A stretch of DNA of 64,000 nt from Streptomyces albireticuli. Lineage in GTDB: Bacteria; Actinomycetota; Actinomycetes; Streptomycetales; Streptomycetaceae. The notes below the pieces were generated by a model. The model had not been told where the DNA came from, did no database searches, and was given only the letters and a program-made list of their open reading frames with translations. How positions within the stretch are numbered: position 1 is the stretch's first letter; every line of letters begins with the position of its first letter. The stretch spans positions 124,001 to 188,000 of the forward strand of contig NZ_JAJQQS010000009.1 of NCBI RefSeq assembly GCF_021228125.1, written 5' to 3'. The translations under genes and the position numbers were made by a program. Below, piece by piece: positions 1 to 64,000 of the stretch.

Positions 1-765
1 GCGCAGGTCGGAGCTGTCGGGGAGGCAGGAGTAGAGGTTGCCGACGCCCTCGTGGTCGGAGAGGAAGGCGATCCGGTCGCCGACGAACATCGGCGACTCC
101 AGGTGGCCGCCGAGGTCCGGGACCAGCCGGGTGCCGTGCAGCCACAGCCGCCCGGTCGCCCCGCCGCGGTAGCGCTTCCACGCGGCGGGCTCGTGCGGCG
201 GTTTGCCCGCCAGCAGCAGCGTCTTGTGGTCCGCGCCGCGCGTCGCGATGTCCGAGACCGGGCCCCAGGGGAGCCGGCCGCCGGGGCTGCCGTCGGTGGG
301 CAGCCGGTAGGCCCAGGAGAAGTACGAGAAGGGCTGGCCGTGCGAGGAGACGGCGAGGACGTCGCAGGTGCCGTGGTCGTCGGGCGGCGCCCAGCCGCAG
401 ACCCGGGTGTCGCTGCTGCCCCAGTAGGTGAGGCGGCGGGCGGGGCCGCCGTCCACGGAGGCGAGGTGGATCTCGGGGTCGAGGCTGCGCCAGGTGGTGA
501 AGGCGATGTGCCGGCCGTCGGGCGAGAACCGGGGGTGTCCCACCCGGGTCCGGTCGACGGTCAGCCGCCAGGCCCGGCCGGCGGTGCCCGGCCCGCCGGG
601 TCCGTCGGCGGCGCCCGCGGGGGTCAGGGGCGCCACCCAGAGATCGTCCTCGGCGGTGAAGCAGAGGAGATCGCCGTGCAGATGCGGGAAGCGGAGATAC
701 GCGCCAGGGTCCTCTCTCACCCCACCCATGGTTTCGGGCCCCGGGGGCCGCGGCAACTCGGTCAT
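1..765 (-). CDS. Tricorn-type S41 protease, N-terminal part (runs off window)
   Basis: The 255 visible codons start at an ATG (763-765 on the minus strand) and run off the left edge, so only the N-terminus is seen. The protein opens with a short Gly/Pro-rich leader, then repeats of the type FSPDGRHIAFT, VGDRIAFLSDHEGVGNLYS and DLWVAP. These are beta-propeller blades as found at the N-terminus of tricorn-protease homologues of actinomycetes, cytosolic peptidases acting downstream of the proteasome. The S41 catalytic domain would lie outside the window, so the protease assignment is an inference from the propeller. It is divergent from the TetR gene at 882, and one inverted repeat (784-801) lies just upstream of its start. 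No clear Shine-Dalgarno is visible. A stand-alone propeller protein is the main alternative. Confidence 0.7.
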   Translation of the reverse strand, partial: MTELPRPPGPETMGGVREDPGAYLRFPHLHGDLLCFTAEDDLWVAPLTPAGAADGPGGPGTAGRAWRLTVDRTRVGHPRFSPDGRHIAFTTWRSLDPEIHLASVDGGPARRLTYWGSSDTRVCGWAPPDDHGTCDVLAVSSHGQPFSYFSWAYRLPTDGSPGGRLPWGPVSDIATRGADHKTLLLAGKPPHEPAAWKRYRGGATGRLWLHGTRLVPDLGGHLESPMFVGDRIAFLSDHEGVGNLYSCLPDSSDLR

Positions 766-783
766 CGTGACGGAGAACACCAT

Positions 784-801
784 CGAAACGCCGTCGTTTC
801 G
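784..801. promoter_or_regulatory. Inverted repeat, probable TetR operator 1
   Basis: CGAAACG (784-790) and CGTTTCG (795-801) are perfect 7-bp arms around a 4-nt spacer, 19 bp upstream of the tricorn-like start. The half-site CGAAAC recurs in the second repeat at 830-844, which suggests that the same regulator, probably the TetR protein at 882, binds both. Confidence 0.55.
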
Positions 802-829
802 CTTTCCCCGGCCGTTACTCTCGAGGTGT

Positions 830-844
830 ACGAAACCGTTTCGT
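830..844. promoter_or_regulatory. Inverted repeat, probable TetR operator 2
   Basis: ACGAAAC-C-GTTTCGT is a perfect 7-bp inverted repeat around one base, 37 bp upstream of the TetR start. Size, symmetry and position fit an autoregulatory TetR-family operator. Confidence 0.65.
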
Positions 845-881
845 TCAGTAGGTTCACCGGTCAGCCGGAAGGGGGCGCGGC

Positions 882-1481
882 ATGTCGACGGAATCACCCA
901 CTCCGGCGGTGCGACGCACCCGGCTGACCCCTGAGCGCGAGGCCGAGCTGTACGAAGCCGTGCTCGACATCCTGCGTGAGGTCGGCTACGACGCCCTCAC
1001 CATGGACGCCGTCGCGGCCCGTACGCACTCCAGCAAAGCCACCCTCTACCGCCAGTGGAAGGGCAAGCCGGAGCTGGTGGTGAGCGCCCTGCGCCACAAG
1101 AAGCCGATCAAGCTGGCGGACATCGACACCGGTTCGGTGCGCGGTGACCTCCTGGCCATGGTGTGCGAGGCCGACGATGCGCAGATGGAACAGGACGCCG
1201 CTCTTATGCGGGGCCTGGGGCACGCGATCCACACGAACGCCGATCTCCACCGCGCGTTGCGCGAGCTGCTGATCGAGCCGGAGATGGCCGGCATGGACGC
1301 CATGCTGCGCCGCGCGGTCGACCGGGGCGAGATCGCCGCGGACACCCCCGCGCTGGATTACGTCCCGCACATGATGCTCGGCGCCTTCCTCACCCGGCCG
1401 CTGGTCGAGGACCGGAACGCCGACCCCTCGTACCTGATCCGCTACATCGACGCCGTGGTCCTCCCCGCCCTCGGTCTGTAG
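882..1481 (+). CDS. TetR/AcrR-family transcriptional repressor
   Basis: This is a 199-residue protein, the usual TetR length. An N-terminal helix-turn-helix lies at about residues 20-65, with the recognition-helix pattern TMDAVAARTHSSKATLYRQWKGK. The C-terminal ligand-binding half ends with an MLGAFL..PLV motif common in Streptomyces regulators of this type. The ATG at 882 follows GGAAGGGGG at 867-875. Two CGAAAC inverted repeats lie just upstream. The MMPL exporter gene starts 119 bp downstream on the same strand, so the likely job is ligand-relieved repression of itself and that exporter, perhaps also of the divergent protease gene. The ligand is unknown. Confidence 0.9.
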   Translation: MSTESPTPAVRRTRLTPEREAELYEAVLDILREVGYDALTMDAVAARTHSSKATLYRQWKGKPELVVSALRHKKPIKLADIDTGSVRGDLLAMVCEADDAQMEQDAALMRGLGHAIHTNADLHRALRELLIEPEMAGMDAMLRRAVDRGEIAADTPALDYVPHMMLGAFLTRPLVEDRNADPSYLIRYIDAVVLPALGL

Positions 1482-1600
1482 CGCCGGTTTCTTACCTCCC
1501 CACCACCCCCACACCTCCCACCTGACGCGCCGCTCTCGTCGTCGGGCTGGCCCCCCATGCCCTGTTCGTCCACCTGATCCGACGGGAGCACGACCTTCTC

Positions 1601-3817
1601 GTGGCCACGTTCCTCTACAAAATAGGCCGGCTCGCCTATCGGCGCCGCTGGTACTTCGCCCTCACCTGGCTGTTGCTGCTGGTGCTGGCCGGGGCCGGCG
1701 CCGCCACGGCGTCCAAGTCCACCAACAACGACTTCTCCATACCCGGCACCGAGGCGCAGCAGGCGTTCGACCTGCTGGAGAAGCGCTTCCCGGGCAACAA
1801 CGAGCAGAACGCGAGCGCCCGCGTCGTCTTCAAGGCCCCGGAGGGCCAGAAGCTCGCCGACGCGAAGAACAAGGCGGCCGTCGAGAAGGTCATCGCCGAC
1901 CTCAAGCGCAGCCCGCAGGTCGCCGTGGCCGTCGACCCGTTCGCCGGCAACGCCGTCAACCCGGCGGGGACCACCGGCTACGCGTCCGTCGCGTACAAGG
2001 TCAAGTCCACGGACCTCGAGGAGTCCTCGCGCGACGAGCTGAAGGCCGCGGCCCAGGACGGGCGTGACGCGGGCCTGACCGTCGAGGTCGGCGGCAGCGT
2101 GCTCCAGTCGATGCCCGAGGGCGGCTCGGAGGCCATCGGCATCGCGGTGTCGGCGGTCGTCCTGCTGATCACCTTCGGCTCGCTGGTCGCCGCCGGTCTG
2201 CCGCTGCTGACCGCCATCATCGGCGTGGGCATCGGCGTCTCCTCGATCGCCGCGCTGACGCCGGTCCTGAACCTCTCCAGCAACACCTCCACGCTGGCGA
2301 TGATGATCGGCCTGGCGGTCGGCATCGACTACGCGCTGTTCATCGTCTCCCGCTACCGCGCGGAGCTCGCCGAGGGCCGTGAGCGGGAGGAGGCCGCCGG
2401 CCGGGCCGTCGGCACCGCCGGTTCCGCCGTGGTCTTCGCCGGTCTCACGGTCGTCATCGCGCTGGCCGGCCTCGCGGTCGTCAACATCCCCGTGCTGACG
2501 GAGATGGGCATGGCCGCCGCCGGTACGGTCGCCATCGCCGTCCTCATCGCGCTCACCTTCATCCCCGCGCTGCTCGGCTTCGCGGGCAAGCAGGTGCTGG
2601 CCCGCAAGGTCCGCAAGGCGAAGCCGGGCTCGGCCGCCGAGGACAAGCCGAACATGGGCACCCGCTGGGCCCGGCTCGTGCTGCGCAAGCCGGTGCTGGT
2701 CCTGGTGATCGGTGTGCTGGGCCTGGGCGCGATGGCCGTGCCGGCCGCCTCCCTGGAGCTGGGCCTGCCGGACGACGGCGCCGCCTCCAAGAGCAGCACC
2801 CAGCGCAAGGCGTACGACCTGCTGTCCGAGGGCTTCGGTCCGGGCTTCAACGGTCCTCTGATGGTCGTCGGCGACGTGGCCGGCGCCAAGGACCCCAAGG
2901 GCGCGATGGACAAGGTCCAGAACACCCTGAAGGGCCTGGACAACGTCGCGGCGGTCACGCCCGCGCAGTTCAACAAGGCCGGGGACGCGGCCACCCTGCT
3001 GGTCGTCCCGAAGTCCAAGCCGACCAGCGTCGAGACCGAGGACCTGGTCCACGCGATCCGCGACAAGGGCGCCGAGGCGGGCGCCGACGCGGGCGCGAAG
3101 GTGCTCGTCACCGGCGCGACGGCGATGAACATCGACGTCTCGCAGAAGCTGAACGACGCGCTGCTGCCCTACCTGGCGCTCGTCGTCGGCCTGGCCTTCC
3201 TCCTGCTGATGATCGTCTTCCGGTCCGTGCTCGTCCCGCTGAAGGCGGCGCTCGGCTTCCTGCTGTCCGTCGTCGCGGCCCTCGGCGCCGTCGTCGCGGT
3301 CTTCCAGTGGGGCTGGCTCGGCTCGCTCTTCGGGGTCGAGGAGACCGGCCCGATCATGAGCATGATGCCGATCTTCATGGTGGGTGTCGTCTTCGGTCTC
3401 GCGATGGACTACGAGGTCTTCCTCGTCACCCGGATGCGGGAGGCGTTCGTCCACGGCGAGCGTCCCGGCCAGGCCGTCGTGACCGGCTTCAAGCACGGCG
3501 CGCGGGTCGTCACGGCCGCCGCCATCATCATGATCAGCGTCTTCGCCGGCTTCATCGGCTCCTCGGAGCAGATGATCAAGATGATCGGCTTCGGCCTGGC
3601 CATCGCCGTCTTCTTCGACGCGTTCATCGTCCGGATGGCGATCGTCCCGGCCGTCCTCGCCCTGCTGGGCAAGGCCGCCTGGTGGATGCCGGGCTGGCTC
3701 GGCAAGGTGCTGCCGAACGTGGACGTCGAGGGCGAGAAGCTCCAGCAGCAGCTCACGGACACCGCCCCGGAGCGGGCGGCGGACCGCGAGCCGGTGCGGG
3801 AGCCGAGCGGCGTCTGA
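1601..3817 (+). CDS. MMPL-family (RND superfamily) membrane transporter
   Basis: This 738-residue inner-membrane protein has the MMPL layout. TM1 lies at about 19-40, followed by a large extracytoplasmic loop to about 165, then a five-helix bundle to about 340 containing the GLAVGIDYALFIVSR signature. A second cycle follows: a TM at about 365-385, a loop to about 520, and helices to about 705 with the matching VVFGLAMDYEVFLVTR signature. The paired Asp-Tyr in these helices is the proton-relay site of MMPL transporters. Family members export lipids, siderophores or drugs by proton antiport. The GTG start at 1601 has GGGAG at 1584-1588. It follows the TetR gene on the same strand and ends before a strong terminator. 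The substrate cannot be read from sequence. Confidence 0.93.
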   Translation: MATFLYKIGRLAYRRRWYFALTWLLLLVLAGAGAATASKSTNNDFSIPGTEAQQAFDLLEKRFPGNNEQNASARVVFKAPEGQKLADAKNKAAVEKVIADLKRSPQVAVAVDPFAGNAVNPAGTTGYASVAYKVKSTDLEESSRDELKAAAQDGRDAGLTVEVGGSVLQSMPEGGSEAIGIAVSAVVLLITFGSLVAAGLPLLTAIIGVGIGVSSIAALTPVLNLSSNTSTLAMMIGLAVGIDYALFIVSRYRAELAEGREREEAAGRAVGTAGSAVVFAGLTVVIALAGLAVVNIPVLTEMGMAAAGTVAIAVLIALTFIPALLGFAGKQVLARKVRKAKPGSAAEDKPNMGTRWARLVLRKPVLVLVIGVLGLGAMAVPAASLELGLPDDGAASKSSTQRKAYDLLSEGFGPGFNGPLMVVGDVAGAKDPKGAMDKVQNTLKGLDNVAAVTPAQFNKAGDAATLLVVPKSKPTSVETEDLVHAIRDKGAEAGADAGAKVLVTGATAMNIDVSQKLNDALLPYLALVVGLAFLLLMIVFRSVLVPLKAALGFLLSVVAALGAVVAVFQWGWLGSLFGVEETGPIMSMMPIFMVGVVFGLAMDYEVFLVTRMREAFVHGERPGQAVVTGFKHGARVVTAAAIIMISVFAGFIGSSEQMIKMIGFGLAIAVFFDAFIVRMAIVPAVLALLGKAAWWMPGWLGKVLPNVDVEGEKLQQQLTDTAPERAADREPVREPSGV

Positions 3818-3840
3818 GCTCCGGCTGAGAACGGATGACA

Positions 3841-3882
3841 GGGCCCGGTGGGCCTCCCGGGAACGGGAGGCCCACCGGGCCC
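3841..3882 (+). terminator. Strong hairpin terminator after the MMPL gene
   Basis: Perfect 18-bp arms (3841-3858 and 3865-3882) flank a 6-nt loop, starting 23 bp after the MMPL stop. There is no U-run, as is usual for Streptomyces terminators. Confidence 0.85.
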
Positions 3883-3907
3883 GTCCGCGTTCCGGAGGCC
3901 GTCCTTC

Positions 3908-3946
3908 GTGGCCGGGTTTTGTGGCCGGGTTTTGTGGCCGGGTTTT
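3908..3946. repeat. Three tandem copies of a 13-bp repeat
   Basis: GTGGCCGGGTTTT occurs three times head to tail at 3908-3920, 3921-3933 and 3934-3946, followed by a partial GTGG. It lies between the MMPL terminator and the marP-like gene, about 110 bp upstream of the latter's start. Confidence 0.9.
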
Positions 3947-4054
3947 GTGGTCTACGCCATGCGAGGGAACCGTTGGTCCCCAAACGGGCGTTTTCTTAAG
4001 TCCACACACGTTGTGGGCGCGATCGGGGGCGCGTGTGACGGAAAGGGCTCCACG

Positions 4055-5251
4055 TTGAACCTGCTCGATGTGCTTCTCATGCTGGTCGTCGTCGCCTACG
4101 CGGTCTCGGGCTTCCGGCGCGGGCTGGTCGCCGGAGTGGTCCTGCTCGCCGGGTTCCTCGGCGGCGCGGTGCTGGGCGTGCTGGCGCTGCCGTACGCCCT
4201 GGAGCCCTTCACGGCGGGCACCTCGACGGCCGCGGTCGTCGCCGTCCTCGTCGTCCTGCTGCCCGCCGCGGCCGGTCACGCCCTGGCCGGACGGCTGGCC
4301 TGGCAGCTGCGCCGCAGGCTGACGTGGGCGCCCGTGCGCGGCGTGGACGGGATCGGCGGCGCGGCCGTCAACTCGCTGGCCGTGCTCCTCGTGGGCTGGG
4401 TCGCGGCGAGCGTCCTGGTCTCGGCGAACTCCACCCTCCTGACGAGGGAGATCAAGGACTCCACGCTGCTCGGGGCCGTCCAGAAGGCGATGCCCGAACA
4501 GGCGCCCACCTGGTTCAGCCGCACGACGGACGCGCTGTCCGGGGCCGGCTTCCCGCAGGTCTTCAACCCCTTCGAGAACGAACCGGCCACCGGTGTCGCC
4601 AAGCCGTCCGGTGACGCGGTCACCGTCGCCGCGACGCGCGCCGCGCGCGAGAGCGTCGTCAAGGTCGAGGGCGTCGCCGACGTCCGCGACGGCCGCCGGG
4701 GCCAGGAGGGCAGCGGCTTCGTCTACGCGTCCCGCCATGTGATGACCAACGCCCACGTCGTCGCCGGGGTCAGCCGGCCGACCGTGAAGGTGGGCGGCGT
4801 CGGCAAGGCGTACCCGGCGAAGGTGGTGCTCTTCGACCCGAAGACCGACGTGGCCGTCCTGAACGTGCCCGGCCTGGACGCCCCCGTCCTCCCCTTCGAC
4901 AAGACCGCCAAGCGCGGCGACGCGGCCGTCGTCGCGGGCTTCCCCGAGAACGGCGGCCTCGACCTGCGCGCCGCGACGGTCGCCAACGAGGTCCGCGCCA
5001 AGGGCCAGGACATCTACGGCGACGGCATCACCACCCGCACCGTCTACTCCGTCCGCTCCACCGTCCGCCCCGGCAACTCCGGCGGCCCCCTCCTCACCCC
5101 CACCGGCAAGGTCTACGGCGTCGTCTTCGCCCGCTCCACCGCCGACACGGAGACCGGCTACGTCCTGACCGCCGACCAGGTCGCGGAGGCCGCGGCCCGG
5201 GCGGCCACGGCCACGACGGCGGTGGACACGGGGAGCCGGGCGGCACTGTGA
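4055..5251 (+). CDS. marP: MarP-like membrane-anchored periplasmic serine protease (CvpA + trypsin fold)
   Basis: This 398-residue protein has a CvpA-type N-terminus with four membrane segments (about residues 5-20, 24-45, 55-75 and 103-123) and a chymotrypsin-fold protease from about 190. The triad is visible as H234 (TNAHVV), D265 (KTDVAVL) and S342 (RPGNSGGP). Length and triad positions nearly match Mycobacterium MarP (Rv3671c), which protects against acid and oxidative stress by processing periplasmic targets. I chose the TTG start at 4055 because GGAAAGG (4040-4046) sits 8 nt upstream and translation begins directly with the first membrane helix; the frame is open further upstream but runs through the terminator and tandem repeats. 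Two cysteine-free termini suggest no disulfide control at the ends. Its gene is convergent with the Nudix gene. Confidence 0.9.
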   Translation: MNLLDVLLMLVVVAYAVSGFRRGLVAGVVLLAGFLGGAVLGVLALPYALEPFTAGTSTAAVVAVLVVLLPAAAGHALAGRLAWQLRRRLTWAPVRGVDGIGGAAVNSLAVLLVGWVAASVLVSANSTLLTREIKDSTLLGAVQKAMPEQAPTWFSRTTDALSGAGFPQVFNPFENEPATGVAKPSGDAVTVAATRAARESVVKVEGVADVRDGRRGQEGSGFVYASRHVMTNAHVVAGVSRPTVKVGGVGKAYPAKVVLFDPKTDVAVLNVPGLDAPVLPFDKTAKRGDAAVVAGFPENGGLDLRAATVANEVRAKGQDIYGDGITTRTVYSVRSTVRPGNSGGPLLTPTGKVYGVVFARSTADTETGYVLTADQVAEAAARAATATTAVDTGSRAAL

Positions 5252-5276
5252 CGGGGGCACGGCGCCGGCGGTGACG

Positions 5277-5753
5277 TCAGCCCAGGTAGGGCTGCTCCCG
5301 GTGGGCCAGGTAGTGGCCGATCCGGAGGCGTTGCGTGTGATGCATGGGGAGCGCGTCCAGTTCGTCCGGGGTCACGAAGCGGAGCTCCGTGGACTCCTCC
5401 GAGACGGCGAGCGCGCCTCCGGTGATCCGGGCGGTGAAGCAGACGTTGAACTGCCGGCGCACCTCGCCGTCCGTATAGGCGATGACGTGACGCGGATCGG
5501 TGTACGTTCCCACGAGCCCGGTGATCTCCACGTCGAGCCCGGTCTCCTCCTTGACCTCGCGCACGGCCGCGCCGGGCAGTGAGTCCCCGATCTCCATCCC
5601 GCCGCCGGGCAGTGCCCAGAGGCCGCTGTCCCGGCGGCGCTGGAGCAGGACACGGCCTGCGTCGTCGGTGACGACGGCCGAGGCGGCGACGACGAGGGAG
5701 TTGGGCTCGGGGGCGGCGGGGTCGTCGTAGTACTCGGTACGGGCCATGGTCAT
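5277..5753 (-). CDS. Nudix hydrolase
   Basis: This 158-residue protein has a complete Nudix box beginning GGGMEIGDSLPGAAVREVKE (the G-x5-E-x7-REUxEE pattern), about residues 50-72. The family hydrolyses nucleoside diphosphates linked to another moiety and uses the box glutamates to bind Mg2+. The specific substrate cannot be inferred. Its ATG (5751-5753) overlaps the TGA of the upstream XRE-type gene by 4 bp (ATGA), so the two are translationally coupled. An internal start at residue 3 (MART) is possible. Confidence 0.9.
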   Translation of the reverse strand: MTMARTEYYDDPAAPEPNSLVVAASAVVTDDAGRVLLQRRRDSGLWALPGGGMEIGDSLPGAAVREVKEETGLDVEITGLVGTYTDPRHVIAYTDGEVRRQFNVCFTARITGGALAVSEESTELRFVTPDELDALPMHHTQRLRIGHYLAHREQPYLG

Positions 5754-6493
5754 CCCTCCCGGACAGGAACTGCCGTAGCCCAGGCAGCCTCGAAGCTCTC
5801 GGCGTACGTATCGAACATTCCGCCTTTGCTATGGCGCCGCAGATGCCACACTGGCGCACTGTACGCGTTGACGCCCCATACATGGGAGTTCACCAGCATC
5901 TGATCATCAGCGCGGTAAAGGCTGTTGTAGAGAGTGGTCCCGTGCTGCCGGATCGCGATTCCCGGTGTTCGTGCGATGGGGCTGTAATGCATGGCGGCGA
6001 GACGGCACCGGGATTCGATCCCGTCCCCGAATCGTTCCTCACGGCCCCTCTGCTGGATGTTGGCGCTGTTCGGATCTCCTACCGCCACCCGAATCGCACA
6101 GCCCTTGGTCGCCCGTTCTCGCAGAAGGTCGTTGAGTCCGGGATACGCCTCGTGCAGGAAGACGGCGGCGTACACCAACATATCGACATGCTCGCGTGCT
6201 TGAGCGATCAAGTCGACGAACGCGGTGACGGAAAGTTCGGCTCGCTGTCCGTAGAGCGCGACCAGCTCGGCATTTGCGGCGCGTGCCCGCCTGGCATGAG
6301 CCAGCGCCGGCCACAGCGCCTGGACATCTTCTCCCAGTTTCTCGGCTGTCTTTACGGCGGTGACGCGGTGCGGTGTACGTCCGATGCTGACCCACCGCTC
6401 GACGGTTTTCGGGTCGACACCTACCTCGGCTGCCAGGGTGGCGCAGGTCCAGCCTGCGGTGACCATGGCGGCGCGAAGTCGTTCGTTCGGCAC
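5750..6493 (-). CDS. XRE-type regulator with C-terminal phospholipase D-like/DUF5919-type domain
   Basis: This is a 247-residue protein. An N-terminal helix-turn-helix occupies about residues 1-55, with the pattern TCATLAAEVGVDPKTVERWV. The C-terminal region (about 100-245) has HVDMLVYAAVFLHEAYPGLN and LYNSLYRADDQMLVNSHVWG segments that resemble the PLD-like sensor domain of Streptomyces XRE proteins; I assign this from memory of the family. The start is the GTG at 6493, preceded by AGGAG with 7-nt spacing; the open frame upstream to 6547 is unlikely to be translated. Its gene is coupled to the Nudix gene by a 4-bp overlap and divergent from three small genes at 6612-7173. The ligand and targets are unknown. 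Confidence 0.8.
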   Translation of the reverse strand: MPNERLRAAMVTAGWTCATLAAEVGVDPKTVERWVSIGRTPHRVTAVKTAEKLGEDVQALWPALAHARRARAANAELVALYGQRAELSVTAFVDLIAQAREHVDMLVYAAVFLHEAYPGLNDLLRERATKGCAIRVAVGDPNSANIQQRGREERFGDGIESRCRLAAMHYSPIARTPGIAIRQHGTTLYNSLYRADDQMLVNSHVWGVNAYSAPVWHLRRHSKGGMFDTYAESFEAAWATAVPVREG

Positions 6494-6611
6494 GTCGTTT
6501 CTCCTGCCATCCGTGGGGATGCCCCTGGGACGTTTTAGCAGCACCAAGACGTCCCGGACTGTCCTTTGAGCGAGGTTCCTGCGTCCGGGGAGTAGCAGCG
6601 ACGATCACGGC

Positions 6612-6857
6612 ATGAACTCAACGAAGGCATCGGTCGCTGTAGGCGACATGGCCCTGGACATGGCCAAAGGTCGGATCGGGGTGGTCATGGACCTCACGCC
6701 GACCCGTGTCCATCTCCGCCCCGGCGGAGGTGGCCTGGAGTGGGAGGCCGAACGAGGCGACGTGCGCCCGGCTGACGGGACGGAAGTGCTGCGGGCGAGG
6801 GTCGCCTTGATCGACGCGGCGCGGGGCATCACCCTGGAAGGAGCGCGGCGTGGGTAA
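6612..6857 (+). CDS. Small conserved hypothetical protein
   Basis: This 81-residue protein is beta-rich and contains no cysteine. Phrases such as GRIGVVMDLTPTRVHLRPGGGGLEWE look like a small beta-barrel of the SH3 or PRC type; that is only an impression. It is the first of three very small genes in a row, divergent from the XRE gene with 118 bp between. The next gene overlaps its end by 8 bp. No function can be assigned. The Shine-Dalgarno is weak. Confidence 0.65.
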   Translation: MNSTKASVAVGDMALDMAKGRIGVVMDLTPTRVHLRPGGGGLEWEAERGDVRPADGTEVLRARVALIDAARGITLEGARRG

Positions 6858-6981
6858 GAAGGGCGACGAGTGGGACCCGGACGAGAACAGGGACGCGGTC
6901 ACCGACCCCGATACACAGGTTTCCCGGAACGGTAGCGTCTACAGCAGTATGGCCGACGACGAGGAGCGCGAAGGGAAGTAG
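6850..6981 (+). CDS. 43-residue acidic small protein
   Basis: GTG at 6850 follows AAGGAG (6837-6842) with 7-nt spacing and overlaps the end of the preceding gene. The 43-residue product is very acidic (GDEWDPDENRDAVTDPD, then MADDEEREGK at the end) and probably unstructured. The good ribosome site and the tight packing support translation. No family is recognised. Confidence 0.55.
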   Translation: MGKKGDEWDPDENRDAVTDPDTQVSRNGSVYSSMADDEEREGK

Positions 6982-6984
6982 CGC

Positions 6985-7173
6985 GTGATCCACGGAGAGG
7001 ACCTGGCCAAGGACCTGCGGCGTGACCACGGCTTCGTCCACATCGGACGGACCAAGGACGGTAACGCCGTGATCATGCGCAAGGGTGACCGGTGGACCGT
7101 CGTGCCGCTTCGGTGGCTCACCGGCGAAGCCGTGGACACCATCAAGGCCCAGGCCGGCGTCGGCTCCGTCTGA
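6985..7173 (+). CDS. 62-residue small hypothetical protein
   Basis: GTG at 6985 lies 3 bp after the previous stop, with GAAGGGAAG upstream (6968-6976). The product is basic, with a HIGRTKDGNAVIMRKGDRWTV core suggesting a small beta-sheet. It ends a three-gene cluster whose products together are under 190 residues. This arrangement next to an XRE regulator recurs in Streptomyces genomes to my recollection, but no function is known to me. Confidence 0.6.
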   Translation: MIHGEDLAKDLRRDHGFVHIGRTKDGNAVIMRKGDRWTVVPLRWLTGEAVDTIKAQAGVGSV

Positions 7174-7305
7174 GCCACCCGCGAGCCCGCCCACGCGCCT
7201 CCTCCCGAGGCGCGGGACGGGCCACGGGCTTCGTGCCGCGTACGCCCCCGAACACCGCCGTAACCGACGCCCTCGCCTCGGACCGCAGCCCCGGTGCGAC
7301 AGCCC

Positions 7306-9345
7306 TCACACCCCGATCCGCTCCTGCCCCTTCTCGTCCTCCTCCAGCAGCCGGGCCGCCATCGTGTCCAGCGCCCGGTCCAGGAGCGCCCTGTCCTTCG
7401 GGTCCGTGATGTCCCAGTCGTCGAGGTGGTGGGCAAGCCAGGTGCGCCAGGCCGTGCCCAGGCGTTCCAGTTCCGCCTCGCCGGCCGGGGTCAGGGTCAG
7501 GCGGTCGCCGTCCACCCGGGCCAGGCCCGCGGACGCCGTGCGGGCGAAGGCCGGTTCCAGGGCCTCCGGGGGCATGCGGTGGGCGGTGGCGACGGACGAG
7601 AGGAGGGCCTCGCCGCGGACGCGGAGCCGCCAGTGGATCTGGCCCAGCGTCCATGCCTCGGCCGGGCCCAGCGAGCTGCCCGAGGCCGCGAGGACCTGGC
7701 GGCTCACCGGCGGGCCCTCGGCCCTGCGCATCACGCCCGCCACCGCCCGTTCCAGCTGGCGCTGCGCCTCCGCCGAGTCGGGCGCCGAGAACGCCTCGCC
7801 CATGTCCTGCGCCCCGGCCCGCGCGCTGTCCCGCAGCGGCACCTGCTTGAGGAACCACGCGGCGACGAAGCCGACGAGCGCGACCGGCACGACCCACAGG
7901 AAGACGTAGTTGATCGTCTCCGCGTAGGCGTCGATGACCGGACGCGCCTGCTCCGGGCTGAGCCGGGCGAGGTCCTGCGGGCTCTGCACCGCGGCCGGCG
8001 GGACGCCGGGGGAACGCAGGAGCGCCTCCTCCAGGTTGGGGCGCAACTGCTTGACGTACAGAGTGCCGAAGATGGCCGTGCCGAAGGCGCTGCCGAGCGT
8101 GCGGAAGAAGGTCACGCCTGAGGTCGCCGTGCCCAGTTCGTGGTACGGCACCGTGTTCTGCACCGCGATCGTCAGCACCTGCATGGCCAGGCCGATGCCG
8201 ATGCCGAGCACGAACATGTACAGCGACTCCAGCCACGGCCCCGTCGACGCGCCCATGGTCGACATCAGGAACAGGCCGAGCGCCATCACGGCCGTCCCCG
8301 CGATCGGGAAGACGCGGTAGCGGCCGGTGCGGCTGACCGCCACGCCGGACAGCATGGACGCGCCGAGCAGTCCGGCGACCATGGGCAGCGCCCGTACGCC
8401 CGACATGGTGGCCGACACCCCGTCCACGTACTGGAGGTACGTCGGCAGGTAGGTGAGCGCCCCCAGCATCGCGAAACCCACGATGAAGCTGAGCACCGAG
8501 CAGATCGTGAAGACGGGGTTGGCGAAGAGGTGCATGGGGAGCATGGGTTCCTCGGCCCGCAGCTCCACCCGTACGAACGCGGCCAGCAGCACGATCGACC
8601 CCGCGAACAGGCCGATGATGACGGGCGACCCCCACGCGTATTCGTTGCCGCCCCACTCCAGGCCCAGCACCAGCCCGGACGCGCCGAGCGCCACCAGCGC
8701 GATGCCCGCGTAGTCGATGACGGGCCGCACCGCCGACCGCACCACCGGGATCGTCCGCGCCGCCATGACCACCATCACGATGGCGACCGGCACGTTGACG
8801 TAGAAGCACCAGCGCCACGTCGCGTGGTCGGTGAAGACCCCGCCGAGCGTCGGCCCGACCACCGTCGTCACACCGAAGACCGCGCCCAGCGCCCCCTGGT
8901 ACTTGCCGCGTTCGCGCAGCGGGATGACGTCCGCGATCAGCGCCATCGCCGTCACCATCAGACCGCCGCCGCCGATCCCCTGGAGGGCCCGCGCGGCGAT
9001 CAGCATCAGCATGGAGCCCGCCGCGCCCGCGAAGACCGAGCCGCCGACGAACACCACCGCGCTCAGCTGGAAGATCACTTTCCGGCCGAAGAGGTCGCCG
9101 AACTTGCCGACGAGGACGGTCGAGACGGTCTCGGCGAGGAGGTACGCCGTCACCACCCAGCCCATGTGCCCGCCGCCGCCCAGGTCCGCGACGATCGTCG
9201 GCAGGGCGGTCGAGACGATCGTCTGGTCGAGGGCGGCCAGCAGCATGCCGAGGACGATCGTGACGAAGACGAGGTTGATCCGGCGGCGGCTGAGCTCGGG
9301 CGGGGTCGCGGGGGCCTCAGCGGTGGGCGCGGCGGCCGTGGCCAT
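7306..9345 (-). CDS. DHA2-type MFS drug exporter with fused C-terminal winged-helix-like domain
   Basis: This is a 679-residue protein. About residues 20-530 form a 14-helix EmrB/QacA-type exporter: LDQTIVSTALPTI marks motif D1 in TM1, GKFGDLFGRK is motif A, and ARALQGIGGGGLM and GPTLGGVF mark motifs B and C. Such proteins expel drugs by proton antiport. After a linker, about residues 550-679 form a soluble helical domain with an EALEPAFARTASAGLARVDG / LTLTPAGEAELERL pattern typical of a MarR-like winged helix; this is unusual for an exporter. I chose the ATG at 9345 because GGAGG lies 7 nt upstream, although the frame stays open to 9708. It is divergent from cbiM across a 543-bp gap. Confidence 0.9.
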   Translation of the reverse strand: MATAAAPTAEAPATPPELSRRRINLVFVTIVLGMLLAALDQTIVSTALPTIVADLGGGGHMGWVVTAYLLAETVSTVLVGKFGDLFGRKVIFQLSAVVFVGGSVFAGAAGSMLMLIAARALQGIGGGGLMVTAMALIADVIPLRERGKYQGALGAVFGVTTVVGPTLGGVFTDHATWRWCFYVNVPVAIVMVVMAARTIPVVRSAVRPVIDYAGIALVALGASGLVLGLEWGGNEYAWGSPVIIGLFAGSIVLLAAFVRVELRAEEPMLPMHLFANPVFTICSVLSFIVGFAMLGALTYLPTYLQYVDGVSATMSGVRALPMVAGLLGASMLSGVAVSRTGRYRVFPIAGTAVMALGLFLMSTMGASTGPWLESLYMFVLGIGIGLAMQVLTIAVQNTVPYHELGTATSGVTFFRTLGSAFGTAIFGTLYVKQLRPNLEEALLRSPGVPPAAVQSPQDLARLSPEQARPVIDAYAETINYVFLWVVPVALVGFVAAWFLKQVPLRDSARAGAQDMGEAFSAPDSAEAQRQLERAVAGVMRRAEGPPVSRQVLAASGSSLGPAEAWTLGQIHWRLRVRGEALLSSVATAHRMPPEALEPAFARTASAGLARVDGDRLTLTPAGEAELERLGTAWRTWLAHHLDDWDITDPKDRALLDRALDTMAARLLEEDEKGQERIGV

Positions 9346-9478
9346 GTGGCAACCTCCGAAGCTCCGAAGTCCGCGGAACGAAGTCCTCCGTGATTCAGCA
9401 TTCGGGCAGACGGCGTCTCCCGCCACCGCTGGCGGCGCGCGGGTGAGCGAGAGGCGTGCAGAAGCGGCGCACACGCTC

Positions 9479-9495
9479 TTGCGAAGGGTTCGCAA
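9479..9495. promoter_or_regulatory. 17-bp inverted repeat, possible Nur (nickel) box
   Basis: TTGCGAA-GGG-TTCGCAA has perfect 7-bp arms. Its outline, TTGC-N9-GCAA over 17 bp, resembles the Nur operator of Streptomyces. TTGCGA (9479-9484) may serve as a -35, with TATCAT (9504-9509) as a -10 19 bp away, pointing towards cbiM. A TetR-type operator for the MFS gene is the alternative. Confidence 0.45.
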
Positions 9496-9609
9496 CACGC
9501 GCCTATCATCGAGCGGTTCCCCCCGTTGGCCGGCGTGCGGACCGGTGCACCCCCACGGGCCCGCGACCCCACGCGGGCCCGGCACCACGCGGCGCGCACG
9601 CCGGACAGC

Positions 9610-9850
9610 GGGCCCGCCGCCCGTGACGACCAGTCGTGACGACCAGTCGTGACGAACGACCGTGGCCTCCCAGCCGTGACGAACACCCGTGACCTCCAGC
9701 CGTGACAAGCGTCCGTGACCAGCGTCCGTGACCTCCAGCCGCGACGAGCGCTCGTCACGCCCAGCCGTGACCAGCGCCCGTGCCCTCCAGCCTCAGCCTC
9801 AGCCGTGACGACCGCCCGTCACGGCCACCCGTGACGAACAGCCGCGCCGC
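9610..9850. repeat. Degenerate CGTGAC-rich tandem repeat tract
   Basis: Within the 543-bp gap between the MFS and cbiM starts, the sequence CCGTGAC or CGTGACGA recurs more than ten times at spacings of roughly 11-25 bp, often preceded by CAG or CTCCAG. No gene is credible here. If the promoter near 9504 is real, the tract lies in the cbiM leader. I searched it for a cobalamin-riboswitch core and found no convincing match. Confidence 0.75.
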
Positions 9851-9888
9851 ACACCACCGCGCACGGCCCCGCAGAGCGGAGTCCCGCC

Positions 9889-10956
9889 ATGCACGTCCCC
9901 GACGGATTCATCGACGCCCCGGTCTCCCTCGCCACCGGCGCCCTCGCCGCGGCGGCCGTCGCCACCGCCCTCCGCGGCGCGCGCCGCGAGCTCGACGACA
10001 GAGCGGCACCGCTCGCCGGCCTCGTCGCCGCCTTCGTCTTCGCCGTCCAGATGCTCAACTTCCCCGTCGCCGCCGGTACCAGCGGCCACCTCCTGGGCGG
10101 TGCCCTCGCCGCGATACTCGTCGGCCCGTACACCGCCGTCCTCTGTATATCCGTCGTCCTGCTGATGCAGGGGATCCTCTTCGCGGACGGCGGCCTCACC
10201 GCGCTCGGCGTCAACATCACCGACATGGGCGTCGTCACCACCCTCGTGGCCTACGGCACCTTCCGCGCGCTCCTCGTCCTCCTGCCCCGCCGCAGGCCCA
10301 GCGTCACCGCCGCCTCGTTCGTCGCCGCGCTCGTTTCCGTACCGGCCGCCGCCTGCGCCTTCACCCTCCTCTACGCCCTCGGCGGCACCACCGACGTCTC
10401 CCTCGGCAAGGTCTTCACGGCCATGGCCGGCGTGCACGTCCTCATCGGCGTCGGCGAGGCCGCCATCACCGCCCTGACGGTCGGCGCGGTGCTCGCCGTA
10501 CGGCCCGACCTCGTACACGGCGCCCGCGGGCTCGTACGGCCGCTGGAGTTGCGGACGTCCCCGGGGTCCCCTCCCGCCCCGGAACCCGTGCCCGCGCGGA
10601 CGCCCGCCCCCGCCCGCCGCTCCGCCCGCCGGGTGTGGGCCGCCGGCCTCGTCACCGCTCTCGTCTGCGCCGGCGGCGTCAGCTACTACGCCTCCACCAG
10701 CCCCGACGGCCTGGAGAAGGTCGCCCACGACAAGGGCCTCGACAGCAGGACCGAGGAACACGCCGCCAAGGGCTCCCCCCTCGCCGACTACCAGGTCAAG
10801 GACGTCTCCGACGCCCGGATCTCCGGTGGCCTCGCCGGGGTGATCGGCGTCGGCGTCACCCTCGCCGCCGGCACCGGTGTCTTCCTCGTCGTCCGCCGCC
10901 GCCGCGCCCACGCGCCCACGCCCGCCGCGGAGGCCCCGGCGGCCGGGTCCGTCTGA
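9889..10956 (+). CDS. cbiM: Cobalt/nickel ECF transporter substrate-binding protein CbiM/NikM with PDGLE-type tail
   Basis: This is a 355-residue membrane protein. It begins MHVPDGF, the conserved N-terminus whose amine, His2 and downstream His residues bind Co2+ or Ni2+. About residues 1-215 are the CbiM core with seven membrane segments (NFPVAAGTSGHLLGGALAA motif). After a Pro-rich linker, residues 245-345 carry another TM, a loop with SPDGLEKVAHDKGLD (PDGLE-domain motif) and a last TM, which corresponds to a fused CbiN/NikN-like part. The ATG at 9889 has CGGAG upstream. cbiQ follows after 1 bp. The choice between Co and Ni cannot be made from the protein; a Nur-like repeat upstream leans towards Ni. 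Confidence 0.92.
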   Translation: MHVPDGFIDAPVSLATGALAAAAVATALRGARRELDDRAAPLAGLVAAFVFAVQMLNFPVAAGTSGHLLGGALAAILVGPYTAVLCISVVLLMQGILFADGGLTALGVNITDMGVVTTLVAYGTFRALLVLLPRRRPSVTAASFVAALVSVPAAACAFTLLYALGGTTDVSLGKVFTAMAGVHVLIGVGEAAITALTVGAVLAVRPDLVHGARGLVRPLELRTSPGSPPAPEPVPARTPAPARRSARRVWAAGLVTALVCAGGVSYYASTSPDGLEKVAHDKGLDSRTEEHAAKGSPLADYQVKDVSDARISGGLAGVIGVGVTLAAGTGVFLVVRRRRAHAPTPAAEAPAAGSV

Positions 10957-10957
10957 C

Positions 10958-11731
10958 ATGGGCGCCGGCCACGCCTCCCACCGGCTTTACCGGCCCGGCC
11001 GCTCCCCGGTGCACGCCCTGCCCCCGCACTGCAAGATCCTCGCCGTGCTCGGCTTCGTCCTTGTCGTGGTCTCCACCCCGCGCACGGCGGTATGGGCCTT
11101 CGCGCTGTACGCGGCCCTCCTCGCCGCCGTCGCCGGCACCGCCCGGATCCCCGCCGCCCTCCTGCTCCGGCGGCTGCTGATCGAGGTCCCCTTCGTGGCG
11201 TTCGCCGTGCTGATGCCGTTCGTCGCCGAGGGGGAGCGCGTACGGGTCCTCGGCCTCGCGCTCAGCGAACCGGGCCTCTGGGGTGCCTGGAACGTCCTCG
11301 CCAAGGGCACCCTCGGCGTCGCCGCCTCCGTCCTGCTGGCCGCCTCCACCGAGCTCCGCGCCCTGCTGCTGGGCCTCCAGCGACTCCGGCTGCCGCCCCT
11401 GCTCGTCCAGATCGCGTCCTTCATGATCCGGTACGGGGACGTCGTCACCGACGAGCTGCGGCGCATGCGCGTCGCCCGCGCCTCACGCGGCTTCCGCGCG
11501 CGCGGCGTCCGGCACTGGGGGGTGCTGGCCCGGACCGCGGGCACGCTGTTCATCCGCTCCTACGAGCGGGGGGAGCGCGTCCACCTGGCGATGCTCAGCC
11601 GGGGGTACGCGGGGACGATGCCGGTCATCGACGAGGTGACGGCGACCCGGGCGCAGTGGGCGCGGGCGGCGGCCCTGCCGGTGGCGGCGGTGGCGGTGTG
11701 CGCGGGCGGGTGGGCTTATGCGGCGGGGTGA
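10958..11731 (+). CDS. cbiQ: ECF transporter T-component CbiQ
   Basis: This 257-residue membrane protein transmits ATP hydrolysis to CbiM. It has five or six TM helices (about 30-140 and a last one near 238-256) and, in the cytoplasmic region, two Ala-Arg-Gly-type coupling motifs: RVARASRGFRARG (about 169-181) and MLSRGYAG (about 213-220). These are the features by which T-components contact the ATPase grooves. ATG 10958 follows the cbiM stop by one base, so it is in the same operon. A 186-bp nested palindrome separates it from cbiO. Confidence 0.92.
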   Translation: MGAGHASHRLYRPGRSPVHALPPHCKILAVLGFVLVVVSTPRTAVWAFALYAALLAAVAGTARIPAALLLRRLLIEVPFVAFAVLMPFVAEGERVRVLGLALSEPGLWGAWNVLAKGTLGVAASVLLAASTELRALLLGLQRLRLPPLLVQIASFMIRYGDVVTDELRRMRVARASRGFRARGVRHWGVLARTAGTLFIRSYERGERVHLAMLSRGYAGTMPVIDEVTATRAQWARAAALPVAAVAVCAGGWAYAAG

Positions 11732-11784
11732 GCGGCGGGGTGAGCGGGTGGGCGAGGCGAGGGTGCCGTTGCGCGGGGCCTTTT

Positions 11785-11970
11785 CCCCTACCCGCCCCTT
11801 CCCGTAACCGGGGCTCCGCCCCGGACCCCGGTCCTCAAACGCCGGACGGGCTGAAATGTTGCCCGGAACCGGGCAAATTCAGCCCGGCCGGCGTTTGAGG
11901 CCACCCCGCGGTAGCGCGGAACGGGGGCCCGGGGGCTCGCCCCCGGTTACGGGAAGGGGCGGGTAGGGGA
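11785..11970. repeat. Dispersed palindromic element, copy A (between cbiQ and cbiO)
   Basis: The outer arms, 11785-11814 and 11941-11970, are 30 bp and perfectly complementary. Inside, 11833-11855 and 11878-11900 form a second stem with one mismatch (core CGCCGGACGGGCTGAA / TTCAGCCCGGCCGGCG). At the centre TTGCCCGG pairs with CCGGGCAA. Copies B-E share the core and the CCGCCCCTTCCCG outer arm. The element fills most of the 323-bp gap before cbiO. Confidence 0.92.
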
Positions 11971-12054
11971 GAAGCCCGCCGCAGGCGCACCACCACACCC
12001 GGACCCGCCCTCAAACCTCACCGCCCACCAAGGCACGCCGGACGGAGACCACCC

Positions 12055-12864
12055 ATGACCCCTACGCCTCCCGGACCCTCCACACCCCCCGCGCACCCGT
12101 ACTCCCTGGAAGTCTCCGGCCTCGCCTACGCCTACCCCGACGGCCACCAGGCCCTCTACGGCGTCGACCTCAAGGTCGCCCGCGGCGAGCGCGTCGCCCT
12201 GCTCGGGCCGAACGGCGCCGGCAAGACCACCCTGGTCCTCCACCTCAACGGCATCCTCGGCGGCGGGCTGGGCGGCGTCCGGGTCGGCGGGCTGCCGGTG
12301 GAGAAGCGGAACCTCGCCGAGATCCGCCGCCGGGTCGGCATCGTCTTCCAGGACCCCGACGACCAGCTCTTCATGCCCACCGTCCGGGAGGACGTCGCCT
12401 TCGGCCCGGCGACGGCCGGGGCGCGCGGGCCCGAGCTGGAGGCGCGCGTGCGCAAGGCGCTGGCCCTCGTCGGCATGGAGGGGTTCGCGGACCGGCCCCC
12501 GCACCACCTCTCCTTCGGGCAGCGGCGCCGGGTGGCCGTCGCGACCGTCCTCGTCATGGAGCCCGAGATCCTCGTCCTGGACGAGCCCTCCTCCAACCTC
12601 GACCCGGCCTCCCGGCGTGAGCTCGCCGACATCCTCCGCGCCCTCGACGTCACCGTCCTGATGGTCACGCACGACCTGCCGTACGCCCTGGAGCTGTGCG
12701 GCAGGGCGGTGGTGCTCGGTGACGGCGTGATCGTCGCGGACGGTCCCACACGGGAGCTGCTCTGCGACGAGGCGCTGATGCGGGCGCACCGGCTGGAGCT
12801 GCCGTTCGGCTTCGACCCGCGCGCGGTGGCCGTCCCGGGCCGGGCCCCGGCCGGCGGGGCCTGA
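12055..12864 (+). CDS. cbiO: ECF transporter ATPase CbiO
   Basis: This 269-residue ABC ATPase energises CbiMQ. Walker A is GPNGAGKTT (about residues 50-58), the Q-loop is FQDPDDQLF, the signature is LSFGQRRRVAVA (about 151-162), Walker B is ILVLDEPSSNLDP, and the H-loop is MVTHDLPYA. The DPDDQ Q-loop is characteristic of ECF-type ATPases. ATG 12055 has GGAG upstream (12042-12045). It is separated from cbiQ by the palindromic copy A, so either readthrough or a separate promoter must supply it. Confidence 0.93.
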   Translation: MTPTPPGPSTPPAHPYSLEVSGLAYAYPDGHQALYGVDLKVARGERVALLGPNGAGKTTLVLHLNGILGGGLGGVRVGGLPVEKRNLAEIRRRVGIVFQDPDDQLFMPTVREDVAFGPATAGARGPELEARVRKALALVGMEGFADRPPHHLSFGQRRRVAVATVLVMEPEILVLDEPSSNLDPASRRELADILRALDVTVLMVTHDLPYALELCGRAVVLGDGVIVADGPTRELLCDEALMRAHRLELPFGFDPRAVAVPGRAPAGGA

Positions 12865-13010
12865 GAGTCGTGGCGTCCCCGGCGTGCCGGCGGCACCTGA
12901 CGGTTCCGGTGCCCCGGTCTACGCGCATTGACCATGGCGTTGCACCATTGTGGGAGGTATTGACAGCGATCGGCACACGCGATCGGCACAGTGGGAGCGG
13001 GAGAACAGTG

Positions 13011-14198
13011 GTGGACGTCCAGGGCACGGTGACGGACGGCTTCGAGCCGGTCCGGGACGCCTTCGCGGAGAACTTCGCCCGGCGCGGGGAGCGCGGCGCG
13101 GCCGTCACCGTCTACCGGGACGGCCGGAAGGTCGCCGACCTGTGGGGCGGCACGAAGGACGCCGACGCGGCGCCCGACGACACCGGCGCCGCCCCCTGGG
13201 CGCCCGGCACCGCCCAGATCGTGCGGTCGGCGACCAAGGGCGTCGCCGCCGCCGTGCTGCTCCTGCTCCACCAGCGCGGCCAGGTCGACCTCGACGCGCC
13301 CGTCGGCACGTACTGGCCCGAGTTCAAGGCGAACGGCAAGGAGCGCGTCCTCGTGCGCCACCTGCTGTCCCACCGCGCCGGCCTGCCCGTCCTCGACGCG
13401 CCGCTGACCCCGGCCGAGGCCGTCGACGGGGTGAGCGGCCCGCGCGCCGTCGCCGCCCAGGCCCCCGCCTGGGAGCCCGGCACGGCCCACGGCTACCACG
13501 CGCAGACGTACAGCTGGCTGCTCGGCGAGCTGGTCCACCGGATCACCGGGCGCACGATAGGCACCTGGGTGGCCGGGGAGATAGCCCGGCCGCTCGCCGC
13601 CGACCTGTGGATCGGCCTGCCGGAAGCCGAGCGGGACCGGGCCGGACGGGTCGCCCCCGTCGAGCCGCCCGCCGCCCCCGCCACCCCGGGCCTGCGGGTG
13701 CGCCCCAAGCAGTCCGTCTCGGCCGCCTACGACGACCCGGACTCCCTCACCCGCCGCGCGTTCGCCGCGATCACGCCGCTCGCCGACGAGAACGACCCCG
13801 CGTACCGCGCCGCCGAGCTCCCCGCCTCCGCGGGCATCGCCACGGCGGACGGGCTGGCCCGCTTCTACGCCTCGCTGATCGGGGACGTGGAGGGCGGCCG
13901 CCGGCTCTTCGCGCCCGCGACCCTGACCCTGGCCCGTACCGAGGAGTCGGTCGGCCCGGACCGGGTCCTGGTGGTGAACACCCGCTTCGGCCTCGGCTAC
14001 ATGCTGCACGGGGCGGCCTCCCCGCTGCTGGCCCCCGGCTCCTTCGGCCACCCCGGCCGGGGCGGCTCGCTGGCCTTCGCGGACCCGGAGTCGGGCATCG
14101 CCTTCGGCTACGTCACCAACGGCCTGCAGAAGAACGTCACGGCGGACCCGCGCGCACAGGCGCTCGTACGGGCGGTTGGCAAGGCGCTCGCCGGGTAG
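13011..14198 (+). CDS. Serine hydrolase of the class C beta-lactamase / EstB family
   Basis: This 395-residue cytosolic protein has no signal peptide. The nucleophile motif S-x-x-K is visible as RSATKG at about residues 69-72, the catalytic-Tyr region as GYHAQTYSWLLGEL, and a late HPGRGG takes the place of the KTG-like box. This pattern fits the EstB-type esterases that share the beta-lactamase fold, not penicillin-binding enzymes. I prefer GTG 13011 because GGGAG ends 7 nt upstream; GTG 13008 is directly adjacent, and the longer open frame from 12870 lacks a ribosome site. It is followed 10 bp later by the SDR gene. The substrate is unknown. Confidence 0.88.
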   Translation: MDVQGTVTDGFEPVRDAFAENFARRGERGAAVTVYRDGRKVADLWGGTKDADAAPDDTGAAPWAPGTAQIVRSATKGVAAAVLLLLHQRGQVDLDAPVGTYWPEFKANGKERVLVRHLLSHRAGLPVLDAPLTPAEAVDGVSGPRAVAAQAPAWEPGTAHGYHAQTYSWLLGELVHRITGRTIGTWVAGEIARPLAADLWIGLPEAERDRAGRVAPVEPPAAPATPGLRVRPKQSVSAAYDDPDSLTRRAFAAITPLADENDPAYRAAELPASAGIATADGLARFYASLIGDVEGGRRLFAPATLTLARTEESVGPDRVLVVNTRFGLGYMLHGAASPLLAPGSFGHPGRGGSLAFADPESGIAFGYVTNGLQKNVTADPRAQALVRAVGKALAG

Positions 14199-14208
14199 TG
14201 CTTGCCGC

Positions 14209-15000
14209 ATGGCGGCAGCGGCGCGTTTCGACGGCTACGCGGTACTGATCACCGGGGCGGGCCGCGGCATCGGCGAGGCCACGGCGCGGCGCTTCGCGGC
14301 CGAGGGCGCGCGGGTGCTCGTCACGGACCTCGACGGCGCGCGGGCGGACCGGGTGGCGGCCGAGGTGCGGGCCGCGGGCGGCGTCGCCGAGCCGCTCGCC
14401 TGCGACGTCGGCGACCGGGCGGCCGTCGAGGCGGCGGTGGCCACGGCGGTCCGGCGCTTCGGCCGCCTCGACGTCCTGGTCAACAACGCCCTCTCCTGCC
14501 ACCCCGACCCGGCGCTGGTCGAGGACGAGGCGGACGACGACTGGTTCCGGGACCTCGACATCACGCTGACCGGCGCCTTCCGCTGCGTGCGCGCGGCCGT
14601 GCCGCACCTGGCCGCGGCGGGCGGCCGCGGCGCCGTCGTCAACATCGGCTCGGTCAACGGCGAACAGGACTACGGCAATCACGCCTACAGCGCCGCCAAG
14701 GCCGGTCTCGCGAGCCTCACCCGCACCCTCTCCGGCCACTGCGCGCCCCGGGGGGTCCGGGTGAACCTCGTCGCGCCCGGCACCGTCCGCACCCCGAACT
14801 GGGCGGGCCGCGAGGCGAACCTGGACCGGGCGGCCGGCCAGTACCCCCTCGGCCGTGTCGGCCGCCCGGAGGACATCGCGGCGGCGGTGACCTTCCTCGC
14901 GTCCCAGGACGCGTCCTGGATCACAGGGGTGACGCTGCCGGTGGACGGCGGGCTGCTGGTGAGCAACATGGGACTGAGGGGAGCGCTGGCGGGGAACTGA
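14209..15000 (+). CDS. Short-chain dehydrogenase/reductase
   Basis: This 263-residue NAD(P)-dependent oxidoreductase has the classical SDR features: TGAGRGIG at about residues 16-23 for the cofactor, NNA at about 95-97, a catalytic Ser in NIGSVNGEQ and YSAAK at about 161-165. A DLDG segment after beta-2 suggests NAD(H) preference. It also has the C-terminal GVTLPVDGG typical of FabG-like enzymes. ATG 14209 is preferred over an upstream TTG that would overlap the hydrolase gene. It probably shares an operon with the serine hydrolase. The specific substrate cannot be deduced. Confidence 0.9.
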   Translation: MAAAARFDGYAVLITGAGRGIGEATARRFAAEGARVLVTDLDGARADRVAAEVRAAGGVAEPLACDVGDRAAVEAAVATAVRRFGRLDVLVNNALSCHPDPALVEDEADDDWFRDLDITLTGAFRCVRAAVPHLAAAGGRGAVVNIGSVNGEQDYGNHAYSAAKAGLASLTRTLSGHCAPRGVRVNLVAPGTVRTPNWAGREANLDRAAGQYPLGRVGRPEDIAAAVTFLASQDASWITGVTLPVDGGLLVSNMGLRGALAGN

Positions 15001-15239
15001 GCCGCGGGCGGGCCGGGGCGGGCGAGCCGCGGGCGGGCGGGCCGGGGCCGCCCGCGGACCGGCCGCCCCGGCCCTGCGACCCGCCGCCCGGGGAGCGCGG
15101 CCGTTCCGAGGAGCCGCCGCCCGAGGACCGGCCCGCGTGCCCCGCCGCCCCCGCCGGACGGCACCCCTCCACTCCCGCCGGACGGGGGGCCGCGCGGCGC
15201 CCTCCGGACTCCCACAGGCTGGTTCCCTACGATGGCGCG
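15001..15239. other. Intergenic region before pmt
   Basis: The 239-bp G+C-rich stretch holds no credible gene. Its last bases carry TACGAT (15228-15233) six nucleotides before the GTG of pmt, which is the layout of a leaderless -10 promoter. Confidence 0.6.
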
Positions 15240-17000
15240 GTGACCAGTGACACCGCGACCCGAGCACGCCAGGGCCAGACGGCGGACGAGCGACAGCCCC
15301 CGTGGCAGCGCAGACTCCGCCGCTTCGGCTATGTGGGAGGGCCGCGGCCCGACGTCCGGGAGCGGCTCGTACCGGCGTTCCCCGAGCCCGGGACACGGGT
15401 GTGGGCGGCGCTCGGGGCACGGCCGGGGGCCGCCCTGGTGCTGGCGCGGTGGTCGGGATGGATCGGCCCGCTGCTGGTCGCGCTCCTCGCCGGACTGACC
15501 CGGTTCTGGCACCTGGGCAGTCCCAAGGCGGTGATATTCGACGAGACGTACTACGCCAAGGACGCCTGGGCCCTGTGGAAGTCGGGGTTCGAGGCGAAGT
15601 GGCCCGACGACATCAACGACAAGATCATCGGCGGCTTCGACACGGTCCCGGACGCCCCGGGGTATGTCGTGCACCCGCCGGCCGGCAAGTGGGTCATCGG
15701 CCTCGGTGAGTGGCTGTACGGGCTGAACCCTTTCGGCTGGCGTTTCATGGTCGCCGTCCTCGGCACCCTTTCGGTGCTGATGCTCTGCCGCATCGGCCGC
15801 CGGCTCTTCCGCTCCACCTTCCTGGGCTGCCTCGCGGGCGCCCTCATGGCCGTGGACGGCCTGCACTTCGTCATGAGCCGCACCTCGCTGCTCGACTCCG
15901 TGCTGATGTTCTTCGTGCTGGCCGCCTTCGGCTGTGTGCTCGTGGACCGCGACAAGGCGCGGGCCCGGCTGGCCGCCGCCCTCCCGGTCGGTGATGACGG
16001 GCCCGCCCGGCCCGACGCCGCGGTCGGCGACCGGCTCCCGCTCGGGCTCCGCCCGTGGCGGATCGCGGCCGGCGTCTTCCTGGGCCTGGCCTGCGCCACC
16101 AAGTGGAACGGAGCCGTCTATCTGGCGGCCTTCGGTCTGCTGACGGTCCTGTGGGACATGGGCTCGCGCCGCCTGGCCGGTGCCCGCCGCCCCACGCTCG
16201 CCACGCTGCGCCGCGACGTGCCGTGGGCGTTCCTGTCGACCGTCCCCGTCGCGCTCGGCGTCTACCTCGCCTCCTGGACCGGCTGGTTCGTCAAGAGCGG
16301 TACGTACAGCGAGAAGGGCGGCTGGCAGCACAGCGGCTACTACCGGCACTGGGCCGAGACCGAGGGCGGCCACGGCCCGGACGGCTTCCTCGCCGGGATC
16401 CTCAACCCGCTGCGCAGCCTGTGGGCGTACGAGCAGGAGGTCTGGAGGTTCAACACCACCCTCACCTCGCCGCACACCTACCAGTCCAACCCCTGGAGCT
16501 GGCTGGTGCAGTCCCGCCCGGTCTCGTACTTCTACGAGTCCCCCTCGCCCGGCCAGGACGGCTGCCCGGCGGACGCCACCGACAAGTGCGCCCGCGAGGT
16601 CCTCGCGCTGGGCACCCCGCTGCTGTGGTGGGCCGCCTGTTTCGCGCTGCTCTACCTGCTCTACCGGTGGGGGCTGCGGCGCGACTGGCGCGCGGGAGCG
16701 GTGCTGTGCGCCGTCGCCGCGGGATATCTGCCGTGGTTCCTGTGGCAGGAGAGGACGATCTTCCTCTTCTACGCGGTCGTGTTCGTGCCGTTCCTGTGCC
16801 TCGCGCTGGCCATGATGATCGGGGCGATCCTGGGGCCGCCCGGGTCCTCCGAGCGGCGCCGGGTCGTGGGCGCGGTCGGGGCGGGCACCCTGGTGCTGCT
16901 CATCGCCTGGAACTTCATCTACTTCTTCCCGATCTACACCGGGCACCCCATCCCGATGGAGGCGTGGCGCAACCGGATGTGGTTCGACACCTGGATCTGA
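15240..17000 (+). CDS. pmt: Protein O-mannosyltransferase (GT39)
   Basis: This 586-residue multi-span enzyme transfers mannose from polyprenyl-phosphate-mannose to Ser/Thr of exported proteins. The catalytic acidic pair sits in the first extracytoplasmic loop as FDETYYAKDAW (about residues 100-110). About ten TM helices follow, the WHSGYY-type and RPVSYFYE segments of PMT proteins are present, and the C-terminus ends HPIPMEAWRNRMWF..W. I chose GTG 15240 because TACGAT lies 6 nt upstream (leaderless) and upstream residues look non-coding. Its neighbourhood with rsmI and tatD matches other actinobacteria. Three tandem 12-bp CCGGGCCCGGAG units (17009-17044) follow. Confidence 0.93.
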   Translation: MTSDTATRARQGQTADERQPPWQRRLRRFGYVGGPRPDVRERLVPAFPEPGTRVWAALGARPGAALVLARWSGWIGPLLVALLAGLTRFWHLGSPKAVIFDETYYAKDAWALWKSGFEAKWPDDINDKIIGGFDTVPDAPGYVVHPPAGKWVIGLGEWLYGLNPFGWRFMVAVLGTLSVLMLCRIGRRLFRSTFLGCLAGALMAVDGLHFVMSRTSLLDSVLMFFVLAAFGCVLVDRDKARARLAAALPVGDDGPARPDAAVGDRLPLGLRPWRIAAGVFLGLACATKWNGAVYLAAFGLLTVLWDMGSRRLAGARRPTLATLRRDVPWAFLSTVPVALGVYLASWTGWFVKSGTYSEKGGWQHSGYYRHWAETEGGHGPDGFLAGILNPLRSLWAYEQEVWRFNTTLTSPHTYQSNPWSWLVQSRPVSYFYESPSPGQDGCPADATDKCAREVLALGTPLLWWAACFALLYLLYRWGLRRDWRAGAVLCAVAAGYLPWFLWQERTIFLFYAVVFVPFLCLALAMMIGAILGPPGSSERRRVVGAVGAGTLVLLIAWNFIYFFPIYTGHPIPMEAWRNRMWFDTWI

Positions 17001-17008
17001 CCGTGTGT

Positions 17009-17044
17009 CCGGGCCCGGAGCCGGGCCCGGAGCCGGGCCCGGAA
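17009..17044. repeat. Three tandem 12-bp repeats after pmt
   Basis: CCGGGCCCGGAG occurs at 17009-17020 and 17021-17032, and as CCGGGCCCGGAA at 17033-17044. Each unit is self-complementary (CCGGGCCCGG), so the array can fold into alternative hairpins and may terminate pmt transcription. Confidence 0.8.
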
Positions 17045-17132
17045 GGCGGCGTATGTCCAGGTGTCCGGAGAGACCGGTTCCGGCCATCGGGGTCCCTTCC
17101 TCCCCTCCTGTCCCGTACAGTGCCGAACCGAA

Positions 17133-17156
17133 GGTTTTAATCACCTGATTAAAACC
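17133..17156. promoter_or_regulatory. AT-rich 24-bp perfect palindrome upstream of the PBP gene
   Basis: GGTTTTAATCA (17133-17143) and TGATTAAAACC (17146-17156) are perfect 11-bp arms separated by CC. The site ends 31 bp before the PBP start. Its A+T richness contrasts with the surrounding sequence, and the symmetry suggests a dimeric regulator of GntR or MarR type. Confidence 0.7.
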
Positions 17157-17187
17157 CTGGGGTGGGGGCCTGGAGGGGGCTGAACTT

Positions 17188-18807
17188 ATGCACAAGGGTG
17201 CGAAGATCGCGGTGGGTGTCGTCACCGCCGGGCTGGTGGGGGCCGCCGGACTCGGCGCGTACAACGTGATCGACGCGGTCGCGGGCACCAACTCCGCGCA
17301 CGGCGAACCGGCCCCGCAGCGGACCGGGCCGCCGACGGAGAAGGAGATCGGCGATACCGCCCGCGACTTCCTCGCCGCCTGGCAGGACGGCGACGCGGCC
17401 GAGGCGGCCGCCCTGACCGACAACGCCGCGGCGGCGACCGCCGCCCTCAACGGCTACCGCGACCAGGCGCACGTCCAGAAGGTCACGCTCAAGCCCGGCA
17501 CCGCGACCGGCACCCGGGTGCCCTTCTCCGTCAGCGCCGAGATCGGCTACGGCAAGCAGCGCGGCACCTGGACCTACGAGTCCTCCCTCGACGTCGTCCG
17601 CGGGCCGGGCACCGGCAAGGCCCTCGTCGACTGGCAGTCCGCCGTCGTCCACCCCCAGCTCGCCCGGGGCGAGACCCTGCGCACCGACGCCGCCGCCGCG
17701 CCGCAGATGACCGCGCTCGACCGCAACGGCACCGTCCTCGACGCCAAGGACCACCCCTCGCTCGCGCCCGTCCTGCCGGAGCTGCGCAGGCGCTTCGCCG
17801 AGAAGGCGGGCGGCGAGCCCGGCGTCGAGGTGCGCGCCGTCACGCCCGGCGCCGGCCCCGAGGCCTCCCCGAAGACCCTGCACGTCCTCTCCAAGGGCAA
17901 GCCCGCCCAGCTGAGGACGACGCTCGACGCCCGGGTGCAGCGCGCGGCCGAGACCGCCGTGAGCGGCCGTAGCGACGCCTCCGTCGTCGCCGTGAAGCCC
18001 AGCACCGGCGAGATCCTGGCGGTCGCCAACTCCCGGAAGACGGAGTTCAACGCGGCGCTCATGGGCCAGACCCCGCCCGGCTCCACGATGAAGGTCGTCA
18101 CCGCGGCGATGCTCCTGGAGAAGGGCAAGGCCGCCCCCGGGAAGCCGCTGCCCTGTCCCAAGTACGCGACCTACGGCATGCGTTTCCACAACGTCGAGGA
18201 GAGCGAGAACCCCGGCGCCACCTTCGCCCAGGACTTCGCCGCCTCCTGCAACACCGCCTTCATCTCCCTCGCCGGCGGCGTCCCCGACGACGCGCTCGCC
18301 GCCGAGGCCCGGGACGTCTTCGGCCTCGGCCTGGAGTGGAAGACCGGCCTCGCCAGCTTCGACGGCAGCGTCCCGGTCGAGTCCGGCGCCGGCAAGGCCG
18401 CGGCGATGATCGGCCAGGGCAAGGTGCAGATGTCCCCCCTGAACATGGCCTCCGTCGCCGCCACCGCGCGCACCGGCTCCTTCCACCAGCCCTACCTCGT
18501 CGACCCGTCCGTCGACGGCCGGCAGCTCGCGCGCGCCTCCCGCGCCCTCCCGGCCGACGTCGCCGCGCAGCTGCGCTCGATGATGCGGCTCACGGCGGTC
18601 TCGGGCACGGGGCGGAAGGCGATGTCCGGGCTCGGGAGCGACATCGGGGCGAAGACGGGGTCGGCGGAGATCGACGGGCAGACCCTGCCGAACGGGTGGT
18701 TCACGGCGTACCGGGGGGACGTGGCCGCGGCGGCGGTCGTACCGCAGGGGGGTCACGGCGGGGATTCGGCGGGGCCGATCGTGGCGGCGGTGCTGCGGGC
18801 GGGGTGA
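17188..18807 (+). CDS. Penicillin-binding protein 2-type transpeptidase with NTF2-like domain
   Basis: This is a 539-residue class B-type PBP. A single N-terminal anchor (about residues 6-32) is followed by a MecA_N/NTF2-like domain (about 48-150), a dimerisation segment, and a transpeptidase domain from about 245. The active-site motifs are S299-T-M-K302, S353-C-N355 and K489-T-G491. It crosslinks peptidoglycan outside the membrane. The MecA_N domain is common in Streptomyces PBPs of this type and is not itself proof of beta-lactam resistance. ATG 17188 has GGAGGGGG (17172-17179). A striking AT-rich palindrome lies just upstream, and palindromic copy B directly follows the stop codon. Confidence 0.93.
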   Translation: MHKGAKIAVGVVTAGLVGAAGLGAYNVIDAVAGTNSAHGEPAPQRTGPPTEKEIGDTARDFLAAWQDGDAAEAAALTDNAAAATAALNGYRDQAHVQKVTLKPGTATGTRVPFSVSAEIGYGKQRGTWTYESSLDVVRGPGTGKALVDWQSAVVHPQLARGETLRTDAAAAPQMTALDRNGTVLDAKDHPSLAPVLPELRRRFAEKAGGEPGVEVRAVTPGAGPEASPKTLHVLSKGKPAQLRTTLDARVQRAAETAVSGRSDASVVAVKPSTGEILAVANSRKTEFNAALMGQTPPGSTMKVVTAAMLLEKGKAAPGKPLPCPKYATYGMRFHNVEESENPGATFAQDFAASCNTAFISLAGGVPDDALAAEARDVFGLGLEWKTGLASFDGSVPVESGAGKAAAMIGQGKVQMSPLNMASVAATARTGSFHQPYLVDPSVDGRQLARASRALPADVAAQLRSMMRLTAVSGTGRKAMSGLGSDIGAKTGSAEIDGQTLPNGWFTAYRGDVAAAAVVPQGGHGGDSAGPIVAAVLRAG

Positions 18808-18951
18808 CCCACCCCGCCCCTTCCCGAATGTCCTCAAGCGCCGGACGGGCTGAAAATCAGCCCGTCCGGCGTTTGAGGACCGGGGTCCGGGGCGGAGCCC
18901 CGCCACGCGGCGGAGCCGCACATCGGATGCTTCGGGAAGGGGCGGGGTGGG
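18808..18951. repeat. Dispersed palindromic element, copy B (3' of the PBP gene)
   Basis: The outer 21-bp arms 18808-18828 and 18931-18951 are perfectly complementary. The inner 23-bp arms 18831-18853 and 18857-18879 have one G-T mismatch around a 3-nt loop. The outer arm begins at the base after the PBP stop codon, so the element probably ends that transcript. Confidence 0.92.
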
Positions 18952-19037
18952 GAACAAGCCCGCCGCAGGCGCGGGCCCGCCCGGCGCGAAGCCCCCGCAG
19001 GTGACCGCCACAACAGCGCACCCCACCAGCACAGCGC

Positions 19038-19043
19038 TAGCGT
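19038..19043 (+). promoter_or_regulatory. Probable leaderless -10 (TAGCGT)
   Basis: TAGCGT ends 6 nt before the ATG at 19050, matching the TANNNT-N6/7-start layout of leaderless Streptomyces transcripts. I see no clear -35. Confidence 0.5.
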
Positions 19044-19049
19044 CACGGC

Positions 19050-19106
19050 ATGAGCGCACCCGCTGATCATCCGTCAGGAATACGCACGCGCGAGCGACCC
19101 TCATGA
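19050..19106 (+). CDS. 18-residue leader peptide coupled to the EamA gene
   Basis: ATG at 19050 starts an 18-codon frame (SAPADHPSGIRTRERPS after Met) that ends in TGA overlapping the ATG of the transporter at 19103 by 4 bp. With a -10 six bases upstream it could be translated from the very 5' end of the mRNA and deliver ribosomes to the transporter start, whose own ribosome site is poor. This is an inference; no family is recognised. Confidence 0.4.
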   Translation: MSAPADHPSGIRTRERPS

Positions 19107-19954
19107 CCCCCCTCGTCGCCGCCGCCGTCCTCGTCGCCGCCGTCACCCACGCCAGTTGGAACGCCATCGCCCACGGCATCAAGGACCAGCTGCTGGCGTT
19201 CACCCTCGTCGGCGGCGGTGGCGCCCTCTGCGGGCTGGCGCTGCTGCCCTTCGCCCCGGGGATATCGGGCGCGGCCTGGCCGTACCTGCTCGCCTCCGCC
19301 GTGCTGCACGTCGTCTACCAACTCCTGCTCATGCGCTCCTTCACGCTCGGCGACTTCGGGCAGATGTACCCGATCGCCCGTGGCAGCGCGCCGCTGGCCG
19401 TCACCGTCCTCGCGGCGGTCTTCGCCGGCGAGCTGCCGGACGCCTGGCAGCTCGCCGGGGTCGCGGTGGCCTCGGCCGGGCTGGTCGGCCTGGCGCTGTG
19501 GGGCATCCGAGGCTCCGGCGCCCGGCCCCACTGGCCGGCGATCACCGCGGCGCTCGCCACCGGTCTGGCCATCGCCGCGTACACGGTCGTCGACGGCCTG
19601 GGCGTCCGGGCCTCCGGTTCGCCCCTCGGCTACATCGCCTGGCTGATGATCCTCGAAGGGCTCGCCATCCCGGCCTACGCGCTGGCCACCCGCCGTGACC
19701 GGCTCCTCCCCGAGCTCCGCCCCCACGCCGCGCGCGGCCTGCTCGGCGGACTGCTGTCGGTCTTCGCGTACGGGCTCGTCCTGTGGGCCCAGACCCGGGC
19801 CGCGCTGGCGCCGATCGCGGCGCTGCGGGAGTCGTCGATCATCGTGGGGGCGGCGATCGGCGCCGTCGTCATGAAGGAGCGGTTCGGGGCGCCGAGGATC
19901 GCCGCCGCGGGGCTCATGGTGGTGGGGATCGGCCTGATGCTGCACGCGGGGTGA
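19103..19954 (+). CDS. EamA/DMT-superfamily transporter
   Basis: This 283-residue membrane protein has ten predicted TM helices arranged as two five-helix EamA repeats (about 1-135 and 150-283). The repeat features include YQLLLMRSFTLGDFGQMYPIARGSAPLAV and the matching late segment LAPIAALRESSIIVGAAIGAVVMKE. Family members exchange small metabolites across the inner membrane; the substrate is unknown. There is almost no Shine-Dalgarno before ATG 19103, and the start overlaps the stop of an 18-codon frame, which suggests coupling. Confidence 0.88.
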   Translation: MTPLVAAAVLVAAVTHASWNAIAHGIKDQLLAFTLVGGGGALCGLALLPFAPGISGAAWPYLLASAVLHVVYQLLLMRSFTLGDFGQMYPIARGSAPLAVTVLAAVFAGELPDAWQLAGVAVASAGLVGLALWGIRGSGARPHWPAITAALATGLAIAAYTVVDGLGVRASGSPLGYIAWLMILEGLAIPAYALATRRDRLLPELRPHAARGLLGGLLSVFAYGLVLWAQTRAALAPIAALRESSIIVGAAIGAVVMKERFGAPRIAAAGLMVVGIGLMLHAG

Positions 19955-20022
19955 CGCCCCGCGCCGGGTGGGTACGGGCCCGCCCGGCGAGCCGTACCGC
20001 CCGACCCTGCGAGGATGGGGCC

Positions 20023-20874
20023 GTGACTGGAACGCTCGTACTCGCAGGTACCCCCATCGGTGACGTCGCCGACGCGCCCCCGCGGCTGGCCGCCGAGCTC
20101 GCCGCCGCCGAGGTGATCGCCGCCGAGGACACCCGGCGGCTGCGCCGCCTCACCCAGGCGCTGGGCGTGCACACCACCGGCCGCGTCGTCTCCTACTTCG
20201 AGGGCAACGAGTCGGCCCGTACGCCCGAGCTCGTCGAGGCGCTGGCCGGCGGTGCGCGCGTGCTGCTGGTCACCGACGCGGGCATGCCGTCCGTGTCGGA
20301 CCCCGGCTACCGGCTCGTCGCCGCCGCCGTGGAGCGCGATATCAAGGTCACGGCGGTGCCGGGCCCGTCCGCCGTGCTGACCGCGCTCGCCGTGTCCGGG
20401 CTGCCCGTGGACCGCTTCTGCTTCGAGGGCTTCCTGCCACGCAAGGCGGGGGAGCGGCTCGGCCGGCTGCGCGAGGTCGCCGACGAGCGCCGTACGCTCG
20501 TCTACTTCGAGGCGCCGCACCGCCTGGACGACACCCTCGCCGCCATGGCCGAGGCCCTGGGCCCGAAGCGCCGGGCCGCCGTCTGCCGCGAGCTGACCAA
20601 GACGTACGAGGAGGTCAAGCGCGGCCCCCTGGACGAGCTGGCCGCCTGGGCCGCCGAGGGCGTCCGCGGTGAGATCACCATCGTCGTGGAGGGCGCCCCC
20701 GAGGCCGGCCCGCAGGACCTCGACCCCGCGGAGCTGGTGCGCCGGGTACAGGTCCGGGAGGAGGCGGGGGAGCGCCGCAAGGAGGCGATCGCGGCGGTGG
20801 CCGCCGAGGCGGGCCTGCCCAAGCGGGAGGTCTTCGACGCGGTCGTGGCGGCCAAGAACGCCGCGGGCAAGTAA
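20023..20874 (+). CDS. rsmI: 16S rRNA 2'-O-ribose C1402 methyltransferase RsmI
   Basis: This 283-residue SAM-dependent enzyme of the tetrapyrrole-methylase fold 2'-O-methylates C1402 of 16S rRNA in the decoding centre. It begins TGTLVLAGTPIGD, followed by AEDTRRLRRL, LVTDAGMPSVSDPGYRLV and VPGPSAVLTALAVSGLP, the full set of RsmI signatures, and has the C-terminal helical extension. GTG 20023 is the start: GAGGAT lies 6 nt upstream (leaderless layout) and the frame upstream is non-coding. It heads the conserved rsmI-tatD-rpfB-rsmA-ispE order. Confidence 0.95.
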   Translation: MTGTLVLAGTPIGDVADAPPRLAAELAAAEVIAAEDTRRLRRLTQALGVHTTGRVVSYFEGNESARTPELVEALAGGARVLLVTDAGMPSVSDPGYRLVAAAVERDIKVTAVPGPSAVLTALAVSGLPVDRFCFEGFLPRKAGERLGRLREVADERRTLVYFEAPHRLDDTLAAMAEALGPKRRAAVCRELTKTYEEVKRGPLDELAAWAAEGVRGEITIVVEGAPEAGPQDLDPAELVRRVQVREEAGERRKEAIAAVAAEAGLPKREVFDAVVAAKNAAGK

Positions 20875-21657
20875 CGGCGGGAGGGCCTTCCCCCTGCCCG
20901 CCCCTCCCCGAACGCCGCCCGGACTCCCGACCGGGCCCCGGTTCCCCCGGCCGGGTCGTGGCCCCGGTCCCAGGCTCAGCCCGGGCCTGGTGCTCGGCCC
21001 TGCCGTGGCCACCTCAGCCCTGCCGGGCCCCGGGATCCGGCTTGGGTCCCAGCCCTGGCTCGGGCCCCGGCATCGGCCCCGGCCCGGCCTCGGTCCCGGT
21101 CCCGGCCCCTGGTTCCGGCCGCGGTCACCTGCTCGTACGGCCGACCGGCCATGGCCCGACTCCGGCTACGGCCCTGGTCTCGGTCCGGCTCCGGCGGCGG
21201 CCTTGGGCCGGCCTCGGCCCGACTCCGGCTCTTCCGGCCTCGCCGGCCGCACCGCCCGGCCCCGGCCCGCGCCTCCTGCCCCTGCCGTGCGCCCCCGCCC
21301 GGCCCTCGGCTCGCCCGCCCGCCCCGCCGGAATCAGCCCGTCCGGCGAGGACATCCGGGAAGGGGCGGGCCGGGGAAGAACTCCGCCGGAACCCCCGGTC
21401 GGCACCCCCCGGCGCTCCCGCCCGCGCCCCCGGCGCGAACGCCCCGTCCCGGCCCTCATTTACCAGGCCCATCCGCAGGTAAAGGGCTATCGTGAAAGGC
21501 AAAGCTTAGGCCTGGCAGCCTGGCATTTTGGGCAGCGCGACGCCAAGTTTGTCCCAATTCGGGGGAGAGGCTGCTGCGACTTCGCCGGTAAGGGCGTTCC
21601 CTGGATGTGGGACGTCCGATCCCGGAGAGACTTGTCCTCAGGACAAGAGGAGCTGCC
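20875..21657. other. 783-bp intergenic region: low-complexity tract inside a split palindromic element (copy E)
   Basis: No credible gene is present. At 20887-20912 there is a CCTTCCCC..GCCCGCCCCTCCCCGAA arm, and at 21333-21380 the complementary half of the dispersed element (ATCAGCCCGTCCGGCG, then CCGGGAAGGGGCGGGCCGGG). Between them about 400 bp (20925-21330) consist of degenerate CGGCCCCGG / GGTCCC / CCGGCTCC words. Downstream, TTTACC (21459-21464) and GGTAAA (21478-21483) form a 6-bp inverted repeat with a 13-nt spacer. TATCGT near 21488 could be a -10 for the next gene. Confidence 0.7.
21631..21647 (+). promoter_or_regulatory. 17-bp inverted repeat abutting the ribosome site
   Basis: CTTGTCCT-C-AGGACAAG has perfect 8-bp arms and ends one base before AGGAG (21648-21652) of the gene at 21658. 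It may be an operator, or as RNA a hairpin that masks or frames the ribosome site. Confidence 0.5.
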
Positions 21658-22146
21658 ATGAGCGAGATCGCAGGAACCTCGAACGGTGTCCGCCCGACAG
21701 CCGTCGGCCACCCGGCCGCCGCGCCCGGCGCACTGGAAGCCGCCCACGAGTCGTACGCCTTCGCGTGCATGCGCTGCGGGCACGGCTGGGAGCAGTCGTA
21801 CGAGATACAGCACCACACCGACGCCGAGGGCCGGCCGTTCGTCGTCTACTACGCCGACGGGGAGCGCGTCCCCTCCCCGCTGACCCACCCCACCTGCATG
21901 AACTGCGGCGGTCACGCCGTCCGCATCATGCGGTCCGGGCAGGTCTCCCGGATAGCCGGCGTCCTGCACCAGTACTCCCGGACGACCGTGCCCGCCACGG
22001 ACCAGGCGCCCGCCGGGCCGTTCCACACCAGCGGGTCCGCCCCCTCCCGGCGCGCCCTCGCGAAGGAGGCCGGGAGCGGCGAGGAGACCCCGCGCCACCA
22101 CTGGCACCTGTCGGACCTCCTGCACCCCTTCCAGCACCGCAAGTGA
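21658..22146 (+). CDS. Conserved actinobacterial protein with two CxxCG knuckles
   Basis: This is a 162-residue soluble protein. Two zinc-knuckle-like pairs, CMRCG (about residues 37-41) and CMNCG (about 80-84), enclose a beta-rich stretch, so a zinc ribbon of about 50 residues is likely. The C-terminal third is Ser/Ala/His-rich and probably disordered (HHWHLSDLLHPFQHRK at the end). ATG 21658 has AGGAG 5 nt upstream. It lies between rsmI and tatD, where a similar gene occurs in other Streptomyces to my recollection. Its function is unknown. Confidence 0.8.
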   Translation: MSEIAGTSNGVRPTAVGHPAAAPGALEAAHESYAFACMRCGHGWEQSYEIQHHTDAEGRPFVVYYADGERVPSPLTHPTCMNCGGHAVRIMRSGQVSRIAGVLHQYSRTTVPATDQAPAGPFHTSGSAPSRRALAKEAGSGEETPRHHWHLSDLLHPFQHRK

Positions 22147-22166
22147 GCGCGGGGCCGCGCGATCTC

Positions 22167-22172
22167 TAGAAT
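22167..22172 (+). promoter_or_regulatory. Leaderless -10 promoter of tatD (TAGAAT)
   Basis: TAGAAT ends exactly 7 nt before the ATG of tatD at 22180, and no Shine-Dalgarno is present between. This is the consensus layout for leaderless transcription. Confidence 0.7.
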
Positions 22173-22179
22173 CGCGTCC

Positions 22180-23097
22180 ATGGCGGCAACAGCATCGAAC
22201 AGCGACAAGCCCGGCGGCACGCGGAGTCAGAGCGACAAGGACGTCCCCCCGCCCCTTCCGGCGCCGCTGAACGTGCCCGTCGCCGATTCGCACACCCATC
22301 TGGACATGCAGCAGGGCTCCGTAGCGGAAGCCCTCGCCAAGGCCGCCTCCGTAGGGGTGACCACCGTCGTTCAGGTGGGGTGCGACCTGGCCGGATCCCG
22401 CTGGGCGGCGGAGACGGCCGCCGCGCACGAGAGCGTCTGGGCCACGGTGGCCCTGCATCCGAACGAAGCCCCCCGCATCGTCCTCGGCGACCCCGACGGC
22501 TGGTCGCGCCAGGGCGCCCGCGAGCCGGGCGGCGACGCCGCGCTGGACGCGGCGCTGGAGGAGATCGACGCCCTGGCCGCGCTGCCGCACGTCCGCGGCG
22601 TCGGCGAGACCGGCCTGGACTTCTTCCGTACGGGCCCCGAGGGCATGGCCGCCCAGGAGCGCTCCTTCCGCCGCCACATCGACATCGCCAAGCGCCACGG
22701 CAAGGCCCTGGTCATCCACGACCGGGAGGCGCACGCCGACGTCCTGCGGGTGCTGGAGGAGGAGGGCGCCCCGGAGACCGTGGTCTTCCACTGCTACTCC
22801 GGCGACGCCGAGATGGCCAAGGTGTGCGCCGAGGCGGGCTACTACATGTCCTTCGCGGGCAACGTGACCTTCAAGAACGCCCAGCACCTGCGGGACGCCC
22901 TCGCCGTCGCCCCGCTCGACCTGGTGCTCGTCGAGACGGACGCGCCGTTCCTGACGCCCGTGCCCTATCGCGGACGGCCCAACGCGCCGTACCTCATTCC
23001 GGTCACGTTGCGCGCGATGGCCGGGTACCGAGGTGTGGACGAGGACGCCCTGGCCACGGCGGTCGCCGCGAATACCGCAAGGGCGTTCGGCTACTGA
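22180..23097 (+). CDS. tatD: TatD-family metal-dependent deoxyribonuclease/hydrolase
   Basis: This 305-residue TIM-barrel amidohydrolase begins, after about 34 leader residues, with the metal-binding DSHTHLD. It continues with VGETGLDFF, KALVIHDREAHAD, FHCYSGD and LVETDAPFL, the complete ligand set of TatD 3'-5' DNases. The family removes nucleotides from DNA ends and takes part in repair and, in some bacteria, DNA breakdown. The protein is cytosolic. Translation likely starts from a leaderless mRNA (TAGAAT 7 nt upstream). rpfB follows after 100 bp. Confidence 0.94.
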   Translation: MAATASNSDKPGGTRSQSDKDVPPPLPAPLNVPVADSHTHLDMQQGSVAEALAKAASVGVTTVVQVGCDLAGSRWAAETAAAHESVWATVALHPNEAPRIVLGDPDGWSRQGAREPGGDAALDAALEEIDALAALPHVRGVGETGLDFFRTGPEGMAAQERSFRRHIDIAKRHGKALVIHDREAHADVLRVLEEEGAPETVVFHCYSGDAEMAKVCAEAGYYMSFAGNVTFKNAQHLRDALAVAPLDLVLVETDAPFLTPVPYRGRPNAPYLIPVTLRAMAGYRGVDEDALATAVAANTARAFGY

Positions 23098-23197
23098 GTC
23101 ACTCCCGTCGCGACACCGTGTGATCATATGACTTTGGAGAGTGACGCTCCCTCCGCTACAGTCCCGGGCCGGACAGCTCGACCCAGGGGAGTGTCGC

Positions 23198-24793
23198 GTG
23201 ACGCATGCACAGGGCAGCCCCCGCGCCGCACGCCGCGGTGCGGCGGAAGTACCGCTCTACCCAGCATTTGACCCATACGACGCATACAGTCCGTACGACC
23301 CGTACGAGCCCTCCGGCCACTACGCGACCTACGAGGCGCACGGTGCGTACGGGACGTCCGGGGCGTATGCGCAGGCCGCCCCCGCCGCCGCGCCCCCGGC
23401 CCCCGCCGTCCCGTACGGCTCCTACGCCACCCCCGGCGAGCCCTACGGGATATACGAACCACCCCAGGGCCTCTACGATCCGTTCCTCCCCGAACCGCGC
23501 GAAGCGGGCTCCTACGCGCCCCCCGCCGACCCGGACGAGCTCCCGCACCTGCCCCGCCAGGGCGCCGGCACGACCCCCGCCGAGGAGCTCACGGAGACCC
23601 CGCACGAGCCGCTCGCGCCCCTCGCCGACCCGGCCGGCGAACCCGAGGGCGAGCGCGCGGGCGCCCGCCGCTCCGCCCGGCGCAAGCGGACCGGCGACCG
23701 GCCCGACGCCCTGCGCCGGCTCGTCCCGCAGGCCCTCGTCGTGGCCTTCCTCGCCGGCGGCACCTCGGCCTTCATCGTCAGCGACAAGACCGTCCGGCTC
23801 AACGTCGAGGGCAGCTCCCGCACGCTGCACACCTTCGCCGACGACGTCGAGGAACTCCTCGCCGACGAGAACATGTCCCTCGGCGCCCACGACGCCGTCA
23901 CCCCCGGCCACGACCACGGCCTCAGCGCCGGCGACGAGATCACCGTCCGCTACGGGCGCCCCGTCGCCCTCACCCTCGACGGCGAGCACCGCCGCGTATG
24001 GACCACCGCCCGCACGGTCGACGGCGCCCTGCGCCAGCTCGGGGTCCGCGCCGAGGGGGCGTACCTGTCCACCTCCCGCTCCGCCTCCATCGCGCGCGAG
24101 GGCCTGGACCTGGACGTCCGTACCGAGCGGACCGTCACCTTCATGGCCGACGGGCGCGAGCGCACCATCCGTACCAATGCCGCCACCGTCCACGAGGCCA
24201 TCGACCAGGCCGGCATCACCCTGCGCGGCCAGGACACCACCTCCGTCGACCCCGACAGCTTCCCGCGCGAGGGCCAGACGATCTCCGTCATGCGGATCAC
24301 CGGCAGCCAGGAGGTCCGCGAGGTGCCCATCGACTTCACCACCGAGCGGCGCGACGACCCCACCCTCTTCAAGGGCACCGAGGTCGTCGCCCAGCGCGGC
24401 GAGAAGGGCGTCGAGCGCGTCACCTACGCCCTGCGGACCGTCAACGGCGTCAAGCAGAAGCCCCGGAAGATCTCCACCGAGACCGTCCGCCGGCCCACCA
24501 CCCAGATCGTGAAGGTCGGCACCAAGGCCATGCCCACGGCCGTGCAGGGCGCGGACGGGCTGAACTGGGACGGGCTCGCCCAGTGCGAGGCCGGCGGCCG
24601 GCCGAACGCGGTCGACCCGTCGGGCACCTACGGCGGCCTCTACCAGTTCGACGTCCGCACCTGGCAGGGGCTCGGCGGCAAGGGCCGGCCCCAGGACGCG
24701 CCCGCCGCCGAGCAGACCTTCCGGGCCAAGAAGCTCTACGTCAGCCGGGGGGCGAGCCCGTGGCCCGTGTGCGGCCGTAAACTTCACGGGTGA
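23198..24793 (+). CDS. rpfB: Resuscitation-promoting factor RpfB (DUF348 x3, G5, Rpf lysozyme-like domain)
   Basis: This 531-residue exported muralytic enzyme has an unusually long Tyr/Pro/Ala-rich cytoplasmic tail (about 1-165, with YDPYEPS-type repeats), a basic stretch, and one membrane anchor (about 176-194, [16 protein letters not shown]). Three DUF348 repeats (about 195-370) and a G5 domain (about 375-450) follow. The C-terminal Rpf domain (about 455-531) has the catalytic Glu at E464 in [11 protein letters not shown] and a Cys pair (C463 and the PVCGRK cysteine). It cleaves peptidoglycan during germination or resuscitation. GTG 23198 has GGGGAG upstream. Its TGA overlaps the rsmA GTG by 4 bp. 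Confidence 0.95.
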
Positions 24794-25665
24794 GCTCCAG
24801 CCCCAGCACAGACGATTCCGGCGCCCTGCTCGGTCCCGCCGACATCCGTGAGCTGGCCGCAGCCCTCGGGGTACGCCCGACCAAGCAGCGCGGCCAGAAC
24901 TTCGTGATCGACGCCAACACCGTCCGGCGCATCGTGCGGACCGCCGAGGTGCGGCCCGACGACGTCGTCGTCGAGGTCGGCCCCGGCCTGGGGTCCCTGA
25001 CCCTCGCCCTGCTGGAGGCCGCCGACCGGGTCACCGCGGTCGAGATCGACGACGTGCTGGCCGCGGCCCTCCCGTCGACGATCGCCGCCCGGCTGCCCGA
25101 CCGCGCGGACCGCTTCGCCCTCGTGCACAGCGACGCCATGCAGGTCACCGAGCTGCCCGGCCCGCCGCCCACCGCCCTGGTCGCCAACCTGCCGTACAAC
25201 GTCGCCGTCCCTGTGCTGCTGCACATGCTGGCGCAGTTCCCGAGCATCGAGCGGACGCTCGTGATGGTCCAGGCCGAGGTCGCCGACCGGCTCGCGGCCC
25301 GGCCCGGCAACAAGGTCTACGGCGTGCCCTCCGTCAAGGCCAACTGGTACGCCGAGGTCAAGCGGGCCGGCTCCATCGGCCGCAACGTCTTCTGGCCCGC
25401 CCCGAACGTCGACTCCGGCCTCGTCTCGCTCGTCCGCCGCGACAAGCCGATCGAGACCACCGCCACGCGCGAGGAGGTCTTCGCCGTCGTGGACGCCGCC
25501 TTCGCGCAGCGCCGCAAGACGCTTCGGGCCGCCCTGTCCGGCTGGGCCGGTTCCGCCGCGGCCGCTGAGGCCGCGCTGGTCGCCGCCGGGGTTTCGCCGC
25601 AGGCCCGTGGCGAGTCGCTGACGGTGTACGAGTTCGTGGCGATCGCGGAGAACAAGCAGGGCTGA
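24790..25665 (+). CDS. rsmA: 16S rRNA A1518/A1519 N6-dimethyltransferase RsmA (KsgA)
   Basis: This 291-residue SAM-dependent enzyme dimethylates two adjacent adenosines in helix 45 late in 30S assembly. Seen in order: [10 protein letters not shown] (about residues 35-44), [17 protein letters not shown] (motif I), [15 protein letters not shown], the catalytic NLPYN (about 136-140), and [24 protein letters not shown] 24790 overlaps the rpfB stop, so translation is coupled. Loss of this enzyme typically gives kasugamycin resistance in bacteria. Confidence 0.96.
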
Positions 25666-25923
25666 CGCGTTACGCGGCCGGTGCCGGTGTTTCGTGCCGG
25701 TGCCGGTGCCGGTGGCTCCGGGGCGGGGGTCCGGGGCCGTATATTTACGGGCCCCTCGCTCCGAACCGCGAGGGAACCCCCACATCGGGCCCGCAAATAC
25801 ACGTCAGCGCCCCGGACCCCCACCCCTGCGCCCCCGTCACCTCCCGCCGTCTTCCGGCTGACGGCTCACGCCCCCGTACGATCGGCCGTGACCCTCTCCC
25901 GTACGACCCGAGGAGCCCGCTCC

Positions 25924-26871
25924 GTGAGCCCGTCCGTTACCGTCCGCGTCCCCGCCAAGGTCAACGTGCAGCTCGCCGTCGGCGGCGTACGGCCGGACGG
26001 CTTCCACGACCTGGCCAACGTCTTCCTCGCCGTCGGCCTGTACGACGAGGTGACCGTCACACCCGCCGAGGAACTGCGGATCACCTGCTCCGGGCCGGAC
26101 GCCGGCCAGGTGCCGCTGGACGCCTCCAACCTCGCGGCCCGCGCGGCGCTCGCCCTCGCCGCCCGCCACGGACGCGCGGCGGACGTCCACATCCACATCG
26201 ACAAGGACATCCCCGTCGCGGGCGGCATGGCGGGCGGCAGCGCGGACGGCGCCGGGGCGCTCCTGGCCTGCGACGCCCTGTGGGGCACCGGGGCCTCGCG
26301 CGAGGAACTGCTCGACATCTGCGCCGAGCTCGGCAGCGACGTGCCGTTCAGCCTGGTCGGCGTGGCGGCGCTGGGCCGGGGCCGGGGCGAGATCCTCACC
26401 CCGCTGGCCGTCGGCGGCACCTTCCACTGGGTCTTCGCCGTCGCCGACGGCGGTCTGTCCACCCCCGCGGTCTACGCCGAGTGCGACCGCCTGCGCGAGG
26501 TCTCCGGCGGGGGCTCGGGCGTGGCGGACGTGCCCGAGCCGGAGCCGTCGCCCGCGCTCCTCGACGCCCTGCGCACCGGCGACGCGACCGCGCTCGCCGC
26601 GGCCGTCACCAACGACCTCCAGGCGGCCGCGGTCTCCCTGCGCCCGTCCCTGGCCGCGACCCTCGCCGCGGGCACCGGCGCCGGCGCCCTCGCCGCCCTG
26701 GTCTCGGGCTCGGGCCCGACCACGGCGTTCCTGGTCCGCGACGAGGCGGAGGGCGAGAAGGTGGCGGACGCGCTGCGCTCGTCGGGGACGTGCCGTTCGG
26801 TACGGGTCACCTCCGGTGCGGCCCCGGGAGCGACCGTGATCCGGGCGGAATCCAGCCCGTCCGGCGTTTGA
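25924..26871 (+). CDS. ispE: 4-diphosphocytidyl-2-C-methyl-D-erythritol kinase IspE
   Basis: This 315-residue GHMP kinase acts in the MEP isoprenoid pathway. It starts VTVRVPAKVNVQLAVGGVRPDGFHDL, has the ATP-binding loop IPVAGGMAGGSADGAGALLA (about residues 98-117) and the late GAGALAALVSGSGPTTAFLV. I prefer GTG 25924 (GAGGAG upstream, matching family length). GTG 25888 in the same frame, 5 nt after TACGAT, would give a 12-residue extension from a leaderless mRNA. The last six residues and the stop codon are encoded by the first bases of palindromic copy C. Confidence 0.93.
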   Translation: MSPSVTVRVPAKVNVQLAVGGVRPDGFHDLANVFLAVGLYDEVTVTPAEELRITCSGPDAGQVPLDASNLAARAALALAARHGRAADVHIHIDKDIPVAGGMAGGSADGAGALLACDALWGTGASREELLDICAELGSDVPFSLVGVAALGRGRGEILTPLAVGGTFHWVFAVADGGLSTPAVYAECDRLREVSGGGSGVADVPEPEPSPALLDALRTGDATALAAAVTNDLQAAAVSLRPSLAATLAAGTGAGALAALVSGSGPTTAFLVRDEAEGEKVADALRSSGTCRSVRVTSGAAPGATVIRAESSPSGV

Positions 26872-26940
26872 GGACCGGGGTCCGGGGCGGAGCCCCCGGT
26901 TCCGGGAAGGGGCGGGTAGGGGAAAAGGCCCCGCGCAGCG
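26851..26940. repeat. Dispersed palindromic element, half copy C (encodes the ispE stop)
   Basis: TCCAGCCCGTCCGGCGTTTG (26851-26870) is followed by AGGACCGGGG, then CCGGGAAGGGGCGGGTAGGG and a GGCCCCGCGCAGCGG tail. Only the right half of the element is present, so it cannot fold as copies A, B and D do. It overlaps the last 21 bp of ispE, including TGA. Confidence 0.88.
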
Positions 26941-27000
26941 GCCCCCCGCACGGCCCGCACTTTCCCTTCGAGGCCCGCTCCACGTCCGTCGAGCAGCGGT

Positions 27001-27034
27001 CGGCTGAGTAGCCGTACTCAGCCGCACCTGAGTA
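27001..27034. promoter_or_regulatory. Three alternating CTGAGTA/TACTCAG half-sites
   Basis: CTGAGTA (27004-27010), TACTCAG (27015-27021) and CTGAGTA (27028-27034) alternate in orientation. The first two lie in a perfect inverted repeat with 10-bp arms (27001-27010 and 27015-27024), and GTACTCAG / CTGAGTAC (27014-27021 and 27028-27035) form a second one. They lie 46 bp upstream of the acyltransferase ATG. Confidence 0.65.
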
Positions 27035-27079
27035 CCGCCTCCGTGGCGACGCCCGCCCCCGCCGCGCGAGGGTGCGGGC

Positions 27080-28732
27080 ATGGCTACGACTCCCACCGCG
27101 CGCGACCTCGCCGCGGCCACCCCCGCCGGGCGCGACCGGACGATAGACCTGCTCCGGGTCGTCTCGCTCGGCACCGTCGTGCTCGGCCACTGGCTGATGG
27201 CCGCCGTGACCGCAGACGACGGCCGGGCCGAGGTCGGCAACCTGCTCGCGGTCGAGCCCGGGCTGCAACTCCTCACCTGGGTCCTCCAGGTCATGCCGGT
27301 GTTCTTCTTCGTCGGCGGCTTCTCGCACGCCCTCTCCTACCGGTCCCTCGCCCGCCGCACCGAGGGACCGGTCTACGCCGCGTTCGTCCGCGCCCGCCTC
27401 CAGCGCCTCCTGCGCCCCACCATGCTCTTCATAGCCGTCTGGGGCGCCGGCTCCCTCGCCGTCCAACTCCTCGGCGCGGACGGCCCGCTGACGGGCGTGG
27501 CCGCCCGGCTCGTCGCCCAGCCGCTGTGGTTCATCGGCATCTACCTGGCCATGGTCGCCCTCACCCCGCCGCTGCTCCGGCTCCACGAACGGTGGGGATG
27601 GGGCGCGTTCGCCGCCCTGGCCGGCGCGGCCGCGGCCGTCGACGCGCTGCGGTTCGCCGCCGACGTCCCGTACGTCGAGTTCCTGAACTTCGCCTGCGTC
27701 TGGCTCGCCCTCCACCAGCTCGGCTTCCTCCGCGCCGACGGCCGGCTGCGCCGCCCGGCCGCCCTGGCCGCCGCCGGCATGGCGGGGGCGACCGCGCTCG
27801 TGGCCCTCGGCCCGTACCCCCTGTCGATGGTCGGCATGCCCGGCGAGAAGATCAGCAACATGGCGCCGCCGACGTTCGCCCTGCTCTGCCACGGCCTGTG
27901 GCTGGTCGGCGCCGTCGAACTCCTGCGCCGTCCCATGGCGCGCCTGGTGGCCCGCCCCCGCGTGTGGCGCGTCGTCGTCGCGGCCAACGGCGTCGCCATG
28001 ACCGCGTTCCTGTGGCACCTCACGGCGATGCTCGGTGTCTACGGGGCCCTGCTCGCCCTCGACGTCCCGCTGCCGGCCCCCGCGAGCGCCGCCTGGTGGG
28101 TCCAAGTGCCGCCGAGGATCGCGGCGGCGGCTCTGGTGACCGCGCTCCTGGTGGCCGTCTTCCGCAAGGCCGAGGCACCGGCGGTGCCCAAGAGGGTTTC
28201 CTCCACCCACCCACGGGAGGCGGCGGGCCGCAGCGGGTCCTTGAGGGACGTAAAGCGAAGCAGTCCCTCAAGGACCCGCGGAGGCACGGCGCCGCGGCCG
28301 GACAGCCCCGCGCAGCGGATACCGCCCGCGCAGCGGGAGACGGCGCCGCGGCCGGATAGCCTCGCGCAGCGGATACCGCCCGCGCAGCGGGGGGAGACGG
28401 TGCCGCGGTCGGACAGCCCCGCGCAGCGGTCACGGCCCGCGCAGCCTGAGGCGGCGCTGGACTTGGGAAGCCCCGCGCAGCGGGATACGGCGCCGTACTC
28501 GACGACGGCCCGGCAGCGACACCGCGCCACAGCCTCAGCCGCAGCCGCCGCAGGCGTCACCCTCGCCCTCCTAGGCGTCCTCGGGCTCTCCATGGTCGGC
28601 TTCGCCGGGCTCCTCGAAGGCCGCACCGCCGTCCTCGTCGCCTTCCGCGTCACCGCGCCCGCCGCCGTCCTCATGGCCGCCGTGGGCTGGCTGCTCGTCG
28701 AGAAGGCGGGCGGAACCCCACGCCCCCGGTAG
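27080..28732 (+). CDS. Acyltransferase-3-family membrane protein with repeat insertion
   Basis: This is a 550-residue integral membrane protein. Residues about 18-370 form the usual ten-helix acyltransferase-3 core: DRTIDLLRVVSLGTVVLGHWLM holds the first conserved His, and PVFFFVGGF and PLWFIGIYLAMVALTPPL follow. Such enzymes acylate extracellular sugars or lipids using cytosolic acyl donors. Residues about 375-475 are a Pro/Ser/Gln/Arg-rich insertion encoded by a hairpin (28233-28279) and three tandem 54-57-bp repeats, after which two more TM helices complete the protein. ATG 27080 has GAGGG 7 nt upstream. The acyl acceptor is unknown. The repeat region may be an element insertion that kept the frame open. 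Confidence 0.85.
   Translation: MATTPTARDLAAATPAGRDRTIDLLRVVSLGTVVLGHWLMAAVTADDGRAEVGNLLAVEPGLQLLTWVLQVMPVFFFVGGFSHALSYRSLARRTEGPVYAAFVRARLQRLLRPTMLFIAVWGAGSLAVQLLGADGPLTGVAARLVAQPLWFIGIYLAMVALTPPLLRLHERWGWGAFAALAGAAAAVDALRFAADVPYVEFLNFACVWLALHQLGFLRADGRLRRPAALAAAGMAGATALVALGPYPLSMVGMPGEKISNMAPPTFALLCHGLWLVGAVELLRRPMARLVARPRVWRVVVAANGVAMTAFLWHLTAMLGVYGALLALDVPLPAPASAAWWVQVPPRIAAAALVTALLVAVFRKAEAPAVPKRVSSTHPREAAGRSGSLRDVKRSSPSRTRGGTAPRPDSPAQRIPPAQRETAPRPDSLAQRIPPAQRGETVPRSDSPAQRSRPAQPEAALDLGSPAQRDTAPYSTTARQRHRATASAAAAAGVTLALLGVLGLSMVGFAGLLEGRTAVLVAFRVTAPAAVLMAAVGWLLVEKAGGTPRPR
28233..28279. repeat. Perfect 17-bp hairpin inside the acyltransferase gene
   Basis: The arms GCGGGTCCTTGAGGGAC (28233-28249) and GTCCCTCAAGGACCCGC (28263-28279) surround a 13-nt loop. 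The sequence lies in frame within the gene and opens the inserted repeat region. Confidence 0.9.
28286..28450. repeat. Three tandem 54-57-bp repeats within the acyltransferase gene
   Basis: The units at 28286-28339, 28340-28396 and 28397-28450 each start ACGG(C/T)GCCGCGG and contain two CGCGCAGCGG motifs. They encode TAPRPDSPAQRIPPAQRE-type peptides. A fourth degenerate unit runs on to about 28500. The CCCCGCGCAGCGG word also ends palindromic copies C and D. Confidence 0.88.
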
Positions 28733-28840
28733 GGCTGTCCCCACCCCCAGGAGGCCCGCCCGTCCCATGGGACCGCGCCCGCCCCGTCCCTAGCGTTGAA
28801 GCCGTCGCCACGACCGGCGGCCGCACGACGGAAAACAGGG

Positions 28841-31498
28841 GTGGGGCGTGAACCGCAGAACGGCGGACCGCAGTACGAAGGGCCGCAGTACGGCGAACCG
28901 CAGTACGACGGGCCACGGACGAACCGGGGCCGCCGCGTGATCGGCAAGCTCGCGCGCCGCTCGCTGCGCCACCGCACCACCTCCTTCACCGCCACCTTCC
29001 TCGCGCTGCTCTTCGGCGCGACGATCGTCATGGCCTGCGGCGGCCTGATGGAGACCGGCATCCGCAACAACACCCCGCCCGAACGCCTCGCGGGCGCCCG
29101 GCTCCTCGTCGCCGGCGACCCTAGGTACTCCCTGGCCGACGACGAGAAGCACAAGGCGAAGGGCCTGTTCCCGGAGCGCGTGGAGCTCGACGAAGCCCTC
29201 GTCGAGCGGGTCCGCGCCGTTCCGGGCGTCCGCACCGCGGTCGGCGAGCGCACCATCGACACCGCCGTCACCGCCGTCGCCGGAAGCACCCGTGCGCCCA
29301 ACGCGGCCCAGGCCCACGGCTGGGAGTCCGCCGCCCTCACCCCCTACGCCCTCGCCTCGGGCGAGGCCCCCACCGGCCCCGGCGAGGCCGCCCTCGACGA
29401 GAGCCTCGCCCGCGCGGCCGGGGTCCGGACGGGCGACCGGGTCGCCCTCACCGCGCGCGGCACCACCGCCCCGTACCGCGTCACCGGCATCGTCCGGCCC
29501 GCCGCCGGCCGCGCCGTGCCGCAGGCCACCCTCTTCCTCTCCACCGCCGAGGCCGCCCGGCTCGCGCCCCGCGCGGGCACCGTCGCCGACATCGCCGTCA
29601 CCGCCCACCCCGGCACCGGCACCGCCGCCCTCCGCGAGCGGATCGCCGCCGCCCTCCACGGGCAGGGCGTCACCGTCCTGACCGGCGACGACCGGGGCGC
29701 CGTCGAGCACCCCGAGGTCGTCGAGGGCGGCGAGAACCTGATCGCGGTCGCCGGGGCCTTCGGCGGCCTCGCCGTCCAGACGGCGGTGTTCGTCGTCGGC
29801 GCCACCGTCGCCCAGGCGGCCGGGCAGCGGCACCGCGAACTCGCCCTGCTCCGGGCCGTCGGCGCCACCCGCGGCCAGCTGCGCCGGCTCGTGCTCGGCG
29901 AGACCCTGATGGTCACCACCCTCGCCGGAGCCGTCGCCTGGTTCACCGGCCCGCTCGCCGGCCACTGGCTGTACGAGCGGCTGGTCGGCACCGGCATGAT
30001 CGCGGAGACCGTCGAGTTCCGGCAGGGCTGGATACCCGCCGTCGCCGCGGGCGGCGCCCTCCTCCTGACCGCCCTCGGCGGCGGCGTCCTCGGCGCCTGG
30101 CGCGCCGTCAGGGTCCGGCCCGCCGAGGCGCTCGGCGAGGCCGAGGCACGGCAGCGCTGGATCTCCTGGCCCCGGCTGCTCCTCGCCGCCCTGTTCCTGG
30201 CGGGCACGGTGGCGCTCGGCCTGGTGACCGCCCTCGTCCTCGAAGGCCCGGTCGCGGCGTCCACCGCCGGCCCCACCGTCCTGTGCGCCGCGATCGGCTT
30301 CGCCCTGATCGGCCCCGCCCTCACCAAGGCGGCGGCCGCCGTCCTCCAGTGGCCCGCCCGCCTGCTCGGCGGCGTCACCGGCCGGCTCGCCGCCCGCAAC
30401 TGCCGGGCCCGCTCGATCCGCATGGCCGCCGCCGTCACCCCGATCATGCTCGCCACCGCCGTCACCACCGGCATGCTCTACCTCCAGACCACCGTCGCCG
30501 ACGTCTCCGGCAAGCAGTTCACCGACGGCCTCAAGGCCGACGCCGTCGTCACCTCGGCCGCCGGAGGCGTGGACCCCGCCTTCGTGGACCGGGTGCGGGA
30601 GGTGCCGGGCGTCGGCGCCGCGGGCGCGTACGTCACCAGCACCGGCTGGCTGGAGCGGCCCGTCGACCACGGACAGGACAAGCGCGGCCTCGCCCTCCAG
30701 GGCGTCGACGCCGGCTCCGCCGCGCGCACCCTGGCCGCCCCGGCGACCGCGGGCAGCCTGACCGCCCTGCGCGGCGACACCGTGGCCCTGCCCGAGGCCA
30801 CCGCCCACCGCCTGCGCCGCGGCGTCGGCGACACCGTGCGGCTGCGGCTCGGCGACGGCTCCACCGCGGGCCTCCGCGTCGTCGCCCTGCTCGCCGACCG
30901 GCCCGGCTACGCGACGGCCCTCGTCCCCGTCACCCTCCTCGCCCCGCACACCACCTCCGGGCTGCCCGCCCAGATCCTGGTGCGCGCCGCCGACGGCACC
31001 GACCCCCGGACCGTCGTCGACGCCCTGCGCGCCCTGACCGCCGCCCACCCGGGCCTCGCCGTCACCGACCGGGACGGCGTGATCGACGGGCACGCCCACG
31101 ACACCCGCGCCCAGGCGTCCGTCAACTACCTCATCTGCGGCATGCTCATCGGCTACACCGCCCTGTCCGTCGTGAACACCCTGGTGATCTCCGTACGCGA
31201 CCGCCGCCGGGAGTTCGGCCTCCAGCGCCTCACGGGGGCCACCCGGGGCCAGGTGCTGCGCATGATGACCGTGGAGGCCGCCCTGGTCACGGCCATGGGC
31301 CTCGCCCTGGGCACGCTGGCGGCGGCCGCAGCCCTGGTTCCCTTCAGCCTGGCCGCGACGGACGGCTGGCTGCCCTCGGGGCAGCCCGCGATCTATCTGA
31401 CGACGGCGGCCGGGGCGCTCGTACTGACACTGGTGGGGACGCTGGTCCCGACGTGGGCCGCGCTGCGGATCCGTCCGGTGGTGGCGGCGAAGGCCTGA
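28841..31498 (+). CDS. FtsX/MacB-type ABC transporter permease (large, two-cycle)
   Basis: This protein has about 885 residues. After a membrane helix (about residues 45-70) comes an extracytoplasmic MacB_PCD-like domain (to about 305), a three-helix FtsX domain (about 310-420, with RHRELALLRAVGATRGQLRRLVLGE), and further helices. A second periplasmic domain and a second FtsX domain (about 765-880, with RRREFGLQRLTGATRGQVLRMMTVE) follow. Such permeases work with an ATPase in extrusion or mechanotransmission; no partner ATPase gene is adjacent. The start is uncertain: GTG 28841 gives a GPQYEGPQYGEPQ-type N-terminal tail, while GTG 28937 begins directly at VIGKLARRSLRHR and overlaps the stop of a 30-codon frame starting at GTG 28848. 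Confidence 0.85.
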   Translation: MGREPQNGGPQYEGPQYGEPQYDGPRTNRGRRVIGKLARRSLRHRTTSFTATFLALLFGATIVMACGGLMETGIRNNTPPERLAGARLLVAGDPRYSLADDEKHKAKGLFPERVELDEALVERVRAVPGVRTAVGERTIDTAVTAVAGSTRAPNAAQAHGWESAALTPYALASGEAPTGPGEAALDESLARAAGVRTGDRVALTARGTTAPYRVTGIVRPAAGRAVPQATLFLSTAEAARLAPRAGTVADIAVTAHPGTGTAALRERIAAALHGQGVTVLTGDDRGAVEHPEVVEGGENLIAVAGAFGGLAVQTAVFVVGATVAQAAGQRHRELALLRAVGATRGQLRRLVLGETLMVTTLAGAVAWFTGPLAGHWLYERLVGTGMIAETVEFRQGWIPAVAAGGALLLTALGGGVLGAWRAVRVRPAEALGEAEARQRWISWPRLLLAALFLAGTVALGLVTALVLEGPVAASTAGPTVLCAAIGFALIGPALTKAAAAVLQWPARLLGGVTGRLAARNCRARSIRMAAAVTPIMLATAVTTGMLYLQTTVADVSGKQFTDGLKADAVVTSAAGGVDPAFVDRVREVPGVGAAGAYVTSTGWLERPVDHGQDKRGLALQGVDAGSAARTLAAPATAGSLTALRGDTVALPEATAHRLRRGVGDTVRLRLGDGSTAGLRVVALLADRPGYATALVPVTLLAPHTTSGLPAQILVRAADGTDPRTVVDALRALTAAHPGLAVTDRDGVIDGHAHDTRAQASVNYLICGMLIGYTALSVVNTLVISVRDRRREFGLQRLTGATRGQVLRMMTVEAALVTAMGLALGTLAAAAALVPFSLAATDGWLPSGQPAIYLTTAAGALVLTLVGTLVPTWAALRIRPVVAAKA

Positions 31499-31682
31499 GC
31501 CGCCGGTCGCCGGGTGAGCGGCCGGAAAGCCCGCCCTCCCGGCCTTCGAACCCCCGTGACCTGGTGCGTCCCCCGCCGCCCGGCGGCGCTCCCGGGCCAC
31601 GGGACCGGCCGCGCCGCGCGCCGACTACCCTGGAAGGCCGATCACAAAAGCAGCGCGGCCCGCGCGCAGGAGCAGGAGCGGA

Positions 31683-33491
<1,809 letters not shown>

Positions 33492-33527
33492 GTCGTACAA
33501 GGGCTCATAAGTCGCAACAGTCTCGTC

Positions 33528-33569
33528 ACGGGCCGGTCTCAGGCGGTGTAAACCCCGGGATCGGCCCGT
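33528..33569 (+). terminator. Possible terminator after the ABC-F gene
   Basis: ACGGGCCG (33528-33535) and CGGCCCGT (33562-33569) are complementary 8-bp arms with a 26-nt loop, 37 bp after the stop. The stem is short, so confidence is moderate. The rest of the 233-bp gap carries the promoter and ribosome site (GAGGAAAG) of the next gene. Confidence 0.4.
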
Positions 33570-33724
33570 TGGTATGGGAAGTCGGGTGATAGAAAGAACA
33601 CCCGCTCGCCTGCCGTCCGACTGGCGGGTTGCCTGCCCGATTCGCTCCTTCCTGGTGGATTTTCGGCCACCGGGATCGCGGGGGAGACCGGCCGGGCCAC
33701 CGACCCGCGTGAAGAGGAAAGCTG

Positions 33725-35650
33725 ATGTCACAGCCGCCCCAGCCGCCCAACCAGCCGCCGGGGGTTCCGCCGGCGCAGCCGGGCGGAGGCTTCGGCGCGC
33801 CGAACCCCTCGTACGGCTACCCGCACCAGCAGCCGACCCAGGTGGCACCTCAGGTGCCGGCGCAGCCGTCCCAGGTGCCCCCGCCTCCGCCGGGAGCCCC
33901 GCAGACGCCGCCCCCGCCCCCGGGTGCCCCTCAGGCACCGCAGACGCCGCCGCCCCCGCCGGGCACGCCACCGCAGGCCCCGCCCGCGGCGCCGCCGGGC
34001 GGCTACGGCTACCCCGGCCCCGGCCAGGCCCCGCAGCCCGGTGGTTACGGCTACCCCGGCCAGGCGCCCCAGCCCGGCGGTTACGGCTACCCCGGCGGGC
34101 CCGGTCAGCCCGGCCAGGGCTTCGGCGCGCCCACGCAGCCGCAGTTCGGCGCCTTCCCGCAGCAGCCCGGCCCCTACGGCGCCCCCGGTGGGCCCGGCGG
34201 CCCCGGCTCCGGCGGCGGCGCCAAGAAGCGCATGGCCGTCATCGTCAGCGCCGCCGTGGCGCTCGTCCTCCTCGTCGGCGGCGGCGTCTGGTTCGCCGTG
34301 TCGGGTGACGACAAGGAGGAGCAGGCCAAGGGCGGCGAGGGCACCAGCCAGGGCACCGGCGGCAAGCAGGGCGGCGGCGAGCAGGGCGGCACCAAGGGCG
34401 ACAAGCCCAAGACCGTCGACGGCAAGCTGCTCTTCGAGGTCGAGCAGGAGAAGGTCGACGACCTCGTCAGCGCCAAGGGCATGTGGGTCGGCGACCAGGC
34501 CGTCGCCAAGGTCGACGTCTACAAGATCGTCGGCTACGGCCTGAGCGGCGGCAAGAAGTGGGAGCTCCCGCTCGACGGCGCCGTCTGCTGGGCCAACCCG
34601 AAGCCGACCGACGACGGCAAGGCCGTCGTCCTCGTCAGCGACGGCAAGCCCAGCTCGGAGAAGAAGTACGGCGGCCCCTGCACCCAGGTCATCGCCTTCG
34701 ACGTGAACAAGGGCACCAAGCTCTGGCAGAAGTCCGCCAAGGCCGGTGACCGGGACGTCACGTTCGACGAGGTCACCATCGGCGCCGGCACCGTCGCGGC
34801 CGGCGGCACCAGCGGCGGCGCCGCCTGGAGCCTCGACGGCGGCCAGGAGCTGTGGAAGCCCAAGGAGGACAGCTCCAACTGCAAGGACGCCGGTTACGCG
34901 GGCGGCGGCAAGCTCGTCGCCGTGCGCCGCTGCGGCGACTACGAGCGCCCGCAGGTCTCCGTGCAGACGCTCGACCCCAAGTCCGGCGCGGTCAAGTCCA
35001 CCTACAAGGTGCCGACCGGCCTGAACTACCCGCACATCGCCTCCACGGACCCGCTGGTCGTCGCGGTCTCCGCGGGCGACACCACGGGCAACGGCGCCTC
35101 GGACTTCCTCGTCGTCGACGACAGCGGCAAGGACGGCACGCTCCGCAGCAAGATCTCAACGGCCGGCAAGTACGAGCCGAAGTGCCCCGCCACCGAGGTC
35201 GAGGGCTGCTCCAAGCTGGCCGTCACCAAGGACACGCTGTACCTGCCGACGGAGGAGCACCCCTCCGGCAACAGCAGCCAGCCCGGCCGCATCAACGAGA
35301 TCGTCGCCTTCGACCTGGCCACCGGCCAGACCAAGGGCAAGACGGACGGCACCGCCGGCACCGAGATGATCCCGCTCGGCGTCGACAAGGACGGCTACCC
35401 GATCGCCTACCGCAACGCGACCTTCCGGTGGGGCGGCCAGGTGCTGCGCATCGACCCCAAGACGTTCAAGGCCGATGTCCTCCTGAAGAACGCCGACGAC
35501 ACGGCCCGCGCCGAGAACGAGCTCTCGCCCAACTACCAGCAGGGCGTCTACGCCCAGGGCCGGCTCTTCCTGGGCACGAACTACATCCGTAAGGTCACCG
35601 TCGCCGGTCTGGGCAAGCAGTACACCCTCCAGATCTACGGCGGGAGCTGA
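33725..35650 (+). CDS. Membrane-anchored PQQ/YVTN-type beta-propeller protein with Pro/Gly/Tyr-rich cytoplasmic tail
   Basis: This 641-residue protein has about 165 low-complexity N-terminal residues (PPPPPGAPQ and GGYGYPGQAPQP repeats), one TM helix (about 173-195) and a Gly/Gln/Lys linker. An extracytoplasmic domain from about 235 contains repeated W/LWQKS, AAGGTSGGAAWSLDGGQELW and VVDDSGKDGTLR-type blades of a PQQ-like propeller. Such Streptomyces proteins often carry a propeller sensor on a disordered tail, sometimes linked with Ser/Thr kinases; no kinase domain is present here. ATG 33725 has GAGGAAAG upstream. Function is unknown. A strong hairpin follows. Confidence 0.85.
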   Translation: MSQPPQPPNQPPGVPPAQPGGGFGAPNPSYGYPHQQPTQVAPQVPAQPSQVPPPPPGAPQTPPPPPGAPQAPQTPPPPPGTPPQAPPAAPPGGYGYPGPGQAPQPGGYGYPGQAPQPGGYGYPGGPGQPGQGFGAPTQPQFGAFPQQPGPYGAPGGPGGPGSGGGAKKRMAVIVSAAVALVLLVGGGVWFAVSGDDKEEQAKGGEGTSQGTGGKQGGGEQGGTKGDKPKTVDGKLLFEVEQEKVDDLVSAKGMWVGDQAVAKVDVYKIVGYGLSGGKKWELPLDGAVCWANPKPTDDGKAVVLVSDGKPSSEKKYGGPCTQVIAFDVNKGTKLWQKSAKAGDRDVTFDEVTIGAGTVAAGGTSGGAAWSLDGGQELWKPKEDSSNCKDAGYAGGGKLVAVRRCGDYERPQVSVQTLDPKSGAVKSTYKVPTGLNYPHIASTDPLVVAVSAGDTTGNGASDFLVVDDSGKDGTLRSKISTAGKYEPKCPATEVEGCSKLAVTKDTLYLPTEEHPSGNSSQPGRINEIVAFDLATGQTKGKTDGTAGTEMIPLGVDKDGYPIAYRNATFRWGGQVLRIDPKTFKADVLLKNADDTARAENELSPNYQQGVYAQGRLFLGTNYIRKVTVAGLGKQYTLQIYGGS

Positions 35651-35663
35651 CGCCCTAGGTTGA

Positions 35664-35687
35664 CGCGCGGGCCTCCGGGCCCGCGCG
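35664..35687 (+). terminator. Hairpin terminator after the propeller gene
   Basis: CGCGCGGGCC (35664-35673) and GGCCCGCGCG (35678-35687) form a perfect 10-bp stem with a TCCG loop 13 bp after the stop codon. Confidence 0.8.
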
Positions 35688-35937
35688 CCGCGTTGACGCG
35701 GTTGCCGTTTCCGACCGGTTGCCGCTCGATGCGGACCATGAAAGTCCGTATCCCTGCCCGCCACGCCTTCGTGCCTGAACGATCCGTTTCAGTCTCGAAG
35801 TACACGTGATTGGCAGGGATTTCGGCATTCCGGGGGACTTCTCACCGGTAAGGGGCGCGCGACGTCGAACAAGCGTGTAGCTTCCGGGGGCAAGAGGGGC
35901 CGAGGAGAGACGTACGCGGGCGACAGGGGGCAAGCGC

Positions 35938-36654
35938 ATGGGCGTGCGGCTCATGGTGGTCGACGACCACCGTCTGCTGGCCGAGGCGCTCGCCTCGGCG
36001 TTGAAGCTGCGCGGGCACCGTGTGCTGGCCGCCGCCGCGCCGAGCGCGGGAGCGGCCGACCTGGTGGTGAGCCGCGCTCCGGAAGTGTGCCTGCTGGGCA
36101 CCGCCACACCCGCCGAACCGGGGGCCTTCGACCCGGTCGTCCGGATCAAGCGGGAGCGGCCGCAGGTCGCCGTCGTGGTCCTCGGCCCGGTGCCGAGCCC
36201 GCTCGGCATCGCCGCGGCCTTCGCCGCCGGCGCCTCCGGCTACGTCCGCCACAACGAGCGCATCGAGGGCGTGGAGCGCGCCATGATGAAGGCCCGCGCC
36301 GGAGAGGCCGCGGTCGACCCCCAGCTGCTCCAGGGGGCCTTCACGGAGCTCCTCAACCCCGCCGCCCAGCCGGACGACGAGGGCGCCCGGCTGCTCCAGC
36401 TGCTGACGCCGCGCGAGGTCGAGGTGCTGGTGCGGGTCGCCGAGGGCGAGGACACGCGGCTCATCGCGGCCGGGATGGGAATAGCGCCCAGTACGGCGCG
36501 GACGCACGTCCAGCGGGTCCTGATGAAGCTCGGGGTCGGATCGAGGCTGGAGGCGGCGGCTCTCGCGGCGCGTACGGGGCTTTTGGACCGGGCGGCGGCG
36601 GGGGCGTCGGCTGTTCCCCCACCGAGGGGCCCTGCGGGCCCGGGGGCGCTGTAG
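35938..36654 (+). CDS. LuxR/NarL-type regulator with degenerate receiver domain
   Basis: This is a 238-residue protein. An N-terminal receiver-like domain (1-125) keeps the acidic pair D9-D10, but the phospho-acceptor Asp is replaced by Gly (CLLG54TATP), and the conserved Lys near beta-5 is Arg (GYVR104H). A C-terminal LuxR HTH (about 158-215) has LTPREVEVLVRVAEG, IAAGMGIAPSTARTHVQRVLMKLGV. Canonical phosphorylation is therefore unlikely; control could be by ligand or dimerisation, as in other atypical regulators. ATG 35938 has AGGGGG upstream. It lies just before galTEK, with palindromic copy D in between. A paralogue with an intact Asp lies after galK. Confidence 0.9.
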   Translation: MGVRLMVVDDHRLLAEALASALKLRGHRVLAAAAPSAGAADLVVSRAPEVCLLGTATPAEPGAFDPVVRIKRERPQVAVVVLGPVPSPLGIAAAFAAGASGYVRHNERIEGVERAMMKARAGEAAVDPQLLQGAFTELLNPAAQPDDEGARLLQLLTPREVEVLVRVAEGEDTRLIAAGMGIAPSTARTHVQRVLMKLGVGSRLEAAALAARTGLLDRAAAGASAVPPPRGPAGPGAL

Positions 36655-36708
36655 CCCTGGCCGGGGCCGGGTGACGGCTGCGCGGCCGAGGGTGCCCTGC
36701 GGGCGGCC

Positions 36709-36881
36709 TTTCCCCACCCCGCCCCTTCCCGAAACCGGGGGCTTCGCCCCCGGGCCCCCTTTCCGCGCTACCGCGCGGTGTCCTCAAGCGCCGGACGGGC
36801 TGGAAAATCCAGCCCGTCCGGCGCTTGAGGACCGGGGTCCGGGGCGGAGCCCCGGTTCGGGAAGGGGCGGGGCTGGGGAAC
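36709..36881. repeat. Dispersed palindromic element, copy D (between LuxR gene and galT)
   Basis: The inner arms 36781-36804 and 36808-36831 are 24 bp, perfectly complementary, with an AAA loop. The outer arms (about 36709-36740 and 36851-36881, CCCCGCCCCTTCCCGAA against its complement) pair with a few mismatches. The CCCCGCGCAGCGG tail follows at 36884-36896. Confidence 0.92.
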
Positions 36882-36970
36882 AAGCCCCGCGCAGCGGCCC
36901 ACCCACCCACCCGCCACCCCACGGCGGCCCCTCCGGTTAAGGGACGGCACCCCGAGGGGAAGAGCCCCCC

Positions 36971-38020
36971 GTGAAAAAGACGGCGATCACCCTCGCGGAC
37001 AGCCGCACTCTCCGCTACTACGACCTCCGCGACGACATCCCGCACGACACCCTCGACCGGCGCCCCCTCCGCCCCGACCCCACCACCCCCGAGATCCGCC
37101 ACGACCCCTTACTCGGCGACGACGTCGTCATCGCCGCGCACCGCCAGACCCGCACCCACCACCCGCCCTCCGACGCCTGCCCCCTGTGCCCCACCCGGCC
37201 CGGCGCCGCCCCGACCGAGGTCCCGGCCCCCGACTACGACGTCGTCGTCCTCGACAACCGCTTCCCCTCCCTCGCGGGCGACCTCGGCCGCTGCGAGGTC
37301 GTCTGCTTCACCCCCGACCACGACGCCTCCTTCGCCGACCTCGGCCCCGAGCACGCGGCCCTCGTCCTGGAGGCGTGGACGGACCGCACCGCGGAGCTCT
37401 CCGCGCTCCCCACCGTCGAGCAGGTCTACTGCTTCGAGAACCGCGGCGCGGAGATCGGCGTCACCCTCGACCACCCGCACGGCCAGATCTACGCCTACCC
37501 CTTCGTCACCCCGCGCACCGAGCGCGTCCTCGCCAACGCCGCCGCCCACCACCGGCGCACCGGCGGCCGGAACCTCTTCGACGACACCCTCGCCGCCGAG
37601 CTCGCCGACGGCCGCCGCACCGTCCTCGACGGCGCGCACTGGACCGCCCACGTCCCTTACGCCGCCCGCTGGCCCTACGAGGTCCACCTCCACCCCCGGC
37701 GCCGCGTCCCCGACCTGACGGCCCTCGACGACGCGGCCCGCGCGGAGCTCCCCGGCGTCCTGCTGGAGCTGCTGCGCCGCTTCGACCGGATCTTCGGCCC
37801 CGGGCAGCCGCCCACCCCGTACATCTCCGCCTGGCACCAAGCGCCCGCCCGGCATCCCCTCAGGAGTGAATTCGCCCTGCATCTGGAGCTCTTCACCATC
37901 CGCAGGGCTCCCGGAAAGCTGAAGTTCCTCGCCGGTTCCGAATCCGGCATGAGTGTGTTCATCAACGATGTGCCGCCCGAGGCCGCGGCCCGGCGACTGC
38001 GAGAGGTAGCGAGCACGTGA
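36971..38020 (+). CDS. galT: Galactose-1-phosphate uridylyltransferase GalT
   Basis: This 349-residue Leloir-pathway enzyme exchanges UMP between UDP-glucose and galactose-1-phosphate. Visible features are a CPLCP zinc-type knuckle (about residues 58-62), NRFPSL, and the active-site H168-P-H170 in [14 protein letters not shown] 36971 has GAGGGG upstream (36953-36958), and [12 protein letters not shown] gives a family-like start. Its TGA overlaps the galE GTG by 4 bp. It is the first gene of the galTEK operon. Confidence 0.96.
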
Positions 38021-38997
38021 ATCAGCGAACGAGCGGCAGCACTTACCTGGTCACGGGCGGGGCGGGCTACGTCGGCAGCGTCGTCGCCGCGCACCTGCTG
38101 GCCGCCGGGCACTCCGTCACCGTCCTCGACGACCTCTCCACCGGCCACCGGGCCGCCGTCCCCGACGGCGCCCGCTTCATCGAGGGCCGGGTCCAGGACG
38201 CGGGCCGCTGGCTGGACAGTTCGTACGACGCCGTCCTGCACTTCGCCGCCTTCTCCCAGGTCGGCCAGTCCGTCGCCGACCCCGAGCCGTACTGGCGCAA
38301 CAACGTCGGCGGGACCGCCGAGCTCCTCGCCGCCATGCGCGACGCCGGCGTCCGCACCCTGGTCTTCTCCTCCACCGCCGCCGTCTACGGCGAACCCGAC
38401 ACCGTCCCGATCACCGAGGACGCCCCCACCCGTCCCACCAACCCCTACGGCGCCACCAAGCTCGCCGTCGACCACATGATCAGCGGCGAGTGCGCGGCCC
38501 ACGGCCTCGCCGCCGTCTCCCTGCGCTACTTCAACGTCGCGGGCGCGTACGGGCGTCACGGCGAGCGGCACGCCCCCGAGACCCATCTGATCCCGCTCGT
38601 CCTCCAGGTCGCCCTGGGCGGCCGCGCGGCGATCTCCGTCTACGGCGACGACTACCCCACCCCCGACGGCACCTGCGTGCGCGATTACATCCATGTCGCC
38701 GACCTCGCCGAGGCCCACCTGCGCGCCCTGTCCGCCGCCCGCGACGGCGAGCACCTCGTCTGCAACCTGGGCAACGGCAACGGCTTCTCCGTCCACGAGG
38801 TCGTCGAGGCCGCCCGCAAGGTGACCGGGCACCCGATCCCCCAGCTCGCGGCCGGGCGCAGGCCCGGCGACCCGGCCGTCCTCGTCGCCTCCGCCGAGCG
38901 CGCCGCGGAGACCCTCGGCTGGCGCCCCGCCCGCCCCGACCTGGCCGGGATCATCGCCGACGCCTGGGAGTTCGCCCGCCGGACGGCCGTCGAATGA
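38017..38997 (+). CDS. galE: UDP-glucose 4-epimerase GalE
   Basis: This 326-residue extended SDR interconverts UDP-galactose and UDP-glucose. It shows TGGAGYVG at the N-terminus for NAD+, a catalytic Ser/Thr in [10 protein letters not shown] (about 119-128), YGATK (about 144-148) and [11 protein letters not shown] 38017 overlaps the galT stop, and its TGA overlaps the galK ATG, so all three genes are translationally coupled. Confidence 0.96.
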
Positions 38998-40166
38998 CCG
39001 CCGGCGACACGGCCGCGGCCGACGCCTCCGCGGCCGCCTTCGAGCGGGCCTTCGGCCACGCCCCGGACGGCGTCTGGGCGGCGCCCGGGCGCGTCAACCT
39101 GATCGGCGAGTACACCGACGTCAACGAGGGGCTCGTGCTGCCCTTCGCGCTGCCGCGCACGGTCCGGGCGGCCGCCTCGCCGCGCGCCGACGGACGGCTG
39201 CGGCTGTGCCTGGGCGACGGCCCGGCGGCCGACCGCGCGGAGCTCTCCGCGGCGGACCTGGCGCCCGGCCGCGTCCGGGGCTGGGCGTGCTACCCGGCAG
39301 GCGTCCTCTGGGCGCTGCGGGCGGCCGGACACCCCGCCACGGGCGCGGACGTCCACCTGGACGGCGATGTCCCGCGCGGCGCCGGGCTGTCGTCCTCCGC
39401 CGCCATGGAGTGCGCCGTCGCCCTCGCGCTCGACGGCGTCGGCGGACTCGGGCTGTCCCGGGCGGAGATCGCCGCGCTCTGCCGCCGGGCGGAGAACGAG
39501 TTCGTCGGCGTCCCCTGCGGGATCATGGACCAGACCGCCTCCGCCCGCTGCGTCGCGGGCCACGCCCTGTACCTCGACACCCGCGACCTCACCCACCGGC
39601 ACGTACCGCTCGACCCGGCCGCCGCCGGGCTGTCCCTGCTGGTGGTGGACACCCGCGTGCGGCACGCCCTCGCGGACGGCGCGTACGCGGACCGGTGCGC
39701 CGGTTGCGAGGCAGGAGCTCGCGCGCTGGGCGTGCGCTCTCTGCGGGACATCCCTTCCGAGGGGCTGGAACCGGCCCTCGGAAGGGTGCGGGATCCGGCC
39801 GTACGAGCGTTGGTGCGCCATGTCGTCACCGAGAACGACCGGGTGCGGCAGGTTGTCGATCATCTGGAGGCCGGTCGTGTCACCGCCGTCGGGCCGGTGC
39901 TGACGGCCGGGCACGCGTCGCTCCGCGACGACTTCGCGGTCTCCTGCCCGGAGCTGGATCTGGCCGTCGCAGTCGCGAACGGCGCGGGCGCGCTGGGCGC
40001 CCGGATGACCGGTGGCGGCTTCGGTGGTTCGGCCGTGGCGCTGGTGGAATCGGGCGCCGAGACGGCCGTAGCGGAGGCCGCCGGCCGGGCGTTCGCGGCG
40101 GCGGGGCACCGTGCGCCACGGGTGTTTCCGGCTGTCGCGGGGGAGGGCGCCCGGCGGCTCCGCTAG
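38994..40166 (+). CDS. galK: Galactokinase GalK
   Basis: This 390-residue GHMP kinase phosphorylates galactose at C1. It shows the galactokinase signature [21 protein letters not shown] (about residues 29-49), the ATP loop [20 protein letters not shown] (about 124-143), GIMDQTAS with a catalytic Asp, and the C-terminal [18 protein letters not shown] 38994 is part of an ATGA overlap with galE. In Streptomyces the galTEK operon is known to have one galactose-inducible and one constitutive promoter; I cannot place them here. Confidence 0.96.
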
Positions 40167-40600
40167 TCCTCGGCCGGCCCCCGCGCGGCCCTGGCCGGCC
40201 GCCGTCCGGCCTCGCGCGGCCCGGTTCCGGCCCCACGCCGGGCGGCACCGGACGGGGCCGGCCCGGCTCGTCACGGCCCCGGCCCGTACCCTCCCGGACC
40301 GGTCAAGTCGGACCGCTCATGGCCGACATCACGTCGTTCCATGTCGTTCACTGCCCCAATACTGAACATAAAGCTCACCATCAACAGGCGGGTCAAGCAG
40401 TTTTGCCAATCGGCTTCCGACACCGGACCCCGGCCGTACGCTGATGCACAGCGTCGGTGGGGGCCGACGCTGATCAGGGGGCGAGACAGTCAGGTACGAC
40501 GCCCGGGGCGGGGCGGTCTGTCAGGGCACGGCGGCGGCCGTGCGCGCAATGGCGGCCCCGCGACCGGGCGCCGTACCCGCACTGGCCGTTCTCCCGGGAT
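40167..40600. other. 434-bp intergenic region after galK
   Basis: The first 140 bp are GC-rich with GGCCGG-type palindromic words that may terminate galK. From 40340 to 40430 the sequence becomes relatively A+T-rich (AATACTGAACATAAAGCTC, then TCAAGCAGTTTTGCC), which looks like a promoter zone for the LuxR gene. A perfect 9-bp hairpin follows at 40449-40472. No gene is seen. Confidence 0.6.
40449..40472 (+). promoter_or_regulatory. Hairpin in the leader of the second LuxR gene
   Basis: CAGCGTCGG (40449-40457) and CCGACGCTG (40464-40472) are perfect 9-bp arms with a 6-nt loop, about 130 bp upstream of the LuxR gene start. It could be an operator, or an mRNA leader structure. Confidence 0.5.
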
Positions 40601-41389
40601 ATGGGGGTGGCTGTGGCACGTATTCGGGTACTGGTGGTCGACGATCACCGCATCTTCGCCGAGTCGCTCGCCGCCGCCCTTGCGGCCGAGCCGGACGTGG
40701 ACGTCTCGGCGGCCGGCAGCGGGCCGGCGGCGCTGCGCGCGCTGGAGCGGGCGGCGGGCGAGGGGCGCCGTTTCGACGTGCTCCTCGTCGACGCCGACCT
40801 GGGCACGGTGGCTCCGGACGTGGTGCCGGGGCAGCTCCGCGGCCAGGACGGCCCGGGGCAGGGCGAGGGCGTCGTCGACGGCATCTCGCTGGTGGCGGGG
40901 GTCCGCAGCGGCCAGCCCGCCGTGCGGACGGTGGTCCTCGCCGAGCGCGACGACCCCAGACGAGCCGCCGCGGCGCTCCAGGCGGGCGCCGGCGGCTGGG
41001 TGGCCAAGGACTGCTCGCTCTCCAGGCTGCTGGCCGTCATCCGGGGCGTCCTGCGCGACGAGACGCATCTGCCGCCCGCGCTGCTCACGGGCGTGCTGCG
41101 GGAGCTCACGGCGGCCCGTAAGCACCGCACCGAGAGCGAGCGGCTGGTGGAGTCGCTGACGCCGCGCGAGCGCGAGGTGCTGCGCTGCATGGTGGCCGGG
41201 CTGGGCCGCAAGGCCGTGGCCGAGCGGCTCTATCTCTCCCCGCACACCGTCCGCACACACATGCAGAACGTGCTGGGCAAGCTCGGGGTGCACTCCACGC
41301 TCGCGGCGGTGGCCCTGGCCCGGCGGGCCGGGGTGGGGCCGGTGGACCTAGCCGGGAATGTTGTCGAACGGGGCGGTCAACTGGCGTAG
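40601..41389 (+). CDS. NarL/LuxR-type response regulator
   Basis: This is about a 262-residue protein. The receiver domain has VVDDHRIFAESLAAALA at the start, the phospho-acceptor Asp in FDVLLVDADLG (about residue 63), a long insertion rich in Gly/Gln (about 68-95), and the conserved Lys in GWVAKDCS. The LuxR HTH (about 185-245) has LTPREREVLRCMVAG and LYLSPHTVRTHMQNVLGKLGVHS. No histidine kinase is adjacent, so it is an orphan. The start is ambiguous: ATG 40601, GTG 40607 and GTG 40613 are all in frame, and a GGGGG at 40603-40607 would favour 40613. Its last 42 bp overlap the 3' end of the convergent MarR gene. Confidence 0.88.
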   Translation: MGVAVARIRVLVVDDHRIFAESLAAALAAEPDVDVSAAGSGPAALRALERAAGEGRRFDVLLVDADLGTVAPDVVPGQLRGQDGPGQGEGVVDGISLVAGVRSGQPAVRTVVLAERDDPRRAAAALQAGAGGWVAKDCSLSRLLAVIRGVLRDETHLPPALLTGVLRELTAARKHRTESERLVESLTPREREVLRCMVAGLGRKAVAERLYLSPHTVRTHMQNVLGKLGVHSTLAAVALARRAGVGPVDLAGNVVERGGQLA

Positions 41390-41845
41390 CAGTCCGGCCA
41401 GTTCGCCACGCTGGGCGTGGGAGAGCTCGCCGAGGATCGCGCGCTCCTGCGCGAGCAGCCCGGCCAGTGCCTCGTCCGCGCGGTCCCGGCCCTCGGCGGT
41501 GAGCCGTACCAGCACGCCCCGCCGGTCGGTGGGGTCGGGCAGTCGCTCGACGAGGCCCTTCTTGGCGAGCCGGTCGATGCGGTTCGTCATGGTGCCCGAG
41601 GTGACCAGGGTCTGGGTAAGGAGCTGCCCGGGGGAGAGCTGGTAGGGCGCTCCGGCCCGGCGCAGCGAGGTCAGGACGTCGAACTCCCAGGGCTCGAGCT
41701 GGTGCTCGGCGAAGGCGAGGCGCCGGGCCCGGTCGAGGTGGCGGGCGAGTCTGCTGACACGGCTGAGCACCTCGAGTGGTTCCACATCGAGGTCCGGGCG
41801 CTCGCGACGCCATGCTGCGACAAGCCGATCGACCTCGTCCTCCAT
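41348..41845 (-). CDS. tamR: MarR-family regulator, TamR-like
   Basis: This is a 165-residue MarR protein with a wHTH at about residues 60-125 (LSPGQLLTQTLVTSGTMTNRIDRLAKKGLVERLPDPTDRRG), including the DxRG wing. It is divergent from a trans-aconitate methyltransferase-like gene, with an 18-bp palindrome between, the same layout as tamR/tam of S. coelicolor, where TamR binds citrate-type ligands and derepresses under oxidative stress. On the minus strand TACACT lies exactly 7 nt before ATG 41845, so its mRNA is probably leaderless. Its 3' end overlaps the LuxR gene by 42 bp. Confidence 0.88.
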   Translation of the reverse strand: MEDEVDRLVAAWRRERPDLDVEPLEVLSRVSRLARHLDRARRLAFAEHQLEPWEFDVLTSLRRAGAPYQLSPGQLLTQTLVTSGTMTNRIDRLAKKGLVERLPDPTDRRGVLVRLTAEGRDRADEALAGLLAQERAILGELSHAQRGELAGLLRQLTAPFDNIPG

Positions 41846-41878
41846 GGCGATCAGTGTAGAGGGTCTGTCGACATGAAG

Positions 41879-41896
41879 TCTCTTGACGTCAAGAGA
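41879..41896. promoter_or_regulatory. Perfect 18-bp palindrome, probable TamR operator
   Basis: TCTCTTGACGTCAAGAGA is fully symmetric. It contains a TTGACG that could be the -35 of tam, and lies about 34 bp upstream of the tamR start, so binding would block both divergent promoters. Confidence 0.8.
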
Positions 41897-41988
41897 TTGG
41901 CGGAGTCATGCTGGAACGGAAGCGTACGGAATGTTCACGTCCGTCGTATTCGGCGCGCCCCTGCCCACCCGCGAGGAGGCCCATCCCC

Positions 41989-42804
41989 ATGCGCACCGCC
42001 GCCACCTGGGACCCCCGGCAGTACCTCCGCCACTCCGGCCACCGTGCCCGCCCCTTCCACGACCTGCTCGCCCGGATCCCCGACCCGGCGCCCCGCCCCG
42101 GCGGACCGCGCGTCGTCGACCTCGGCTGCGGCTCCGGCAACGTCACCGCGCTCCTCGCCGCGCGCTGGCCCACGGCCCACGTCACCGGTCTCGACAGCTC
42201 CCCCGAGATGCTCGCCGAGGCCGCCGCTCACGCCGGCCCCACCCCGGGCGGCGGCCGGCTCGACTTCGCCCGCGCCGACCTCACCGACTGGACGCCCGCC
42301 GAACCCCTGGACCTGATCGTCTCCAGCGCCACCCTTCAGCGGGTGCCCGGCCACGCCGGGTCCTTCCCCGCCTGGACGGCCGCCCTCACCCCCGGCGGTA
42401 CCCTCGCCTTCACCGTCCCCGGGAACTTCCGGGCCCCCAGCCACACCCTGCTCCGGGAGCTGTGCGGGAGCGCGCGCTGGCGGGACCGGCTCGGCGGCCT
42501 GCACGGCACCGGGCACGTCCTGGAACCGGCCGACTACCTCGGCCGGCTCACGGCCCTCGGCCTCACGGTGGACGCCTGGGAGACCACCTACAGCCATCTG
42601 CTCACCGGCCCGGACCCCGTCCTCGACTGGACGAAGGGGACGGCCCTGCGGCCCGTCCTGACGGCTCTGTCCGGCGACCCCGGGGCGACCGAGGAATTCC
42701 TGGCGAGCTACGCGGAGCTGCTCCGCGGGGCCTACGCGGCGGGGCCGCACGGCACCGTCTTCCCCTTCCGGAGGGTCTTCGTGGTGGCGCGGCGGCCCGC
42801 CTGA
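41989..42804 (+). CDS. tam: Trans-aconitate 2-methyltransferase-like SAM methyltransferase
   Basis: This 271-residue class I methyltransferase has motif I VVDLGCGSGNVTALLA (about residues 38-53), VTGLDSSPEMLAEA (motif post-I), SSATLQRVPGH, and LTPGGTLAFTVPGNF. Tam methylates trans-aconitate, an inhibitor of aconitase formed from cis-aconitate, and so protects the citric-acid cycle. ATG 41989 has GAGGAGG (41973-41979). The identification rests on these motifs and on the divergent tamR-like gene with its palindrome. The gene is convergent with the TetR gene downstream. Confidence 0.87.
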   Translation: MRTAATWDPRQYLRHSGHRARPFHDLLARIPDPAPRPGGPRVVDLGCGSGNVTALLAARWPTAHVTGLDSSPEMLAEAAAHAGPTPGGGRLDFARADLTDWTPAEPLDLIVSSATLQRVPGHAGSFPAWTAALTPGGTLAFTVPGNFRAPSHTLLRELCGSARWRDRLGGLHGTGHVLEPADYLGRLTALGLTVDAWETTYSHLLTGPDPVLDWTKGTALRPVLTALSGDPGATEEFLASYAELLRGAYAAGPHGTVFPFRRVFVVARRPA

Positions 42805-42837
42805 GCGGGCTCGGGCGCATGCCGACTCGGGCGCGTA

Positions 42838-42900
42838 CCGGCCCGGGCTTGTGCCGGCCCGGGCTTGTGCCGGCCCGGGCGCCTACCGGCCCGGGCGGCG
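42838..42900. repeat. Four tandem 16-bp repeats between convergent genes
   Basis: CCGGCCCGGGCTTGTG occurs at 42838-42853 and 42854-42869, and as variants sharing CCGGCCCGGGC at 42870-42885 and 42886-42900. Each unit contains a self-complementary GGCCCGGGCC-like core, so the array probably ends transcription from both sides (tam and TetR). Confidence 0.85.
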
Positions 42901-42931
42901 CCCCGCCCGTGACCCCGGGGGTGGACCCCGG

Positions 42932-43624
42932 TCAGGAGCGCCGGTGCCCCACCAGCCGCGGCTTCGGCTCCAGGCCGTCCAGCCCGTGCCACGCCAGGTT
43001 CACCAGATGCGCCGCCACCTCGGCCTTCTTCGGCTTGCGCACGTCCAGCCACCACTGACCCGTCAGCGCCACCATCCCCACCAGCGCCTGGGCGTACAGC
43101 GGGGCCAGCTTCGGATCGAAGCCGCGGGCCTTGAACTCCAGGCCCAGGATGTCCTCGACCTGCGTCGCGATATCGCTGATCAGGGAGGCGAAGGTGCCCG
43201 TCGACTGGGCCACCGGCGAATCCCGGACCAGGATCCGGAAGCCGTCCGTGTACGACTCGATGTAGTCCAGCAGGGCGAAGGCCGCCTGCTCCAGCAGCTC
43301 CCGCGGGTGTCCCGCCGTCAGCGCGCCCGTCACCAGGTCCAGCAGCTGGCGCATCTCGCGGTCGACCACCACCGCGTACAGCCCCTCCTTGCCGCCGAAG
43401 TGCTCGTAGACCACCGGCTTGGAGACCCCGGCCTTCGCCGCGATCTCCTCCACCGACGTGCCCTCGAACCCCTTCTCGGCGAAGAGCGTGCGACCGATGT
43501 CCAGCAGCTGCTCACGGCGCTCCGCGCCGGTCATCCGCACCCTCCGGGTGCGGCGCGGCCCCGAATCCGAGGCCCGGTTCTTGTTACTGGTGGTATTGCT
43601 ATCGATCGCCACGCTGTCAATCAT
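42932..43624 (-). CDS. TetR-family regulator coupled to a desaturase
   Basis: This 230-residue protein has an HTH at about residues 35-80 (TSVEEIAAKAGVSKPVVYEHFGGKEGLY). The C-terminal half, with LEQAAFALLDYIESYTDGFRILVRDSP and TGQWWLDVRKPKK, resembles TetR regulators of lipid metabolism in actinomycetes. ATG 43624 overlaps the desaturase TGA by 4 bp, so it is made from the same mRNA. It likely senses acyl chains and controls the desaturase gene; this is inferred from the pairing. Confidence 0.9.
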   Translation of the reverse strand: MIDSVAIDSNTTSNKNRASDSGPRRTRRVRMTGAERREQLLDIGRTLFAEKGFEGTSVEEIAAKAGVSKPVVYEHFGGKEGLYAVVVDREMRQLLDLVTGALTAGHPRELLEQAAFALLDYIESYTDGFRILVRDSPVAQSTGTFASLISDIATQVEDILGLEFKARGFDPKLAPLYAQALVGMVALTGQWWLDVRKPKKAEVAAHLVNLAWHGLDGLEPKPRLVGHRRS

Positions 43625-44601
43625 GCCGCGTGAACGGCATCTTCCTTCCTTCGGGAGTCGATGCGGCCCGCATCCGGCCACCGCACGTCATAGGCCCAGC
43701 CGGCCTTCTCGAACCAGCGGATGATCCGGGCGCTGGAATCCAGCTGCCCCTTCAGCACCCCGTGCCGCGCCGACGTCGGATCCGCGTGGTGCAGGTTGTG
43801 CCAGGACTCACCGCAGGACAGCACCGCCAGCCACCACACATTGCCGGAGCGGTCCCGCGACTTGAAGGGCCGCTTGCCCACCGCGTGGCAGATGGAATTG
43901 ATCGACCACGTCACATGGTGCAACAGCGCCACCCGCACCAGTGAACCCCAGAAGAAGGCCGTCACCGCACCCTGCCAGGACCAGGTGGCCAGGCCGCCCA
44001 CCAGCGGTGGGATCAGCAGCGACACCGACGTCCACAGCGCGAACTGGCGGGACACCCGGCGGATGGCCGGATCCTTGATCAGATCCGGTGCGTACTTCTG
44101 CTGCGGCGTCTGCTCCTCGTCGAACATCCATCCGATGTGGGCCCACCAGAGACCCTTCAGCAGCGCCGGGACCGTCTCGCCGTAACGCCACGGCGAATGC
44201 GGATCGCCCTCGGCGTCCGAGAACCGGTGGTGCCGGCGGTGATCCGCCACCCAGCGCACCAGCGGCCCCTCCACGGCCAGCGACCCCATGATCGCCAGGG
44301 CGATCCGCAGCGGACGCTTCGCCTTGAACGACCCATGAGTGAAATAACGGTGGAAACCGATCGTGATGCCATGGCAGCCGATGTAATACATCGCCACCAT
44401 CAGGCCCAGATCCAGCCAGCTCACCCCCCAGCCCCAGGCCAGCGGCACCGCCGCCAGCAGCGCGACGAACGGCACGGTGATGAACAGCAGCAGCGCGATC
44501 TGCTCCACCGAACGCTTGCTGTCACCACCCAGCGTGGCGGAGGGGAGCGGTGCTTCCCGGGCCTTCGGCGCGTCTTCGATCACGTCGGGGCTTGCAGTCA
44601 T
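43621..44601 (-). CDS. Acyl-CoA/stearoyl delta-9-type fatty acid desaturase
   Basis: This 326-residue membrane di-iron enzyme has the three histidine boxes of the family: HRYFTH (about residues 83-88), HRRHH (about 120-124) and HNLHH (about 264-268). Four membrane segments flank them. It introduces a double bond into a saturated acyl chain with O2 and electrons from ferredoxin or a reductase. ATG 44601 has GAGGGAT on the minus strand. It is divergent from ppc across 195 bp and coupled to a TetR regulator. Confidence 0.93.
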   Translation of the reverse strand: MTASPDVIEDAPKAREAPLPSATLGGDSKRSVEQIALLLFITVPFVALLAAVPLAWGWGVSWLDLGLMVAMYYIGCHGITIGFHRYFTHGSFKAKRPLRIALAIMGSLAVEGPLVRWVADHRRHHRFSDAEGDPHSPWRYGETVPALLKGLWWAHIGWMFDEEQTPQQKYAPDLIKDPAIRRVSRQFALWTSVSLLIPPLVGGLATWSWQGAVTAFFWGSLVRVALLHHVTWSINSICHAVGKRPFKSRDRSGNVWWLAVLSCGESWHNLHHADPTSARHGVLKGQLDSSARIIRWFEKAGWAYDVRWPDAGRIDSRRKEDAVHAA

Positions 44602-44796
44602 GGGATCCCTCAGGGGGTTCGGGGCATGGCTACGGGTCCGTAACCTACGGCCTCGTAAGTATGGCAGGGAGGCGCCCCGGAGCACGAGGGCTGTGGACAA
44701 CCGCGCGTCGGACGGCGACCTATGCTGGTGCACGCCGGACAGCGCGGTCCGCAACCCCTCCAGACGTGCTCAGAAACTCTGCAAGGAGCCGCACCT

Positions 44797-47568
<2,772 letters not shown>

Positions 47569-47578
47569 CCCCCACCGC

Positions 47579-47620
47579 GTATGCCGAAGGGCCCCTCCAC
47601 GGAGGGGCCCTTCGGCATAC
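47579..47620. terminator. Bidirectional terminator between ppc and pth
   Basis: Perfect 20-bp arms (47579-47598 and 47601-47620) are separated by AC. The core reads GCCGAAGGGCCCCTCC. It lies 10 bp after the ppc stop and 14 bp from the end of the convergent pth gene. Confidence 0.93.
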
Positions 47621-47634
47621 ACGGAACGACACCG

Positions 47635-48225
47635 TCAGGAGTTGTACGTCCCCTGAGCACGCTCCAGACCGTCCACGATCAGCGTCTCCACCGCGTCCGC
47701 CGCCCGGTCGACCTCGAACGCCAGCTCCTTGCGCTCCGCCGACGAGAAGTCCTTCAGCACGAAATCCGCGACCTGCATACGGCCCGGCGGCCGCCCGATG
47801 CCGAAACGCACCCGGCAGTAGTCCGGCCCCATCGCCTTCGTGATCGACTTCAGACCGTTGTGGCCGTTGTCACCACCGCCCAGCTTCAGCCGCAGCTGCC
47901 CGAAGTCGATGTCCAGCTCGTCATGGACGGCGACGATCCGCTCCACCGGCACCTTGTAGAAATCCCGCAGCGCGGCCGTCGGACCGCCCGACAGATTCAT
48001 GAACGACATCGGCTTCGCCACCACGACCCGCCGACTCGACGGCCCCGGCGCGCCCAGCCGCCCCTCGACCACCTGCGCCCGCGCCTTGTGCGTCTTGAAC
48101 TTCGCGCCCAGCCGCTCCGCGAGGAGGTCCGCGACCATGAAGCCCACGTTGTGGCGGTTGCCCGCGTACTCGGGACCGGGGTTGCCCAGACCCACGATCA
48201 GCCAGGGGCTGGAGTCGTCCGTCAT
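47635..48225 (-). CDS. pth: Peptidyl-tRNA hydrolase
   Basis: This 196-residue enzyme recycles peptidyl-tRNA dropped from ribosomes. It begins [22 protein letters not shown] with the catalytic His in NRHN, then [36 protein letters not shown] with the catalytic Asp, and RFGIGRPPG. Two in-frame ATGs (48231 and 48225) follow GGAG; I prefer 48225 because the spacing is 8 nt rather than 2. It ends the glmU-prs-rplY-pth series. Confidence 0.96.
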
Positions 48226-48249
48226 CTGCATATCTCCTTCATAGCCCAA

Positions 48250-48282
48250 CCGCCGCCCCGCTCCGGTGGAGCGGGACGGCGG
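48250..48282 (-). terminator. Hairpin between rplY and pth
   Basis: CCGCCGCCCCGCTCC (48250-48264) pairs with GGAGCGGGACGGCGG (48268-48282) with one mismatch and a GGT loop. It lies 31 bp past the rplY stop and 25 bp before the pth start, so it may attenuate pth. Confidence 0.7.
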
Positions 48283-48312
48283 TCGCAAAGAAAAAGCCGG
48301 TGAGGGCGAGGA

Positions 48313-48888
48313 TCAGGCCTCGGTGCTCTCGGCGGTCTCCTCGGCGGCCGACTGGCCGGCGACGACGTGCAGGACCACGGCGTCGGCGTCGACGGCGAGG
48401 GAGACACCGGCCGGCAGGACGACGTCCTTGGCCAGGACGGAGGCACCGGCACCCAGGCCCGCCACGGAGACGACGACGGCCTCGGGGATGTGGGTGGCCT
48501 CGGCCTCGACCGGCAGGGCGGTCAGGGTGTGCTCGAGCAGGTTGCCGCCCGGGGCCAGGTCACCCTCGGTCTGGACCGGAACCTCGACGGTGACCTTCTC
48601 GCCACGCTTGACGACCAGCAGGTCGACGTGGACCAGGAAGCCCTTGAGCGCGTCACGCTGGACGGCCTTGGGGATGACCAGCTCGTCGCGGCCCTCGATG
48701 TCCAGGGAGAGCAGGACGTTCGGGGTCTTGAGCGCCATCATCAGCTCGTGGCCCGGCAGGGTGACGTGGACCGGCTCGGAGCCGTGGCCGTAGACGACGG
48801 CGGGAACCTGGCCGGCGACGCGGGCGCGGCGGGCGAAGCCCTTGCCGAACTCGGTGCGGGTCTGCGCGGGAATCTTGATCTCGGACAT
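48313..48888 (-). CDS. rplY: Ribosomal protein bL25 (Ctc type)
   Basis: This 191-residue 5S-rRNA-binding protein has an N-terminal L25 domain (RTEFGKGFARRARVAGQVPAVVYGHG, about residues 10-35) and the C-terminal TL5/Ctc beta domain (to about 180), then an acidic Glu/Ala tail. The length matches the two-domain Ctc form. ATG 48888 has GAGGAG upstream. It is preceded by prs, with 195 bp in between holding two inverted repeats. Confidence 0.95.
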   Translation of the reverse strand: MSEIKIPAQTRTEFGKGFARRARVAGQVPAVVYGHGSEPVHVTLPGHELMMALKTPNVLLSLDIEGRDELVIPKAVQRDALKGFLVHVDLLVVKRGEKVTVEVPVQTEGDLAPGGNLLEHTLTALPVEAEATHIPEAVVVSVAGLGAGASVLAKDVVLPAGVSLAVDADAVVLHVVAGQSAAEETAESTEA

Positions 48889-48974
48889 GAGCACTCCTCG
48901 TAAGCGAAAAGATCTGACGGCCGTCACCCGGCCCACGACAGACCTGCTACGAAGAGCGCGTCGATAACGGACCG

Positions 48975-49035
48975 CCGCACACCAGTGCGGCCTCCCTCGC
49001 CGAGCAACTCGAGAAGTGTACCCGGCGGGGAGGCC
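48975..49035 (-). terminator. Inverted repeats between prs and rplY
   Basis: CCGCAC-ACCA-GTGCGG (48975-48990) is a short hairpin, and GGCCTCCC (48989-48996) with GGGAGGCC (49028-49035) forms an overlapping longer-range stem, so the two are mutually exclusive. This would fit partial termination or mRNA processing between prs and rplY. Confidence 0.45.
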
Positions 49036-49083
49036 GCCCAGAAATCGATCAGAAGACGATCGGATGTGAGGAGAAGAGGGCTG

Positions 49084-50061
49084 TTACGCCTGCTCCTCGA
49101 AGAGGCTCGTGACCGAACCCTCCTCGAACACCTCACGCACCGCGCGCGCGATCGTCGGCGCGATCGACAGCACCGTGATCTTGTCCAGCTCCAGCTCACC
49201 CGGCGTCGGCAGGGTGTTGGTGAACACGAACTCGCTCACCTTGGAGTTCTTCAGACGGTCCGCCGCCGGGCCCGAGAGCACACCGTGCGTGGCCGTCACG
49301 ATGACGTCCTCGGCACCGTTCGCGAACAGCGCGTCCGCGGCGGCGCAGATGGTGCCACCGGTGTCGATCATGTCGTCGACCAGGACGCAGACGCGGCCCT
49401 TCACATCACCGACGACCTCGTGCACCGTCACCTGGTTGGCGACATCCTTGTCACGGCGCTTGTGGACGATCGCCAGCGGCGCGCCCAGACGGTCGCACCA
49501 GCGGTCGGCGACGCGCACGCGGCCGGCGTCCGGGGAGACGACCGTCAGCTTGTCGCGGTCGACCTTCGCGCCCACGTAGTCCGCGAGGATCGGCAGGGCG
49601 AACAGGTGGTCGACCGGGCCGTCGAAGAAGCCCTGGATCTGGTCCGTGTGCAGGTCGACCGTGAGGATCCGGTCCGCACCCGCGGTCTTGAACAGATCCG
49701 CGACCAGACGGGCCGAGATCGGCTCACGGCCGCGGTGCTTCTTGTCCTGACGGGCGTAGCCGTAGAACGGCACGACCACGGTGATGGAGCGGGCCGACGC
49801 GCGCTTCAGCGCGTCGATCATGATCAGCTGCTCCATGACCCACTTGTTGATGGGAGCCGTGTGGCTCTGCATCAGGAAGCAGTCGGCACCGCGCGCCGAC
49901 TCCTGGAAGCGGACGTAGATCTCGCCGTTGGCGAAGTCGAATGCCTTGGTCGGGACCAGGCCTACGCCCAGCTGGTGCGCGACCTCCTCGGCAAGCTCGG
50001 GGTGGGCGCGGCCGGAGAAGAGCATCAGCTTCTTCTCGCTGGTCGTCTTGATCCCGGTCAC
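49084..50061 (-). CDS. prs: Ribose-phosphate pyrophosphokinase
   Basis: This 325-residue enzyme makes PRPP from ribose-5-phosphate and ATP. Visible motifs are NGEIYVRFQESARGAD, the flexible loop YGYARQDKKHRGREPISARL, the metal site TVDLHTDQIQGFF, and the PRPP loop VCVLVDDMIDTGGTI. GTG 50061 has AAGGAG upstream. It lies 73 bp after glmU on the same strand and is very likely co-transcribed with it. Confidence 0.97.
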   Translation of the reverse strand: MTGIKTTSEKKLMLFSGRAHPELAEEVAHQLGVGLVPTKAFDFANGEIYVRFQESARGADCFLMQSHTAPINKWVMEQLIMIDALKRASARSITVVVPFYGYARQDKKHRGREPISARLVADLFKTAGADRILTVDLHTDQIQGFFDGPVDHLFALPILADYVGAKVDRDKLTVVSPDAGRVRVADRWCDRLGAPLAIVHKRRDKDVANQVTVHEVVGDVKGRVCVLVDDMIDTGGTICAAADALFANGAEDVIVTATHGVLSGPAADRLKNSKVSEFVFTNTLPTPGELELDKITVLSIAPTIARAVREVFEEGSVTSLFEEQA

Positions 50062-50134
50062 AGCACAGTCTCCTTGGATGTCGCTTTGTGTGCGCTTATC
50101 ACGGTACGCCCCGCACGGCGCCCCCGTGTCACGG

Positions 50135-51613
50135 TCACTGTCCGCCGTCGGTCTCCGGGGACTCGTCGCGACCGTCTCGACCAGCAGCGGAAGCGGCCTG
50201 TGCGGCTGCGCTCCCGGGGCGCTTACGCGCAACCCAGCCCTCGATATTCCGCTGCTGCCCACGTGCGACGGCCAGCGAACCCGGGGGCACATCCTTGGTG
50301 ATGACCGAGCCGGCCGCCGTGTAGGCGCCGTCCCCGATCGTGACCGGAGCCACAAACATATTGTCCGACCCGGTCCGGCAGTGCGAGCCGATCGTCGTGT
50401 GGTGCTTGTTCACACCGTCGTAGTTCACGAAGACGCTCGCCGCGCCGATGTTCGTGTACTCGCCGATCGTGGCGTCGCCGACGTAGGAGAGGTGCGGCAC
50501 CTTGGTGCCCTCGCCGATCACGGCGTTCTTCATCTCGACGTACGCGCCGGCCTTGGACTTCGCCCCCAGCCGGGTGCCGGGCCGCAGATAGGCGTACGGG
50601 CCGACGTTCGCGCCCGCGCCGATCACGGCACCGTCCGCGACGGTGTTGTCCACGACCGCGCCCTCGCCGACCGTCGTGTCCTTCAGCCGGCTGTTCGGAC
50701 CCACCTCGGCGTCCTGCGCCAGGTGGGTGGTGCCCAGCAGCTGGGTGCCCGGGTGGACCAGCACGTCCTGCCCGAAGGTCACCGTCACGTCGACGAAGGT
50801 GGAGGCCGGGTCGACGACCGTCACACCGCTCATCATCGCCGTGTGCAGCAGCCGCTCGTTGAGCAGCTTGCGCGCCTCGGCGAGCTGGACGCGGTTGTTG
50901 ATGCCCAGGATCTCCCGGTGGTCCCCGGCCACGGCCGCGCCCACCCGGTGACCGGCCTCGCGCAGGATGCCCAGGACGTCGGTCAGGTACTCCTCGCCCT
51001 GGCTGTTGTCCGTGCGGACCTTGCCGAGGGCGTCGACCAGCAGACGGGCGTCGAACGCGAACACACCGGAGTTGATCTCACGGATGGCGCGCTGCGCGTC
51101 GGTGGCGTCCTTGTGCTCGACGATCGCCGTCACGGCGCCCGTCGCCTCGTCGCGCACGATGCGCCCGTAGCCGGTGGAGTCCGGGACCTCGGCGGTCAGC
51201 ACGGTGACGGCGTTGCCGTCGCCGGCGTGGGCGTCGCTGAGCTTCCGCAGGGTCTCGCCGGTCAGCAGCGGGGTGTCGCCGCAGACGACGACCACGGTGC
51301 CGTCGAGGACGATCCCGCTGTCACCGAGCGCCTCCAGGCCCATGCGTACGGCGTGGCCGGTGCCGTTCTGCTCGTACTGCACGGCGGTGCGGACCTCGGG
51401 GTCGGTCTCCGCCAGATGCGCGACGACCTTCTCGCGGGCGTGCCCGACGACCACCACGAGGTGCTCGGGGTCCAGCTCGCGGGAGGCGGCGACGACATGT
51501 CCGACGAGAGAGCGGCCGCAGATGGCGTGCAGGACCTTGGGGGTCGCCGACTTCATGCGGGTGCCCTCACCCGCTGCGAGGACGACGACGGCTGCCGGGC
51601 GGTTGGCGCTCAC
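50135..51613 (-). CDS. glmU: Bifunctional GlcNAc-1-P uridyltransferase / GlcN-1-P acetyltransferase GlmU
   Basis: This 492-residue enzyme makes UDP-GlcNAc for the cell wall. The N-terminal pyrophosphorylase domain has VVLAAGEGTRMKSATPKVLH (about residues 10-29), and CGDTPLL. The C-terminal left-handed beta-helix (about 255-450) shows hexapeptide repeats, with NYDGVNKHHTTIG holding the catalytic His of acetyl transfer. The last 35 residues are an Ala/Arg/Glu-rich tail, longer than in E. coli, as in other actinobacteria. GTG 51613 has only a weak AAGGG upstream. A tRNA gene precedes it. Confidence 0.96.
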   Translation of the reverse strand: MSANRPAAVVVLAAGEGTRMKSATPKVLHAICGRSLVGHVVAASRELDPEHLVVVVGHAREKVVAHLAETDPEVRTAVQYEQNGTGHAVRMGLEALGDSGIVLDGTVVVVCGDTPLLTGETLRKLSDAHAGDGNAVTVLTAEVPDSTGYGRIVRDEATGAVTAIVEHKDATDAQRAIREINSGVFAFDARLLVDALGKVRTDNSQGEEYLTDVLGILREAGHRVGAAVAGDHREILGINNRVQLAEARKLLNERLLHTAMMSGVTVVDPASTFVDVTVTFGQDVLVHPGTQLLGTTHLAQDAEVGPNSRLKDTTVGEGAVVDNTVADGAVIGAGANVGPYAYLRPGTRLGAKSKAGAYVEMKNAVIGEGTKVPHLSYVGDATIGEYTNIGAASVFVNYDGVNKHHTTIGSHCRTGSDNMFVAPVTIGDGAYTAAGSVITKDVPPGSLAVARGQQRNIEGWVARKRPGSAAAQAASAAGRDGRDESPETDGGQ

Positions 51614-51683
51614 GGGTGTGCCCTTCGGCTTCGGGTGGTGGACATCCGAAGGATACCGGTGCGTTTACACGCCGAAACGCGGG

Positions 51684-51711
51684 CGGGTCCTGACCTGGAG
51701 GTCAGGACCCG
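51684..51711 (-). terminator. Terminator of the tRNA-Gln gene
   Basis: Perfect 13-bp arms CGGGTCCTGACCT (51684-51696) and AGGTCAGGACCCG (51699-51711) lie 18 bp past the 3' end of the tRNA on the minus strand and 70 bp before the glmU start. Confidence 0.8.
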
Positions 51712-51728
51712 AGGATTCGAACTTTGAG

Positions 51729-51800
51729 CTCCCCCACCAGGACTCGAACCTGGAATAACTCATCCAAAGTGAGCAGTGTTGCCGATTACACCATGGGGGA
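51729..51800 (-). tRNA. tRNA-Gln (anticodon UUG)
   Basis: This is a 72-nt cloverleaf on the minus strand. The acceptor TCCCCCA pairs with TGGGGGA (discriminator G); the D-arm contains GGTGTAATCGGCAACAC; the anticodon stem GCTCA / TGAGT encloses the loop CTTTGGA with anticodon TTG; the T-arm is CCAGG-TTCGAGT-CCTGG. CCA is not encoded. It reads CAA and, by wobble, CAG. Confidence 0.95.
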
Positions 51801-51829
51801 TGGCAAGCCACCCTAAAAGGGGCATTTCG

Positions 51830-52513
51830 CTAAGCGGTCCGCTTGGCACCCAACACTATGCCGCACCACCAGCCTTCGATGCGACGGTATAGGTCGGCGC
51901 CGCCCAGGACGCGCACCACGAGGCAGCCCCGGTAGTTCTCGCCGACGTTTTTGCGGACGGTCTTGGGGTTGTGCTTCTTGAGGGTCGTCCTGTCGAGGCT
52001 GGTGGCCTCGACGCCGACCCGCTCCGCCCAGAACCGCTCCGCTCCTGCCACGTCGGCGGACTCGTGAATCATCACGCGGAACCGCAGGCGCTCCGGCTCG
52101 ACGCCCAGCAGTCCGAGCCACGCGAGGTAGACATCGATCATGCTGGGGTCGCTGTTGATGAAGATGACCACTTCCTGGGGGCGGTGAGCCTTGCTCTTGG
52201 AGCCCTCGGACCAGTAGAGACCGACTCCGAGCAGGAACAGTTCGCGGTCGGTGAGTTCGCCGATCTCGTTCGTCGCGGCGGTCTTCGTCGCCTGGCGCTC
52301 CAGGTCCCGGGCCTTGCGGTACGGCGCCCAGCGGGCCTCCGCCATCGCGCGGCAGTGCTCGCGCGCTCGTGGCGCGGGCGTCGGCAAGTCCCTCACCCAC
52401 AGTGACACCGAACTCTTCGCCACCCCCAGCTCCGCGACGATCTCGTTGTACGTCTTCCCTGCCAGTCGTAGCTCCCGGGCGCGAGCCCGGAGCTCTGTCT
52501 TCGCTTGGACCAT
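51830..52513 (-). CDS. HTH protein with LAGLIDADG-like domain
   Basis: This is a 227-residue protein. The N-terminus (about residues 5-45) is a resolvase/LuxR-like helix-turn-helix, RELRLAGKTYNEIVAELGVAKSSVSLWVRDL. The rest (about 85-227) starts LFLLGVGLYWSEGSKSK, resembling a LAGLIDADG motif in which the glycine-acidic end is kept (YWSEG), then VIFINSDPSMIDVYLAWL, FRVMIHESADVAGAERFW and LKKHNPKTVRKNVGENYRGCLVVRV..LYRRIEGWW. This pattern recurs in many actinobacterial proteins of unknown function. It may be a domesticated homing-endonuclease relative. ATG 52513 is chosen over an upstream start. It lies 29 bp upstream of tRNA-Gln on the same strand. Confidence 0.75.
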   Translation of the reverse strand: MVQAKTELRARARELRLAGKTYNEIVAELGVAKSSVSLWVRDLPTPAPRAREHCRAMAEARWAPYRKARDLERQATKTAATNEIGELTDRELFLLGVGLYWSEGSKSKAHRPQEVVIFINSDPSMIDVYLAWLGLLGVEPERLRFRVMIHESADVAGAERFWAERVGVEATSLDRTTLKKHNPKTVRKNVGENYRGCLVVRVLGGADLYRRIEGWWCGIVLGAKRTA

Positions 52514-52655
52514 GCGTCCATGCTCGTGGCGCACGGACGCATGTATGACGAAAAACGAATCGATTCAATAGTTCGAGGGAAAGTGGTGCCTTTCACCCCC
52601 AATCGCACGCGTCCCGTGCTGCCGCACGTACAGGAAAACCGGTGGCGACCGCCCG

Positions 52656-52661
52656 TAGTCT
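52656..52661 (+). promoter_or_regulatory. Leaderless -10 of the sensor kinase gene (TAGTCT)
   Basis: TAGTCT ends 7 nt before ATG 52669, and no ribosome site is present. This fits a leaderless mRNA. Confidence 0.65.
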
Positions 52662-52668
52662 GGGTGGT

Positions 52669-54039
52669 ATGACCACAACGGGGGCAATCGCGGAAGTGGG
52701 CGCGCGGGGCGCGCCCGAAGGGCCGTGGTGGTGGGCGCGGCGGCGGAGTCTGGTGCTGGATGTCGTGCTGGGACTGCTGTCGGCGTTGGAGTGCGCGGCC
52801 GAGGGGGTCGGGTTCGCGCATCAGGTCGGGGCGCCGGGGGCGCTGGGGCTGGTGCTGGGGGTGCCGATCGGGGCGTCGCTGGTGCTGCGGAGGCGGTGGC
52901 CGATAGCCGTCGTGCTGGTGGCGATCGCGATCACGCCGGCCGAGATGGGGCTGCTGCTGGGGATCGTGGGGCTGTACACGCTGGCCGCGTCCGATGTGCC
53001 GCGGCGGCTGACGGTGGTGCTGGCGGGGGCGTCCGTCGTGGGGACGTTCATCGTGGTGTTCGTCCGGTTCGACCAGGATCTGGCGGAGGACGGTTACCGG
53101 CCCGGCACCTGGCTGGTGACGTTCTTCGCCGTGCTGATGTCGCTGGGCGTGTCCGCTCCGCCGGTGCTGACGGGTCTGTACGTGGGGGCGCGGCGCCGGC
53201 TCGTGGAGAGTCTGCGGGAGCGGGCGGACGGGCTGGAGCGGGAGCTGTCGCTGCTGGCGGAGCGGGCCGAGGAGCGGGCCGTCTGGGCGCGGAACGAGGA
53301 GCGGACCCGGATCGCGCGGGAGATGCACGACGTGGTGGCGCACCGGGTGTCGCTGATGGTCGTGCACGCGGCGGCGCTCCAGGCGGTGGCGCTGAAGGAT
53401 CCGGAGAAGGCGTCGAAGAACGCGGGGCTGGTCGGGGACATGGGGCGGCAGGCGCTGACGGAGCTGCGCGAGATGCTCGGTGTGCTGCGGACGTCCTCCG
53501 GCGAGGCGCTGGTGGGTCCGTCGGCCGCGGCGGGTCCGCGGCGGTTGGCGGAGGTGGCGGCCGCGGCGTCGGCGCGGGTGTCGGTGGCCGGTGCCGGTGG
53601 GGTGCCGGTGGGTGATGACGGCCGGATGGGTGACGGTCCGTGCCTGGACGGTCTGGAGGACCTGGTCGGGCAGTCGCGTGCGGCGGGGATGGTCGTCGAG
53701 CTGTGTGTGGAGGGTGAGGAGCGGCGGTACGGGGCGCGGGTGGAGCGGACCGCGTACCGGGTGGTGCAGGAGGCGCTGACGAACGTGCACAAGCACGCGC
53801 CGGGCGCGAAGGCGATAGTCCGGCTGGCGCACCGTGAGGGTGAGGTGGCGCTTCAGGTGGAGAACGGCCCGTCGGAAGGCGGGGCGGCGGACGCCGGGTT
53901 GCCGAGTGGTGGCAACGGTCTGGTGGGGATGCGGGAGCGGGTCTCGGCGCTGGGCGGGGTCTTTGTGTCGGGGGCCACGGACGCGGGGGGCTTCCGGGTC
54001 TCGGCGGTGATTCCCGAGGGTGGTGGCGTGCGCGCCTGA
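52669..54039 (+). CDS. NarL-type (HisKA_3) sensor histidine kinase, orphan
   Basis: This is a 456-residue membrane protein. Five or six hydrophobic segments (about 30-175) have almost no extracytoplasmic loops, so sensing is probably in the membrane. A coiled coil leads to the dimerisation domain with phospho-acceptor H220 in REMHDVVAHRVSLM. The HATPase domain has VVQEALTNVHKHAPGAKA (N-box) and GNGLVGMRERVSALGG (G-box). Between them (about 285-310) is a variable Val/Gly/Ala stretch. No response-regulator gene is adjacent; the two LuxR-type regulators of this window lie over 11 kb away. Confidence 0.93.
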   Translation: MTTTGAIAEVGARGAPEGPWWWARRRSLVLDVVLGLLSALECAAEGVGFAHQVGAPGALGLVLGVPIGASLVLRRRWPIAVVLVAIAITPAEMGLLLGIVGLYTLAASDVPRRLTVVLAGASVVGTFIVVFVRFDQDLAEDGYRPGTWLVTFFAVLMSLGVSAPPVLTGLYVGARRRLVESLRERADGLERELSLLAERAEERAVWARNEERTRIAREMHDVVAHRVSLMVVHAAALQAVALKDPEKASKNAGLVGDMGRQALTELREMLGVLRTSSGEALVGPSAAAGPRRLAEVAAAASARVSVAGAGGVPVGDDGRMGDGPCLDGLEDLVGQSRAAGMVVELCVEGEERRYGARVERTAYRVVQEALTNVHKHAPGAKAIVRLAHREGEVALQVENGPSEGGAADAGLPSGGNGLVGMRERVSALGGVFVSGATDAGGFRVSAVIPEGGGVRA

Positions 54040-54233
54040 CGTGCCGCCCGCGGAGGGATCCGGCGCGGGGTGCGTGTGGTGCCGGTTTAACGACGGGGCG
54101 GGTGGTCCGGTTCGGGCTCCAGGGGGCCGGTTGGTGATTCGACCGGTTTTCGCCCTGGTTTTGGCTGGTTCTCGCCCTTGGTAGGCGCCCTTGTGGGTGG
54201 CTCCGGAGGAGGTGCGTACGGGCGTCGCGTGTC
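54040..54233. other. Short convergent intergenic region
   Basis: 194 bp separate the kinase stop from the end of the SUKH-3 gene. I see no gene and no strong hairpin. Confidence 0.5.
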
Positions 54234-54740
54234 CTACGCGCGCGGCCCCGCCGAGAGGCGTGAGGGGCGGATGCCGGTGACGAGGGCGCCGATGGCGCGG
54301 TCGATGTCGGAGCCGAGGTACCAGTCGCCGGTGTGGTCGAGGCTGTAGACGCGGCCGTGGGCGTCGATGGTGAGCAGTGCCTGTCCGTCGGCTTCCTGGC
54401 CGAGGGGGCAGACGTCGGTGCCGAGGGCGCGGCCCAGGTCGGCGACGGTGCGGGCGAGGTGCAGGCCGTGGAGGGGGTCGATCCGGAAGGGGGTCGGGGC
54501 GATGTGCCGGCCGGGTCCGGAGGCGGCGATGTGGAGGCCGCCGAACTCGGCCCACGCCTCGACGGCGGCGGGGAAGACGGTGTGCCGGTGGCCGGCCGGG
54601 GAGGTGTGGGCGCGCAGGGCGTCGGCCCAGTGTTCGGCGGCCTTGATGTCCCAGCGGCCCGGCTGCCAGCCGGCCTCGCGGAGGGCGGCGTCGACGGCGA
54701 CGGGGAAGCGGGTGGCGGCGGTGCGGTCGAAGGCGCGCAT
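54234..54740 (-). CDS. SUKH-3-type immunity protein
   Basis: This is a 168-residue soluble protein. The pattern AATRFPVAVDAALREAGWQPGRWDI near the N-terminus, AAVEAWAEFGGLHI, FRIDPLHG, LGRALGTDVCPLGQEADGQALLTIDAHGRVYSLDHTGDWYLGSDIDRAIGALVTG matches the SUKH-3 branch (SUKH = Syd/US22/Knr4 fold), whose members neutralise polymorphic toxins. It follows the YwqJ-type deaminase gene by 5 bp on the same strand, which is the toxin-then-immunity order. Confidence 0.82.
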   Translation of the reverse strand: MRAFDRTAATRFPVAVDAALREAGWQPGRWDIKAAEHWADALRAHTSPAGHRHTVFPAAVEAWAEFGGLHIAASGPGRHIAPTPFRIDPLHGLHLARTVADLGRALGTDVCPLGQEADGQALLTIDAHGRVYSLDHTGDWYLGSDIDRAIGALVTGIRPSRLSAGPRA

Positions 54741-54745
54741 GCGGG

Positions 54746-55276
54746 TCAGCCCTTGCCGTTGTTCGGGGCGGCGGGGTCGACGGCCCGGACGCCGAAGTGG
54801 GTGAGGAGTGCCGTACAGGAGCGGCAGGGGGGCGCGTAACCGCCGTGGCGCGGGTCGCCGTCCTCGCGGATGTGGCGGGCGGTGAGCTTGGCGTGCTTGA
54901 GGGCGCGCCGGGCCTCGCCGTGGGTGAGGGGTTTGCGGGAGGCGCGTTTGCTGCGGCCGCCTTCGAAGGCGGTGAGGTAGCGGGTGAGGAGGAGCGCCTC
55001 GGGGCAGCGGCCGGTGAAGCGTTCGCGGCGGTCGCTGGTGAGGGTGTCGAGGAAGTCCTGGACGAGGGGGTGGAGCGCGGGGGGTTGTTCCGCCTTGCCG
55101 CCGGTGCAGGTCAGGGTCTCGCCGCGGACGGAGAGCGCGGCGGCGACGGCGGGCAGGATGCCGTCGCGGCGGTGGAGCAGGGCGGGTGGACGGTCGGCGT
55201 CCTCGGTGGCGCTCCAGCTGAGCCGGGGGTCGCCGGGTGAGGTGCCGTCCGTCTGGCGGTCCTGTGTCGTGTGCAT
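54746..55276 (-). CDS. YwqJ-type nucleic-acid deaminase-like protein
   Basis: This is a 176-residue protein with both halves of a deaminase zinc site: C91-P-E93 (RCPEALLLTRYL) and P150-C151-R-S-C154 (APPCRSCTALLTHFGV). This is the pattern of the YwqJ family of toxin deaminases. A leader of about 25 polar residues is not a signal peptide. There is no large delivery domain, so it is either an intracellular enzyme or a toxin tip on its own. ATG 55276 has GGGAGGGAAG on the minus strand. The SUKH-3 gene follows 5 bp later. The substrate (nucleotide, RNA or DNA) is unknown. Confidence 0.78.
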   Translation of the reverse strand: MHTTQDRQTDGTSPGDPRLSWSATEDADRPPALLHRRDGILPAVAAALSVRGETLTCTGGKAEQPPALHPLVQDFLDTLTSDRRERFTGRCPEALLLTRYLTAFEGGRSKRASRKPLTHGEARRALKHAKLTARHIREDGDPRHGGYAPPCRSCTALLTHFGVRAVDPAAPNNGKG

Positions 55277-55651
55277 GGTGGTTCTTCCCTCCCGTGCAAT
55301 CCCCCTGTTGCGGGGATCAGCCTGCCAAATGGGGTGGCGGGTGTGGAAGTCAGGTCGGGGTTGGGTGAGTGCCGTGTGGTGTTCATGTGTCGGGTGATCA
55401 CTGTGGGGCATCGCGTGGTGACCGTGGCACCACGGGCGTGGCGGGCTTGTCGAGTGCGCCCGCAAACGGGGCGCGGAGCGCGTCGTCCTCCTTGCGGCAC
55501 CGCATAGGCTGTGCCGCACCAGGAGTGTTCTCGGCCATGGGGACACCGACGGGCCGGGCCGCCCCGTGGCGCGGCCGGGGTCTGGTGGCCCGCGGCGTCC
55601 GCCGCACCTGTCCGGGCCGTCAGGGGACACAGTCAGCAGGGGGCATCCGCC
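55277..55651. other. 375-bp divergent promoter region of the toxin-immunity locus
   Basis: The region lies between two divergent gene pairs. TAGGCT (55505-55510) could be a -10 for the rightward pair, giving a leader of about 135 nt. No gene is seen. A palindrome-like GTGGCACCACGGGC occurs at 55424-55437. Confidence 0.4.
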
Positions 55652-56629
55652 ATGACGACAGGTCGGCTCGGGCAGCAGGCCGCGCCACCGAACACGGCCT
55701 ATGCCGGGCAGGTCGTGCACTTCCCGGATCCGGTGAGGGCCGGCCGCTACCCCAAGGGCGTGCGGGTGGACGACGACGGCTTTCCGGACTTCTCGCCCTA
55801 CGCGCGGGCCGCGGCGGAGATCGCCGAGCCGCCGGAGGGCTTCGGTGTCGACGAGCTGCGGCTGACCGACTACGTGTCGGCGAACGCGGCCCTGCACGCG
55901 GAGGGCCACGAGCTGTGGGCGAGCATGCCGCTGGTGGCGACGCCGCACGGCTGGACCTGGCACCACGTGGCGGGCACGCGCCGGCTGGAGCTGGTCCCGG
56001 CCGAGGTGAAGGCGCTGCTGCGGCACCACGGCGGGCTGGCGACGGCCGCCGTGGACCAGGACAAGCGCGGCACCCGGCCGCTCCAGGAGACCCGGCCGGT
56101 GCACTTCGCGCTGCCGCACCGGGACCTGGCGGTGACGGAGGAGCAGGTGCAGGGCGTCGAGGAGGACCTCGGCTACCGGCTGCCGGGCGCCTACCGCGCG
56201 TTCCTGAAGGCCGCGGGCGGCTGCGCCCCGGTGGGCGCGGCGCTGGACGCCGAGCTGGGCCTGCTGGTGGACCAGCCGTTCTTCACGGTGCGGGACGAGG
56301 CGGCGGTCAACGACCTCGTGTACGTGAACAAGTGTCTGCGTGACCACTTCACCAAGGACTATCTGGGCGTGGCCTTCGTGCAGGGCGGCGTCCTCGCGGT
56401 GAAGGTGAAGGGCGAGGCGATCGGTTCGGTGTGGTTCTGCCCGTACGACGACGCCCGGGACCGGGACGGATGGACGGTGCACGAGCGGGTGGAGCGGCTG
56501 TTGCTGCCGTGCGGTGAGGACTTCGACGCGTTTCTGTCGCGGCTGGCCGGTGGGCCGCCGGAGCTGGAGACCGTCGCGAACCTGATGGTCGACGGTGGCT
56601 TCGCGTACGCCGTCCCGGTGGAGGGGTGA
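55652..56629 (+). CDS. WHH-type nuclease-like domain fused to SMI1/KNR4 (SUKH) domain
   Basis: This is a 325-residue protein. Residues about 20-130 resemble the WHH branch of the HNH/EndoVII nucleases: GYPKGVRVDDDGFPDFSPYA-like opening, W103-H104-H105 in GWTWHHVAGTRRLELVP, and HHGG at 125-128. The usual second His after LVPxxV (VH) is Lys120 here. Residues about 160-325 are a SUKH domain (VTEEQVQGVEEDLGYRLPGAYRAFLKAAGG, later DGWTVHERVERLLL). Toxin and immunity folds are thus on one chain. No signal peptide is seen. ATG 55652 follows AGGGGG. The next gene starts 8 bp after its stop, so both are in one operon. Confidence 0.8.
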   Translation: MTTGRLGQQAAPPNTAYAGQVVHFPDPVRAGRYPKGVRVDDDGFPDFSPYARAAAEIAEPPEGFGVDELRLTDYVSANAALHAEGHELWASMPLVATPHGWTWHHVAGTRRLELVPAEVKALLRHHGGLATAAVDQDKRGTRPLQETRPVHFALPHRDLAVTEEQVQGVEEDLGYRLPGAYRAFLKAAGGCAPVGAALDAELGLLVDQPFFTVRDEAAVNDLVYVNKCLRDHFTKDYLGVAFVQGGVLAVKVKGEAIGSVWFCPYDDARDRDGWTVHERVERLLLPCGEDFDAFLSRLAGGPPELETVANLMVDGGFAYAVPVEG

Positions 56630-56636
56630 GCGCGGG

Positions 56637-59372
56637 ATGGTGACGTTCGCGCAGGCGCAGGAGCGCGCGGAGCGGTGGGTCAACGGTGACGTCCCGGCGT
56701 ACCAGCACCGGGAGGTGCGGGTACGGGAGTTCGACCTGGGCTTCGTGGTCTGGGCGGAGGACCGGGAGGACGGGCCGACGTCGGACGGCGGGAACGCCCG
56801 TCTGGTGATCGCCCGGGACAGCGGGGAGACGACGCTGTGGCCGGGGCTTCCGGTCGGTGAGGTGATCCGGCGGTACGAGGAGGAGTACGGAGTCGTGGAG
56901 GAGCCCGCGCCGGTGGCGGACGAACCGCCGAAGCGGCTGGACCTGGAGGCGACGTCGTTCCTGCTGAGTCCGCCTCAGTGGTTGCAGGACGCGGCGGACG
57001 CGATCGGGATCCCCGACCGGCGTCCGGGGGCTTCGGGTACGTCCGGGGCCGCGGCGACTTCGGGTGCTTCCGGGTTTTCCGGAGGTCCCGGGGCTTCCGG
57101 GGCTTCTGGGGCTTCCGGAGCTTCTGGGGCGACGCCCGCCGGGGGTACGGCCGCTCCGGTTCCGGCTCCCGCTCCGGTGCCCTCCGCCGAGGTGCGGGGC
57201 GAGGACGCGTCGGCCGGGCCCACCGGTCCGGCAGGCTCCCTCGCGGTGTCCACCGCTGCCTCGGGCACGGGTGACACGGCCTCGGGGCCGGGCACGGACG
57301 CCTCGGCGACCGGCCCGGTGGCGAGCCCCTGGGCGGACCCGCAGGCCGGTTCCCCGGCCGGTCCGTCCGGTGCGGGGGACGGCACCGCGGAGCCCCTCGG
57401 CGCGGTCTCGTGGGCCGACGCGGACACCAACGTGGCCGACGACGACGCCGATCGTTCCGTGGGCCTGCCCGCCACGGTGCTGGCGCCCGCGCTGTCGGGT
57501 ACGGACGACGAGGACGACGCGCCCGCGCCGAGCGTCCGGCCGGACGCCAAGACGGCGCTGATGGCCGCGGGCAGCGCGCTGCCGCCGACAGCGATCGCGC
57601 CGGCCATCGACGACCCGACGGGCCGCCTCGCCCCGCCCGCTCCGGCCGGTGCTCCCGGTGCCGGTGCCCCGGGCGCACCCGTGCCGCCCGGTGCTCCCGG
57701 TGGCCCCGGGCAGGCCGTCGGCGCCCCGGCCGCGCCCGGCGCTCCGGGAGCCGGGGCTCCGGTTCCGCCCGGTCCGCCCGGCGCCCCGGGCCGCCCCGGC
57801 GCGGGTGCCCCCGTGCCGCCGGGCCCGCCGGGCGCCCCCGGCGCTCCCGGGCAGCCTCCGCGGCCCGCGGGCGGCACCCCGCCGCCCGGTGGCGCGCACT
57901 ACGCCGCCACGATGCTCGCGGACCCCAACGCCCCGGGCGCGCCCGCCGCTCCGGCTCCTCCGACGGGCCCCGCGGCCCCTGGTCAGCCGCCGCAGGCGCC
58001 CGGCGCGCCCGCCGCCCCGAACCCGCCGGCCGGTGGTGTGCACTACGCGGCGACGATGCTCGCGGACCCCGGCGCCCTCGGTGCCCCGGGCGCTCCGGGG
58101 CAGCCGCCGCACGCGCCGGGAGCCCCGCACGCGCCCGGCGCCCCGGGTGCCCCCGGCGCGCCGGGCCGGCCCGCCACGGGCGGTTCCGTGCCTCCGGGCG
58201 CCCCTGGTGGCCCGCAGGGGCCCGGAGGGGTGCACGCCGCGGCGACGATGCTCGCCGGTCCCGGTGCCCCCGGGGCCCCGACGCCGCCGGGCGCACCCGG
58301 CGCGCCGGCGGCTCCGCACGCCCCCGCCGCTCCCGTGCCGCCCGGTGCGCCCGGCGCGTACGGCTATCCGCAAGCCCCCTCCGGGCTGCCGACGGTCGGG
58401 CCCGGCTATATGGCCGTGCTGCGCTACCGCGCCCCCGACGGTTCGGAGCAGCAGCTGATCCGGCGCAGCGCGCCGGGCACGCCGCACCCGGAGTGGCAGA
58501 TCCTGCACGAGCTGCGGGCGATGAACGTACCGCCGCAGCAGGTGCTGGAGCTGCACACGGAGCTGGAGTCGTGCGATCTGCCGGGCGGTTACTGCGCCCG
58601 CATGGTGCGGGAGACCTGGCCGCAGGTGCGGGTGAGCCACACGGCCGCGTACGGGCGGGACCACGCGACCCGGCAGCAGGGCGTGCGGCACCTGGTGGAG
58701 CACCAGGGCGAGCTGCACCAGGTGGCGGACGGCCCGGCCCGTCCGGCGCCGAACCGGGTGCCGCTGCCGCATCCGCAGCAGGTGCGGCAGGTGCCTCCGG
58801 TGGGTCCGGAGGGTGTCGCGCGGGAGCTGGCGGAGTCGTTCGGTCCGCAGGGTGTCTTCCGGTTCGACCAGCGCGCGGTGTCGCGGCAGGGAGTGCCGGA
58901 CGTCGTGGCGCAGACGCTCGTGTGGGCGGGGCTGCCGGTGGACTTCGGTCCGTTCTTCTGGGGTCAGGCGCAGCCCGGCCGGCCGGTGCCGACGCTGGGC
59001 GAGCTGGCGGCGGAGCGCGGTGTGCGGGCGGCCCCGGACGCGGGTTCGTATCTGGTGATGGGCAGCGACTACGGGCGGCAGCTGTGCGTGCAGTACGGCA
59101 CGGCGCACATCGTGGCGGTTCCGATGGAGGCGGGGCCGGACGGCGGGCCGGTGCCACCGCAGTTCGTCAACACGAGCCTTCCTCAGTTCGTACGCTCTTT
59201 GGCTCTGCTCGGGAAGATGTGGCGGTGGCGCTACGGGCTGACGCCGGAGCAGGCCGGGCGCTGGACCGTGGACTTCCAGGAGCAGTTGCTGGCGCTGGAC
59301 CCGGCGGCGCTGTCGTCTCCGGAGAACTGGTGGGCCCTGCTGGTCGAGCAGATGTGGGACGGTCTCTTCTAG
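56637..59372 (+). CDS. YrhB-like + collagen-like linker + deaminase-like + SUKH-4-like multidomain protein
   Basis: This is a 911-residue protein. Residues about 1-90 resemble YrhB-type immunity domains (VVWAEDREDGPTSDGGNARLVIARDSGETTLWPGLP). About 125-590 is low-complexity Gly/Ala/Pro (GAPGAPG, GASGASG), with three HYAATMLADP-type motifs starting near residues 418, 466 and 530. About 595-690 is a nucleic-acid deaminase-like domain (XOO_2897 type by pattern) with H617-P-E619 and C646-x6-C653 (ESCDLPGGYC). About 700-911 resembles SUKH-4 (GSYLVMGSDYGRQLCVQYGT, then NTSLPQFVRSL). No signal peptide is present. GTG 56640 is an alternative start. It is co-transcribed with the WHH/SUKH gene. Confidence 0.78.
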   Translation: MVTFAQAQERAERWVNGDVPAYQHREVRVREFDLGFVVWAEDREDGPTSDGGNARLVIARDSGETTLWPGLPVGEVIRRYEEEYGVVEEPAPVADEPPKRLDLEATSFLLSPPQWLQDAADAIGIPDRRPGASGTSGAAATSGASGFSGGPGASGASGASGASGATPAGGTAAPVPAPAPVPSAEVRGEDASAGPTGPAGSLAVSTAASGTGDTASGPGTDASATGPVASPWADPQAGSPAGPSGAGDGTAEPLGAVSWADADTNVADDDADRSVGLPATVLAPALSGTDDEDDAPAPSVRPDAKTALMAAGSALPPTAIAPAIDDPTGRLAPPAPAGAPGAGAPGAPVPPGAPGGPGQAVGAPAAPGAPGAGAPVPPGPPGAPGRPGAGAPVPPGPPGAPGAPGQPPRPAGGTPPPGGAHYAATMLADPNAPGAPAAPAPPTGPAAPGQPPQAPGAPAAPNPPAGGVHYAATMLADPGALGAPGAPGQPPHAPGAPHAPGAPGAPGAPGRPATGGSVPPGAPGGPQGPGGVHAAATMLAGPGAPGAPTPPGAPGAPAAPHAPAAPVPPGAPGAYGYPQAPSGLPTVGPGYMAVLRYRAPDGSEQQLIRRSAPGTPHPEWQILHELRAMNVPPQQVLELHTELESCDLPGGYCARMVRETWPQVRVSHTAAYGRDHATRQQGVRHLVEHQGELHQVADGPARPAPNRVPLPHPQQVRQVPPVGPEGVARELAESFGPQGVFRFDQRAVSRQGVPDVVAQTLVWAGLPVDFGPFFWGQAQPGRPVPTLGELAAERGVRAAPDAGSYLVMGSDYGRQLCVQYGTAHIVAVPMEAGPDGGPVPPQFVNTSLPQFVRSLALLGKMWRWRYGLTPEQAGRWTVDFQEQLLALDPAALSSPENWWALLVEQMWDGLF
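57640..58370 (+). repeat. Collagen-like GAP/GPP codon repeats
   Basis: Within the multidomain protein the DNA is a long run of GGC-GCN-CCN codons encoding Gly-Ala-Pro and Gly-Pro-Pro triplets. The AATML peptide motif recurs three times (57888-57926, 58032-58070, 58224-58262). The tract is prone to replication slippage, so its length may vary among strains. Confidence 0.85.
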
Positions 59373-59569
59373 GGGGCCGACCGGCGTGTTGAGGGCGCAG
59401 GGCGTTCGACCCTTGATGAGGGGGTCGGACGCCCTGCTGTCGTCGGTCGGCGCATCCTTGACAGAGGAAGCGGGCGGAGTGTCGTGTTTCGGGCAGTTCC
59501 GTCGTCCAGGAATGATGTGCGCCGGACCGCGTCACATACCGGATATCCGGGATAAAAGGGGCTTCAAGG

Positions 59570-60475
59570 ATGAGTGCATCGGTATCTCCTGACGGTTTCT
59601 CCGTGGTACGGGGCCGTGGTTACCGTCCTGATCAGGTGGAGCGCGCCCTCGCCGAGCACGCGCGCCGACGGGACGACGCGTGGGAGCGCGCCGCCCGGCT
59701 GACCGTGCTGGCGCGTGAGATGGAGGACGAGGTCGCGCGCCTCGCGCAGGTCGTGGCCCAGCTCCCGCCGCAGACCTACGAGCAGCTCGGGCACCGGGCC
59801 CAGGGCCTGCTGTTCACGGCGCAGGCCGAGGCGGCGGGGCTGCGGGAGCGCGCGGAGGCGGCGTCCGTCGAGCTGATGGACGCGGCGGAGGGCCACGCGC
59901 GCGCGGTGCGGGACGCCGCGCACGAGCACGCGGTGGCCGTGCGCGCGGAGGCGGAGGAGTGGTCGCGCCGGGCCCTGGAGGCGGCCGAGGCCGTCGCCGA
60001 CGACGTGGGCGCCGTGGCGCGCCGTGAGGTGAAGGAGCGCCGCGAGGAGGCCCTCGCGGCGCTGAAGGAGATGCGGCAGCGCACGGCGGCCGTCCTCGCG
60101 GACCAGGAGAAGGGCCACGCGGAGCGCTGGGAGACGGCGGGCCGCGAGATCGCCGAGCGCGAGGCGGCGCTGGACGTGCGGATCGCCGCGATGGAGGAGT
60201 ACGCGCGGAACGCGCTGGCCGAGGCGCAGCGGCGCTACGCGGAGGCCGAGGAGGCCGCGCGGCACGGCCAGGAGGACGCGGAGGCGCAGGCCGCGGCGCT
60301 GATCTCGCACGCGCGGGTGCGGGAGGAGCGGGTGGCCCGGGACACGGAGCGGGTGCTCCGGGAGCACGACGAGCGGCGGGAGGAGCTGCGGGCGCACATG
60401 GCGCACGTGCGGCACAGCCTCGCGGCGCTGACGGGGAAGCCGGTCGCGGAGGACCTGGGCGCGGGGGAGCTGTGA
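59570..60475 (+). CDS. DivIVA-like coiled-coil protein (often misnamed cellulose-binding)
   Basis: This is a 301-residue protein. The first 45 residues, with FSVVRGRGYRPDQVERAL, match the short membrane-binding start of DivIVA-like actinobacterial proteins. Residues about 50-280 are an almost continuous Ala/Glu/Arg coiled coil with heptad pattern, no TM and no Cys. Such proteins organise polar growth or cytoskeletal assemblies in Streptomyces. ATG 59570 has GGGG about 15 nt upstream and AGG adjacent, so initiation signals are weak. Confidence 0.8.
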   Translation: MSASVSPDGFSVVRGRGYRPDQVERALAEHARRRDDAWERAARLTVLAREMEDEVARLAQVVAQLPPQTYEQLGHRAQGLLFTAQAEAAGLRERAEAASVELMDAAEGHARAVRDAAHEHAVAVRAEAEEWSRRALEAAEAVADDVGAVARREVKERREEALAALKEMRQRTAAVLADQEKGHAERWETAGREIAEREAALDVRIAAMEEYARNALAEAQRRYAEAEEAARHGQEDAEAQAAALISHARVREERVARDTERVLREHDERREELRAHMAHVRHSLAALTGKPVAEDLGAGEL

Positions 60476-60510
60476 CGGTTCCCGGCGGCGGCGCCGCGCG
60501 GGTTCCCCGA

Positions 60511-60545
60511 TCGCCGGACGGCGGCTGAGGCCGTCCGTCCGGCGA
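60511..60545. terminator. Terminator between convergent genes
   Basis: TCGCCGGACGG (60511-60521) and CCGTCCGGCGA (60535-60545) are perfect 11-bp arms with a 13-nt loop, lying between the coiled-coil gene and the convergent transglycosylase gene. The CGCCGGACGG core is shared with the dispersed palindromic element. Confidence 0.75.
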
Positions 60546-60603
60546 CCGGGGGCCGGGGCTTCGGCTGTGACGTGGTGCCCCCCGGCTGTGATGCGGCGCC
60601 AGG

Positions 60604-62472
60604 CTAGGACGCGGCGCCCGCCTTCTTCGCCGGTGTGCCCGACGGGGCCGACTGGGTCGGGGCCGGCGCGGACGGCGTACCGCCCGCCTTACCGTCCTTC
60701 TCCGGCTCCTTCTCCGTTTCCTGCTCGACGTTCAGGTGGACCACCAGGACCGTTCCGTCGGGCGTCGTCACCTTTAGCGCGTACGCCCCCGTGTTCTTGT
60801 CCGTGAACAGCTCGGGCAGGAGAAGCCGCCCGTCCTTGCCGGTCCGGCCGAGTTCGAGCGTGCGGGTGGGCTTCCCCCGGTCGTCCTTGAAGTACGGGCC
60901 CGAGGTCACCTCCGTCTTGCCGTCGGAGGTGGTCACCGTGGCGGTCAGGCGCAGGTGGTCGACGGCCGTGCCGTCCTTCTTGAGGGCGACGACCGTCAGG
61001 CGCTTGGCGAAGGAGCCGTTCGGGGTGGCCCTGAACTTCTCGTTGCCGACCTGGGTGAGGGTGTCGGCGTGCGGGGTCACGACCGTGGCGTAGAAGTCGA
61101 CGGCCTTGACGCCCCGGACGTCGGTCGTGGCCCGCACGGTGAACGGGCCGGACCGGTCGCCCGCCGTGATCTGCCGTGCGGAGGCGACGCCGTCCTTGCC
61201 CGTGGGGACCGTGACCTTGATGACCTTGGGGCCGTTCGGGAAGTGGGCGTCGGTGTCGCCGATGATCTCGAAGGTCACCTGGGCGCCGGCGACCGGCTTG
61301 CCGGTGCGGTCCGTGGCGCGCACGCCGGCCTTCTCGTTGAAGACCGCGCCCTCGGTGGTCTGCCACCTCTCGGCGACTTCGTGGCGGTCGAGACGGGCGA
61401 CGGGCGCCGGCTTCTCCGGCTTGGGCTTCTCCGGCGTCGGCTTCTCCGGGGCCGGCTTCTCCGGCTTGGGCTTTTCCGGCGTGGGCTTCTGCGGACCCGG
61501 CTTCTGCGGACCCGGCTTCTGCGGACCCGGCTTCTGCGGCGCGGGCTTGGCCGGGCCCGTGGACCCGCCGGTGGAGCCGCCCGGGGTGTTCCCCGGCTTC
61601 CGGTTCGGCGGGGTCGGCGTGGGGCGGCTGCCCGGGGCGCTGCCGGAGGGCGCGGGGCTCTGCGAGCCGCTGCCACCGGGCAGGCTCGGCAGCTCGGCGA
61701 CATCGCCGGACTGGTACTTCCGCATCCAGGCGAGGACGGCGGTGACGTACTCGCGGGAGGGGTTGTAGCGCAGGATGGCCTTGTCCAGGTCCTGCGGCTT
61801 GTTCATGTCCCGGCCCTCGGCGCAGAGGTAGCGCGCGGTGCCGAGGGCGGCGTCGTAGATGTTGTTGGGGTCCTTGACCCCGTCGCCGTTGCCGTCGGAG
61901 GCGAAGCTCTCCCAGGTGGACGGGATGAACTGGGTGGGGCCGACGGCCCTGTCGTACTCGGCGTCGTCGTCGTAGCGGCCGCCGTCGGTGTCCCGGACCG
62001 TGGCGAACTGCCCGCCCGTCAGCCGGGGGCCGAGGATCTTCCGGTCGCTGCGCCCGTCGGGCAGCAGCTGTCTGCCCTCCATCGTGCCGTGGTGCGACTC
62101 GACCTTGCCGATGCCGGCGATGAGCTCCCAGGGGATGTGGCAGTCCGGCCGGTCGGTCCGCATGGCCTGGGCCGCCTTCCGGTAGGCGTCCAGGGCCGTC
62201 GCGGGGATGCCCGTGGCGGCGTCGCCCCCGTCGACCCGCTGGTCCGGCGGGGGCAGCGGGCCCGGGGAGCGGGGCTTGAGGTCCGGCAGCGTGAGGTTCG
62301 GCGTGCCGTGCGGCAGGCCCTGGGGGTTGTCGGGGCCGGGCTTGGTGTCGTCGGCGTCGGCGATGTTGTGCGGGGGGCTGACGCCGACGGCGGCGGTGAG
62401 GCTGGCGACGAGCAGGGCTGTGCACAGGCCCTGCCGGGAAACGCTGGCAGCGCGGGTACGGAGTATCTTCAC
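60604..62472 (-). CDS. Secreted lytic murein transglycosylase (MltB-like) with PEKP linker and Ig-like domains
   Basis: This is a 622-residue exported protein. A signal peptide (about 1-38: basic start, LCTALLVASLTAAVGV) is followed by an MltB/GH103-like domain (about 85-265), with catalytic Glu E125 in AGIGKVESHHGT and RAVGPTQFIPSTWESFASDGNGDGVKDPNNIYDAALGTARYLC. A linker of repeated KPxPQ/EKP units (about 300-370) leads to two Ig-like bacterial domains (about 385-600) and a Pro/Ala/Ser tail. It cuts glycan strands to 1,6-anhydro ends. GTG 62472 has GGAGGAAG upstream. The linker repeats suggest attachment across the wall. Confidence 0.92.
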   Translation of the reverse strand: MKILRTRAASVSRQGLCTALLVASLTAAVGVSPPHNIADADDTKPGPDNPQGLPHGTPNLTLPDLKPRSPGPLPPPDQRVDGGDAATGIPATALDAYRKAAQAMRTDRPDCHIPWELIAGIGKVESHHGTMEGRQLLPDGRSDRKILGPRLTGGQFATVRDTDGGRYDDDAEYDRAVGPTQFIPSTWESFASDGNGDGVKDPNNIYDAALGTARYLCAEGRDMNKPQDLDKAILRYNPSREYVTAVLAWMRKYQSGDVAELPSLPGGSGSQSPAPSGSAPGSRPTPTPPNRKPGNTPGGSTGGSTGPAKPAPQKPGPQKPGPQKPGPQKPTPEKPKPEKPAPEKPTPEKPKPEKPAPVARLDRHEVAERWQTTEGAVFNEKAGVRATDRTGKPVAGAQVTFEIIGDTDAHFPNGPKVIKVTVPTGKDGVASARQITAGDRSGPFTVRATTDVRGVKAVDFYATVVTPHADTLTQVGNEKFRATPNGSFAKRLTVVALKKDGTAVDHLRLTATVTTSDGKTEVTSGPYFKDDRGKPTRTLELGRTGKDGRLLLPELFTDKNTGAYALKVTTPDGTVLVVHLNVEQETEKEPEKDGKAGGTPSAPAPTQSAPSGTPAKKAGAAS

Positions 62473-62945
62473 AGGCTGCTTCCTCCGGAGACCGTCGGCC
62501 GGTGCGAAGGGGGTCGCACGGTGCCCCCCTCGGCCATGAACCCGAACACTAATTCTCTCCGGCCCCAATTGTCTTGTCCGGGGAACGGCTTCACGCATTC
62601 TTCGCTCTTCGTTCCCCGCGCGGGCGCCGTCCGTGGGGGCGCGGCGCGGGCGACGGGGCGCGCGGTGGTGCGTCCGGCGCGGTCCCGGGGCGGGGCGCGG
62701 GCAACGCCACGTCCCCTAGGGGTCGTTCCCCGCAATCTCCTCCGCGCGGCTCGTCCCGGAGGAGGAGAAGGGTTCCCGGGACGCTCCTTAGCCTTCTTAC
62801 GGACGGCCTGAGCGCGGGGGTGGGGTTAGCACCACCCCACATACACGGATGAGCACCATCGCGGCCGGTACCCGCATTCCCGCAGGCTGAGCACATGGCC
62901 CGGTGGCACGTACGCACCGGACGGAACAGGTAAGAGGAGACTCAC
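62473..62945. other. 473-bp divergent intergenic region
   Basis: The region separates the transglycosylase from the ABC ATPase. It contains a less G+C-rich segment at 62545-62580 (ACACTAATTCTCTCC..CCCAATTGTCTTG) that probably holds the leftward promoter, and GGAAC (62581-62585), possibly a -35 of SigE-type. TCTCCTCC (62741-62748) pairs with GGAGGAGGAGA (62757-62767). No gene is seen, and I recognise no riboswitch. Confidence 0.5.
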
Positions 62946-63734
62946 GTGACTACCGCTGTATCGATTCCCAGGACCGGGGGCAGTGGAGGGCATACGGCCG
63001 TCGCGGCGAGCGCGCGTCAGGTCGTGAAGGCGTACGGATCCGGGGAGACCCGGGTCGTCGCCCTCGACCACGTGGACGTGGACATCGCCCGTGGGCAGTT
63101 CACCGCCATCATGGGCCCGTCCGGTTCCGGCAAGTCGACGCTGATGCACTGCCTGGCGGGTCTCGACACCGTCACCTCCGGGCAGATCCACATCGACGAC
63201 ACCGAGATAACCGGCCTCAAGGACAAGAAGCTCACCCAGCTGCGCCGGGACCGGATCGGCTTTATCTTCCAGGCGTTCAACCTGCTCCCGACGCTCAACG
63301 CGCTCGAGAACATCACGCTCCCCATGGACATCGCCGGCCGTAAGCCCGACCGGGTCTGGCTGGACCGGGTCGTGGAGACCGTCGGTCTCGCGGGGCGGCT
63401 CAAGCACCGTCCGAACCAGCTCTCCGGCGGTCAGCAGCAGCGCGTCGCCGTGGCCCGCGCCCTCGCCGCCCGGCCGGAGATCATCTTCGGTGACGAGCCG
63501 ACCGGCAACCTCGACTCGCGGGCCGGCGCCGAGGTGCTGGGCTTCCTGCGGCGCTCCGTGGACGAGCTGGGCCAGACCATCGTCATGGTCACCCACGACC
63601 CGGTGGCCGCCTCGTACGCCGACCGGGTGCTGTACCTGGCCGACGGGCGGATCGTCGACGAGATGTACAGCCCGACCGCGGACGCGGTCCTGGAGCGGAT
63701 GAAGCACTTCGACGCGCGCGGGCGGGTGTCGTGA
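62946..63734 (+). CDS. MacB/LolD-type ABC transporter ATPase
   Basis: This 262-residue ATPase has Walker A GPSGSGKST (about 57-65), a Q-loop FQAFNLLPTLNALENITLP, the signature LSGGQQQRVAVARAL (about 159-173), Walker B IIFGDEPTGNLDS and H-loop MVTHDPVAA. These are the signatures of the o228/MacB family that powers FtsX-like permeases. GTG 62946 follows AGAGGAG. Its TGA overlaps the GTG of the permease gene by 4 bp. Confidence 0.94.
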   Translation: MTTAVSIPRTGGSGGHTAVAASARQVVKAYGSGETRVVALDHVDVDIARGQFTAIMGPSGSGKSTLMHCLAGLDTVTSGQIHIDDTEITGLKDKKLTQLRRDRIGFIFQAFNLLPTLNALENITLPMDIAGRKPDRVWLDRVVETVGLAGRLKHRPNQLSGGQQQRVAVARALAARPEIIFGDEPTGNLDSRAGAEVLGFLRRSVDELGQTIVMVTHDPVAASYADRVLYLADGRIVDEMYSPTADAVLERMKHFDARGRVS

Positions 63735-64000
63735 CCGTCCTCCGCACCTCCCTGCGCAACTTCCTCGCCCACAAGGGGCGAATGGCGCTGTCCGCCGTGG
63801 CCGTCATGCTGTCGGTGGCGTTCGTCTGCGGCACGCTCGTCTTCACCGACACGATGACGGCGACGTTCGACAAGCTGTTCGCGTCCACCGCCTCCGACGT
63901 GGGCGTCAGCCCCGAGAAGAAGGACGACGCCCAGGAGACCGGCAAGCCGGAGACGCTCCCGGCGTCGCTCCGGGAGAAGCTGGCCGCCGTCGACGGCGTC
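63731..64000 (+). CDS. FtsX-type ABC permease, N-terminal part (runs off window)
   Basis: Ninety codons are visible. The protein starts TVLRTSLRNFLAHKGRMALS, followed by one TM helix (about 19-40, VAVMLSVAFVCGTLVF) and TDTMTATFDKLFASTASDVGV, the usual start of large two-cycle FtsX permeases. GTG 63731 overlaps the ATPase stop (GTGA). It forms an exporter or mechanotransmission complex with the preceding ATPase; the substrate is unknown. Confidence 0.9.
   Translation, partial: MTVLRTSLRNFLAHKGRMALSAVAVMLSVAFVCGTLVFTDTMTATFDKLFASTASDVGVSPEKKDDAQETGKPETLPASLREKLAAVDGV

What the first reader, a model, noticed from the sequence alone, without database searches (positions are those of the whole stretch)
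56637..59372. 911-residue deaminase/SUKH-4-like protein with collagen-like linker and three AATML motifs
About 450 residues of Gly-Ala-Pro repeats separate an N-terminal YrhB-like part from a deaminase-like part with an intact zinc set (H617/E619, C646, C653). The motif (H/A)YAATMLADP is repeated three times in the linker, each with a Thr in the same context, which looks like a repeated phosphorylation or FHA-docking site.
Basis: partly seen in the sequence, partly recalled or inferred. Interest (0 to 1): 0.65.

Follow-up and report, generated by a model that had tools for sequence, protein, structure and literature searches.

The report
Core Streptomyces deaminase with threonine-tagged linker
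Nearly all genomes examined from the Streptomyces family carry a protein that joins an enzyme of the bacterial DNA/RNA-altering toxin type to its likely antidote through a long floppy linker, in which short threonine-centred tags are what stays conserved, hinting that an old weapon became a switchable house protein.

Summary
ORF 56637-59372 encodes 911 aa: an XOO_2897-type deaminase (588-689) and SUKH-4 (728-905), joined to a small N-terminal domain by about 490 residues predicted to be disordered. AATML occurs three times (T425, T473, T537). In orthologues the zinc set H617/E619/C646/C653 is invariant (81 of 81) and AATML is in 54 of 60 full-length linkers (129 copies; shuffles give 0.015), although linkers vary from 311 to 979 aa. 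Against that, four distant fused paralogues have lost most of the zinc set. AATML is one of several Thr-centred tags: in 202 of 202 copies of A-x-?-[MV][LF][AS] the centre is Thr, never Ser. That fits phospho-Thr/FHA docking but does not prove it; no FHA or kinase pattern lies nearby, and reported kinase motifs do not match. The gene sits beside two more nucleic-acid toxin/SUKH sets (YwqJ deaminase with SUKH-3; WHH nuclease fused to SUKH-1), present in 58 of 58 loci with enough flank. It is in 240 of 249 sampled family genomes. I read it as a domesticated, cis-restrained toxin-immunity fusion whose linker is a Thr-tagged docking scaffold. "YrhB-like" for the N-terminus is not supported.

The parts
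56637..59372 (+). 911-aa protein: N-terminal alpha/beta domain, linker predicted disordered, XOO_2897-like deaminase, SUKH-4
56637..56894 (+).
56934..57023 (+). conserved block RLDLEATSFLLSPPQWLQDAADAIGIPDRR (residues 100-129, Thr106), first Thr tag
   Evidence: EA(T)SFLL: Thr in 73 of 73 copies; alignments
57465..57494 (+). second Thr tag, PATVLAPAL here (Thr280); VFAPP forms are common in orthologues
   Evidence: P-x-?-VFAPP 52 of 52 Thr
57543..57605 (+). third and fourth Thr tags, DAKTALM and LPPTAIAPA (Thr306, Thr318)
   Evidence: 59 of 59 and 60 of 60 Thr
57897..57926 (+). HYAATMLADP copy 1 (Thr425)
58041..58070 (+). HYAATMLADP copy 2 (Thr473)
58233..58262 (+). HAAATMLAGP copy 3 (Thr537)
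58398..58703 (+). XOO_2897-like deaminase domain (residues 588-689); zinc set H617, E619, C646, C653
   Evidence: PF14440, E 2.8e-38; 81 of 81; cytidine-deaminase-like fold
58818..59351 (+). SUKH-4 immunity domain (residues 728-905)
   Evidence: PF14435, E 1.4e-47
55652..56629 (+). upstream gene, 7-nt gap before the 911-aa gene: WHH nuclease fused to SUKH-1 (SMI1_KNR4)
   Evidence: present in 58 of 58 loci; WHH motif conserved at 97% or more over 62 loci
54746..55276 (-). divergent gene: YwqJ-like deaminase with CPE..PCxxC
   Evidence: PF14431, E 4.6e-27
54234..54740 (-). SUKH-3 immunity protein, downstream of the YwqJ gene
   Evidence: PF14433, E 1.4e-59; 58 of 58
59570..60475 (+). coiled-coil-like protein with a weak DivIVA-like N-terminus, conserved neighbour; linked to the system only by synteny
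   Evidence: (72 of 73 loci)

Best explanation
The protein is a domesticated toxin-immunity fusion of Streptomycetaceae. A deaminase of the XOO_2897 type with an intact zinc set is kept in one chain with a SUKH-4 domain, which most likely restrains it in cis. The long disordered linker works as a multivalent docking scaffold: several Thr-centred short tags ([AP]-x-T or x-[AP]-T followed by [MVQSA]-[LFI]-[AVLM]) are read by a Thr-specific partner, most likely after phosphorylation by a Hanks-type kinase and through an FHA domain. Docking would place the enzyme or release it from SUKH-4. Shown here: domain make-up, zinc set, conservation and synteny, strict Thr at the tag centre, predicted disorder of the linker. 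Inferred: catalytic activity, cis restraint, phosphorylation, FHA partner, nucleic acid as substrate, and what the release is for (response to phage or damage, or controlled breakdown of nucleic acid in dying hyphae).
For: Domains far over the curated cut-offs. Zinc set invariant in 81 of 81 orthologues. Structural match list for 586-677 dominated by cytidine deaminases, with DddA and APOBEC entries below. Gene in 240 of 249 sampled family genomes at E<=1e-60, own genome included (counted from the table), and in 9 of 9 same-genus genomes (own included) of a phylum-wide draw, with 0 of the other 287. Fixed surroundings: SUKH-3, YwqJ and WHH-SUKH-1 in the same orientation in 58 of 58 loci, unlike strain-variable polymorphic toxins. 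Related deaminase and SUKH-4 genes lie side by side as separate genes elsewhere in the family, a likely source of the fusion. Linkers vary from 311 to 979 aa, yet AATML occurs 129 times against 0.015 in shuffles. Thr in 202 of 202 A-x-?-[MV][LF][AS] copies and in all copies of five other tags, in linkers with more Ser than Thr. Codons at the tag vary synonymously. Some distant orthologues at 67-70% identity keep altered forms (YAPTMLARP, HAPTMLAPP, YERTQLA).
Against: No phosphorylation data. No FHA- or kinase-like pattern in 81 stretches. AATMLA does not fit the kinase motifs quoted for M. tuberculosis (acidic run, T-X-X/V-phi-P/R-I) or S. coelicolor (pTxE). 6 of 60 linkers lack AATML; five of these have near variants, L070 has none. 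At 61-63% identity the tags are looser (L134) or not seen in the open frame (L135). Four deaminase-SUKH-4 fusion paralogues have broken zinc sets, so fusion does not by itself mean an active enzyme. AF2 leaves the tags unstructured, so no docking is seen. Many sequences are close relatives, so the counts are not independent events. Activity and cis inhibition are untested.
Confidence: 0.5

Rival explanations
1. The Thr tags are docking peptides that are read unphosphorylated, for example as short strands or helices bound by a partner's groove; the Thr is needed for its shape, not for phosphate.
For: The flanking residues of AATMLA are nearly as conserved as the Thr (92.9 to 98.7% against 100%); the tags do not match the quoted kinase motifs; no kinase or FHA pattern nearby.
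Against: No other residue at the centre in 202 copies; several tag families differ in flanks but share Thr.
Confidence: 0.35
2. A housekeeping enzyme: the deaminase has been recruited for ordinary nucleotide or RNA modification and is no longer a toxin; SUKH-4 and the linker only serve assembly.
For: Present in 240 of 249 sampled family genomes, strongly conserved (78-99% identity in the best 80), near genes with PRPP-synthetase, NTP-transferase/hexapeptide (GlmU-like) and L25 domains that also match in 38-51 of the loci.
Against: The neighbours are two further toxin-type enzymes each with a SUKH domain, which is hard to explain for a metabolic enzyme; SUKH-4 is kept.
Confidence: 0.25
3. A sponge or decoy: the locus gives immunity against incoming toxins, the toxin-like domains being bait or leftovers.
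For: SUKH proteins form loci of pure immunity genes in many bacteria (PMC3482391, passages read). Four fused deaminase-SUKH-4 paralogues (L095, L138, L139, L146) have broken zinc sets, so dead fusions exist.
Against: In the orthologues the catalytic residues are kept: deaminase 81 of 81; YwqJ 59 of 59 for Cys and Glu, 58 of 58 for the Cys pair; WHH motif at 97% or more over 62 loci. PMC3482391 describes polyimmunity loci as free of toxin genes and variable between strains, the opposite of this locus.
Confidence: 0.12
4. An exported polymorphic toxin whose immunity domain travels with it.
For: Deaminase and SUKH families are classic polymorphic toxin parts (PMC3482391).
Against: No trafficking domain found by Pfam or NCBIfam; N-terminus is predicted as a folded domain; the gene does not vary as such toxins do; immunity fused C-terminally would go out with the toxin. 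No signal-peptide program was run.
Confidence: 0.07
5. The three AATML copies are a by-product of DNA repeat expansion in a GC-rich tract.
For: Tandem DNA repeats lie in the linker.
Against: Codons differ between copies and species at synonymous positions while residues do not; linker lengths and the sequence between tags vary widely but the tags persist.
Confidence: 0.03

Closest known systems
XOO_2897-like deaminases (PF14440) with SUKH immunity, of polymorphic toxin systems (PMC3482391)
   Same: Same deaminase family, same class of immunity protein, zinc set intact
   Different: Fused in one chain with SUKH-4 behind a long Thr-tagged linker, no trafficking domain found, fixed locus across a bacterial family rather than strain-variable
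SUKH polyimmunity loci (PMC3482391)
   Same: Several SUKH families (SUKH-1, -3, -4) side by side
   Different: Here each SUKH is paired with a toxin-type enzyme with kept catalytic residues, and the locus is constant in the loci compared
GarA, an actinobacterial phospho-Thr/FHA switch (PMC12321487, passages read)
   Same: [quoted passage not shown] EATSFLL here is loosely similar
   Different: No FHA domain in this protein; multiple tags; phosphorylation not known
DddA double-stranded DNA deaminase toxin (PDB 6u08, 8e5d)
   Same: Deaminase-like fold (Z 5.8 and 5.3, 78 residues, rmsd 3.1 and 3.2)
   Different: Recalled as belonging to a different deaminase family; type VI secretion effector according to the PDB title

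Membership tests
XOO_2897-like deaminase (PF14440) | profile match over the curated cut-off | tested here: met
   130.5 bits against 27, residues 588-689, profile 1-101 of 101
XOO_2897-like deaminase (PF14440) | zinc ligands and catalytic Glu (HxE, C..C) in this protein and its orthologues | tested here: met
   HPE and both Cys in 81 of 81 and in 46 of 46 whole-genome loci over 60% identity with the four positions aligned
XOO_2897-like deaminase (PF14440) | zinc ligands in more distant relatives | tested here: inconclusive
   22 paralogue records at 15 places: set kept at 10 places, broken at 5 (L095, L138, L139, L146, L147/L151), by pairwise tblastn alignment only
Deaminase fold | three-dimensional fold | tested here: met
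   AF2 pLDDT 77-89 for 591-640 and 62-71 for 641-670, which holds both Cys; the best VIA rows for 586-677 are cytidine deaminases, Z up to 7.7, 78 aligned, rmsd 3.0. Caution: Z under 8, and Foldseek had no match under E 0.001, its top rows being APOBEC3H at E 0.015-0.05
Deaminase | deamination of a base | not testable with these tools
   needs an assay
SUKH-4 (PF14435) | profile match over the curated cut-off | tested here: met
   162.6 bits against 25.5, residues 728-905
SUKH-4 (PF14435) | neutralises the partner toxin | not testable with these tools
   needs an assay
Imm35 / YrhB | profile match over the curated cut-off (residues 1-86) | tested here: not met
   no Pfam family at E<=10 for five N-terminal stretches from the window and three loci; PF15567 over the own genome reports one other place at E 0.9 and not this one. 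That YrhB belongs to Imm35 is recalled
Imm35 / YrhB | fold | tested here: inconclusive
   best VIA rows are a designed cystatin fold and other small alpha/beta folds, Z 5.8 and below
Polymorphic toxin system | N-terminal trafficking or secretion domain | tested here: not met
   none in Pfam or NCBIfam; no signal-peptide program run
Polymorphic toxin system | toxin tip varies between strains | tested here: not met
   same gene in 240 of 249 sampled family genomes, one per species, same neighbours in 58 of 58 loci; strains within one species were not compared
Polyimmunity locus | immunity genes uninterrupted by toxin genes, variable between strains (PMC3482391) | tested here: not met
   three toxin-type domains present and constant
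Phospho-Thr / FHA docking substrate | Thr only, never Ser, at the centre of the site | tested here: met
   202 of 202; 52 of 52, 37 of 37, 73 of 73, 59 of 59 and 60 of 60 for the other tags. That FHA domains prefer pThr over pSer is recalled
Phospho-Thr / FHA docking substrate | fits reported actinobacterial kinase motifs | tested here: not met
   motifs quoted in PMC6888350
Phospho-Thr / FHA docking substrate | phosphorylated in the cell and bound by an FHA protein | not testable with these tools
   needs phosphoproteomics and a pull-down

The most novel reading that the evidence does not exclude
Streptomycetaceae carry a family-wide, vertically kept nucleic-acid demolition or editing device made of three former toxins (two deaminases and an HNH nuclease), each held by its own SUKH domain. 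The XOO_2897 deaminase is switched through a multivalent array of phospho-threonine tags in its linker, tying kinase signalling in the multicellular life cycle to controlled alteration of the cell's own or invading DNA/RNA.
Probability: 0.25. Interest if true: 0.85.

Novelty: new variant of a known kind. Interest (0 to 1): 0.6.

Why it matters
Polymorphic toxins are expected to change fast. Here two toxin-type deaminases and a toxin-type nuclease, with their catalytic residues kept, have become near-fixed genes of a bacterial family together with SUKH partners, two of them in the same chain. If the Thr tags are phospho-docking sites, the protein would link the many Ser/Thr kinases of Streptomyces (47 Ser/Thr/Tyr kinases in S. 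coelicolor according to PMC6888350) to a nucleic-acid-altering enzyme, and would give a handle on what those kinases control and on how hyphae dismantle nucleic acid or meet phage.

Tried and rejected
DNA-repeat origin of the motif was set aside on the synonymous codon pattern. Chance was rejected by shuffles. Motif in other proteins: a degenerate DNA search of the own genome found four places, three in this gene and one in a permease-like membrane protein (AATMLS; my judgement from its sequence), with one place for the reversed control, so the fourth is at chance level. A paralogue of the N-terminal part: none in the own genome at E<=1. A plasmid home: 4 weak records, none covering 80% of the query. 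Known defence or phage families for this protein and four neighbours: none in PADLOC; one weak PHROG of unknown function for the WHH protein. FHA or kinase neighbours: simple recalled patterns only, 0 of 81 stretches; profile searches were made only for window neighbours. Solved relatives by sequence: none for the deaminase part at E<=1, eight at E 0.1-1 for the SUKH part, none of them convincing. Fold of the N-terminal domain: Foldseek no match under E 0.001, VIA Z at most 5.8. The SUKH part filled few rows and was modelled at pLDDT 34-75 by blocks of ten, so its fold was hardly tested.

Literature: the two 2011 NAR papers that I recall as treating SUKH and deaminase toxins are not held, so I cannot say that the Streptomyces locus is undescribed. 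Among the rows listed by searches I saw no paper on this locus or motif, apart from PMC3482391 on the families in general; some of these lists were shorter than the number of papers found. AATMLA and TMLAGP occur in no held paper; ATSFLL occurs in one cancer proteome paper, seen as a listing only and taken as unrelated. PMC7159879 on conflict systems of multicellular bacteria has no mention of SUKH or WHH (passages). The S. coelicolor tags SCO3115-SCO3118 were guessed from recalled gene order; no held paper names them in its main text, and SCO3119 is listed as an orphan histidine kinase in PMC9739842. No supplement was read.

Rows dropped: of the 80 loci, 17 end inside the gene at a contig edge and 4 (L006, L024, L051, L072) have an ORF without the N-terminal part, so 59 plus the window were used as full-length linkers. 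In L006, L024 and L051 the N-terminal part lies upstream in another frame; in L072 it is not found. In some searches only whole-genome loci with the gene on the given strand after tblastn, over 60% identity and with a VGPG anchor were used. The best 80 of at least 497 relatives were kept by the tool, so the sample leans to close relatives.
Full report
What was checked. The ORF at 56637-59372 on the + strand encodes 911 residues. Pfam places an XOO_2897-like deaminase at 588-689 and SUKH-4 at 728-905, both far above the curated cut-offs. In the AF2 model of the whole protein, residues 1-80 have pLDDT 73-90 by blocks of ten, 591-640 have 77-89, 641-670 have 62-71, the SUKH part 34-75, and the linker is mostly under 50. 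The best structural matches of the deaminase part are cytidine deaminases, with Z up to 7.7 over 78 residues, and DddA and APOBEC entries further down.

The motif. AATML occurs three times in the window protein, at T425, T473 and T537. In 60 full-length linkers (59 orthologues and the window) of 311 to 979 residues (median 481) it occurs 129 times, against a mean of 0.015 in composition-preserving shuffles. 54 of 60 linkers have at least one copy and 47 have two or more. Of the six without it (L026, L029, L036, L060, L070, L077), five show AATVL, APTML, APTVL or ASTML forms instead and L070 shows none. Among the 126 copies outside the window the codons vary at synonymous positions while the five residues do not, by selection of the pattern, and the flanks do. 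This points to protein-level constraint in an otherwise free linker.

The same linkers hold further conserved short stretches, each centred on Thr: EATSFLL[ST]PP[QE]WLQ, P-x-T-VFAPPL, [DE]AKT-x-LM, LP-x-T-x-IAPA and YVPTQLVS. In a wider set of 83 linkers the freed centre is Thr in 166 of 166, 52 of 52, 37 of 37, 73 of 73, 59 of 59 and 60 of 60 copies of six patterns; a seventh, overlapping the first, gives 169 of 169. A-x-?-[MV][LF][AS] gives 202 of 202. With one position freed at a time in AATMLA, the other positions are 92.9 to 98.7% consensus and Thr is 100%. Ser is more common than Thr in these linkers (6.6% against 4.9%), so the absence of Ser is notable. The 83 linkers include at least three repeats of the same locus and many close relatives, so these are counts of sequences, not of events. 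Of five more distant linkers that I read by eye, three (L127, L129, L132; 67-70% identity in the C-terminal part) keep tags in changed form, for example YAPTMLARP, HAPTMLAPP and YERTQLA; L134 (63%) has only looser ones and L135 (61%) shows none in its open frame.

What Thr-only means. A rule of 'Thr, never Ser' is what a phospho-Thr reader such as an FHA domain would impose (recalled knowledge of FHA domains). It is also possible that an unphosphorylated peptide with Thr is bound. The kinase motifs quoted in a review (PMC6888350, passages read) for M. tuberculosis and S. coelicolor do not match AATMLA, no FHA- or kinase-like pattern lies in the 81 stretches searched, and AF2 shows no ordered tag. 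GarA shows that actinobacteria do use a phosphorylated Thr motif next to an FHA domain as a switch (PMC12321487, passages read). I keep the phospho reading slightly ahead of its rival.

The surroundings change the picture. Seven nucleotides upstream ends a gene for a WHH nuclease fused to SUKH-1. Divergently, a YwqJ-like deaminase gene is followed by a SUKH-3 gene. So three toxin-type nucleic-acid enzymes and three SUKH families lie within about 5 kb. In the 58 loci with at least 5 kb to the left, SUKH-3, YwqJ and WHH-SUKH-1 are present in the same orientation in all 58; the coiled-coil gene downstream is in 72 of 73 loci with at least 5 kb to the right. A histidine kinase match is also found in 58 of 58, but in 6 of them on the other strand, so that one is less certain. 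The YwqJ zinc residues are kept (Cys and Glu of the first motif 59 of 59, the Cys pair 58 of 58), and the WHH motif is conserved at 97% or more over 62 loci.

How widespread. A phylum-wide draw found the C-terminal part in 9 of 296 genomes, which are the 9 of the same genus, own genome included. Within the family 244 of 249 sampled genomes matched at E<=1e-10. Four of these (genus g202) are only weak hits (E 1e-16 to 1e-12), in the two genomes looked at again to a paralogous deaminase, so 240 of 249 is my count of orthologues from that table, two of them (G361, G371) with weaker scores. Two of the five genomes without a match are explained by contig ends: in G511 the WHH gene ends 1 kb before the end of a 3.1-kb contig, in G500 it lies at the start of a contig. 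The three g199 genomes lack both this gene and the WHH gene but keep a YwqJ relative, so in this small sample the WHH and XOO_2897 genes are missing together. Separate neighbouring genes for a related deaminase and SUKH-4 occur elsewhere in the family, a likely ancestral form of the fusion. Plasmids hold only four weak relatives.

A result against the simple story. Among 22 paralogue records at 15 places with 31-42% identity, the zinc set is kept at 10 places and broken at 5; four of the broken ones (L095, L138, L139, L146) align over deaminase and SUKH-4 together, like the gene here. Fusions with a dead deaminase therefore exist in the family. The orthologues themselves keep the set in 81 of 81 and 46 of 46, which argues that here the enzyme is in use.

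How it most likely works. A former toxin with its antidote in the same chain has become a fixed family trait, probably intracellular since no trafficking domain was found. SUKH-4 would hold the deaminase; the linker, free in length and composition, carries several similar docking tags, so that binding strength can build up with the number of tags occupied; occupancy would place or release the enzyme. Shown: parts, conservation, synteny, Thr rule, predicted disorder. Inferred: activity, restraint in cis, phosphorylation, partner, substrate, purpose.

Comparison with known systems. The domains are members of known families, and SUKH with XOO2897, YwqJ and WHH toxins is listed in PMC3482391 (passages read). 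What differs is near-fixation across a family, fusion, absence of a trafficking domain and the Thr-tagged linker; polyimmunity loci as described there are free of toxin genes and vary between strains, which this locus does not. Whether the 2011 papers on SUKH and deaminase toxins already mention the locus could not be checked. Hence 'new variant of a known kind'.

Noticed in passing
window 57058-58342 (linker DNA) and the loci L001-L080: The GC-rich linker (up to 87% GC in 500-base windows) is a frequent assembly break-point: 17 of 80 loci end inside this gene, and three others (L006, L024, L051) have the N-terminal part in another frame upstream. Apparent absences of the gene may be artefacts.
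   Followed up: partly
L051 (Streptomyces philanthi, complete genome): Deaminase and SUKH-4 are kept, but the ORF is 564 aa, the N-terminal part is in another frame, AATML is absent from the frame and a short stretch HMAVLRYR is repeated at the start of the deaminase. Decay or sequence error not decided.
   Followed up: partly
L095, L138, L139, L146: Paralogues with deaminase and SUKH-4 together but with a broken zinc set, a possible family of dead-deaminase fusions.
   Followed up: partly
L096/L097 and L147/L151: Separate neighbouring genes for SUKH-4 and an XOO_2897-like deaminase, SUKH-4 first.
   Followed up: partly
59570-60475: Conserved coiled-coil-like protein with a weak DivIVA-like start (TIGR03544 E 0.028, Pfam DivIVA E 0.52), downstream of the gene in 72 of 73 loci.
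   Followed up: partly
60604-62598: Protein with SLT_2 transglycosylase and a weak Big_1 match; found in only 18 of 73 loci with enough flank.
   Followed up: no
52642-54039: Sensor histidine kinase beside the locus, probably the counterpart of SCO3119 (inferred from recalled gene order); a 2026 mBio paper lists SCO3119 as a possible direct AtrA target (passage).
   Followed up: partly
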